From Candidatus Abyssobacteria bacterium SURF_5 (GTDB taxonomy: Bacteria > Abyssobacteria > SURF-5): a stretch of DNA of 36,522 bases. The position numbers and the translations under genes are program-made. The notes below the pieces were generated by a model. That model did no database searches, had not been told where the DNA came from, and was given only the letters and a program-made list of their open reading frames with translations. Each line of letters begins with the position of its first letter. The stretch's first letter is position 1. This document shows positions 1 to 36,522 of this stretch, piece after piece. The stretch is from contig QZKU01000013.1 of the NCBI GenBank assembly GCA_003598085.1, positions 1 to 36,522 of the forward strand, read 5' to 3'.

Positions 1-329
1 TTTCAAGTATCCTCTTCAGACACTCGATATACAGGATTTAGTTCATGCTTTTCAATTATTTATGACTTTTTCTCACCCACAAATTCTCGCGAGGACCCAT
101 AAATATTTACTCATAATTTCCCGGGAATCTTTCTGCCCGCTTGCCCGTTCCTTCAAAAGTTCAATGTCCAAAGTTCAAAATCAGGACAACTTTTGTCACA
201 GCGAACAACGGGACACCTTGCGAGCTTTGGCGGCTTTGCGCGCTAATCTTTTTTTTGGTCGCGACTTCTGCCGCGCTGTGAAAATTTGTCGATACAAGCT
301 TTTCTCTTTTGGTCCAATCTTAGAGAGCA
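1..329. other. Non-coding leader region, no gene seen
   Basis: I see no supportable gene here. An open frame at 62-343 exists, but it has no ribosome binding site, no recognisable domain, and runs into the promoter at 330-358. The stretch is AT-richer than the genes and contains word-like fragments (for example around 160-190) resembling the dispersed non-coding phrases found elsewhere in this window. Confidence 0.6.
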
Positions 330-358
330 TTGACAGATTATGAGCATATGCTTATAAT
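330..358 (+). promoter_or_regulatory. Sigma-70 promoter for DUF134-nifX operon
   Basis: TTGACA at 330-335 and TATAAT at 353-358 are both perfect consensus hexamers separated by 17 nt. Transcription should begin near 365, giving a leader of about 22 nt before the GTG start at 387, with the Shine-Dalgarno AGGGAGGG at 371-378. This placement also rules out the longer reading frame beginning at 330. Confidence 0.85.
337..358. promoter_or_regulatory. 22-bp near-palindromic operator over the -10 box
   Basis: The half-sites ATTATGAGCAT (337-347) and ATGCTTATAAT (348-358) are reverse complements apart from one base pair. The palindrome fills most of the promoter spacer and the whole -10 hexamer, the classical position for a repressor site. 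The first gene downstream encodes a helix-turn-helix protein, so autoregulation is the simple inference; binding itself is not shown by the sequence. Confidence 0.6.
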
Positions 359-386
359 GAGAGCGAAGCAAGGGAGGGTTTGGTTC

Positions 387-848
387 GTGGCAAGGCCGAA
401 GAACTGTCGGATGGTAAGCGAGATGCCGGGAGTGGTTTATTTCAAGCCGCGTGGGATTCCCTTGACTGATCTGGAGGAAGTGGTTTTGACCGTGGACGAA
501 TTCGAGGCGATTCGGCTGGCGGACCTGGAGGGTTTATACCAGGCAGCGGCCGCGGAACGAATGAAGATATCCCGGCCTACTTTTGGCCGGATTCTCGAGT
601 CCGCTCACCAGAAAGTGGCGGAAGCGCTGGCACAGGGAAAAGCCCTGAAGATCGAAGGAGGCGCTTATCAAATGATGGAAATGAGGACTTTCAATTGTGC
701 GGGTTGCCAGCATCTCTGGCAGGTTCCGCCCGGGACCGGACGGCCCACGGAATGCCCGGCTTGTCACGGCCGTGATTTCCATCGCCTGAATTCCGGTCTC
801 GAGGCGGGTCCCGCTCAAAGATGCCGTAATCGTTGCGGAAAGAAATGA
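387..848 (+). CDS. DUF134/UPF0251 family DNA-binding protein
   Basis: A 153-residue predicted transcription regulator. The N-terminus MARPKNCRMV and the following VYFKPRGIPL and LTVDEFEAIRLAD segments match the UPF0251 family. A sigma-70-region-4-like helix-turn-helix spans about residues 45-80. The C-terminal half adds a zinc-ribbon-like pair of CxxC knuckles (C104/C107 and C123/C126). The GTG start at 387 is chosen because AGGGAGGG lies 8 nt upstream, the family normally begins exactly here, and the promoter lies just before it. The next gene is a NifX/NifB-type protein, a common partner of this family. Its likely role is repressor or redox/metal-responsive regulator of that pair; the ligand is unknown. 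Confidence 0.85.
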   Translation: MARPKNCRMVSEMPGVVYFKPRGIPLTDLEEVVLTVDEFEAIRLADLEGLYQAAAAERMKISRPTFGRILESAHQKVAEALAQGKALKIEGGAYQMMEMRTFNCAGCQHLWQVPPGTGRPTECPACHGRDFHRLNSGLEAGPAQRCRNRCGKK

Positions 849-867
849 TTTGAAAAGGAGTACGACA

Positions 868-1236
868 ATGAAGATCGCGTTACCTTCAGTCAATGACATG
901 GTGGATGGTCACTTCGGCCATTGCGAGAGCTTCACCGTGTTCACCGTAGATGAGAACAATCGGATCGTCAAAGAGGAAAGGCTTGTGCCGCCTCCCGGAT
1001 GCGGATGCAAATCGAATATTGTTCCTCAACTATCGGCCCTGGGAGTCAAGGTGATGCTCGCCGGCAATATGGGACAGGGCGCTGTGAACATGCTTGAAGC
1101 GCACGGCATCAGCGTGGTCCGCGGCTGCCAGGGACCTCTCAAGAAAGTCGTCGAGGCCTGGCTAGCCGGCCAGATCGCGGATTCCGGCCTGGGCTGTTCC
1201 GAGCATGGCGACCATGGCTGTCACGACAATAATTGA
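868..1236 (+). CDS. NifX/NifB-like dinitrogenase iron-molybdenum cofactor family protein
   Basis: A 122-residue protein of the family typified by NifX, the C-terminus of NifB and archaeal MTH1175. Recognisable are the N-terminal MKIALPSVNDMVDGHFGHC, a central VKVMLAGNMGQGAVNML segment and VVRGC. Members bind Fe-S or Fe-Mo cluster precursors, but most genomes carry stand-alone copies unrelated to nitrogen fixation. Cysteines at GCGC (45-48) and the Cys/His-rich tail (C110, H113, H116, C118, H119) could bind metal. The ATG at 868 is preceded by AAAGGAG (854-860); a start at 850 would lack a binding site. It follows the DUF134 gene by 19 nt, clearly one operon. No nif gene is present nearby, so a role in nitrogenase is not implied. 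Confidence 0.85.
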   Translation: MKIALPSVNDMVDGHFGHCESFTVFTVDENNRIVKEERLVPPPGCGCKSNIVPQLSALGVKVMLAGNMGQGAVNMLEAHGISVVRGCQGPLKKVVEAWLAGQIADSGLGCSEHGDHGCHDNN

Positions 1237-1622
1237 AAGGACAATACAAAAACATCTAAAGCTCTTTTTGCCACCGAGAGCACCGAGCGCACAGAGACTG
1301 AGAATGCTTTTCGGTAAACGCTTGAACCTCTGTGGCTCAGTGAGTTCCGCGGTTCAAAATCTCAGCAATCAGCGAAAATCAGCGAAATCCGGGGGTAAAG
1401 AATCTTTGACTTCCTGTAGGCTGAATCTCTAATTCGCGCGCGTTCGCGTTTATTCGCGGTTCAAAGAGAGATTCTTCGCTTTGGCTCAGAATGACAAAAA
1501 AGATTCAGCCGGGCGGGATGAATCGCGCTCCTACGTCTGTGAAGATCTGCGAAATCTGCGGCTAAATGGGTATTCTTTTGCGACTTCGCGCCCGGGGTCT
1601 GCGATCCGGGTTCGGCGACCCT
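1237..1622. repeat. Mosaic of dispersed non-coding repeat words
   Basis: No gene is seen. The stretch is a patchwork of short phrases that recur elsewhere in the window. The segment 1270-1296 is, in reverse complement, a near match to 30531-30558. The segment 1469-1498 in reverse complement matches 21017-21046 at 25 of 30 positions. Phrases around 'AATCAGCGAAAA' also occur near 2373. These look like non-coding dispersed repeats between convergent transcription units (nifX ends at 1236, flavin reductase ends at 1623). Confidence 0.6.
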
Positions 1623-2192
1623 TCACAACATCTCCGGGCGGAACAGTGATTTTCGGCTGATGATCTTGCCGGAGATCATGAACACACCATTGCCCGTGTA
1701 GTGCAGCGTCCGGGGATGCTTCGGCGAAGCGGCGACATGCGCTTTCACCACTTCGAAGATGAAGAAGTTATATTTGTCGACAAGTGATTTGTCGTGTAGT
1801 CGACATTCGAAGTTGGCATGGCACTCGCGGATCAGCGGCGCCTCGACCTCTTGCGCCTCGCCGGGTGTCAGCTCAAATTCCTTGAACTTGTCGATTTCGG
1901 CCCCCGAGGTGTTACCGATCCCGACGACCGTATCGATCAGCGCTGTGGTCGGCAGGTTGATGACGCACTCGCTGCTGTTGCGGATCATGTGAAAGCTGTG
2001 ATTACTCTCGGAGATTATGCAGCCGACGAGCGACGGCGTGAACTCCATCACGGTGTGCCAGCCCATCGTCATGATGTTTGTCTTTCCTTTCCATCTTGAT
2101 GAAACCAGTACAATCGGACCTGGTTCCAGATACCGGCGGACCTGGCTCACCGGAAAATCGTTCTTTTTCTTATATTTTTTCATAGGTGTCAT
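1623..2192 (-). CDS. Flavin reductase family protein (FMN-binding split barrel)
   Basis: About 189 residues of the flavin reductase-like/DIM6-NTAB family, which binds FMN and either reduces free flavin or acts as a flavoredoxin-like electron carrier. Family features include PGPIVLVSSRWKGKTNIMTMGW near the N-terminus, the SFxxIRNSSECVINLPT segment, and VDKYNFFIFEVVKAHV followed by LHYTGNGVFMISGK near the C-terminus. The start is uncertain: ATG at 2192 or 2183 fits the family, and no strong Shine-Dalgarno is visible for either, while the frame extends to 2243 through repeat-like DNA. It stands alone on the minus strand with non-coding DNA on both sides. Confidence 0.8.
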   Translation of the reverse strand: MTPMKKYKKKNDFPVSQVRRYLEPGPIVLVSSRWKGKTNIMTMGWHTVMEFTPSLVGCIISESNHSFHMIRNSSECVINLPTTALIDTVVGIGNTSGAEIDKFKEFELTPGEAQEVEAPLIRECHANFECRLHDKSLVDKYNFFIFEVVKAHVAASPKHPRTLHYTGNGVFMISGKIISRKSLFRPEML

Positions 2193-2716
2193 TTCTAACA
2201 TTACCATCGGAAGCAGTCTACAGCAAGACAGTCCACAGGCCACAGGGTAAGAGGTCTGAAGTCTGAGGTCGATTAAATTTCGATTTTGGATTCTAAGAAG
2301 ATGAGCAGTAGAGATGGCAAATTTTTCTCCTTGCGCTTTTTTGCGGGTTGATGGTTTCCGCGAAGAAAGGTTCTAAATCAGCGAAAACCTGTGTAATCAA
2401 CGGATGAAAATTTTGAAGATGGTCCCGATTCACGAATTTGGAAATCGCATCTGCAATCTGAAGTTTCTTGAGGTGTCTGCTGAGCGGCCTCAGGGAGAAC
2501 AATTTTTTCAGTATGCGCTGCATGAGGCGAGAGACTTGGTTTTGCTGTTCCCAACTGAGCCTCATCCGCAGGCGGTACTGCATCTTTTTTTCATTCACGG
2601 CGTAGACGCAAATGGACTGACAATGACTGGCGCGGAAACGGGCGGGCATCGGCGCGGCTGGACTGACACGGAGCGCCGATTTGTTTGAGCGGTTTCCGGT
2701 GGAATGGATGTCCGCT
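2193..2716. other. Intergenic region with dispersed words; no convincing gene
   Basis: This separates the flavin reductase start from the end of gltX. Word-like sequences such as CTGAAGTCTGAGGTC (2258-2272) and the phrase around 2370-2400 are typical of the dispersed non-coding text in this genome. Two open frames exist on opposite strands (2404-2688 plus, 2293-2649 minus). The minus one encodes a basic, Leu-rich stretch but ends in repeat-derived sequence and has no recognisable domain. I treat both as unsupported; a decayed gene at about 2450-2620 cannot be excluded. Confidence 0.5.
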
Positions 2717-4183
2717 CTACCTCGATTTGATTATTGTGAGGGCTTTGCGCAGGCGGGCGATGGAAAGGTCGCGGCCAAGGAGGACGATGGCCTCAAAGAG
2801 GCCGGGGCCGATGGTTTTGCCGGTGAGCGCGAGCCGAGCCGGATGGACGAGGTCGCCAAGCTTGATTCCCTCGCGCTCGGCGTACTCCCGAACACGCGCC
2901 TCGATGTTCTCTTCAGTAAATGGATCGCAGGTTTCGAGGAGGTCGGCGAAGACGCCAAGAAGTTTTGGGACATCCGGCTTCGACCAATGCTTTTTCACGC
3001 CCTTCTCATCGTAGCTCTCGACGTCGGCAACGAAATACTCGGAATACTGCGCGATATCGGTGAGCAGGCGGAGCCGTATCTTGACGGCGCGAGCGAGGCG
3101 AACAAGCCATTCGCGCCGGGTCTGCGCCTGATCCTCGGTCAGAAGGCCGGCGCGAATCAGGAACGGCGTGAACCGAATCGCGAGCTCCTCGTCGGAAAGA
3201 GATCGAATGTACTCGCCGTTCATCCACTCGAGTTTCTGATGATTGAAAATGGCGGCCGTCTTCGCGACGCCGGTTATCTCGAATTCGGCAATCATTTCCT
3301 CGCGCGACAGAATCTCCTTATCGTCCTTCGGAGACCAGCCGAGTAGCGCCAGGAAATTAAACATTGCCTCGGGCAGGTAACCCATTTCGGCATATGCGCC
3401 GACGGCGGTGGCCCCGTGCCGCTTGCTCAGGCGGGCTCCGTCCTCACCAAGGATGAGCGACACGTGAGCATAGCGAGGCGGCTCGACGCCCATTGCCCGT
3501 AGGAGCAGTATCTGCTTCGGCGTGTTCGAGATGTGGTCTTCCCCGCGGATGACGTGCGTGATCCGCATTGTCTCATCATCGACGGAAACGGAGAAATTAT
3601 AGGTTGGCGTGCCGTCGGAGCGAAGGATGATGAAATCGTCGAGTTCGGAGTTGTCGAAAACGATCCGCCCGCGCACCATATCGTTGAATTCGGTTGTGCC
3701 CGGCGGCATCTTGAAGCGGAGCGCGTACGGCATGCCTTGTGTCTCTCGCGCGGCCGTCTCCGCTTGCGAGAGCACTCTGCATCGACCGTCATACTTCAGC
3801 GGCGCCTTTGCCTCGCGCGCTTTCCGGCGCATCGCATCAAGTTCCTGCGGAGTACAGAAACACTTGTATGCGGCGCCGGATTCCAGCAGCCTCTTGGCTT
3901 CGCTTTGATACATGGGGAGGCGCGCCATCTGGTTGTATGGGCGGAATGGGCCGCCGATGTCGGGGCCTTCATCCCAATCTATGCCGAGCCAGCGGAGGCC
4001 GTCGATGATTGCGGCCAGCGCCTCGGGCGTCGAGCGCTGCTGGTCGGTGTCCTCGATCCTGAGGATAAACGTTCCGCCGGTGTGGCGCGCGAAGAGCCAG
4101 TTGAAGAGGGCGGTTCGTGCGCCGCCGACGTGCAGATAACCGGTAGGACTGGGCGCGAATCTGGCCCTGACGCCTTGCGTCAT
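2717..4183 (-). CDS. gltX: Glutamyl-tRNA synthetase
   Basis: Charges tRNA-Glu (and tRNA-Gln in organisms lacking GlnRS) with glutamate in the cytoplasm. The 488-residue length is normal for the bacterial enzyme. The class I signature [11 protein letters not shown] (11-21) carries the HIGH equivalent, and ARLSKRHG (250-257) is the KMSKS equivalent. Cysteines C108, C110 and C135 near Y131 resemble the zinc site of zinc-containing GluRS. The start codon overlaps the nadA stop by 4 nt (ATGA-type junction), so translation is probably coupled and the start is secure. It is the last gene of the minus-strand cofactor cluster. Whether it also misacylates tRNA-Gln cannot be told from this window. Confidence 0.97.
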
Positions 4184-5118
4184 CGGCCGACCTCCAGCAT
4201 GCGGTCAAGCGCGCGCCTGGCCCTCTCGCGGATATCGGCGGGCACCTCGACCTTGTGCTGCATGAATCGAAGCGCGTCGGCGAGCTTTTCGAGGGTGGTC
4301 ATCTTCATGTTTGGGCACACGATGCGGCGGGATGCGAGATAAAATTTCTTATGCGGGTTCTCCAAGCGCAGGCGGTAAAGGATGCCGGCCTCGGTGCCGA
4401 CGATAAACTCCTCTGCGTCTGAATCGCGCACGAATTTATACATGCCCGACGTCGAGCACACGTGGTCGGCCAGGTCGATCACCTCGGGCAAGCATTCGGG
4501 ATGAACGACGAGCTTCGCGTTCGGATGCTCGGCCTGCACGCGCTTGACGGCCGATGCGAAAATAAGCGTATGGGTCGGACAGAAGCCATCGTACGGAATG
4601 ATCTCTTTTTCCGAATATCGGGCGACAAATGCGGCGAGGTTTCGATCAGGCGCAAATATCACTTTCTTGGTCGGCGCTGAATTGACTACCTTGACCGCAT
4701 TTGCGGACGTGCAGCAGATGTCGGTCTCGGCCTTGAGCGCGGCGGTTGAATTGACATAGGTGACAACCGTTGCGTACGGATGCTTCGCCTTGAGCTCGCG
4801 TAACTCGGGCACGTCGATCATATCGGCCATCGGGCAGCCGGCCTCCGCGACCGGCAGCAGCACGGTTTTTCGCGGCGAAAGGATGGCGGCGCTCTCGGCC
4901 ATGAAGTGGACACCGCAGAAAACGATCACATCGGCGTCGGTTGCGGCCGCCTGTTTGCTCAATCCGAGCGAATCGCCGCAGAAGTCGGCCAGTTCCTGGA
5001 TTTCATCGCGCTGATAATTGTGCGCGAGGATAACGGCATTGCGCTCTTTCTTGAGAGCGGCGATTTCGGGTTTCAACGCTTCCAGTCGTTCGGTATATTC
5101 GGGATGCTGATTGTCCAT
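4180..5118 (-). CDS. nadA: Quinolinate synthase A
   Basis: Condenses iminoaspartate with dihydroxyacetone phosphate to quinolinate, the second step of de novo NAD synthesis. The 312 residues match the short NadA class. Three cysteines spaced for the oxygen-sensitive [4Fe-4S] cluster are seen: C95 (GCPMADM), C180 (GFCPTH) and C268 (VCPNMKM). Other family blocks are [19 protein letters not shown] (32-50), [11 protein letters not shown] and HPECLPEV. L-aspartate oxidase or aspartate dehydrogenase (NadB) and NadC are not in the window. It overlaps gltX by 4 nt; upstream, panD ends 155 nt away across a pair of hairpin repeats, so nadA-gltX may form a separate transcription unit. Confidence 0.96.
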
Positions 5119-5138
5119 TTGTCCGCTTATGTTTTAGT

Positions 5139-5169
5139 CGCGCAGGCTTGAAAACCTGCTCCTATAACC
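5139..5169 (-). repeat. Imperfect hairpin repeat, left member of inverted pair
   Basis: Stem GCAGG (5142-5146) and CCTGC (5155-5159) around a TTGAA-containing loop, followed on the plus strand by TCCTATAACC. In reverse complement it reads as a diverged copy of the element at 5243-5270 (shared TAGGAGC, stem, TTGAA-like centre). It could act as a terminator or mRNA-processing site between panD and nadA. Confidence 0.5.
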
Positions 5170-5242
5170 ATGAAATTTGTTAGTTTGCTATTTTAGCTGA
5201 CCGCGTCCAGCAGTTCAATGAAAGCCGGGTTCTGGTATCACG

Positions 5243-5270
5243 GTAGGAGCGGGTTTGAAACCCGCCCATG
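5243..5270 (+). repeat. Near-perfect hairpin repeat, right member of inverted pair
   Basis: Stem GCGGGT (5249-5254) and ACCCGC (5260-5265) around the loop TTGAA, preceded by GGTAGGA. It lies just downstream of the panD stop on the minus strand and is oriented opposite to the related element at 5139-5169. No U-run follows on either strand, so classical intrinsic termination is doubtful; a REP-like dispersed palindrome is more likely. Confidence 0.5.
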
Positions 5271-5273
5271 CAG

Positions 5274-5624
5274 TTAATTAATCATTCGATTCTTTTCGTC
5301 AACGCGGATTTTTTTTGGCTCCCACTCGCGTGCCTCGACGTCGTCCATCGTGGCGTACGAGATTATGATGACCAGATCGCCCGGCGCACCGAGCCTGGCG
5401 GCGGCGCCGTTGAGGCAGATATCGCCGCCGCCGGCTTTTCCCTCGATGGCGTAAGTCTCGAGCCTGTTCCCGTTGTTGATGTTGACCACCTGCACCTTCT
5501 CATAGGGAAGGATATCGGCCGCCTCGAGCAGGTCCGAATCGATTGTGATGCTTCCCTCATAATGAAGGTTTGCGTCCGTGAGCGTGGCGCGGTGGATCTT
5601 CGATTTGCACATCGTTCGAAGCAT
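5274..5624 (-). CDS. panD: Aspartate 1-decarboxylase
   Basis: Converts L-aspartate to beta-alanine for pantothenate. The proenzyme self-cleaves between Gly24 and Ser25 (YEGSITID) to create the pyruvoyl cofactor. Starting at the second of two adjacent ATG codons (5624) puts the cleavage site at residues 24/25 as in E. coli, and the Shine-Dalgarno GAGGAG lies at suitable distance for either ATG. Family blocks [30 protein letters not shown] and [10 protein letters not shown] are present; the 116-residue length is normal. It is 51 nt downstream of panC in the same operon, completing panBCD. Confidence 0.96.
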
Positions 5625-5675
5625 CATCCTGTCTCCTCTGCAAGGTGGGCGTCTGACTGCATCGCCCCCTCCTTC

Positions 5676-6578
5676 CTAATGTACTGTGATCACTTCGTTA
5701 TCGATAAGGCGTGTTTTCTTTCCCATGAAAACCGCCAGCAGGACGACCGCTTTTTCTTGAAGCGTCTCCAGTTCCTCCAGCGTGTCGACGTCGGCGACGG
5801 AAAGGTAATCAATTCGCGCCGATGGCCGCTCTTGAATATGTTCGCGCATTGCCGAAATCAGGTTTGCAGCTTTCCTCTCGCCGTCTGTCGCCATTGACTT
5901 CGCCAGTTGCAGAGCCTCATACAGGCAAACCGCCTGCACGCGCTCGTCCGGCTTGAGATAGGCGTTGCGGGAACTCATCGCCAGCCCGTCGGCCTCGCGA
6001 GCGGTCGGCAGGACGACGATCTCGAGATTCATGTTGAGGTCCTTCACCATGCGCTTAATCACGGCACACTGCTGGTAGTCTTTTTGGCCGAAATAGGCGC
6101 GGTGCGGCAGAACCAGGTTGAAGAGCTTGGTGCAGACGGTAGCTACTCCCCCGAAATGCGTCGGCCTCGAGATGCCGCAGTGCGATTTCGTCAGTTTTTC
6201 CACGCTGACGTGAGTCTGATACCCGGACGGGTAGACATCACGCGGTTCCGGATAAAAAATGTAGTCGGTTCCTTCCTGCCGCGCGATGTTTTCGTCGCGT
6301 ATCATGTCGCGAGGATACTTGTCGAGGTCCTCGTTCGGTCCGAATTGCGTCGGGTTCACGAAGATGCTGAGCACGACTGCATCGTTGTCGCGTCGCGCGC
6401 CGCGCAGCAGGCTGGCGTGGCCTTCATGCAGGTATCCCATCGTAGGCACGAACCCGATCGTTTTGCCGGCGCGTCTCAATTGATTGGCGAGTGCCTGCAT
6501 CTCGGCCGGGTCGCGGATAATAAGGAGCTGCCTTTTGTCCGGCCGTCTTTTGCCGATTCTTTTTGCGGACGTTCTCAT
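5676..6578 (-). CDS. panC: Pantothenate synthetase
   Basis: ATP-dependent ligation of pantoate and beta-alanine, last step of pantothenate synthesis. The cytidylyltransferase-type HIGH motif is LHEGH (50-54) within FVPTMGYLHEGHASL; FVNPTQFGPNEDLDKYPRD and AMSSRNAYL (KMSKS region) follow. At 300 residues it is about 15-20 longer than the E. coli enzyme, owing to a basic N-terminal extension (MRTSAKRIGKRRPDKR). The start at 6578 is nevertheless supported because its ATG overlaps the panB stop (ATGA, 6575-6578), implying translational coupling. Confidence 0.96.
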   Translation of the reverse strand: MRTSAKRIGKRRPDKRQLLIIRDPAEMQALANQLRRAGKTIGFVPTMGYLHEGHASLLRGARRDNDAVVLSIFVNPTQFGPNEDLDKYPRDMIRDENIARQEGTDYIFYPEPRDVYPSGYQTHVSVEKLTKSHCGISRPTHFGGVATVCTKLFNLVLPHRAYFGQKDYQQCAVIKRMVKDLNMNLEIVVLPTAREADGLAMSSRNAYLKPDERVQAVCLYEALQLAKSMATDGERKAANLISAMREHIQERPSARIDYLSVADVDTLEELETLQEKAVVLLAVFMGKKTRLIDNEVITVH

Positions 6579-7381
6579 TTGTAACAGTGCTCCTCGCCCG
6601 GGAACGCGCCCGATTTAACCTCTTCGATATACGTTTTCACCGCTTCTTCGATGAGCGGCGCGAGGTGAGCATAGCGCTTGACGAATTTCGGGGTGAACCG
6701 CTCGAAGAGGCCGAGCAGATCGGGCGTGACGAGCACCTGCCCGTCGCAGTCGGCGCCGGCGCCGATGCCGATAGTAGGTATCTGCAGTGTTTCCGTCACT
6801 TTTTTTGCGAGCTCGGCGGGGACGCACTCGAGCACGATCGAGAACGCGCCCGCCTGCTGGATGGCGAGAGCGTCATCGAGCAGTTTTTTGGCGGCGGCCT
6901 CATCGCGTCCCTGCACCTTGAATCCGCCGAACTTGTGGATCGACTGCGGCGTGAGGCCGAGGTGGCCCATCACCGGGACGCCGCACTTGAGGATGGCCTC
7001 GATCTCGCGAACGAATTCGGCGCCGCCCTCGAGTTTGACGGCCTCGGCTTTGCCTTCCGAAATGAAACGGCCGGCATTGTCGGTGGCTTGCTGGGGCGAG
7101 AGCTGGTAGCTCATGAAGGGCATATCCCCGATGATGAGGGAAGAGGGTTTTGCGGCGGCGACGGCGTGGGTATGGTAGATCATGTGATCCATCGTCACCG
7201 AGAGCGAGTTGGCTTCACCGGCGAACACCATGCCGGCCGAATCGCCGACGAGCAGCATATCGACTCCGGCTTTCGCCAGGACGGCGGCCATGGGGAAATC
7301 GTACGCCGTCAGCATGGTGATCTTCTGCTTGAGCTGCTTCTTTTGAATGATGTCGAGAACGGTTACTTTGGTCGCGGGCAT
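6575..7381 (-). CDS. panB: 3-methyl-2-oxobutanoate hydroxymethyltransferase
   Basis: Transfers a hydroxymethyl group from 5,10-methylene-tetrahydrofolate to alpha-ketoisovalerate, giving ketopantoate. The (beta/alpha)8 family blocks ITMLTAYDFPMA, LLVGDSAGMV (metal ligand Asp47), IIGDMPFMSY, GHLGLTPQ and GIGAG are all present. The ATG at 7381 (MPATKVTVLD) is preferred over the in-frame ATG at 7402, because the Shine-Dalgarno GGGAGGA lies between them and serves the inner start; this gives 268 residues. It shares the operon with folate genes that supply its cofactor precursor; an 88-nt gap separates it from folK. Confidence 0.96.
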   Translation of the reverse strand: MPATKVTVLDIIQKKQLKQKITMLTAYDFPMAAVLAKAGVDMLLVGDSAGMVFAGEANSLSVTMDHMIYHTHAVAAAKPSSLIIGDMPFMSYQLSPQQATDNAGRFISEGKAEAVKLEGGAEFVREIEAILKCGVPVMGHLGLTPQSIHKFGGFKVQGRDEAAAKKLLDDALAIQQAGAFSIVLECVPAELAKKVTETLQIPTIGIGAGADCDGQVLVTPDLLGLFERFTPKFVKRYAHLAPLIEEAVKTYIEEVKSGAFPGEEHCYK

Positions 7382-7469
7382 TAAAAAATCCTCCCGAACC
7401 AAGCCCGGAAGGTCTTGCAGAGTATTCCTCCCGTCTCGGTCCTTTTTCAGGATCCAAGCGGATCTGTTC

Positions 7470-7955
7470 TCACCGTGAAAGTTTGCTTACGCCTTCGCTT
7501 CCGATCTCCTCGCTCATCTGGCGAACGGTACGGCCGGTTGCCGAATGTTTCGCCGACGGCGCAATCTCGGACAATGGCGCAAGCACGAACGCCCTGTGCT
7601 GCATCTCGGGGTGCGGAATCTCAAGGTTATCTTCCGTGACGCTCATCTCGTCGTACAGTAGGATATCTATATCGATAACCCGCGGTCCCCATTTGAATGT
7701 TTTCTCGCGTCCTACCTTCCGCTCCACCTCCTTCAGGCGCCGCAGAAGCTCTTTCGGCGCCAAATCGGTTTGGATAGCGACTGCGACATTATAGAAATCC
7801 GGTTGTTCGGTGATGCCGACCGGTTTCGTCTCGTATAGCGAGGACACCTTGATAAGGCTGCACCCGGCGGTTCTGACCAGTTCGACCAGGGCCCAGTTGA
7901 TGTTGGCCTCTCTGTCGCCCAGGTTGCTGCCGAGGCCCAGATACGCCGTTGTCAC
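7470..7955 (-). CDS. folK: 2-amino-4-hydroxy-6-hydroxymethyldihydropteridine diphosphokinase
   Basis: Pyrophosphorylates 6-hydroxymethyl-dihydropterin with ATP, the step after FolB in folate synthesis. The family start TTAYLGLGSNLGDRE, the PDFYNVAVAI segment and the signature WGPRVIDIDILLYD (magnesium ligands Asp95 and Asp97) are seen. A GTG start at 7955 overlaps the folB stop in a GTGA junction and gives 161 residues, the usual HPPK length; the longer frame to 8054 would run inside folB and adds nothing conserved. Confidence 0.95.
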   Translation of the reverse strand: MTTAYLGLGSNLGDREANINWALVELVRTAGCSLIKVSSLYETKPVGITEQPDFYNVAVAIQTDLAPKELLRRLKEVERKVGREKTFKWGPRVIDIDILLYDEMSVTEDNLEIPHPEMQHRAFVLAPLSEIAPSAKHSATGRTVRQMSEEIGSEGVSKLSR

Positions 7956-8326
7956 CTTTCCCGGCTGCTTCTTGTTATTTCGACTTCCGCATAGGCGCAT
8001 ACGCCTTTGACCGGCGGATGCGGTTTCCGAATTCTTATGATTACCGAACGGCAAGCGTGTTGTTTCAAGACGCCGTCGGCTATCTCCTGCGCCAGCGATT
8101 CCAGCAGGTTATGATGTCTGGAGCCGACGGTTTCGCCGACCAGATCATAGAGCTCGGAGTAGTTAATTGTATCATGCAAATTGTCTGACATGCAAGCTTT
8201 CTGTAGATCGGCCTGTAACTCCAGGTCGACCTCGAGGCTGGTTGGAACGTCACGCTCCCAGTCGGAGACGCCAACCGAGGCCGAGAAAAGCATGCCCTTC
8301 AGGATAATTTTATCGTTTGCAGACAC
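7952..8326 (-). CDS. folB: Dihydroneopterin aldolase
   Basis: Cleaves 7,8-dihydroneopterin to 6-hydroxymethyl-dihydropterin and glycolaldehyde. The 124 residues show the T-fold family blocks IILKGMLFSASVGVSDWER (substrate-binding glutamate in the WER region), DTINYSELYDLV and HNLLESLAQEIAD, then the beta-strand region with the KPHPPVKG motif containing the catalytic-region lysine. It overlaps folK by 4 nt and begins 9 nt after dapL on the minus strand. Confidence 0.95.
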   Translation of the reverse strand: MSANDKIILKGMLFSASVGVSDWERDVPTSLEVDLELQADLQKACMSDNLHDTINYSELYDLVGETVGSRHHNLLESLAQEIADGVLKQHACRSVIIRIRKPHPPVKGVCAYAEVEITRSSRER

Positions 8327-8335
8327 GCAGTTCCT

Positions 8336-9511
8336 TTAAAAACTGATCCGTTTGATCCGCTCAACGGCTTCCGCAAGTCTTTTCTTATCAACCGTTAATG
8401 CAAATCGGATATAGCCTTCGCCCTGACGGCCGAATCCATTTCCGGGCGTGGTCACGATGTCGGCTTCCTCGAGTAGTTTTTTGGTCAATTGGGCGGAAGA
8501 ATAGCCGTTGGGCGACGGCGCCCACACGTAGAAGGTCGCTTTTGGCTTCGGCATGTTCCAATCGAGGGAACGGAGGCCTTCGACCAGGATGTCTCGTCGC
8601 TCCTGGTATACTGCCGCGTTATCGGTGACCGTCTTTGGCGGCAATTTCAGTGCGGCGATGCCCGCATATTGGACGGCCCGGAAAACACCGGAATCGACAT
8701 TTGTCTTGATGCTTCCCAAAGCGGCCACCACTTCGGCATTGCCGGCCGCGAACCCGATGCGCCAGCCGGTCATGTTGTAGGTTTTCGAAAGCGAGTGGAA
8801 TTCGATGGCTCTGTCCTTGGCGCCGGCCACTTCAAAAATGCTCACCGGCTTTAGTCCGTCAAAAGCAAGCTCGCAGTACGCTGCATCCTGGCACACGATG
8901 ATGTCGTATTTTTCCGCAAACTTGATCGCCTTCTCAAAAAACGTTTTATCGGCCACGGCGGCCGTCGGATTATTCGGGTAATTCAGCCACAGGAGCTTTG
9001 CTCGAGCGGCCGCCTTGGGATCGATCCGCTCGAAATCCGGCAGGAAATTGTTTTCAGCCGTCAGTGGGAGATAATAAGGAATGCCGCCTGCGAGCACCGT
9101 GCCCGCGGTGTAAACGGGATATCCCGGGTCCGGCACCAGGACAACGTCGCCGGGATTGACAAATGCGAGCGGCAGGTGCGCGATTCCCTCTTTTGAACCG
9201 ATAAGGGTGAGCACTTCAGTGGCCGGGTCGAGCTCGACGTCGAACCTCTTTTTCATGTAAGCGCTGAATTCGCGCCGCAGTTCGAGGAGCCCTTCATAGG
9301 ATGGGTATTGATGGTTTTCCGGCCGTGCGCCGGCCTCAGCGAGCGCCTCGATGATCTTGCGCGGGGTCGGCATGTCGGGGTCGCCGATTCCGAGGTTGAT
9401 GATATCGACGCCTTTGGCGATCGCTTTCTGCTTGGCCTTATCGATTTCGGAAAAAAGATACGGCGGTATCTGCTTCAACCGATCCGCCGGCTTGAACCGC
9501 GTGTCGCTCAT
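8336..9511 (-). CDS. dapL: LL-diaminopimelate aminotransferase
   Basis: PLP enzyme (391 residues, fold type I) that converts tetrahydrodipicolinate directly to LL-diaminopimelate, bypassing the succinyl or acetyl branch of lysine and peptidoglycan synthesis. The N-terminus RLKQIPPYLFSEIDKAK and INLGIGDPDMPTP fit the DapL group. The Schiff-base lysine is K243 in SLSKTYNMTGWRIG, N181 lies in NYPNNPT, and D209/Y212 lie in CQDAAYCELAFDG. A related broad-specificity aminotransferase is possible, but these signatures favour DapL. The gap to the upstream hydrolase gene is 13 nt. Confidence 0.9.
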   Translation of the reverse strand: MSDTRFKPADRLKQIPPYLFSEIDKAKQKAIAKGVDIINLGIGDPDMPTPRKIIEALAEAGARPENHQYPSYEGLLELRREFSAYMKKRFDVELDPATEVLTLIGSKEGIAHLPLAFVNPGDVVLVPDPGYPVYTAGTVLAGGIPYYLPLTAENNFLPDFERIDPKAAARAKLLWLNYPNNPTAAVADKTFFEKAIKFAEKYDIIVCQDAAYCELAFDGLKPVSIFEVAGAKDRAIEFHSLSKTYNMTGWRIGFAAGNAEVVAALGSIKTNVDSGVFRAVQYAGIAALKLPPKTVTDNAAVYQERRDILVEGLRSLDWNMPKPKATFYVWAPSPNGYSSAQLTKKLLEEADIVTTPGNGFGRQGEGYIRFALTVDKKRLAEAVERIKRISF

Positions 9512-9524
9512 TCCGCCTCCTCGC

Positions 9525-10289
9525 TCAGTCGGCTTCTTTCCGCACTGGATTTATCAGTGATCCTATGTTTTCGACTCTTATCTCGATACTATCGCCCGGT
9601 TCCATTGGACCGATGCCCGAAGGCGTTCCGGTGGCGATGACATCGCCGGGCAGCAACGTCATAACCCCGGAAATGAAACTGATCAGCTCGTCGATCTTGA
9701 AAATAAACATCTCGGTCGTTGCCGACTGTTTCCGCTCTCCGTTCAGATACGCTTCGACGCGCAGGCCCGAAGGCTCCATATCCGTCTCCATCCACGGGCC
9801 GATCGGACAGAAAGTATCAAAAGATTTCGCGCGGGTCCACTGTCCGTCTTTCATTTGCATGAAGCGTTCGGTGACGTCGTTGAGACATGTATAGCCAAAA
9901 ATTACCGATGCCGCTTCGCCGACAGAAACATGCTTGCACTTTTTCCCGATGACGACTCCCAGCTCCGCTTCATAATCGACCCTGGTCGCCGTTTTTGGGT
10001 ACAGGATCGGCTCGTTATGCGCGATGACCGCCGTCGAGGGTTTGATAAAGAGGATCGGGGCTTCCGGCTTCTCCATGCCTGTTTCATCGATATGTTCCTG
10101 GTAATTCAGGCCAACCGCGACGACTTTCGAAGGCTGCGTCGGCGGCAGCAGTGCAACCTCCGCCAGCGCCCGCTTCACGTTTTTCTTTTCAATCTTCTTG
10201 AGCGGGTCGCCGGCGAGGACTATGATCTCGCTGTCCTCGACTATTCCGAATTCAACTTTATTCTTAAGACGATATCGACAGATTTTCAA
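9525..10289 (-). CDS. Fumarylacetoacetate hydrolase family protein
   Basis: About 254 residues of the FAH superfamily (C-C bond hydrolases, decarboxylases or acylpyruvases). The metal triad is visible as E107 and E109 in VDYEAELGVVIG and D138 in CLNDVTERFMQ; KSFDTFCPIGPW and DVIATGTPSGIGPM are also typical. The TTG start at 10289 is chosen because a strong Shine-Dalgarno AAGGAG (10298-10303) lies 8 nt upstream and the sequence from LKICRYRL matches family N-termini; the extension to 10337 lies over that site. It is the first gene of the cofactor operon, about 90 nt downstream of its promoter. The substrate is unknown; acylpyruvate or oxaloacetate-type keto acids are possible. Confidence 0.88.
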   Translation of the reverse strand: MKICRYRLKNKVEFGIVEDSEIIVLAGDPLKKIEKKNVKRALAEVALLPPTQPSKVVAVGLNYQEHIDETGMEKPEAPILFIKPSTAVIAHNEPILYPKTATRVDYEAELGVVIGKKCKHVSVGEAASVIFGYTCLNDVTERFMQMKDGQWTRAKSFDTFCPIGPWMETDMEPSGLRVEAYLNGERKQSATTEMFIFKIDELISFISGVMTLLPGDVIATGTPSGIGPMEPGDSIEIRVENIGSLINPVRKEAD

Positions 10290-10385
10290 CGGAAGTTCTC
10301 CTTGGATTAACCAGACGCTCTTTCTCCCCAAAAGCAAGAATAACAGGCCGGGTGGCGGGACGCGGACCTGCTGCAGTTGCGGGAA

Positions 10386-10414
10386 ATTGTAGCATCCATC
10401 GCATTTCCTGTCAA
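10386..10414 (-). promoter_or_regulatory. Sigma-70 promoter of the cofactor operon
   Basis: On the minus strand TTGACA (10414-10409) and TACAAT (10391-10386) are separated by 17 nt, so one base differs from full consensus. The expected start near 10379 leaves a leader of about 90 nt to the TTG start of the FAH-family gene. It probably drives at least the FAH-dapL-folB-folK-panBCD block. Confidence 0.75.
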
Positions 10415-10692
10415 ATGAATTCCTCAGCGCCGGCTGGTTCCGCTCCGCAAGCTCAGACGTTCAGATTGAGCGTGGGGATGTTCGCTTACGGTTTTTGAGA
10501 TGAAAAAAGCGATGAATTGCCAAAACGGGGTCAGATTTGATATCCTATTTTTCAATATCCTTATAAATATTATAATGCCGAAAAAGTTATCCGATCGATT
10601 ATTTGTTTTCCATAATCGTAAGTGAGGCTGTCTTTATGGCTGTATTTGCCAGTTTCCCCTAGATCACTGTGTTCAGAGCGAGACCAGTCCCC
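10415..10692. other. Divergent intergenic region upstream of signalling cassette
   Basis: No gene is seen. An AT-rich stretch at 10536-10620 contains TATAAT at 10571-10576, with only weak -35 candidates (TTGATA at 10537, TTTTCA near 10549), so a plus-strand promoter for the vWA gene is plausible but not firm. The phrase CGGGGTCAGATTTGAT (10526-10541) resembles text I associate with flanks of REP-associated tyrosine transposases, but no transposase is present. Confidence 0.4.
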
Positions 10693-13320
10693 ATGCGGAT
10701 TCAACTTGTTTCTGTTCGCCTTCCGCCTCTGGAGTTTATTGGAACTCTCCTTGTTCTGATATCAGCCGCTATTCAGGCGCCGAAATCCGCATTTGCCGAG
10801 AAAACGGAGAATCCGGCAGGGGGGACGGCTGTCGTTTATCTCATCGATAATTCCACAAGCATGGTCTGGATCAATGAAGACGTGAAGGCGATCCTGAAGA
10901 ACGTCATCAAGGAGAGCACGTCCGGCGATAGCATTTCAATTGTTTTCTTTGGCGAGAAAGCATCCACCTTAGCCAGCTATAAATCCATTGACGAGAATAA
11001 AAAGGAAATCTTGTGCAGGATTATCGATACGGCTTCAGCAACATCATTATACACCTGTTTTTCTCCCGCGATAAAAAAAGGTGTGGACCTGCTTCATGGG
11101 TACTCCAGAGGCGGGAAGGCTGAAAAATATGTTCTTCTCTTTGTGACCGACGGTAAGGAACATCCGCCGCCCGATTATGTGGAGGAGTGCACGCTTGAGA
11201 ATGCGCTCAGACAATATCCTGATTTTCTTCCCGGAAAAGAGTGGAATCTGTACTATCTGGCGCTGAGGGAGCAGGTCGACTCCGAATTGCTCTCTCTCGT
11301 AAAGAAGTATGACGGCGAATTCTTCAACGCAGGCGAACTAAGTCAGATACTTAATGTTAGTGAGGAAAAAATAGTCGAGAGCATCATTGAGGATCCTCAC
11401 CAATGGGCTGCACTCGATACATTCGTCAGCGACCGCTTCGGTGAAGTAGAGGTAAAAAAGGCAGGAGAGCATAACTGGGTTGCGATCAATCAAGCTCGCT
11501 ATAAATTGCTTGCCGGCGATGAGATTTCCGTTAAGAAAGGCGCGAAGGCCGTCGTTACCATTGGTTCGATTGCGCGTATCGGATTGGGCGAAGAAACTAC
11601 CATAGGATTGAAAGAGGCGGAATCACTCCCTCTGAAGAAGAAGATGAACGTCCGGGTCGAACTGCAAAATGGGACTGTTTTGAACTCCATTCAGAAACCG
11701 CCGGATGTATCGACACGATATGAAGTGCTCACTCCTATAGCATTAACGGGAACACGGGGAACAGATTTCAGGGTCAGCTATCGGGGCGAAATTCAGGAGG
11801 AGGTTGTTTCCGTCTTCTCCGGAAGTGTGGAGATATCGGCCGTGGACAAGGCTTCGTTCGAAAAGAAGGTTATCATAGAAGCGGGGAATCAATCCGTGAT
11901 CGCGGCCGGCAATCCGCCGACTCCGCCGTTCCCCATTCCTCAGGTCATACTGGAGGAATGGAACAAATGGAAGAAGGCGTTGCTCCTTAAGACTCCGCTT
12001 CACGAAATTCATTTTCATCCCGTGACTGTGAGACCATTGATTAACCAAATCGTGTTCGGTCCAATCAAGCCCAACCAGAAATACACTGCGGAAATACCGT
12101 TACGATATAGCGAAAAATATCGTGGACAACATAAGATCTCTGTTCTCGCGCAAATGCCGTTGCCTCCGGGAGTCGAACTGTCGACCGATGTGGAGGACGA
12201 TAATGAAGATAAATTGCTGAAGAAGGTGCACCTTCTCCTTTATTGCCCTCCATTCCTCAGACATACGGGTCGTGAAACGTACGCCGGCAATATCAATTTG
12301 AGCTGTAACAGCCCGGATATAAAATTTACCGTGAAAAGCATCCCGGTGCAGGTGCTGCAATCCCGTCCAAATTTTGCGCAACGCTTAAGGGATTTGAAGC
12401 CGGCCATCAGGAACGCCGTTATCGTCCTTTCATCGCTGTTGCTTCTTCTCGTCATTTTTGTGATGTGGAGGGTCAGATCGAAAGTTCGCAGCTTATATCG
12501 GCTGCTGCTGAGCAATCTGAAATTGGTGCTGATGAAGACCAAGTTGACCCGTCTCTACCGGGGGAGACCGGTCGGGCATTTTATGCTGCGTTCATCGGCG
12601 TCGGATCAGCCTCAAAAAAAATACGATCTGGCAAAAATCTCGCGCGAGAGCGACTCCCTGATTCTCAATATCGGGAGCGATCTCGCCAACCCCTTCCCTT
12701 TCACTCACTCCGCCGACCAAGCGATTCACTGCCATATCTATGCGGGCAGAAAAAGGAACCCAACGAAAGTTTTTATTGGGCTCGCTCCCGGCGGTAAAGT
12801 TGTCGTCAACGGAGAAACGCTAAAGCAGGGCCGACAGCTCAAGCACAAAGACATGATCCAAGTCGGGAAACTTCTGTTCGAATTCATAGATATCCAGACT
12901 CAACGTCAGGTGAGAGTCCACATGAACGACGGCGTCCAGTACACAGGAATGCTGGAATACTGGGACCTCGCCAGCCTTGTCTTTTTCATGACGTGCGTAC
13001 GCGAGAACAAAGAACAGTTCCTCACATTGGATTTTCGGGACGTCCTGTATGTGGAATTTTTCATTGATGAAAGCGATCCGGAAAAGCATATCCTGCCGCG
13101 TCCCCTGCGGAGATCGCGAAAATTGATCCGGAAAGATATCACGGTTTTTCTGTCCAACAGAAAAAAGCTGAGTGGGCTCGTGGACCGGAAATACCGGTAT
13201 AAACAGGGCGCCGCCCTGTTCCTCTTGCCGCTTGATAAAAGCAATATCCAATACATTTATGTTCCCGGGAGCAGCATTAAATCGGTCGTAATCGTCGATG
13301 CGCAAGCAAAGAAAAAGTAG
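10693..13320 (+). CDS. vWA-FecR-like-TM-FHA-like signalling protein
   Basis: A large protein (about 875 residues) of unassigned function. After a signal peptide (MRIQLVSVRL..., hydrophobic core, AFA-E cleavage near residue 35) comes a von Willebrand A domain (about 44-227) with MIDAS residues D52, S54, S56 in DNSTS and D153 in VTDGK. A FecR-like beta domain spans about 247-404 (TPIALTGTRGTDFRV, VFSGSVEI). A second beta-rich region precedes one transmembrane helix (about 575-592). The cytoplasmic part has an FHA-like domain (about 657-734, NG at 706-707 kept, the usual Arg replaced by Ser), then two similar beta modules (737-795 and 812-872). The ATG at 10693 is chosen for its signal peptide; GTG at 10669 is an alternative, and neither has a good ribosome site. 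It overlaps the next gene by 23 nt. Confidence 0.8.
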   Translation: MRIQLVSVRLPPLEFIGTLLVLISAAIQAPKSAFAEKTENPAGGTAVVYLIDNSTSMVWINEDVKAILKNVIKESTSGDSISIVFFGEKASTLASYKSIDENKKEILCRIIDTASATSLYTCFSPAIKKGVDLLHGYSRGGKAEKYVLLFVTDGKEHPPPDYVEECTLENALRQYPDFLPGKEWNLYYLALREQVDSELLSLVKKYDGEFFNAGELSQILNVSEEKIVESIIEDPHQWAALDTFVSDRFGEVEVKKAGEHNWVAINQARYKLLAGDEISVKKGAKAVVTIGSIARIGLGEETTIGLKEAESLPLKKKMNVRVELQNGTVLNSIQKPPDVSTRYEVLTPIALTGTRGTDFRVSYRGEIQEEVVSVFSGSVEISAVDKASFEKKVIIEAGNQSVIAAGNPPTPPFPIPQVILEEWNKWKKALLLKTPLHEIHFHPVTVRPLINQIVFGPIKPNQKYTAEIPLRYSEKYRGQHKISVLAQMPLPPGVELSTDVEDDNEDKLLKKVHLLLYCPPFLRHTGRETYAGNINLSCNSPDIKFTVKSIPVQVLQSRPNFAQRLRDLKPAIRNAVIVLSSLLLLLVIFVMWRVRSKVRSLYRLLLSNLKLVLMKTKLTRLYRGRPVGHFMLRSSASDQPQKKYDLAKISRESDSLILNIGSDLANPFPFTHSADQAIHCHIYAGRKRNPTKVFIGLAPGGKVVVNGETLKQGRQLKHKDMIQVGKLLFEFIDIQTQRQVRVHMNDGVQYTGMLEYWDLASLVFFMTCVRENKEQFLTLDFRDVLYVEFFIDESDPEKHILPRPLRRSRKLIRKDITVFLSNRKKLSGLVDRKYRYKQGAALFLLPLDKSNIQYIYVPGSSIKSVVIVDAQAKKK

Positions 13321-16180
13321 TTTTCCTGTTCAAGTGAAACCGGTTCCTGTGCTTGGACCAGACCAACACACCTGCGTCGCTGCGACGAGGAAGACACTTT
13401 TCCATGCAGGAACGGCAATAGCACTCTGCTGCTGGCTAATCGCTGTCGCGGCCGGATTGCTCGCTCGGCCTCTCCTGCAGCGTTTCGAAAATATGCTTGT
13501 CGATGTACGGATGCGCTTGCCGCATCGCGTTATGCCTGACAACCGTCTTGTGTTTGTGGACATCGACGATAAAAGCATTGAACTGCTGGGCAGATGGCCA
13601 TGGCCGCGTTCGCGCCTCGCGGAAGTGATTCGAATTCTTGATGGGGCCGGGCCATGGGGAATATTCGTCGATGTTCTTTTTGCAGAAGAGACTTCACCGG
13701 AGAATGACCTCGCGCTTGTGCGCGTTTTCGAGGAAGCGGAGCGGATTTTTCTCGGTGTCGCAGTCGAATTCAAAGATCATGATGCGGCCGGAACAACGGC
13801 GGGTTCAAATTTGTCGCTCCTGAAAAGTCTCTCGTACGAGACCGCGGCAAAAGGAAATTCCCGGTTCCCGAAGGCCGGGCGCGCGGTGATTCCCTTGTCT
13901 GCGTTTGTGGTGCCTGCAAAAGGCATTGGGCATATCAGTTTTGTGCCGGACGCGGATGGTGTCGCGCGGCACCTGCCCCTTTTTGTTGATGTGGATGGAA
14001 GGTTTTTCCCATCGATAGATATCGAATTGGCCCGGTCTCTTCTGGATGTGGAAAAAGAAGATATCGAGGTATTCCCGGGAGATTCCGTTTTCCTGCGGAA
14101 TGCGCGATTGCCGGGCAAGGAGGAAGCGGAGGATTTGCAGATTCCCATCGATTCCCGTGGCCGGATCTTGATTAATTACGCCGGATGCTGGGGCAGAATG
14201 TTCCCTCATTATTCGCTTCAAGGGATTCTCACTGATCTGCTCGATGAGGACGAAAACGTTAATCGGCAGGCGGAAAACCTGCTATCGGAGAAACTGATAA
14301 TCCTGTCGGTGTCTTTTTCCGGGGCTTCAGATATGGGCCCGACTCCGCTGGAGCCGCTCGTGCGGCTTTCCGAGATTCACGGGCATGTAATCAGCTCAAT
14401 TCTTCATCGGCAGTTTCTTCGAAAAATTCCGACTCCGGCAACTCTGGCAGTTGCATTTCTTGTGTGCGCCGGCATCGGTGCCTGCTGTTTCAGGTTCAGG
14501 GTCTTTGCCTTTGCTATTGCCGGCGCCGCCGCCATCCTTCTGTGGCTGCTCCTGAGTTTCGCTTTCTTCTCCATGGTTGGATGGATAACGGATATCGTCT
14601 GGCCTTGCTCCGTCATCGTGCTCGCTTTTGGCGGTTGCACCGGTTATACGCATCTGAAAGCTGAACAGGAACGTTCCTCCCTTCGGAGGGCATTTTCCCG
14701 ATACGTTTCGCCGGAATTGCTCGCCCAAATTGTCGAGAACCCCGATAAGTTGAAACTGGGCGGAGAACGCGTAAACCTGACGGTGCTTGTTCTTGTTCTC
14801 GAAAAATTCGAGCGAGTGACGGAAAACGCCGAAGCGGAGGAGATAATCGAATTCCTGAGCGCCACATATGAGAAAGCCTGCGAAATCATTTTCGCAAATG
14901 ATGGCGCAATCGATACGTTCACCAAAGACGGATTGATTGCCTTCTTTGGCGCTCCTCTCGAACGGGAAGATCATGCCATAGCAGCGGTGAGAGCCGCTGT
15001 CTCGATCAAGCAAGCGCTTCTTGAGTTGGGTGCGAAGCGATTCGCGAGGTATCCCGTCGGCGCGAAAATGGCTCTGAATAGAGGATTTGCCACAGTCGGG
15101 AATATCGGCTCCTCAAGGAGAATGAATTATACGGTCATCGGGAAAAATGTTGATTTGGGCATACATTTGGCGCACGCCGCGAGAGAGGGACAAATCCTGA
15201 TCCCCCGGAAGACGTTTGAAGGAATGGAGTCGTTCTTTGACGTCGAAGAAGTTGGAGAAATGCGCGTGGGGCCCTATCCGAAGCCGGTCCATATCTTCAA
15301 TGTCAGAGGTATGATTGGCGAGAGTTTCCTCATCCGTAGCGAAGCTGTTTATCCCGCAGCCACGATCGGAACCAAAAAATTTCTCGGTCCGTATATTCTG
15401 ATGGAAAAGATCGGGGCCGGAAATATGGGAACCGTTTACCGCGGGTACGATGAAGTCCTTGAGCGACAGGTGGCGATTAAAGTGTTTCCGCATCTGGAGA
15501 AAGACGCCATTGCTGCAGTCGCCAGAGAAGCGAAGGCGCTGGCGAAACTAAGCCATCCGAACGTGGTGCAGGTATATTCCGCAGGCGAGGAAGACGACGT
15601 CGCTTATCTTGTGATGGAATTTGTCGATGGGCAAACTGTACGCGAACTGCTGAATACGGAAGGTCCCTTGCCAGTGGCAGAAGCACTTGACATCCTGATC
15701 CAGGCGTGTCGCGGCTTGAATGCGGCTCAGAAAGAGGACATCATTCATCGAGACATAAAGCCGGCAAACCTGCTGATAAACAATCACGGCATGGTAAAAA
15801 TAGCCGATTTCGGACTCGCGCGGCTGGCGAATCGGGGCGAATCGACCCACACGGTTGCCGGAACCTTCCAATATATGTCTCCCGAGCAGGCGCGTGGCGC
15901 CGCACTTGATTGCCGGGCCGACATCTATTCTCTTGGAATCACCTTTTTTCATTTGCTCGCGGGTGAGCCGCCATTTAAAGCTGATACCATCGCCGGATTG
16001 GCCTGGCACCATTCAAACACGGAAATGCCGGATGAGCCGTTGCGGAAGAAAGAAGTTCCCGAAGCAGTTATCACTTTGATTCGAAGGATGACCGCGAAAC
16101 AGACCGAGGAAAGACATCGCGACTACCTGGAACTGCTGAAAGAACTGGATCGAGTGGAAGCCTCCCTGCCGGCCGGATGA
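13298..16180 (+). CDS. CHASE2 sensor - degenerate cyclase - Ser/Thr kinase fusion
   Basis: A 960-residue membrane receptor. One N-terminal helix (35-55), an extracytoplasmic CHASE2 domain (about 60-375, with VFVDIDDKSIELLGRWPWPR and GIFVDVLFAE) and three helices (about 380-450) are followed by a class III cyclase-like domain (465-670) and a protein kinase (697-953). The kinase is complete: GAGNMG loop 706-711, VAIK K728, E744, HRDIKPAN with D819, DFG D837, SPEQ 861-864. The cyclase is not: the first metal Asp is V500, the transition-state Asn and Arg are D619 and H623, and only D544 of the metal pair remains. It probably works as a pseudo-cyclase regulatory or dimerisation module. The start overlaps the vWA gene by 23 nt; no clear Shine-Dalgarno is visible. 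Confidence 0.9.
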   Translation: MRKQRKSSFPVQVKPVPVLGPDQHTCVAATRKTLFHAGTAIALCCWLIAVAAGLLARPLLQRFENMLVDVRMRLPHRVMPDNRLVFVDIDDKSIELLGRWPWPRSRLAEVIRILDGAGPWGIFVDVLFAEETSPENDLALVRVFEEAERIFLGVAVEFKDHDAAGTTAGSNLSLLKSLSYETAAKGNSRFPKAGRAVIPLSAFVVPAKGIGHISFVPDADGVARHLPLFVDVDGRFFPSIDIELARSLLDVEKEDIEVFPGDSVFLRNARLPGKEEAEDLQIPIDSRGRILINYAGCWGRMFPHYSLQGILTDLLDEDENVNRQAENLLSEKLIILSVSFSGASDMGPTPLEPLVRLSEIHGHVISSILHRQFLRKIPTPATLAVAFLVCAGIGACCFRFRVFAFAIAGAAAILLWLLLSFAFFSMVGWITDIVWPCSVIVLAFGGCTGYTHLKAEQERSSLRRAFSRYVSPELLAQIVENPDKLKLGGERVNLTVLVLVLEKFERVTENAEAEEIIEFLSATYEKACEIIFANDGAIDTFTKDGLIAFFGAPLEREDHAIAAVRAAVSIKQALLELGAKRFARYPVGAKMALNRGFATVGNIGSSRRMNYTVIGKNVDLGIHLAHAAREGQILIPRKTFEGMESFFDVEEVGEMRVGPYPKPVHIFNVRGMIGESFLIRSEAVYPAATIGTKKFLGPYILMEKIGAGNMGTVYRGYDEVLERQVAIKVFPHLEKDAIAAVAREAKALAKLSHPNVVQVYSAGEEDDVAYLVMEFVDGQTVRELLNTEGPLPVAEALDILIQACRGLNAAQKEDIIHRDIKPANLLINNHGMVKIADFGLARLANRGESTHTVAGTFQYMSPEQARGAALDCRADIYSLGITFFHLLAGEPPFKADTIAGLAWHHSNTEMPDEPLRKKEVPEAVITLIRRMTAKQTEERHRDYLELLKELDRVEASLPAG

Positions 16181-16211
16181 TCGGCTTCACGATCCAAAGG
16201 AGATCAAGGCC

Positions 16212-17840
16212 ATGGCGTTTCTCACCATTTTGAAGCCGTCGGGATTCGCAGTTCCCATAGAGTTGAAGCAGAAAATCATTTCGATTGGGACTGCGACAGA
16301 AAATAGTGTCCATATTGATCTGCCGACAATTGCTCCGGTGCACGCTTCAATTATCTTCGACGGCAATAATTACCTGTTGATCGACCACTCCAGCGAGTAC
16401 GGTACGTTCGTCGACGGCCTCCAGGTGGACAGGAAATTCCTGCAACCGGGAAACGTAATCAAGCTCGGGCAGGATGCCAAAATGCTCTTTTCGCTCCATT
16501 CAGAGCCCAACGAATTGAATGGACGGCAGGTAATGATTTCGTCCGAGCGGGACGAGAATCATATTGGAGAAGACATTCAAAAAACCATATCGTTGGATGA
16601 ATCCTACTTCAGGGAGCGGCGAAGCGGAACAGTGCCTCAGGCGGAACAGCAGAAAAAGCACCTGACAGCCATCTACCAGGTGCATCAGAGCATAATGGAA
16701 ATCCTTGACGTGGATGAGCTGACGCGGAAAGTGCTGGATCTTGTCTTTGAAATCCTTCCTGCCGATCGCGCGGCCATTATCTTTTGCGACGAGGGGTTGG
16801 CATCCGTGTACCCCGTCGCCTTTAAGGAACGGGGGCAGTCGGGCGAGCCGGCTTCAGTCAGCATCAGCCAGACCATTATTAACAGAACGATCGGACAAAC
16901 GACCGCAGTCCTGGCCAAGGACACGTATGTTGATTCGCGGTTCAGAGACGTCACCAGCATCAAGAGGAAACGCATTCGGTCGGTCATGTGTGTTCCCTTG
17001 AATACCAAAAACAACTTGTTTGGCGCCCTCTATGTCGATGCGCTGAACGTTCCCGGCGGATTCTCGGAAGAGGATTTGCGCCTGCTGATCGCGGTCGGAG
17101 GCGCGCTTGCGAATTCAATCGAGAATTCCAGGTTGATAGCGCGGATCAAGGAAGAGCAACGGAAGCTGACAACGCTCGAACGATATCTGCCGTCTCTCGT
17201 AGTGGACCACCTGTTCCGCCAGCAGGATTCCGACCGGCTTGGGGGAAAATATGCTTCGGTTGCCGTCCTTTTTGCGGATATTCGCGGATTCACGCCGTTT
17301 GCCGAACAATTCCCGCCAGCCGATGTCGTCGCCATCCTCAACGAATATTTCACGGCAATGTCGGAAGTCGTCTTCGAGTTCAAAGGCACCCTCGGCGAAT
17401 ATATTGGCGATGAGATCATGGCGTATTTCGGAGCGCCAATTGAATGCGAGGATCATGCGGCGCAAGCTATAGCGGTGGCGCAAGAGATGATGAAGACCAT
17501 TGGTTCGCTGAAGGAGATCTGGAAGCGGAGAGGTTCTCCCACATTCGACATCGGAATAGGAATTGCGACGGGTGCGGCGGTCGCCGGCAACATTGGCTCG
17601 CCAAAGCAGATGAAATATACGGTGATTGGCAGCACCGTCAACCTGGCAAGCCGCTTATGCGCACGCGCCGAGTCCGGCCGGATTCTTATGTGCCCGGAAA
17701 CTTACAGAATCGCAGGAAAGCTTGCACGCGCTCATTTCCTGGAAGAAACGAAGTTAAAGGGAATCTCCAAACCGGTGCAGGTGTATGAGATCGACTGCAG
17801 GAACTTAAAGCCCGCCTCCGATCCTCCCGGCCCTCGGTAG
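16212..17840 (+). CDS. FHA-GAF-class III nucleotide cyclase
   Basis: A 542-residue soluble signalling enzyme. It has an N-terminal FHA-like domain (about 1-98), a GAF domain (about 160-308: ILPADRAAIIF, SVMCVPLNTKNNLFGALYVD), a linking helix, and a class III adenylate/guanylate cyclase domain (345-527). Metal residues D356 (LFADIRGFT) and D400 (YIGDEIMAYFG) and transition-state residues N477 and R481 (VNLASRL) are all present, so catalysis is likely. The base-specificity position usually Lys in adenylate cyclases is Glu396, with Thr470 as the second position, so ATP versus GTP cannot be assigned. The FHA pocket is atypical: Arg is T27, Ser is A41, Asn is D68. The Shine-Dalgarno AAAGGAGA lies just upstream; the gap to the kinase gene is 31 nt, same operon. 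Confidence 0.92.
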   Translation: MAFLTILKPSGFAVPIELKQKIISIGTATENSVHIDLPTIAPVHASIIFDGNNYLLIDHSSEYGTFVDGLQVDRKFLQPGNVIKLGQDAKMLFSLHSEPNELNGRQVMISSERDENHIGEDIQKTISLDESYFRERRSGTVPQAEQQKKHLTAIYQVHQSIMEILDVDELTRKVLDLVFEILPADRAAIIFCDEGLASVYPVAFKERGQSGEPASVSISQTIINRTIGQTTAVLAKDTYVDSRFRDVTSIKRKRIRSVMCVPLNTKNNLFGALYVDALNVPGGFSEEDLRLLIAVGGALANSIENSRLIARIKEEQRKLTTLERYLPSLVVDHLFRQQDSDRLGGKYASVAVLFADIRGFTPFAEQFPPADVVAILNEYFTAMSEVVFEFKGTLGEYIGDEIMAYFGAPIECEDHAAQAIAVAQEMMKTIGSLKEIWKRRGSPTFDIGIGIATGAAVAGNIGSPKQMKYTVIGSTVNLASRLCARAESGRILMCPETYRIAGKLARAHFLEETKLKGISKPVQVYEIDCRNLKPASDPPGPR

Positions 17841-17874
17841 TTATTCAGGCGTTCGTTCGGAACATAGAAGACAA

Positions 17875-17900
17875 ATTCCCACCCTCGTTTTCGCGGGAAT
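17875..17900. terminator. Hairpin between convergent genes, possible bidirectional terminator
   Basis: ATTCCC (17875-17880) pairs with GGGAAT (17895-17900) across a 14-nt loop that contains a T-run. It lies between the convergent ends of the cyclase gene (17840) and the small membrane protein gene (17979). The wording also resembles common dispersed 'ATTCCCGCG' repeats, so it may be a repeat rather than a true terminator. Confidence 0.35.
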
Positions 17901-17978
17901 GGCAATCCTCTCGCTTTTCAGGTTTCACCGCTCTCGATCGCGCCATTTGAAATCGGATAAGAGTTTGAAGATCATCTT

Positions 17979-18353
17979 TTAGAAGGGATGTGGGAAGAGG
18001 CCAAGCTTCGCCAGGACACCGATGACAAGCGTGTAGATGGTCGAGATGAGAATCAGGCGACCTAATCGCATCTGGCTGCGGGTTGCCTCCTTTCGGAAGA
18101 GGAGCAGGCCGCCGAGGTGCATCAGGAGCAGGCCGGCAATGTTGGTGGCCCAATAGGCGGCGATCATGGCGGGCAAAAACAAACGAGCGGAAAATTGGGA
18201 GACGATCCACGCCAGCACGTATGCCAGGGGGATATTCACTATGGCGTCATTCCACCAGCTCAACGGGGAAAGGATGTAGCCGATCGTAAGGAAGACACCG
18301 CCAATTGCGCGGCGATATCCGGGAAAGGCTCTTATCTTATCAGCGTAGGCCAT
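17979..18353 (-). CDS. Small multi-spanning membrane protein, unknown function
   Basis: A 124-residue hydrophobic protein that I do not assign to a family. Four hydrophobic segments are apparent at about residues 16-33, 40-56, 60-85 and 100-120, with the SPLSWWND loop after the first. The ATG at 18353 follows AAGGAT at suitable distance and lies about 17 nt downstream of the expected transcription start of a good minus-strand promoter, so expression is credible. It is transcribed away from the acyltransferase gene and converges on the cyclase gene. Nothing indicates its substrate or partner. Confidence 0.7.
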   Translation of the reverse strand: MAYADKIRAFPGYRRAIGGVFLTIGYILSPLSWWNDAIVNIPLAYVLAWIVSQFSARLFLPAMIAAYWATNIAGLLLMHLGGLLLFRKEATRSQMRLGRLILISTIYTLVIGVLAKLGLFPHPF

Positions 18354-18375
18354 ATGCTCATATCCTTCTTCTTAT

Positions 18376-18404
18376 ATTATAGCAACGCCATCATCTCCCT
18401 TCAA
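18376..18404 (-). promoter_or_regulatory. Sigma-70 promoter for small membrane protein
   Basis: On the minus strand TTGAAG (18404-18399) is followed after 17 nt by a perfect TATAAT (18381-18376). Transcription would start near 18370, about 17 nt before the ATG at 18353. It is divergent from the promoter at 18445-18473. Confidence 0.65.
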
Positions 18405-18444
18405 ACTCCTCGCGGTGCCATCCAGCGGCCATTTCCCCGCTTGA

Positions 18445-18473
18445 TTGACTGGCGATTTTGCTTTCAGTATAAT
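18445..18473 (+). promoter_or_regulatory. Sigma-70 promoter for PlsC-type acyltransferase
   Basis: TTGACT (18445-18450) and TATAAT (18468-18473) are separated by exactly 17 nt, one mismatch from full consensus. The predicted start at about 18480 is only about 12 nt from the ATG at 18492, so the Shine-Dalgarno GAGGAG (18478-18483) would sit at the very 5' end of the message. Confidence 0.75.
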
Positions 18474-18491
18474 TCGAGAGGAGAAAGAGAT

Positions 18492-19496
18492 ATGGATAAG
18501 AAATTCAGAGGCGACGCCGTTATCAAGCCCTGCCCCGAGGAAATCATGAAGCCGTTTCCGGAGTGGGGATGGGACCTTGTGGCCCGCAAATGGGTGAAAA
18601 ACCTTATCATCCGGCTCAGGATAGGACAAGAAGCCGAGACGGTCGAGAACCTGAAAAAAGCGATTGAGTCGGGCAGCCCCGTATTTATTTTCTCGAATCA
18701 TTTGAGCTGGGCCGACCATTTTCTGATCATGAACATGATCGATGAGCATCTGAAGGTAAGGGTGTCGGCCCTTTGCAAGGAAAAGTATTACGGGTTTCCG
18801 GTGTTTGGATGGGTGCTCCGGAAAGCGAACCAGATACCGATCACCAACGTGAAGCTGTGTTTTGCCAGATGGTATAAACAGAGCACGGGCAAACTTCCGC
18901 GCGAGCGCGATTTTATCGAGTTCATGAATCGTTCAGGCGCCAATCCGTATCATGAGGTGAACGTGCTCAAGCGGCAATCGCTGGTGCGGACGGCAATCAA
19001 TACGCACGAGATGCTCGAGCGCAAACGCCCGGTCCTGGGTTATCCTGAAGGGACGCGCAGTCACCGCGGAACACTGCAACCGATCAAGACCGGCATCGTT
19101 CAGCTCCCGTTCGAGTTCAAAGGCCTGGTCATTCCCGCGGCAATATGGGGAACCGACAAGATACTGCCGAAAGGCATCAAATGGTACAACATCTTCAAGT
19201 ACTATGGTTTTCCCGGCTCGCATACGGTCGTGAAATTCGGACAAGCCTTATCTTGCTTCGAACTTCTTGACCGGATCGAGAGGAAATTCGAGCGGATTGA
19301 AGATGTCGTGAACCTGGATAACACCCGCATGCTCCGCAGCCTGCTCGAGCGAAACCAGTTCAGGGCGTACACGATCGAGGCGGAGAGATTCGAGCGTGTT
19401 TTCGATGAAGCCTCACTGATCATCATGCGCAGAGTGAATGAAATGCTGCCGCCGGAATATCGGGCCGAGCAGGTCGAAATCAAGTATCCAAGGTAG
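18492..19496 (+). CDS. PlsC-type lysophospholipid/glycerolipid acyltransferase
   Basis: A 334-residue member of the PlsC/LPLAT superfamily, which transfers an acyl chain to glycerol-3-phosphate, lysophosphatidate or related lipids at the membrane. The catalytic HxxxxD motif is SNHLSWADHF (His70, Asp75). Motif II is FGWVLRKANQIPI (105-117), motif III YPEGTRSHRG (184-193), and motif IV is approximated by VIPAAIWGT (213-221). The start is taken at 18492 because of the Shine-Dalgarno GAGGAG at 18478-18483 and the family-like N-terminus; the open frame extends far upstream across the promoter without a binding site. The acyl acceptor cannot be named from the sequence. It is transcribed alone. Confidence 0.88.
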   Translation: MDKKFRGDAVIKPCPEEIMKPFPEWGWDLVARKWVKNLIIRLRIGQEAETVENLKKAIESGSPVFIFSNHLSWADHFLIMNMIDEHLKVRVSALCKEKYYGFPVFGWVLRKANQIPITNVKLCFARWYKQSTGKLPRERDFIEFMNRSGANPYHEVNVLKRQSLVRTAINTHEMLERKRPVLGYPEGTRSHRGTLQPIKTGIVQLPFEFKGLVIPAAIWGTDKILPKGIKWYNIFKYYGFPGSHTVVKFGQALSCFELLDRIERKFERIEDVVNLDNTRMLRSLLERNQFRAYTIEAERFERVFDEASLIIMRRVNEMLPPEYRAEQVEIKYPR

Positions 19497-19538
19497 AAGC
19501 GGGCAAAAAACTTGTCGGCGAAGGCTCCCGTTAACCGT

Positions 19539-19567
19539 TTGACAGTGGAAAGGGCTCTGCATATAAT
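19539..19567 (+). promoter_or_regulatory. Perfect-consensus sigma-70 promoter for small TM protein-meaB
   Basis: TTGACA (19539-19544), a 17-nt spacer, then TATAAT (19562-19567): both hexamers match consensus exactly. The expected start near 19574 gives a leader of about 65 nt to the ATG at 19640. Confidence 0.85.
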
Positions 19568-19639
19568 GAACCCGGAATCACTGCGCACGAGCCGGAGCGG
19601 CTTTGCGAGCCGCATAACCCCCGCCAAAGGGCGGCCGGC

Positions 19640-19960
19640 ATGAACGACAACCGGGGACAAAGCCGGTGGACGGCGCGCCTGCTGATGAGAACCATAGGCG
19701 CCGGCATCCTTGCGGTAGTCGTCGTCATGGCGCTCCTTGGCGTGTTTGTTCTGGATCTAACAAAGTCGGTCAACGCATTCTTCATCTTTTGGAGCATTTT
19801 CTTCTTTCTGCTGTTGATGGCTATTGTCATTGCGATGCTCGATGCTCTCGCCACCATCGGCAAATTCAGGAGTGAGACGGCGAAAATGCGGGCGGTTTTT
19901 CATCCGGAGCCGGAAAAGAGGGATGCCGGAAAGCGGCGCAAGTCGAATATGGAATCATGA
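19640..19960 (+). CDS. Small two-TM membrane protein coupled to MeaB
   Basis: A 106-residue protein of unknown function. After a short polar N-terminus there are two hydrophobic helices (about 15-40 and 46-72), then a basic, charged cytoplasmic tail (EPEKRDAGKRRKSNMES). The ATG is preceded by AAAGGG at about 8 nt. Its stop overlaps the MeaB start in an ATGA junction (19957-19960), so the two are translated together, and a strong promoter precedes both. The pairing suggests a membrane-linked role related to the GTPase, but no family is recognised. Confidence 0.75.
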   Translation: MNDNRGQSRWTARLLMRTIGAGILAVVVVMALLGVFVLDLTKSVNAFFIFWSIFFFLLLMAIVIAMLDALATIGKFRSETAKMRAVFHPEPEKRDAGKRRKSNMES

Positions 19961-20913
19961 AAACGGATAAATTGGATAAATTGTATGAGCGGTTTTGCTC
20001 GGGCGACAAGCTCGCGCTCGCGCGAATTATCTCGCTGGTGGAGAACCGATCCGACGGGTTTGAGGATTTGCTGCACAATATCTTTCCGTCCACCGGCAGG
20101 GCGCACCGCATCGGGATTACCGGCCCGCCCGGCGCCGGTAAGAGCACGCTGACGACTCATGTCGCCAAATCGCTTCGCGCGGCAGGCAGTAAAATCGGGA
20201 TTATCGCGGTCGATCCGACCAGTCCGTTCACCGGCGGTGCGATCCTCGGAGATCGTGTCCGCATGACCGACATAGGGCTCGATCCGGAGATCTTCATCCG
20301 CAGCATGGCCACGCGCGGCAGCCTCGGCGGGTTGGCCGTCGCGACCAACGAGGTCGGCGACGTGCTTGACGCGTTCGGCAAGGACATCGTCATCATGGAA
20401 ACCGTCGGCGTTGGCCAATCGGAACTTGATATCGTGTCCGTCGCCGAAACGACCATCGTGGTGCTCGTTCCCGAATCAGGCGACGGCATTCAGACGATGA
20501 AGGCGGGCTTGATGGAGATCGCCGACATCTTCGTCATAAACAAGGCCGACCGGGACGGCGCCTCCCAACTAGCGCGGGAGGTGGAAGCGATGCTCTCGAT
20601 GCGCGAGAGCGGCGGATGGGAAATCCCTGTTCTTCTCACCGTTGCCGTGAAGGGGGAGGGGATTCAGGAACTGGTTGCCGCAATAAACAGGCATACCGAA
20701 TTTCTCAAAAACTCGCAACTCCTTGCGGCCAAGCGTAAGGAGCGCATTCGCAAGCGGCTGCGCAATCTGATCGCGATGCGCATCGAGGCCGTCGTGCGCG
20801 AGAACGAGGAGATTCAGGCGCTCATCCGCAATTACCTTGAGAGCGCCGACCAAAGCTCGGAAACTCCCTATACCCTCGCCGACCAGATCGTCAAAAAGCT
20901 GGGAATCAAATGA
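19957..20913 (+). CDS. meaB: MeaB/ArgK family GTPase (methylmalonyl-CoA mutase chaperone)
   Basis: G3E-family P-loop GTPase (318 residues) that gates cobalamin delivery to, and protects, adenosylcobalamin-dependent acyl-CoA mutases. Walker A is GPPGAGKS (56-63). The family block VDPTSPFTGGAILGDR (85-100), ETVGVGQSE (148-156) and the base-specificity motif NKAD (195-198) are all present, as is the C-terminal helical dimerisation region. No mutase gene (mcmA/mcmB, icmF) is in the window, so the client is not identified. It overlaps the small membrane gene by 4 nt. Confidence 0.93.
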   Translation: MKTDKLDKLYERFCSGDKLALARIISLVENRSDGFEDLLHNIFPSTGRAHRIGITGPPGAGKSTLTTHVAKSLRAAGSKIGIIAVDPTSPFTGGAILGDRVRMTDIGLDPEIFIRSMATRGSLGGLAVATNEVGDVLDAFGKDIVIMETVGVGQSELDIVSVAETTIVVLVPESGDGIQTMKAGLMEIADIFVINKADRDGASQLAREVEAMLSMRESGGWEIPVLLTVAVKGEGIQELVAAINRHTEFLKNSQLLAAKRKERIRKRLRNLIAMRIEAVVRENEEIQALIRNYLESADQSSETPYTLADQIVKKLGIK

Positions 20914-21016
20914 ATTTCGGATTTAGCTTTGAAGGGGCGGCCTGGAAAGAATATCTGATCCGCAACAGATTCTCCCAACTCACCATCGCCTTTTCGGAGA
21001 TCATCTTGCGCCTTCT

Positions 21017-21046
21017 TTGTCATCCTGAGTGAAAGCGAAAGATCTG
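21017..21046 (+). repeat. Dispersed 30-nt repeat, copy of 1469-1498
   Basis: This segment begins TTTGTCATCCTGAG and ends AGATCT. It matches the reverse complement of 1469-1498 at 25 of 30 positions. It lies in the otherwise featureless 169-nt gap between the ends of meaB and the Imm50-like gene, which converge here. Similar phrases are familiar from intergenic DNA of many environmental bacterial genomes. Confidence 0.6.
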
Positions 21047-21082
21047 ACGTTATCATTCGGGCAAGCTAATTCCCTCCCATTA

Positions 21083-21535
21083 TCAGTGTTCGAGCCGCTC
21101 ACGTCTTGGAGTTTGAACGCTCTTCGTTCTATGAGGAATAAGGTCGCGAACGAATATTCTTTTTGCTTTGAAGAGGGCAGTGCAACCGTAGGGCCCTTCG
21201 ATGTTCACCTCGAAGCACCTCCCGTCATTTTCTGCAGGATCGATTTCTGAAATGATGACCTCGAATATAACGTTCTGATGATTGAATCCCGCAATTTTTT
21301 CAACGACCACTTCCATGAATTCAAGCGCGACCAGGGATTCGTGCCTGAGCATGTAGAGTCCTTGCTCATCGATTTCTCCGGTTGGAAGGAATACATATAT
21401 CAGTGCTTCGAGACGAGGCCCTTCGGGGCCCGAGCGATCAAGAGTCAATCGGACGATCTCGCCATCGCGGAACGAAGGCCATTCTCCAAACACTTTGGTG
21501 ACGATCTCAATATTTTCAATTCGTGGAACCTGCAT
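21083..21535 (-). CDS. Imm50-like protein, stand-alone
   Basis: About 150 residues that resemble the Immunity protein 50 family. They show an opening FGEWPSFRDGEIVRLTLDR, a central LVALEFMEVVVEKIAGFNHQN that fits the family's hydrophobic beta-strand followed by GFNHQNV, and a closing IEGPYGCTALFKAKRIFV. Members are found both as immunity proteins in polymorphic toxin loci and as isolated genes. No toxin, Rhs or secretion gene is near, so an immunity function is not supported here. The ATG at 21535 has no strong Shine-Dalgarno. It follows the URO-D family gene on the same strand by 75 nt. The family call is from recall of the pattern only. Confidence 0.5.
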   Translation of the reverse strand: MQVPRIENIEIVTKVFGEWPSFRDGEIVRLTLDRSGPEGPRLEALIYVFLPTGEIDEQGLYMLRHESLVALEFMEVVVEKIAGFNHQNVIFEVIISEIDPAENDGRCFEVNIEGPYGCTALFKAKRIFVRDLIPHRTKSVQTPRRERLEH

Positions 21536-21610
21536 CCCGTCTTTCAGTCGCCATGCCTGTTTTCAAGGCAGCAGCCTGTTTCGCCCTACGGGGAAACAGC
21601 CCAGACCGCA

Positions 21611-22693
21611 TTATTTATACACTCCATATGCATGCGCCGCGTGCACCATGGCGATATAATTTTCGGCTTTACACCCCGGATGTACACTGTTGGATGAGGA
21701 CATGATGTAGCCGCCGCCCGGCGCAGCCGCCTCGATTGTGTGCTTAACCGTCTGCTCCACGTCCTCAATGGCGCCATCCGGCAGCAGGTACATGCAGTCG
21801 ATATTTCCCATTACGCAGGCGCGCCCGCGCAGGTAATGTTTCACCTCGGCGATATCCATGCACTGCGGCTGGATTGGGTGAATGCCGTCAAACCCGCACT
21901 CGAGAAGCATATCCAGAATCGGCCACAGATTGCCGTCGGAGTGTTTGAAAATCTTCGCCCCTTTGCGGTGCACGTTGTCGACGAGCTCCGCATGATATGG
22001 GCCAAGGAACTCGGCGTACTGTGCAGGCGACATCAAGGTATTTGTATTGAACGCGAGGTCGCCCTCGAGCGCGATGATCTCGGCGCCGGCATCGATCGCC
22101 ATCGAATGGAATTCCTTATAGTAATCAGTAACAATGCGCGCGAGCGAATGCGCCATTTTCGGCTCGAGCAGGTAATCGGCCAGCAGGTGTTCCATCCCGC
22201 CGCGCAAGCCCCAACTCAAGCGGAATGGGCCGGGCGTCAAAAACACCATCGCGCGCCGCCCCTCGAATTTCTGTTTTGCATACTGAAGACCGACCAACTC
22301 GCCCTCATTTGGGACCCCGAGGCTGAATCCCTTAAGATCGGATGCGCTTTTTATCGGGCCGTCGATCGGGAATGGCTCGCCATGGTCGCTGAGACGATAT
22401 ACGATGCCGACGCCGTCGCGGATCAGATGCTCGCCCGCGTGCTCGCGCGGTCCGAGCGGAAGGAGCGTGACGCCATCGAGATCGAGCGACTCGACGATTG
22501 TGCAGATGCCCTCGAACAGCTTGATTTTCTCCTCGAGCGTCATATCACTCACATGCTTGAGCGGCGGCAAATCGGACGTGAAATGTCTTGCTATATTGAT
22601 GATGCTTTCTTCGTTGAATCCCATCTCCCACACCGGCACCCGATCGGGCTGCTGCAGGTCCATGGCGGCGAGCATTCGATCTCTGGGTATCAT
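21611..22693 (-). CDS. Uroporphyrinogen decarboxylase (URO-D) superfamily protein, methyltransferase-like
   Basis: A 360-residue TIM-barrel protein of the URO-D superfamily, which includes heme-pathway HemE and corrinoid methyltransferases such as MtaA, MtbA and CmuA. The opening MIPRDRMLAAMDLQQPDRVPVWEMGF and the FKHSDGNLWPILDMLLECGFDGIHPIQPQ block are typical of the non-HemE branch. The C-terminal SSSNSVHPGCKAENYIAM has a His-x-x-Cys pair suited to zinc binding in methyl-transfer homologues. The HemE N-terminal arginine pattern for porphyrin carboxylates is not seen. AGGAG lies upstream of the ATG. No corrinoid protein or MtaB/MtmB-like partner is adjacent, so the substrate is unknown. Confidence 0.85.
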   Translation of the reverse strand: MIPRDRMLAAMDLQQPDRVPVWEMGFNEESIINIARHFTSDLPPLKHVSDMTLEEKIKLFEGICTIVESLDLDGVTLLPLGPREHAGEHLIRDGVGIVYRLSDHGEPFPIDGPIKSASDLKGFSLGVPNEGELVGLQYAKQKFEGRRAMVFLTPGPFRLSWGLRGGMEHLLADYLLEPKMAHSLARIVTDYYKEFHSMAIDAGAEIIALEGDLAFNTNTLMSPAQYAEFLGPYHAELVDNVHRKGAKIFKHSDGNLWPILDMLLECGFDGIHPIQPQCMDIAEVKHYLRGRACVMGNIDCMYLLPDGAIEDVEQTVKHTIEAAAPGGGYIMSSSNSVHPGCKAENYIAMVHAAHAYGVYK

Positions 22694-22742
22694 TGGCTGT
22701 CTCTCCTCAGGTTTTTTATTTCAGGAAGTCGCCATCACGGCA

Positions 22743-22748
22743 ATTATA
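22743..22748 (-). promoter_or_regulatory. Candidate -10 box for URO-D family gene
   Basis: A perfect TATAAT on the minus strand (22748-22743), preceded directly by TG, lies about 50 nt upstream of the ATG at 22693. No good -35 hexamer is seen at the expected distance, so the call rests on the -10 and its position. Confidence 0.35.
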
Positions 22749-22821
22749 CATTGTTCGACCATGGAAAAGCCATTCTGTGCCGGCAGATAAAATACGGCCG
22801 CGGCGCCGGAACCGGCTTCTT

Positions 22822-22850
22822 TTGCGCTGCCCGCCGCGAGCCGATATAAT
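22822..22850 (+). promoter_or_regulatory. Candidate sigma-70 promoter for corA
   Basis: TTGCGC (22822-22827) lies 17 nt before a perfect TATAAT (22845-22850). The leader of about 100 nt to the ATG at 22959 contains a small hairpin (GGAGG at 22927-22931 with CCTCC at 22942-22946) but does not look like the M-box magnesium riboswitch. Confidence 0.4.
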
Positions 22851-22958
22851 ATGGAAAACCGGTGGATGAAACCCGGTGCCCCTGATCAAGGAGATGAGTG
22901 ACAGCTATAGCACAAGCGCACTGCAAAGGAGGAGCCTGACGCCCTCCGAGAGGATCTT

Positions 22959-24062
22959 ATGCCGCTTCAGAGACAACTGCCGAAACGCTCACAGAAGGCC
23001 GGGGCGCCGCCTGGCTCTCTGATTCACCTGGGCAAGAAGCGCGAAGGCAACCCCCGGATCTCCGTCATGGACTACGACGAGCGCCGCTTCGAGGAAAGGG
23101 AAGCGGCGGAAGTCGAGGAGTTGTTCGAGTATCTTGAGAGACCGACCGTCACATGGGTCAACATCGACGGCATTCACCAGACGGACATTCTCGACAAAAT
23201 GGGGCGGCGTTACAATCTGCATCCGCTCGTGCTCGAGGACATTTTGAACACCGACCAGCGGCCGAAGGCGGAAGACCACGGTGAATTCCTCTACATCGTC
23301 CTCAAGATGCTCTCCCTGCACAACAGCTTCGAGAAGGAAGGTGAGGACTCCGCGCACCTTTCGGTCGAGGTCGAAGCCGAACAGATCAGCCTGATTCTCG
23401 GGCGCAACTTTGTACTTTCTTTTCAGGAGTCGGAGGGCGACCTCTTCGATCCGATCCGCGAGCGCATCAGGACCAACAAGGGGCGGATCAGGCAGATGAA
23501 GGCAGATTACCTGGCGTACGTGCTGATCGACATCATTGTGGACAACTATTTTGCGGTACTGGAGACATTCGGAGACCGCATCGAGGCGCTGGAGGATTAC
23601 CTCGCGGATTCGCCCACGGCTGAAAGCCTGCACAGTCTGCACATCATGAAGCGCGAAATGATTTTTCTCCGGAAATTCGTCTGGCCGCTCAGGGAGATGA
23701 TCAATGCGCTGGAGCGCGGAGAATCCCCGTTGATCGAGCCGGCGACGCTGACGTACCTGCGCGACGTCTATGACCACACCATCCACGTGATCGATACCAT
23801 CGAAACCTACCGCGACATGCTCTCCGGCATGGTCGATACCTACCTCACCAGCATCAGCAACCGAACGAATGAAGTGATGAAGGTGCTCACCATCATCGCC
23901 ACCATCTTCATCCCCCTGAGTTTTATCACCGGAATGTTTGGAATGAATTTCGCTTACATTCCCATGGAATCATGGCCCTCCGGCTTCTATATCACAGCGC
24001 TTCTCATGTTCCTTGTCGGCGCCTTAATGCTTCTGTACTTCAGGAGCAAGCACTGGTTCTAG
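22959..24062 (+). CDS. corA: CorA family magnesium/cobalt transporter
   Basis: Homopentameric inner-membrane channel for divalent cations, mainly Mg2+. The 367 residues comprise a large cytoplasmic N-terminal domain and long stalk helix, then two C-terminal transmembrane helices. The signature GMN lies at 328-330 in TGMFGMNFAYIP, right after the first helix (VLTIIATIFIPLSFITGMFG). The second helix (FYITALLMFLVGALMLLYF) is followed by a short basic tail. VNIDGIHQTDILDKMG and HPLVLEDILNTDQRPK near the N-terminus are also family-typical. The start at 22959 follows AGAGGA. It is divergent from the URO-D family gene. Confidence 0.95.
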   Translation: MPLQRQLPKRSQKAGAPPGSLIHLGKKREGNPRISVMDYDERRFEEREAAEVEELFEYLERPTVTWVNIDGIHQTDILDKMGRRYNLHPLVLEDILNTDQRPKAEDHGEFLYIVLKMLSLHNSFEKEGEDSAHLSVEVEAEQISLILGRNFVLSFQESEGDLFDPIRERIRTNKGRIRQMKADYLAYVLIDIIVDNYFAVLETFGDRIEALEDYLADSPTAESLHSLHIMKREMIFLRKFVWPLREMINALERGESPLIEPATLTYLRDVYDHTIHVIDTIETYRDMLSGMVDTYLTSISNRTNEVMKVLTIIATIFIPLSFITGMFGMNFAYIPMESWPSGFYITALLMFLVGALMLLYFRSKHWF

Positions 24063-24118
24063 CGGTTCTTCCGGTCGAATTCGTCTTCGGGTTCTCGCGC
24101 AAACGACTGTCCCTCGTA

Positions 24119-24148
24119 TTGACACATCCTGCAAATCGCATTTATAAT
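24119..24148 (+). promoter_or_regulatory. Sigma-70 promoter for MoxR-vWA operon
   Basis: TTGACA (24119-24124) and TATAAT (24143-24148) are both perfect, with an 18-nt spacer. Transcription from about 24155 gives a 58-nt leader before the ATG at 24213. Confidence 0.8.
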
Positions 24149-24212
24149 TGTAGTGGTGTTTTATCTCGAATTACAGGCTCCGGCTCGACCGGAAATACAA
24201 ATTTTTTAGGAT

Positions 24213-25607
24213 ATGAAACCAAAAACTCTCAAAGAATTAAGAAAATCGCGATACCGTATTCTCTCGGTTCGCGAGGAAATGCGGAAGAATCTTATTGCCA
24301 AATTGAAACGCGGCGAGCCGCTCTTTTCGGATATTGTCGGTTATGAATATACCGTGATTCCGCAGTTGGAGAATGCAATACTGTCGGGGCACGACATGAT
24401 CTTTCTCGGCGAACGAGGCCAGGCAAAGTCGCGACTGATCCGGAATCTGATCCACCTTCTTGACGAGGAGATACCCATTGTCAAAGGGTGCGAGATCAAT
24501 GATCATCCGTTCGCGCCCATCTGCACGTCTTGCCGGAAGAAAGCGAGAGAACTCGGGGATGCCTTGGAGATAGAATGGATCGGCCGCGACCGCCGCTATG
24601 CCGAAAAACTCGCCACTCCGGATGTGACTGTCGCCGATCTGATCGGCGAGGTCGACCCGATCAAGGTGGCCGAAGGCAAGTATCTCTCGGATGAAGAGGT
24701 GATACATTTCGGGCTGATTCCGCGGGTGAACCGGGGTATTTTCTCAGTTAATGAGCTGCCCGATCTCGCCGAAAAGGTGCAGGTGGGCCTCTTTAATATC
24801 ATGCAGGAGCGCGACGTCCAGATCAAGGGATTCCTCGTTCGACTGAACCTGGATGTGCTGATCGTCGCGAGCGCGAATCCGGAAGACTACACCAACCGCG
24901 GCCGCATCATCACTCCGCTCAAGGATCGCTATTCTTCGCAGATCCGCACTCATTATCCATCCAATCAGGACGTCGAGGCGCGCATTGTCGAGCAGGAACG
25001 CCGGCGCTTCGATGAGAACGGCTATGTGGTCGTGTTGCCGGAGTTCATGCGGGACATCCTCACGCAGATCACGTTTCTGGCGCGGCAGAACCCGGACGTC
25101 AACCAGCATTCCGGCGTGAGCGTGCGCATGTCGATCAGCAACACTGAGTGTCTCCTCAGCAACGCCGAAAAGCGCGCCATCAGGCTGGGCGAGAAAGAGG
25201 CGGTCCCGAGGATAAGCGACCTGCCCTCGATTGTCTCGTCAACCAGCGGCAAGCTGGAGCTGGAATCGTTCTCTTTCGACGGCAAGGAAGACAGACTTGT
25301 CAATCACCTTATCAGCGCGGCAATCAAGGAGACGTTCGACAAGTACTTCAATATAAGTTCACTCGGCGAAGTCGTCAAAGCGTTTCATGATGGCGCGACG
25401 GCGGTGGTATCGGACTCGCTCGAGTCGGAACAGTACCTGCAGCAATTTTCGGAGATTGAGGCGCTTGAATCCGCTGCCCGGTCGTTGTGCGGGGATTGCA
25501 CGCCGGCAATGTACGCCTCGGCCGCCGAATTCATTCTCGAAGGATTGTACCTCCATCAGCAAATCCATAAGGAGTCAGTGGGCGGAAAACTTCGGTATAA
25601 AGGGTAA
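24213..25607 (+). CDS. MoxR/ChlI-type AAA+ ATPase
   Basis: A 464-residue AAA+ protein of the magnesium-chelatase-I/MoxR/RavA group, usually a chaperone that remodels partners with a vWA subunit. Walker A is GERGQAKSR (66-74, K72), Walker B GIFSVNELPDL (175-185), sensor 1 VASANPEDYT (218-226), and an arginine-bearing ITPLKDRYSSQIRTHYP block follows. A Cys/His-rich insertion sits between Walker A and B (C93, H98, C104, C107), suggesting zinc binding, which is not standard in MoxR proteins. The next gene, 4 nt downstream, is a vWA protein, so the two probably form a complex. No metal-chelatase H subunit or methanol dehydrogenase gene is close, so the client is unknown. Confidence 0.88.
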   Translation: MKPKTLKELRKSRYRILSVREEMRKNLIAKLKRGEPLFSDIVGYEYTVIPQLENAILSGHDMIFLGERGQAKSRLIRNLIHLLDEEIPIVKGCEINDHPFAPICTSCRKKARELGDALEIEWIGRDRRYAEKLATPDVTVADLIGEVDPIKVAEGKYLSDEEVIHFGLIPRVNRGIFSVNELPDLAEKVQVGLFNIMQERDVQIKGFLVRLNLDVLIVASANPEDYTNRGRIITPLKDRYSSQIRTHYPSNQDVEARIVEQERRRFDENGYVVVLPEFMRDILTQITFLARQNPDVNQHSGVSVRMSISNTECLLSNAEKRAIRLGEKEAVPRISDLPSIVSSTSGKLELESFSFDGKEDRLVNHLISAAIKETFDKYFNISSLGEVVKAFHDGATAVVSDSLESEQYLQQFSEIEALESAARSLCGDCTPAMYASAAEFILEGLYLHQQIHKESVGGKLRYKG

Positions 25608-25611
25608 TCCG

Positions 25612-27378
25612 ATGAACACTTATAAGTACTCCGCCCCTGCCCAGCCTTATCAAGCCCTTCCGGACGCCGACACCATCATGGACGAGCTTGCAGAACATGC
25701 GCTCGAGGAAAATTCCCTGGAGCAGGCGATGCTCAAACTTTCTAAGAAAGGAGTCAAGGAGAAATACGGCGACTCCGTCGACGGACTGGATCGTCTGGCA
25801 GCGGACTCACATTCGCTGCGCCGCCGCCTTCAGTCGGAATATACCTTCGAGCCATTGATACAGCAGTTGCGCAAACAGATACAGGCGCTTGTGCGGGAGG
25901 AACTTCGGGCCTTGAACGAGAGGAGCCATTGCGCCGAACAGGACCATAATTCGAAAATGGAGGATTTCCTGCACCAGTCGGCCGATCTTGCCGCAAAGCT
26001 GGAGGAGATGCGTTCCGGAGAGCGCCGCCCCTCCGATCAGGCCATCGCGCGGATGGAGAATTCTTATGAAGACCTGTATCTGAAGAAACACCAGATCGAG
26101 AACGAATGGCAGGAGATGCGCCGCCAGGAGGCGCAGCGACTGGCTTCGCTCCAGCGCGTGCCGCACTCGCCGGGGCAGGCGCTGCAGAAATTGAAGAAGT
26201 ACGAGGCCGCCGATGCGGCGGTCGGGCAGGCTCTGGCGCAGCTCACCGCGCTCGCGGACGAAATTGCCGCAATCGAGCGGGCTCAGGCGCAGCCCGGTTT
26301 CTCCGGCCACAAAGGGGTCGGGCTCAAAGAAGCCGTCAAAATCGTCGAGCGCGTTCTCAGGATTGAGCGGCTGGAAAACCGTCTGCGCAAGGGCTTGCTC
26401 TCGCCGGCTGACGAGGAATTGCTGGCGGAGATGCTCGGGGGCGGCGCGATGTCGAATGTCAATTTCCTCAAGCAGGTGCAGGACAAGCTCCTGCAGGCGG
26501 GCTACCTCGAGTTCAGCAGCGATGAAATCAAGCTGAGCCCGCGCGCGGTCAGGCGCATCGGGCGAAAGGCGCTCTCGGATGTTTTCTCGAACCTGCGGAC
26601 GGGAACCCTTGGCGCCCATGAGGTCGCCCGAAAAGGAGCCGGCCAGCCGAATACGAACGAAACCAAAACATACGGCTTCGGCGACGCCTTCAACATCCAT
26701 CTCGGAAAAACGCTCATGAACGCGCTCAAGCGCGACGCGAGCCGCATTCCAATCAGCATCCGGCCCGGCGACTTCGAGGTTTTTGACGAGTCGCGAACCG
26801 TCGAGTGCTCGAACGTGCTGATGCTCGACCTCAGCTATACCATGGCGCAGAACAACAAGCTGCAGGCGGCGAAGAAGGTGGTCTTCGCCCTCGACAGCCT
26901 GATCCGCTCGCGGTACCCGAACGATACGCTCCACATCGTCGGCTTCGCCACGTACGCGCGCGAGCTGTCCACTCAGGACCTCCCGTGCGTGGGACTTTCG
27001 CTCGGACACCCGTTCACCAATATTCAGGACGGCCTGCAACTGGCCGAGAAATTGATCTCGCGAGAACATGCAAAAAACCGCCAGATCATCCTCATCACCG
27101 ACGGCGAGCCGACTGCCTTCTGCCGGGACGGTGACCTCTTTGTCGATTATCCGCCCACCCCCGAGATTTTCGCCGAAACCATGAGGGAAGTCGTCCGCCT
27201 CACCCGCAAGGGAATCACCATCAATATCTTCATGCTCGATGAGAAACCGGCGCTGGTGAGTTTCGTCGAGCAGATGATGCGCGTCAACAAAGGACGCGCA
27301 TTCTTGTCCTCCCCTCAGCGGCTCGGCGAATATCTGCTGCTGGATTTCGTTTCCCGCCGGAAAAGGCTGATCACGTAG
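25612..27378 (+). CDS. vWA domain protein, partner of the MoxR ATPase
   Basis: A 588-residue cytoplasmic protein. The N-terminal two-thirds are helical and highly charged, with coiled-coil stretches (about 60-180 and 190-260). The C-terminal vWA domain (about 395-575) has MIDAS residues D406, S408, T410 (DLSYT, Thr in place of the second Ser), T469 (FTNIQDG) and D497 (ITDGEP). The architecture recalls BchD/ViaA-type partners of AAA+ motors, with vWA at the C-terminus. The real start is the ATG at 25612 just after the ATPase stop. The frame is open back to 25387, but that part runs inside the ATPase gene and encodes no homologous sequence. Confidence 0.85.
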   Translation: MNTYKYSAPAQPYQALPDADTIMDELAEHALEENSLEQAMLKLSKKGVKEKYGDSVDGLDRLAADSHSLRRRLQSEYTFEPLIQQLRKQIQALVREELRALNERSHCAEQDHNSKMEDFLHQSADLAAKLEEMRSGERRPSDQAIARMENSYEDLYLKKHQIENEWQEMRRQEAQRLASLQRVPHSPGQALQKLKKYEAADAAVGQALAQLTALADEIAAIERAQAQPGFSGHKGVGLKEAVKIVERVLRIERLENRLRKGLLSPADEELLAEMLGGGAMSNVNFLKQVQDKLLQAGYLEFSSDEIKLSPRAVRRIGRKALSDVFSNLRTGTLGAHEVARKGAGQPNTNETKTYGFGDAFNIHLGKTLMNALKRDASRIPISIRPGDFEVFDESRTVECSNVLMLDLSYTMAQNNKLQAAKKVVFALDSLIRSRYPNDTLHIVGFATYARELSTQDLPCVGLSLGHPFTNIQDGLQLAEKLISREHAKNRQIILITDGEPTAFCRDGDLFVDYPPTPEIFAETMREVVRLTRKGITINIFMLDEKPALVSFVEQMMRVNKGRAFLSSPQRLGEYLLLDFVSRRKRLIT

Positions 27379-27558
27379 CGGGAATCCATCTTATGCTTTA
27401 TTGACCGCGCGCACCTCTGCTCCTTCCGATATCGCTTTAGCGAAAGCACCTTAACCCGGGAAAGACCAAGCCTCGCCCTTTTTTCATTTCTGTTCCGACT
27501 GATGTATAATGCTGCAAAACAAATCCGTCATTCCGGCCGCGGCACGAAGGAGACAATT

Positions 27559-28356
27559 ATGGCCAAGCGATTAAAAGACAAAGTGGCGATTGTGGTGGGC
27601 GCGGGCTCAACTCCGGGCGATACGATGGGCAACGGCCGCGCGACAGCCATCCTGTTTGCGCGCGAGGGCGCGTCGGTCATGCTGGTGGACAACCGGCTCG
27701 AATCGGCTGAAGAGACAAAGAAGGCAATCGATGCGGAAGGCGGAAAGTCATTTGCCTTTCAGGCCGACGTCACCGTTCCCCGGGATTGTGAAAAGATGGC
27801 TAAGGCGTGCATCGACCAGTACGGGAAAATCGATATCCTCCACAACAATGTTGGCATCGGCGAGGGCGGCGGACCGGTCGAGTTGAGCGAGCAGGATTGG
27901 GACAAGGTTTTCTCCGTGAACCTGAGGAGCATGTTTCTCACTTGCAAATATGTGCTGCCCTACATGGAGAGCCAGGGCAGCGGCTCGGTCATCAATATCT
28001 CTTCGCTCGCGTCGATCCGCATGGCGCCGTATCCGATGATCGCCTACAGCGCCTCCAAGGCCGGCGTCAACGCATTCACGCGCTCGCTCGCAATGCAGTA
28101 CGCGCACCAGGGCATTCGCGCCAACGCAATTCTGCCCGGCCTCATCAACACTCCGATGGCGATCGAGGGAATATCCTCCCGCCTCGGCATCGCGAAAGAA
28201 GATTTGATCCGGATGCGGGATGCCGCCGTGCCGATGAACCACATGGGCGAGGCGTGGGACGTCGCATATGCCGCGCTGTTCCTGGCATCGGACGAGTCCA
28301 AATATATCACCGGCGTCCTCCTGCCGGTCGACGGCGGCCTGACCTGCAAGGGATAA
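27559..28356 (+). CDS. SDR family NAD(P)-dependent oxidoreductase
   Basis: A 265-residue classical short-chain dehydrogenase. The nucleotide motif is GAGSTPGDTMGNG (14-26), a longer glycine loop than the usual TGxxxGxG. D44 at the end of beta2 (LVDN) favours NAD over NADP. NNVG (96-99), N121, the catalytic Ser148 or Ser149 (INISSLAS) and Y163-x3-K167 (YSASK) complete the active site, and PVDGGLT closes the protein. The ATG at 27559 follows GAAGGAGA at 27546-27553. A perfect TATAAT lies at 27505-27510 with a weak -35. It appears to be a single-gene unit; the substrate is unknown. Confidence 0.92.
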   Translation: MAKRLKDKVAIVVGAGSTPGDTMGNGRATAILFAREGASVMLVDNRLESAEETKKAIDAEGGKSFAFQADVTVPRDCEKMAKACIDQYGKIDILHNNVGIGEGGGPVELSEQDWDKVFSVNLRSMFLTCKYVLPYMESQGSGSVINISSLASIRMAPYPMIAYSASKAGVNAFTRSLAMQYAHQGIRANAILPGLINTPMAIEGISSRLGIAKEDLIRMRDAAVPMNHMGEAWDVAYAALFLASDESKYITGVLLPVDGGLTCKG

Positions 28357-28388
28357 TAATTATCCGTTGATACCAGCGGACAGCAGGT

Positions 28389-28961
28389 ATGGGCCGAGGC
28401 GATGAAAGAAAAGCAACGATGGAAAGCCTGCTGAAAAGACTGCTCTATCCATTTATCGCCTTGTCGGTCCTGGGGCTCATTTTGAGCCTTATTGTCCACG
28501 TTTCTGCTTTACTCGCGATACCTCCTCCTTTCGGGGAATCATTCTTGCTTCTCCATATCGGCATTTTCATTGTCTGGATTCCCGCCGTTTTGGTCATGGG
28601 GCCACTCACGCGCGAATACAAGCAAAGGGATCTTTGGAAAGGGGCGCTTCGTGGCTGCCCCCCCTGGATGAAGCGAATGGCTCTCTTCTTCTTCGGCTAT
28701 GCCATGATCAATTTCGTCCTCTTTATTTTTTTGGGTCGCGGCCGAAATGCAGAGGTTCCCTCCCTTATTCATCGCGGTTTCTCTGGCCACTGGATGGCAT
28801 TCTATTCGGCGGCGCTGGCGATCATGTATTCGGCGGTGAAGGTGGAGAGCCTTCCGGTTTTCCGGCGCTGTCCGAACGGACATCCTCTTTCTCCAGAAGC
28901 GAAATTCTGCGAGAAATGTGGTATGCCGGCGACAGATATCGATGGCTTGGGACGGGAATAA
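28389..28961 (+). CDS. Four-TM membrane protein with C-terminal zinc ribbon
   Basis: A 190-residue protein (180 if the inner ATG at 28419 is used) that I do not recognise as a named family. Four hydrophobic helices lie at about 19-43, 52-71, 97-116 and 135-150. The conserved-looking cytoplasmic block PPWMKRM precedes helix 3. The tail is a short zinc ribbon: CPNGHPLSPEAKFCEKCG with C161, H165, C174, C177. The same pattern occurs in the next gene, which it overlaps by one base (TAATG, 28959-28963), so the two are paralogues in one operon. Confidence 0.75.
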   Translation: MGRGDERKATMESLLKRLLYPFIALSVLGLILSLIVHVSALLAIPPPFGESFLLLHIGIFIVWIPAVLVMGPLTREYKQRDLWKGALRGCPPWMKRMALFFFGYAMINFVLFIFLGRGRNAEVPSLIHRGFSGHWMAFYSAALAIMYSAVKVESLPVFRRCPNGHPLSPEAKFCEKCGMPATDIDGLGRE

Positions 28962-30109
28962 TGGAGATGAACGATAGAAAGACAGCTTGTGGAATCGAGG
29001 GTTATCCGAGAGGCTCCCCAAAAATCTTCGTTTTCCCATTCATGGTATTATCGTTCGCAGGATTCGCTTTCAGTCTAGCCATCCATCTTAGCTCACTCGT
29101 TTGGCTGGTTCCGATTAGCGGCGGCGTGCTAATGCATATTGCCGAAGATCCTGAACACCCACTCTCCGAATTATTTTTTGGACTCCATTATGGAATTTTT
29201 GTAGTTTGGCTACCAGCAGCAATCCTCTCGCTGTGGCTTGCTAAGGGCAAGGGGAGCGGCGAAAAATTCTGGCACAAGGTGTTTCACGGCGGGCCGCCGT
29301 GGGTAAGAAAGATGGCGTCCTTCATCGCGGGGTATGGCATCTTGACGTTCCTCTATTTGTGGGTCGTCGATCTCTTATTCCTTCTCTTATTCACGCGTTC
29401 CCTCATGCGAATGGATATAGATAAAGCCGCAGAACCCCTCTTTGCGACCGCTATTCTTACCACGGTTCCTCGAATTTTTGGCGGCGCGTATATGTTGTTT
29501 TATGTGTCGGCCTTTGCAGTCTTCTGTTCGGTATTCAGCAGGAGGGACGGCCGGGAACGTTCTCATTCTGAAAGCAAGCTGCCAGGCCTGAGATATCCGT
29601 TCCTGGCTTTGGCTGCAGTGGGATTCGTCCAGGGTCTTCTTGCTCATGTTGCGACTTTCTTTGGCAGAATACACCCCATGGCAGCGATGTCATGGGCTCC
29701 TCATCTTGTTTTTGCTTTTTTTTGGTTGGCCGGCATCGCAAATGTCACGAGAAAAAAGAAGCACAGGGATATCCGGGATGTCCTGTTGCGCCGGTCTCCG
29801 CAATGGATGAAGCTGATGACCGGTTTGTGCTTTGGGTATGCCATTCTTGCTTTCGCCCTTTTTGCCCCTCCGGATTGGCAGACAAAGATGAGGATCGGCG
29901 AGATTTCGGCGTCGAGTATCCGCTTTTTCTCGTCTTCCTGGATGGCGCTGTATGCATTTTTATTCATGACGTGGTATTCCGCGATCCGGCAAGTCACAGC
30001 AGTTGAAAAAAGAGAATGTCCGAATGGTCATCGGATTTCATCGGGCGCTCTTTCCTGCAGAGAATGCGGCCTGCCGATCAGGGACGCCGAACAATTGGAT
30101 CGAGATTGA
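28961..30109 (+). CDS. Tandem-duplicated membrane protein with C-terminal zinc ribbon
   Basis: A 382-residue paralogue of the preceding protein that contains the membrane unit twice. Unit 1 (about 20-195) has FGLHYGIFVVWLP, GPPWVRKMASFIAGYGILTFLYL and MLFYVSAFAVFCSVF. Unit 2 (about 208-348) has the matching APHLVFAFFWLAG, SPQWMKLMTGLCFGYAILAFALF and WMALYAFLFMTWYSAI. A zinc ribbon follows once, at the end (C353, H357, C366, C369, in CPNGHRIS and CRECG). The upstream single-unit protein has the same order. The start at 28961 overlaps the previous stop; ATG at 28967 is an alternative. The longer frame from 28634 lies inside the neighbour and is spurious. The function is unknown. Confidence 0.78.
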   Translation: MEMNDRKTACGIEGYPRGSPKIFVFPFMVLSFAGFAFSLAIHLSSLVWLVPISGGVLMHIAEDPEHPLSELFFGLHYGIFVVWLPAAILSLWLAKGKGSGEKFWHKVFHGGPPWVRKMASFIAGYGILTFLYLWVVDLLFLLLFTRSLMRMDIDKAAEPLFATAILTTVPRIFGGAYMLFYVSAFAVFCSVFSRRDGRERSHSESKLPGLRYPFLALAAVGFVQGLLAHVATFFGRIHPMAAMSWAPHLVFAFFWLAGIANVTRKKKHRDIRDVLLRRSPQWMKLMTGLCFGYAILAFALFAPPDWQTKMRIGEISASSIRFFSSSWMALYAFLFMTWYSAIRQVTAVEKRECPNGHRISSGALSCRECGLPIRDAEQLDRD

Positions 30110-30135
30110 CGGCGTGCTTTTGCATACGATATAAT
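30106..30135 (+). promoter_or_regulatory. Sigma-70 promoter candidate upstream of tup operon
   Basis: TTGACG (30106-30111) and TATAAT (30130-30135) with an 18-nt spacer; the -35 overlaps the stop codon of the preceding gene. Transcription from about 30142 would produce a leader of roughly 285 nt before tupA. Confidence 0.55.
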
Positions 30136-30425
30136 AAGCGCAGTTTCTTCGATTCAACAGGCCTGCGGTGGAGAAATGCCATGGCGGTTGAACGGCAGGT
30201 GCAGAGGGAAACCTCTGCGCCACCCATCCTCGGAAAGGAGAAACGGGACAAACGCCAGTTCCACGAGGTATGGGACTGGCTGATTTTATTTTGGATCCCG
30301 GATCAAGAGCCGGGACGGACTTTAGATCCCGGATCGGAGTCCGGGACACGCTTTGGATTGAAGATTAACCGAACACGAATTACGAACTCGAACGAATACA
30401 CGAATAGAAAGTGTAGTGTTGGCGT
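30136..30425 (+). promoter_or_regulatory. Long structured leader of the tungstate operon
   Basis: No convincing gene lies here, though a frame from the ATG at 30181 stays open to 30429. A clear hairpin has stem GCAGAGG (30201-30207), a GAAA tetraloop (30208-30211) and CCTCTGC (30212-30218). A smaller one pairs TCCT (30227-30230) with AGGA (30236-30239). Position before tungstate transport and molybdopterin genes suggests a molybdenum/tungsten cofactor riboswitch, but I cannot align it to that motif with confidence. The 3' part consists of dispersed repeats. Confidence 0.35.
30294..30347 (+). repeat. Two tandem 23-nt GATCCCGGATC repeats
   Basis: Units at 30294-30316 and 30325-30347 (period 31) both begin GATCCCGGATC and end CCGGGAC, differing only in the central five bases. 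Each is itself an inverted repeat (CCCGG/CCGGG) able to fold. They resemble a dispersed repeat known from several bacterial lineages and lie in the leader upstream of tupA. Confidence 0.65.
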
Positions 30426-31349
30426 TTGATCAGCAGCGAAATTGGAACGAGTAAGACTGTAAGCCGAGAAAACGAGAGGTCACTCTCCTTCTTCTCAAGA
30501 AAGAGATTATCGAGTTATTTTCTCTTTCTTCTCTGTGTCTTGGTGTCTTTGTGGTTAGGTCTTCTTCCCGCTCTTGCCCAAGATCGTATTCGGCTTGCCA
30601 CTACCACCAGCACCGACAATTCCGGACTGCTGGCGGTGCTCCTGCCGCCGTTCGAGAAGAAATACAATATGAAAGTTGACGTGATCGCCGTCGGCACCGG
30701 CAAGGCGCTGAAGCTTGGTGAAAACGGAGACGTTGATGCCGTGCTCGTTCATTCGCGCGAGGCGGAAGATGAATTTATTGAAAAGGGGTTCGGCGTGAAT
30801 CGCCGCGACGTTATGTACAACGATTTCGTCATTGTGGGGCCCCCGTCTGACCCGGCCGGAGTCGCGAAAAGCCCTTCCGCCGCCGAAGCACTTTGCGCGA
30901 TTTCAAAGGCGAAGGCGCCGTTTATTTCGCGGGGAGACGACTCCGGCACCCATAAGAAAGAGAAGGAGCTGTGGAAAGCGGCAGCAGTCGAGCCGGGGGG
31001 GCAGTGGTATCTGGAAGCCGGCCAGGGAATGGGCGCCATTCTCACGATGGCAGACGAAAAAAACGGGTATACCCTGACCGATCGCGGCACGTTGCTTGCG
31101 TTTTCCGATAAGCTCGAACTCGAGGTTCTTTACGAGGACGATCCCGACCTGTTCAATCCGTATGGCATCATGGCCGTCAATCCGGCGCTTCATGCCCACA
31201 CAAATTATGTGGGCGCCATGCTGCTGATCGGATGGATGACGTCACCGGAAGGGCAGAATATCATCGGCTCGTTCAAGATGAACAATCAGCTACTGTTTTT
31301 CCCGCTTGCCGTGCCGGCATCGGGTCGGAACCGAGAATGGTCTTTCTGA
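30426..31349 (+). CDS. tupA: Tungstate ABC transporter substrate-binding protein
   Basis: Periplasmic tungstate receptor that delivers the oxyanion to TupBC. TupA features are LATTTSTDNSGLLAVLLPPFEKKY just after the export signal, the VGTGKALKLGENGDVDAVLVHSR block, FISRGDDSGTHKKE and the YTLTDRGTLLAF block. The signal sequence is hydrophobic (FLFLLCVLVSLWLGLLPALAQ) and is encoded partly by a dispersed repeat (30531-30558). The start is uncertain: TTG at 30426 gives 307 residues with a long N-terminal region and no Shine-Dalgarno, and no better in-frame start codon is visible before the hydrophobic core. Tungstate rather than molybdate is inferred from the TTTSTDNSG type, not measured. Confidence 0.9.
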   Translation: MISSEIGTSKTVSRENERSLSFFSRKRLSSYFLFLLCVLVSLWLGLLPALAQDRIRLATTTSTDNSGLLAVLLPPFEKKYNMKVDVIAVGTGKALKLGENGDVDAVLVHSREAEDEFIEKGFGVNRRDVMYNDFVIVGPPSDPAGVAKSPSAAEALCAISKAKAPFISRGDDSGTHKKEKELWKAAAVEPGGQWYLEAGQGMGAILTMADEKNGYTLTDRGTLLAFSDKLELEVLYEDDPDLFNPYGIMAVNPALHAHTNYVGAMLLIGWMTSPEGQNIIGSFKMNNQLLFFPLAVPASGRNREWSF

Positions 31350-31373
31350 ATGTTCACTCTTACTGGATAAGAT

Positions 31374-32069
31374 ATGGATTATCTGATTGACGCCTTGCTC
31401 AAGGCGTGCCGGCTGATTATCACGCTTGACCGCGAGCTCGCCGTCGTCGTTTGGACCTCGCTGAAAGTCTCGCTCACCGCCGTTGTGCTCGCCAGCCTCG
31501 TGGGAGTGCCGCTCGGCTTCATCATCGGCGCCGGCCATTTTCGCGGAAAGCATCAGCTGGAAATTGCGCTCAACACCTCGATGGCCATGCCGACGGTGGT
31601 TGTCGGCCTAATCGTATACTCCTTTGTTTCTCGAAGGGGGCCGTTGGGGGTGTATGGGCTCCTCTTTACGCCGGCCGCAATGATTATTGGGCAATTCATT
31701 CTCGCGGCGCCGATTATCACTGCGCTTTCTCTTTCGGCGACGAAGGCCGTTGATATGCGGGTGAGCGAAACCGCGCGCACGCTGGGTGCGACGGCGATTC
31801 AATCGGCGGTCGCGACGATCAGCGAAGCGAGATATGCGGTCCTCGTTGCGGTCGTGGCTGGTTTTGGCCGCGTGATCGCTGAGGTCGGCTCCGCAATGAT
31901 TCTCGGCGGCAACATTGAGGGCTATACCCGAACCATGACGACCGCGATCGCGCTCGAGACGGGGAAAGGTGAGTTCTCTCTTGCGATCGCGCTCGGGCTG
32001 ATTCTGATCCTGATCGCACTGACGGTAAACGCGGTGGTCCAAAGTTTTCGCCTCAAAAGAGCGTATTAG
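31374..32069 (+). CDS. tupB: Tungstate ABC transporter permease
   Basis: A 231-residue inner-membrane permease with five to six helices. The cytoplasmic EAA-type loop that contacts the ATPase is seen as SETARTLGATAIQSAVATISEAR. The segment VIAEVGSAMILGGNIEGYTRTMTTAIALET is typical of TupB/WtpB permeases. It begins 24 nt after tupA and ends 7 nt before tupC, in the canonical order. Confidence 0.94.
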   Translation: MDYLIDALLKACRLIITLDRELAVVVWTSLKVSLTAVVLASLVGVPLGFIIGAGHFRGKHQLEIALNTSMAMPTVVVGLIVYSFVSRRGPLGVYGLLFTPAAMIIGQFILAAPIITALSLSATKAVDMRVSETARTLGATAIQSAVATISEARYAVLVAVVAGFGRVIAEVGSAMILGGNIEGYTRTMTTAIALETGKGEFSLAIALGLILILIALTVNAVVQSFRLKRAY

Positions 32070-32076
32070 AAACAGC

Positions 32077-33111
32077 ATGACGCGACAAATCATATACCAA
32101 CTTGAAAATGTAACCAGATCGTACGGAGGAACGATCGCCCTGGCGATTCCGGAGCTTCGCTTTTATCAAGGAGAAACGTGCGCGCTTGTCGGGCCGAACG
32201 GCTCCGGCAAGACGACGCTGCTCAGACTCCTCGCTCTCATCGACAGGCCCACGAGCGGCCGGCTCCTCTTTGATTCGGTTCCGTTGTGGAATGGGTCGGG
32301 CCGGCACATTCAGTTCTCGCGGCGGATCACAATGGTTTCTAATCCGCCATACCTTTTCAACCGATCCGTTGCCTATAACATCGGTTACGGCTTGCGAGTG
32401 AGGGGAGCGTCCCGAAAACATGTCCGGGAGAAAATTCAGGAAGTTCTGAATCTGGCGGGGCTCGAAGGCTTTGAGAGGCGCGAGGCGCGAAAACTCTCAA
32501 GCGGTGAGCAACAGCGCGTGGCTCTTGGGCGCGCGCTTGCGCTCGAGCCGGATGTACTCCTGCTCGATGAGCCGACGGCCAGCATCGACCGCGAGCATAC
32601 CAAGGAAATCGAATCGTTCATAGAAAAAGTTGGCGCGCAGAAAAGCATGACGATCGTTTTCTCAACCCATAATCAGCATCAGGCGGACTCGCTTGCGCAG
32701 CGGGTGATTCCCCTGTATGAAGGAAGGGTGGAGGATTTTATTTACGAAAACCTGTATGCCGGCGTCATCGTTGATGATAAAGGAACGCATCGCATCACTT
32801 TGAACTCCACGACCGGATTCGAAGTGTCCGCCTCCGCGCTTGGCGTTGCTCAGGTCTCGATCGATCCCCGTGATATCATTATCTCCCGGCAGGCGCTGAA
32901 TTCGCCGGGGGCCAACTGTCTTCCCGCAAAGCTTACCGGAATGTCCATGCACGATTCCAGCGTGAAACTGCTTCTCGATGCCGGGGTCCCTCTCACCGTT
33001 ATCCTCTCGCACGAGCTGCACAGGCAGTTCGGTCCGAAGCTCGGCGAAAACCTGTATTGCATCTTTGATGCAACCGCGGTAAGGATCATCAAAAATGACA
33101 AAAACGCGTAA
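32077..33111 (+). CDS. tupC: Tungstate ABC transporter ATP-binding protein
   Basis: A 344-residue ATPase energising TupAB. Walker A is GPNGSGKT (39-46), the ABC signature LSSGEQQRVALGRAL, Walker B VLLLDEPTASID, and the H-loop histidine lies in VFSTHNQHQA. The C-terminal 110 residues resemble a TOBE-like oxyanion domain (VSIDPRDIIISRQ, LTGMSMHDSSVKLLLDAG), as in ModC/TupC, and could provide feedback inhibition. Its 3' end overlaps moaC by 17 nt. Confidence 0.93.
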   Translation: MTRQIIYQLENVTRSYGGTIALAIPELRFYQGETCALVGPNGSGKTTLLRLLALIDRPTSGRLLFDSVPLWNGSGRHIQFSRRITMVSNPPYLFNRSVAYNIGYGLRVRGASRKHVREKIQEVLNLAGLEGFERREARKLSSGEQQRVALGRALALEPDVLLLDEPTASIDREHTKEIESFIEKVGAQKSMTIVFSTHNQHQADSLAQRVIPLYEGRVEDFIYENLYAGVIVDDKGTHRITLNSTTGFEVSASALGVAQVSIDPRDIIISRQALNSPGANCLPAKLTGMSMHDSSVKLLLDAGVPLTVILSHELHRQFGPKLGENLYCIFDATAVRIIKNDKNA

Positions 33112-33592
33112 GCTGTCGCACTTCGATGAAAGTGGCGCCTCGCGAATGGTTGACGTCGGTCCGAAGCAACCGACTCGTCGGACCGCCCGCGCACGGGCCG
33201 CAATCAAGATGAAGCCGGATGTGCTGCGCCTTGTGCAGGACAGAAAGATTCAAAAAGGCGATGTTTTCGAGGTGGCCCGCCTCGCAGGCATCATGGCGGC
33301 AAAGAAAACATCATCTCTCATCCCGCTGTGCCATCCGCTCCCGATCGAGAACGTCAAGATAGATTTTCGCAGTTCCGATGATACGATCGAGATTCTCGCC
33401 GAAGTGCGAGTGACGGCGAAGACCGGCGTTGAGATGGAAGCATTGACCGCGGCCGCCGTCGCCGCCCTTACCGTCTACGACATGTGTAAATCGGCGCAGA
33501 AAGACATGACTATTACCGCAATCGAGTTGCTCGAAAAGACCGGCGGCAAGAGCGGAACATACAAAAAACAAAAGACAATGGAGCGTCAATAG
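33095..33592 (+). CDS. moaC: Cyclic pyranopterin monophosphate synthase
   Basis: Converts 3',8-cyclo-7,8-dihydro-GTP (the MoaA product) to cyclic pyranopterin monophosphate in molybdopterin synthesis. The 165 residues show SRMVDVGPKQPTRRTARA, KKTSSLIPLCHPLPIENV and TGVEMEALTAAAVAALTVYDMCKS, with the catalytic Asp in YDMCK and a conserved lysine region at the QKDMTI block. It overlaps tupC by 17 nt, linking tungstate uptake with cofactor synthesis. MoaA is not in the window. Confidence 0.96.
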   Translation: MTKTRKLSHFDESGASRMVDVGPKQPTRRTARARAAIKMKPDVLRLVQDRKIQKGDVFEVARLAGIMAAKKTSSLIPLCHPLPIENVKIDFRSSDDTIEILAEVRVTAKTGVEMEALTAAAVAALTVYDMCKSAQKDMTITAIELLEKTGGKSGTYKKQKTMERQ

Positions 33593-33673
33593 CGGCGGCT
33601 GCCGGATCGCCCGCGACTCCGCCCTGATACACCTTGGTTACATGAACGGATCCCCTACAGGCAGAAAGCTTCA

Positions 33674-34126
33674 ATGAAAAAAGGACACGTCGTTTCAGTA
33701 TCGGTCAGCGAGAACAAAGGGATGAGGAAGAAACCGGTTGACTCCGTTCTTCTTCGGGTTGACCACGGGATCGAAGGCGACGCTCACGCCGGCCCATGGC
33801 ACCGGCAGGTCAGCCTGCTCGCCGAGGAAAGCATCCAGAAAATGAAGGACGCCGGGCTCGATGTTGGATACGGCGACTTCGCCGAAAACATCACCACGCG
33901 AGGACTGGTGCTCCATGAACTCCCCGTCGGAACGCGCCTCCGCATCGGCCAATGTTACGCGGAAGTAACGCAGATCGGAAAGGAATGCCATGACCGCTGC
34001 GCCATTTACTATCAGGCCGGCGACTGTGTCATGCCGCGCGAAGGCATCTTCGTGCGCGTCCTCCAAGGAGGAACGATTAGAGTTGGTGATGAGATCATCG
34101 TTGAAGAGAAATCGGGCGCCTCATGA
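33674..34126 (+). CDS. MOSC domain-containing protein
   Basis: A 150-residue single-domain MOSC protein, the domain shared with Moco sulfurase C-termini, YiiM and MoaB fusions; it is thought to handle sulfur or metal-sulfur ligands of the molybdenum/tungsten cofactor. The blocks VDHGIEGDAHAGPWHRQVSLLAEESI, GDFAENITTRG and IGQCYAEVTQIGKECHDRCAIY are typical. The cysteines in GKECHDRC include the conserved MOSC Cys. It starts 81 nt after moaC, and its stop overlaps the mog start by 4 nt (ATGA). Confidence 0.92.
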   Translation: MKKGHVVSVSVSENKGMRKKPVDSVLLRVDHGIEGDAHAGPWHRQVSLLAEESIQKMKDAGLDVGYGDFAENITTRGLVLHELPVGTRLRIGQCYAEVTQIGKECHDRCAIYYQAGDCVMPREGIFVRVLQGGTIRVGDEIIVEEKSGAS

Positions 34127-34632
34127 AACACCAACATTCGTCCATACAATTCCGCGCGGCCGTTCTGACCGTCAGTGACAAAGGCTCGCGCGGCGAGCGC
34201 GAAGACAAGAGCGGCGAGCTCCTGGTCGAATTGATCGAAGCAATGGGCGGGACCATCCTGGAGCGCCGGATCGTGCCGGATGAGCGGGATCAGATTGCGT
34301 CGGCGTTGAGGGAACTGGCGCGGGCCGCCGATCTTATCGTTACAACAGGCGGCACCGGCATCGCCCCGCGTGACGTCACCCCCGAGGCCACCCGTTCCGT
34401 CATTGAGAAAGAACTGCCCGGCATCAGCGAAGTAATGCGGATGAAAAGCATGCAAGTCGCCCCGACCGCAATGCTCTCGCGCGCAGTTGCAGGGACATTG
34501 GGGTGCGCCCTCATCGTGAACCTGCCCGGAAGCCCCAAAGCGGTGCGCGAGTGTTTTTCCTTCATAAGCCCGGCTATTCCTCATGCGCTGGAGCTTCTGG
34601 GGGGAAGCGGTGGAGAATGTGGAAAAAGTTAA
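34123..34632 (+). CDS. mog: Molybdopterin adenylyltransferase (MogA/MoaB family)
   Basis: Adenylates molybdopterin with ATP before metal insertion. The 169 residues carry the family signature TTGGTGIAPRDVTPEAT and the VSDKGSRGEREDKSG start block, with LVELIEAMGG typical of the MogA/MoaB fold and the NLPGSPKAVRE motif near the end. MogA (adenylyltransferase) and MoaB names are used interchangeably across lineages. Translation is coupled to the MOSC gene. It ends the tup-moa operon and converges on the GGDEF gene 46 nt away. Confidence 0.92.
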   Translation: MKHQHSSIQFRAAVLTVSDKGSRGEREDKSGELLVELIEAMGGTILERRIVPDERDQIASALRELARAADLIVTTGGTGIAPRDVTPEATRSVIEKELPGISEVMRMKSMQVAPTAMLSRAVAGTLGCALIVNLPGSPKAVRECFSFISPAIPHALELLGGSGGECGKS

Positions 34633-34678
34633 GGAATGTCCGCCAGATAGTTTACAGAATGCGTAGTTTCGAGCTTGA

Positions 34679-35638
34679 TCAGATCTTTTTTTCGGAAGGA
34701 AGGCTTGCCGACATATCCGTCCAGGCGACCACCCGGTTCTTACCCTCTTTCTTCGCCTGATACAACGACCGATCCGCATTCTGAATGATTTCCTCGGCGG
34801 ACTTGCCGTCATCCGGATAGCAGGCCAACCCGATACTGACGGTCAGATTCCCGGCCGGCAAAATCTCCTGGCGGTCGAATTCCGTCTCCTCGACGATCCG
34901 TCGAAGTCGCTCGGCGGCCTGCCTGCCTTCGGCCAGATTCGTCTCCGGCAGGATAAGCGAAAATTCTTCGCCTCCGTAACGGCAGACGGCGTCCGATAAG
35001 CGAGCATGATGTTTGAGAAGCCAGCCCAGGAACTTCAATGCTTCGTCACCCGCCGGATGCCCCAGTGAATCATTGTACGACTTGAAATCGTCAACATCAA
35101 TCATTAACAGACAGAAAGCGCGCCCACTCCTTTTTGCTCGACTGACCTCGGTCTGTAGAAGCTGATGAAAATAGCGATGGTTGTAAAGCTCCGTCAATCC
35201 GTCGGTGAGAGATATCTTCTTATAGTATTCGACTTCCTGGGCCTGTCTCCTCAAAATCTTGCGTTCGATCGCCCTGGCCGCGATCAGCTTGATATGCTCG
35301 AGGTTGAACGGCTTTGTTATGAAATCGGTTGCGCCCAGCTTCATTGCCTCAACGGCGATATCGACCGTGGCGTAGCCGGTCATCATTATAACGTCCAGGT
35401 CGGGAATGAGATGCCTTGCCCGTCGGAGAAATTCCATGCCATCCATTTTCGGCATGCGGACATCGGCAAAAATGAGCGCATAATCCGTCTCTTTCAGCCG
35501 CGCAAGGGCCTTCTCGCCGTTGGATTCGACGTCGACCACATATCCACAATCCGAGAGGATATCCCTCATCACATCCTGCATTACCTGCTCGTCATCAACG
35601 ACGAGAACCGGTGGGCTCTGCCAATCTGATTCAATCAT
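34679..35638 (-). CDS. Receiver-GGDEF response regulator (diguanylate cyclase)
   Basis: A 319-residue two-domain regulator that should make cyclic di-GMP when phosphorylated. The receiver (9-125) has the acidic pocket VVDDEQ, phosphoacceptor D59 in FADVRMPKMDG, T87 and K109. The GGDEF domain (143-305) has an active GGEEF motif (222-226) and the product-inhibition I-site R213-L-S-D216 exactly five residues upstream. The ATG at 35638 is preferred over 35719 because the promoter's expected start (about 35709) would exclude the latter, and the receiver fold begins right after it; no strong Shine-Dalgarno is visible. The cognate kinase is not in the window. It follows the tup-moa operon in opposite orientation. 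Confidence 0.93.
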   Translation of the reverse strand: MIESDWQSPPVLVVDDEQVMQDVMRDILSDCGYVVDVESNGEKALARLKETDYALIFADVRMPKMDGMEFLRRARHLIPDLDVIMMTGYATVDIAVEAMKLGATDFITKPFNLEHIKLIAARAIERKILRRQAQEVEYYKKISLTDGLTELYNHRYFHQLLQTEVSRAKRSGRAFCLLMIDVDDFKSYNDSLGHPAGDEALKFLGWLLKHHARLSDAVCRYGGEEFSLILPETNLAEGRQAAERLRRIVEETEFDRQEILPAGNLTVSIGLACYPDDGKSAEEIIQNADRSLYQAKKEGKNRVVAWTDMSASLPSEKKI

Positions 35639-35716
35639 AAGCTGTAAGTTTCTCTGGGAGTACAGCGTGCTGTTGCGGAATAGTACTGTCTGATTCGGTT
35701 CCTTCCGGCGAACGAG

Positions 35717-35745
35717 CATACCACATATTTACAACTATGTCAAGC
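35717..35745 (-). promoter_or_regulatory. Sigma-70 promoter for receiver-GGDEF gene
   Basis: On the minus strand TTGACA (35745-35740), a 17-nt spacer, then TATGCT (35722-35717). The -35 is perfect and the -10 keeps 4 of 6 bases. Transcription would begin near 35709 with a leader of about 70 nt. Confidence 0.6.
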
Positions 35746-35767
35746 AGTTAGCAAGAGGAATCCAGCC

Positions 35768-35796
35768 TTGACATTTGATATCGTTTCTGTTAAAAT
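35768..35796 (+). promoter_or_regulatory. Sigma-70 promoter for tRNA-tuf array
   Basis: TTGACA (35768-35773), 17 nt, TAAAAT (35791-35796): one mismatch to full consensus. It lies about 85 nt upstream of the first tRNA and probably drives the tRNA array and tuf. Confidence 0.75.
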
Positions 35797-35880
35797 TTCT
35801 TGATGAGGTCGGAGTGTTTCCTGCGCCTGCTTGACTTTTAGCGAGCAACTTGATAAGATTTTTCGCCTGTGGATGGCTAT

Positions 35881-35955
35881 GCTGGCGTAGCTCAAAGGTA
35901 GAGCAGCCGCCTTGTAAGCGGCTGGTTGGGGGTTCGATTCCCTTCGCCAGCTCCA
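35881..35955 (+). tRNA. tRNA-Thr(TGT)
   Basis: Cloverleaf with acceptor GCTGGCG pairing to CGCCAGC, anticodon loop CTTGTAA with anticodon TGT at 35913-35915, and T-loop TTCGATT. The 3' CCA is encoded (35953-35955), after a T discriminator. First of four tRNAs before tuf. Confidence 0.93.
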
Positions 35956-35989
35956 GCATGAGGAACATGCCGTCCAGCGGCGGATCGTT

Positions 35990-36071
35990 GGGGAGATACC
36001 CAAGCGGCCAAAGGGGGCAGACTGTAAATCTGTTGGCGATGCCTTCGGAGGTTCGAATCCTCCTCTCCCCA
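35990..36071 (+). tRNA. tRNA-Tyr(GTA)
   Basis: Class II tRNA with a long variable arm (around TTGGCGATGCCTTCGG). The acceptor GGGGAGA pairs with TCTCCCC, and anticodon GTA lies at 36024-36026 in loop CTGTAAA. Discriminator A is followed by CAG, so CCA is not encoded here, unlike the other three tRNAs. Confidence 0.93.
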
Positions 36072-36084
36072 CAGAGAACACAAT

Positions 36085-36160
36085 GCGGGAGTAGCTCAGA
36101 TGGTAGAGCACCAGCCTTCCAAGCTGAGGGTCGCGGGTTCGAATCCCGTTTCCCGCTCCA
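36085..36160 (+). tRNA. tRNA-Gly(TCC)
   Basis: Acceptor GCGGGAG pairs with TTCCCGC (one G-T pair). Loop CTTCCAA carries anticodon TCC (36118-36120), the T-loop is TTCGAAT, and encoded CCA lies at 36158-36160. Confidence 0.93.
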
Positions 36161-36187
36161 GTGTCGCCTTCCCTAGCGCAGCTCGAT

Positions 36188-36263
36188 GCCCACGTAGCTC
36201 AGTCGGTAGAGCACGTGCATGGTAAGCACGTGGTCACCGGTTCAAATCCGGTCGTGGGCTCCA
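36188..36263 (+). tRNA. tRNA-Thr(GGT)
   Basis: Acceptor GCCCACG pairs with CGTGGGC. Anticodon stem CGTGC/GCACG frames loop ATGGTAA with anticodon GGT (36221-36223). CCA is encoded at 36261-36263. It completes Thr-Tyr-Gly-Thr ahead of tuf. Confidence 0.93.
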
Positions 36264-36342
36264 TCGTGAAGCAGCAGGTCAAGAAGATTTCGGAAGCTGC
36301 ATGGTTTAATAGCGGGCATTTTGCCCAAGATCAGGAGGATAC

Positions 36343-36522
36343 ATGGCCAAGCAAAAATTCGAGCGGACGAAGCCGCACGTAAATGTAGGCACCATTGGAC
36401 ACGTGGATCACGGGAAGACCACCTTGACATCGGCGATCACGCGGTGCCTGTCGAATAAAGGGCTTGCGGACGTAAAGAAATTCGAGGACATCGACAACGC
36501 GCCCGAAGAGCGGGAGCGGGGG
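36343..36522 (+). CDS. tuf: Elongation factor Tu, N-terminal part (runs off the window)
   Basis: The first 60 codons of EF-Tu, which brings aminoacyl-tRNA to the ribosome. [28 protein letters not shown] contains the P-loop GHVDHGKT (19-26), followed by the switch I region start [11 protein letters not shown]. The ATG at 36343 follows AGGAGGA (36333-36339). A small hairpin (GGGCA 36314-36318, TGCCC 36322-36326) lies just before the binding site. The gene is cut by the window end, not truncated. It is probably co-transcribed with the upstream tRNAs. Confidence 0.97.

Follow-up and report, generated by a model that had tools for sequence, protein, structure and literature searches.

A putative FecR/CHASE2 signalling operon with a degenerate cyclase, a Ser/Thr kinase, and a separate FHA-GAF-cyclase in Candidatus Abyssobacteria bacterium SURF_5

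Operons that encode an exported FecR protein beside a CHASE2 transmembrane receptor have been described in Burkholderia and Campylobacterota. The Burkholderia BiofilmReg operon encodes a LysM-FecR protein and a CHASE2 histidine kinase, and an insertion in its response regulator gene was found in a biofilm-lacking strain (PMC5192318). In Campylobacterota, a CHASE2 adenylate cyclase and a FecR protein are encoded in one cluster (PMC9239204). The CHASE2 cyclases of Sinorhizobium respond to a plant protein via the outer-membrane protein NsrA (PMC13001267), which supports the idea of CHASE2 receptors that are cued by an envelope partner. CHASE2 sensors are also carried by cyanobacterial Ser/Thr kinases (alr1869, all4838), where CHASE2 is the sole added domain according to one survey, with no intervening cyclase (PMC2176072). 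A Ser/Thr kinase and a class III cyclase share one chain in Myxococcus PKN2 (PMC1262709), in TOMM kinase/cyclase proteins (TIGR03903), and in Trichodesmium Tery_2857 (STK, GAF, CYCc; PMC2176072).

The stretch of DNA analyzed here (36,522 nt of contig QZKU01000013.1; hereafter the window) carries three genes, A, B, and C, that draw on these modules (Table 1). B begins within A on the same strand, with a 23 nt overlap (13298-13320), and B and C are separated by 31 nt (16181-16211). The next gene after C encodes an acyltransferase (read from 18489); it follows after a gap of ~650 nt and has its own promoter-like match at 18445-18473. The open reading frames, overlap, gap, and domain content of the three-gene cassette in the original prediction were all confirmed, the domains with Pfam, and one module that had been overlooked, a C-terminal DUF6982 in A, was found. 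The vWA-FecR portion of A and the CHASE2 domain of B are predicted to face outward, and the FHA-like domain and DUF6982 of A, the pseudocyclase and kinase of B, and all of C are predicted to be cytoplasmic. We compared the locus with a sample of 386 genomes consisting of the window's genome (G000), its relatives G001 and G002, and 383 others, in which the window's genus is represented by a single species.

Table 1. Positions of the genes and features of the A-B-C locus within the window.
Feature	Position	Strand	Remarks
Sigma-70-like promoter match 5' of gene A, TTTTCA-16-TATAAT	10549..10576	+	Consensus match only, 10/12
Gene A (SP-vWA-FecR-Ig-like-TM-FHA-like-DUF6982, 875 aa)	10693..13320	+	Alternative GTG start at 10669
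A signal peptide, residues 1-36	10693..10800	+	Cleavage-like site between AFA and E; from sequence and hydropathy
A vWA domain	10831..11154	+	MIDAS residues intact
A FecR domain	11518..11832	+	Extracytoplasmic
A single TM helix, residues 576-594	12418..12474	+	Within long modelled helix 561-619
A degenerate FHA-like domain	12565..12888	+	pThr-binding Arg replaced by Ser662, Ser by Gln676
A DUF6982	12907..13293	+	Modelled as tandem small Sm/SH3-like barrels
Gene B (CHASE2-3TM-pseudocyclase-Ser/Thr kinase, 960 aa)	13298..16180	+	
B CHASE2 sensor domain	13442..14479	+	
B degenerate class III cyclase	14690..15313	+	V500, D544, T540, T612, D619, H623 for D, D, K, T, N, R
B PknB-type Ser/Thr kinase domain	15389..16147	+	Catalytic motifs intact
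Gene C (FHA-GAF-class III cyclase, 542 aa)	16212..17840	+	Soluble
C FHA domain	16278..16469	+	pThr-binding Arg replaced by T27, Ser by A41
C GAF domain	16707..17120	+	
C class III cyclase	17247..17786	+	D356 D400 E396 T470 N477 R481; guanylyl-cyclase-like pair E/T

Two pairings within the locus recur in unrelated genomes. FecR-CHASE2 adjacency is a minority arrangement: in 11/60 loci, all in other families, a FecR ORF and the CHASE2-cyclase ORF are no more than 1.5 kb apart, and nine of these pairs are on the same strand with gaps of at most 203 bp. Within 8 kb the count is 16/60. FecR was found beside the FHA-GAF-cyclase in 0/20 loci (Fisher p 0.057 at 1.5 kb and 0.008 at 8 kb versus the CHASE2 loci). 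A Ser/Thr kinase ORF adjoins the FHA-GAF-cyclase in 6/20 loci, four of them same-strand, versus 0/60 CHASE2 loci (Fisher p 1.3e-4). The CHASE2 (n = 60) and FHA-GAF-cyclase (n = 20) loci served as controls for each other and are best matches rather than random samples. A and B resemble the described FecR/CHASE2 operons in that A has a signal peptide and a FecR domain and the CHASE2 receptor gene starts inside A. In those operons FecR occurs with LysM or with an outer-membrane protein, and CHASE2 is joined to a histidine kinase or an active cyclase. Here, in contrast, FecR is part of a vWA-TM-FHA-DUF6982 protein, and CHASE2 is joined to a dead cyclase with a Ser/Thr kinase as the output. The original prediction had suggested that the vWA/FecR-like portion of A might sense adhesion or envelope state; compared with adhesion sensing by vWA, the FecR/CHASE2 pairing reported in Burkholderia and Campylobacterota accounts better for the link between A and B.

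The complete A-B-C set is known from a single genome, which limits the weight of the finding. Its co-occurrence or adjacency was absent from G001, G002, and the 383 other sampled genomes. The closest A orthologue, in G001 (37% identity), keeps FecR and has no CHASE2 or kinase gene alongside. Neither G001 nor G002 has a match spanning CHASE2 to the kinase of B, or a full-length C. Among the best 2-3 candidates scored per genome, a scan that a weak fusion may escape, no B-type fusion was found in the 386 genomes at E <= 1e-72; the matches at this threshold are CHASE2-cyclases of ~640-720 aa with no kinase. A kinase fused to a CHASE2-cyclase, or within 8 kb of one, was found in 0/60 loci. Recurrent three-way adjacency, which the original prediction had named as its own test, did not emerge among the candidates scored in these genomes, and on this basis we rejected a conserved three-gene cassette.

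B has one N-terminal TM segment and three after CHASE2. Pfam detects CHASE2 (6.7e-48), a weak Guanylate_cyc match (1.7e-5), and Pkinase (3.3e-56, 191 bits). The kinase carries the Hanks-type motifs GAGNMG (706), VAIK (725), HRDIKPAN (817), and DFG (837). The CHASE2 class III cyclases possess two Asp, Lys/Thr, Asn, and Arg at the catalytic positions, and 58/66 sequences compared with the B cyclase read DDKTNR. B reads VDTTDH at the metal-1, metal-2, Lys, Thr, Asn, and Arg positions, so that residues of both half-sites are lost and the cyclase had rightly been called dead. B is like the cyanobacterial CHASE2 kinases in placing a CHASE2 sensor on a Ser/Thr kinase, and unlike them in its intervening cyclase. 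It shares a kinase-cyclase fusion with PKN2, the TOMM proteins, and Tery_2857. In PKN2 and the TOMM proteins the kinase is N-terminal and CHASE2 is absent, whereas in B the cyclase, which is degenerate, precedes the kinase. Elsewhere in the sample, long CHASE2 cyclases occur as tandem pairs at L149:1-5956, L150:2156-8736, and L152:4462-10673 (G384, G258, and G121, respectively). One cyclase in each of these pairs has lost metal-binding Asp residues (MAKTNR or MHKTNR), and they are possibly another dead/live pairing.

C has no TM segment and matches FHA (2.4e-12), GAF (3.3e-12), and Guanylate_cyc (1.6e-28). Its domain order (FHA, GAF, class III cyclase) and length are those of the FHA-GAF-cyclases, a widespread family of about 540-600 aa proteins found full length in ~25/386 genomes. 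All 20 relatives examined keep the canonical FHA residues (Gly-Arg and Ser-x-x-His) and the cyclase Lys; C has lost both. Its cyclase reads D/D/E/T/N/R, with the metal and transition-state residues kept and the ATP-specifying Lys changed to Glu, a change unique among the ~100 cyclases examined and seen in none of the other C-type or lineage cyclases compared. The earlier description of this cyclase as live must be qualified on account of the change. Class III adenylyl cyclases have K/T or K/D at the substrate positions. The Glu/Thr pair of C instead matches the guanylyl cyclase sequence pattern, in which Glu replaces Lys and C/S/T/H/A/G replaces Asp (PMC4215837). In Ma1120, a Lys-to-Glu change lowered adenylyl cyclase activity by 92% and raised guanylyl cyclase activity about fourfold at pH 7.5 (PMC4215837). 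From this pair, the preferred substrate of C is predicted to be GTP rather than ATP, and its product is possibly cGMP. The Glu/Thr pair may also point to an inactive or an ATP-using enzyme; single Lys-to-Glu mutants retain some adenylyl cyclase activity (PMC4215837). Myxococcus PKN2 has the same Glu/Thr pair, and its specificity is unsettled (PMC1262709). The G000 genome encodes eight cNMP-binding domains, which are possible receptors.

A belongs to a family of paralogues found full length only in three related genomes of the 386: G000 has eight copies, G001 nine or ten, and G002 at least four. A scan of named genomes with A gave a single match, a groundwater MAG labelled 'Candidatus Poribacteria'. 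Pfam detects VWA_2 (2.9e-8), FecR (6e-8; 33.5 bits, cut-off 24), and DUF6982 (4.3e-6) in A. The FHA domain of A alone falls below the Pfam cut-off (15.3 vs 20.7 bits); its identity is clear at the family level, as 18/22 paralogues match PF00498. Across the 22 aligned members, Pfam finds DUF6982 in all, VWA_2 in 20 (L048 is a member without vWA), and FecR in only four, one of which is the A of the window. The paralogues occur in varied contexts, e.g., beside galactokinase or beside alkaline phosphatase and a PQQ-kinase, the neighbors being named by reading their sequences. Several have the same neighbors in all three genera, so the copies are old, each with its own context. In three genera (L036:6708-12061, L042:6966-12311, and L049:6871-13295), members that combine a FecR-like match with a damaged MIDAS share a conserved context of a hydantoinase-B-like gene and galactokinase; the L049 member keeps the canonical FHA residues. 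A trio consisting of a vWA-FHA-DUF6982 protein, a Ser/Thr kinase with a TM segment and a PQQ-like propeller, and an alkaline phosphatase is present in each of the family's three genera (L039:7804-13674, L047:2860-8783, and L052:2468-8514). As a conserved system, this trio is more convincing than the A-B-C set. We rejected it as an equivalent of that set; its kinase is of another type, and it only shows a further A paralogue beside a kinase. Another vWA protein is encoded in the window at 25387-27378 (+; 663 aa, vWA 477-574) and is apparently outside the A family.

The full-length model of A is only fair (pLDDT 72, pTM 0.36), and a fold search with it returned mostly vWA proteins. The AlphaFold model of DUF6982 (pLDDT 88.5) is a pair of small barrels. 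The halves are similar to Sm/Hfq and RimP-type folds, with a probability of 1.0 across ~55 columns and E >= ~0.04, a fold assignment that is suggestive only. We found no literature on DUF6982. In many families (loci L173-L186) the domain makes up stand-alone proteins of ~135 aa or is fused to others (TPR-like in L173).

Kinases are combined with vWA and FHA modules in the archaeal Arn network (ArnA/ArnB) and in the T6SS threonine-phosphorylation pathway (PpkA/Fha1), and the FHA proteins of both read phosphothreonine. At this locus, unlike in those networks, the vWA domain is extracytoplasmic with FecR and the FHA domains are degenerate. In a canonical pThr reader, the conserved Gly is followed by Arg, and a Ser precedes the His by three residues. 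In their place A has Gly-Ser and Gln, and C has Gly-Thr and Ala. Among the 22 aligned members of the A family, Arg is kept in three, Ser in five, and both in one. Canonical phospho-reading by either FHA domain, as had been proposed for both, is unlikely because both lack the pThr-contact Arg and Ser.

The reading that we tentatively prefer, at slightly less than an even chance, is a lineage-specific elaboration of a FecR-CHASE2 envelope-sensing module in which the output has moved to a kinase and a separate cyclase. A, B, and C would form one operon for envelope sensing, with the vWA-FecR ectodomain of A as the envelope partner and CHASE2 of B as the receptor. B would make no cyclic nucleotide; its pseudocyclase may have been retained as a dimerising element through which the state of CHASE2 is transmitted to the C-terminal kinase, which appears active from its motifs. 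A may anchor a cytoplasmic platform of non-canonical FHA and tandem small barrels near this kinase. C would be the soluble output cyclase, gated by GAF and FHA, and is probably downstream of, or controlled by, the kinase of B. The FHA domain of C lacks the phospho-reading residues, and the kinase-to-C step therefore has no obvious mechanism; it might proceed by direct phosphorylation of C or phospho-independent FHA contacts, or the two might not be linked. Beyond the domain content, the residue states, the packing of the genes, and the recurrence of the two pairings, we infer physical contact, the direction of signalling, the kinase substrates, and the cyclic-nucleotide product. A fully specified version seems unlikely to us as a whole: vWA-FecR and CHASE2 would act through the pseudocyclase on the kinase, and a GAF-gated guanylyl cyclase with a phospho-independent FHA domain would produce cGMP, the whole being a converted FecR/CHASE2 cAMP module. 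If true, this kinase-to-cGMP route would be a rarity in bacteria.

A relay of the kind put forward in the original prediction, with partners phosphorylated by the kinase of B, then bound by the two FHA domains (A and C), and the C cyclase activated as a result, would fit the intact kinase motifs, the recurrence of kinase genes beside FHA-GAF-cyclase genes, and the canonical FHA domains of the relatives of C. The loss of the pThr-contact Arg and Ser from both FHA domains, and their rarity in the A family, make it decidedly unlikely. A may instead be functionally unrelated to B and C: it would be a surface protein from a set of some eight vWA-FHA-DUF6982 paralogues that is encoded upstream by chance, with B and C alone as a kinase/cyclase pair. 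A-like paralogues of the same genomes do occur in many contexts, and the closest A orthologue is unlinked to B or C; we consider this somewhat unlikely, given the 23-nt same-strand overlap with B and the presence in A of FecR, a domain that is scarce in the family and recurs beside CHASE2 elsewhere.

The two cyclase domains could also act together, with the pseudocyclase of B as a regulatory or inhibitory subunit that titrates C at the membrane. Class III cyclases act as dimers, and the B and C domains are homologous (E 4e-23) and lie in one operon. The missing residues in both half-sites of B exclude a catalytic B-C heterodimer; such a dimer has no complete active site and only inhibition would be possible. 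The nearest cyclase relatives of B are CHASE2 cyclases, not the C type, and we regard this pairing as very unlikely. A role of C as the PycC of a Pycsar-type anti-phage system is highly improbable even though the C cyclase matches PADLOC PycC models (best 2.6e-19). These matches reflect the shared class III fold. In Pycsar, a stand-alone PycC has a cNMP-gated effector encoded beside it; C has no Pycsar effector as a neighbor, and the GAF/FHA fusion and the CHASE2 kinase are foreign to Pycsar, so this candidate was rejected.

The locus is most unusual at the level of single residues: two FHA domains and one cyclase have suffered losses, and the other cyclase shows a switch. If the elaborated FecR-CHASE2 module is the right reading, a second-messenger receptor would be becoming a kinase receptor, with its cyclase as a transmission part and catalysis in a separate, re-specified enzyme. 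The locus would then be a test case for pThr-independent FHA domains and for the unexplained FecR/CHASE2 partnership, and would suggest residue-by-residue checks of CHASE2 'cyclase' annotations. The transmembrane kinase-to-cyclic-nucleotide pathway of the original prediction survives as one transmembrane signalling operon whose pairwise links recur, and loses its FHA phospho-reading. Its statement that no such system had been described applies, as far as we searched, to the exact composition; the modules and pairings are known.

Elsewhere in the window, a molybdenum/tungsten (Moco) riboswitch is found at 30135-30256 (+; 54.6 bits, gathering 36). It lies upstream of a run of genes for a solute-binding protein, an unassigned protein, and an ABC ATPase (30426-33111), which fits a tungstate or molybdate transporter.
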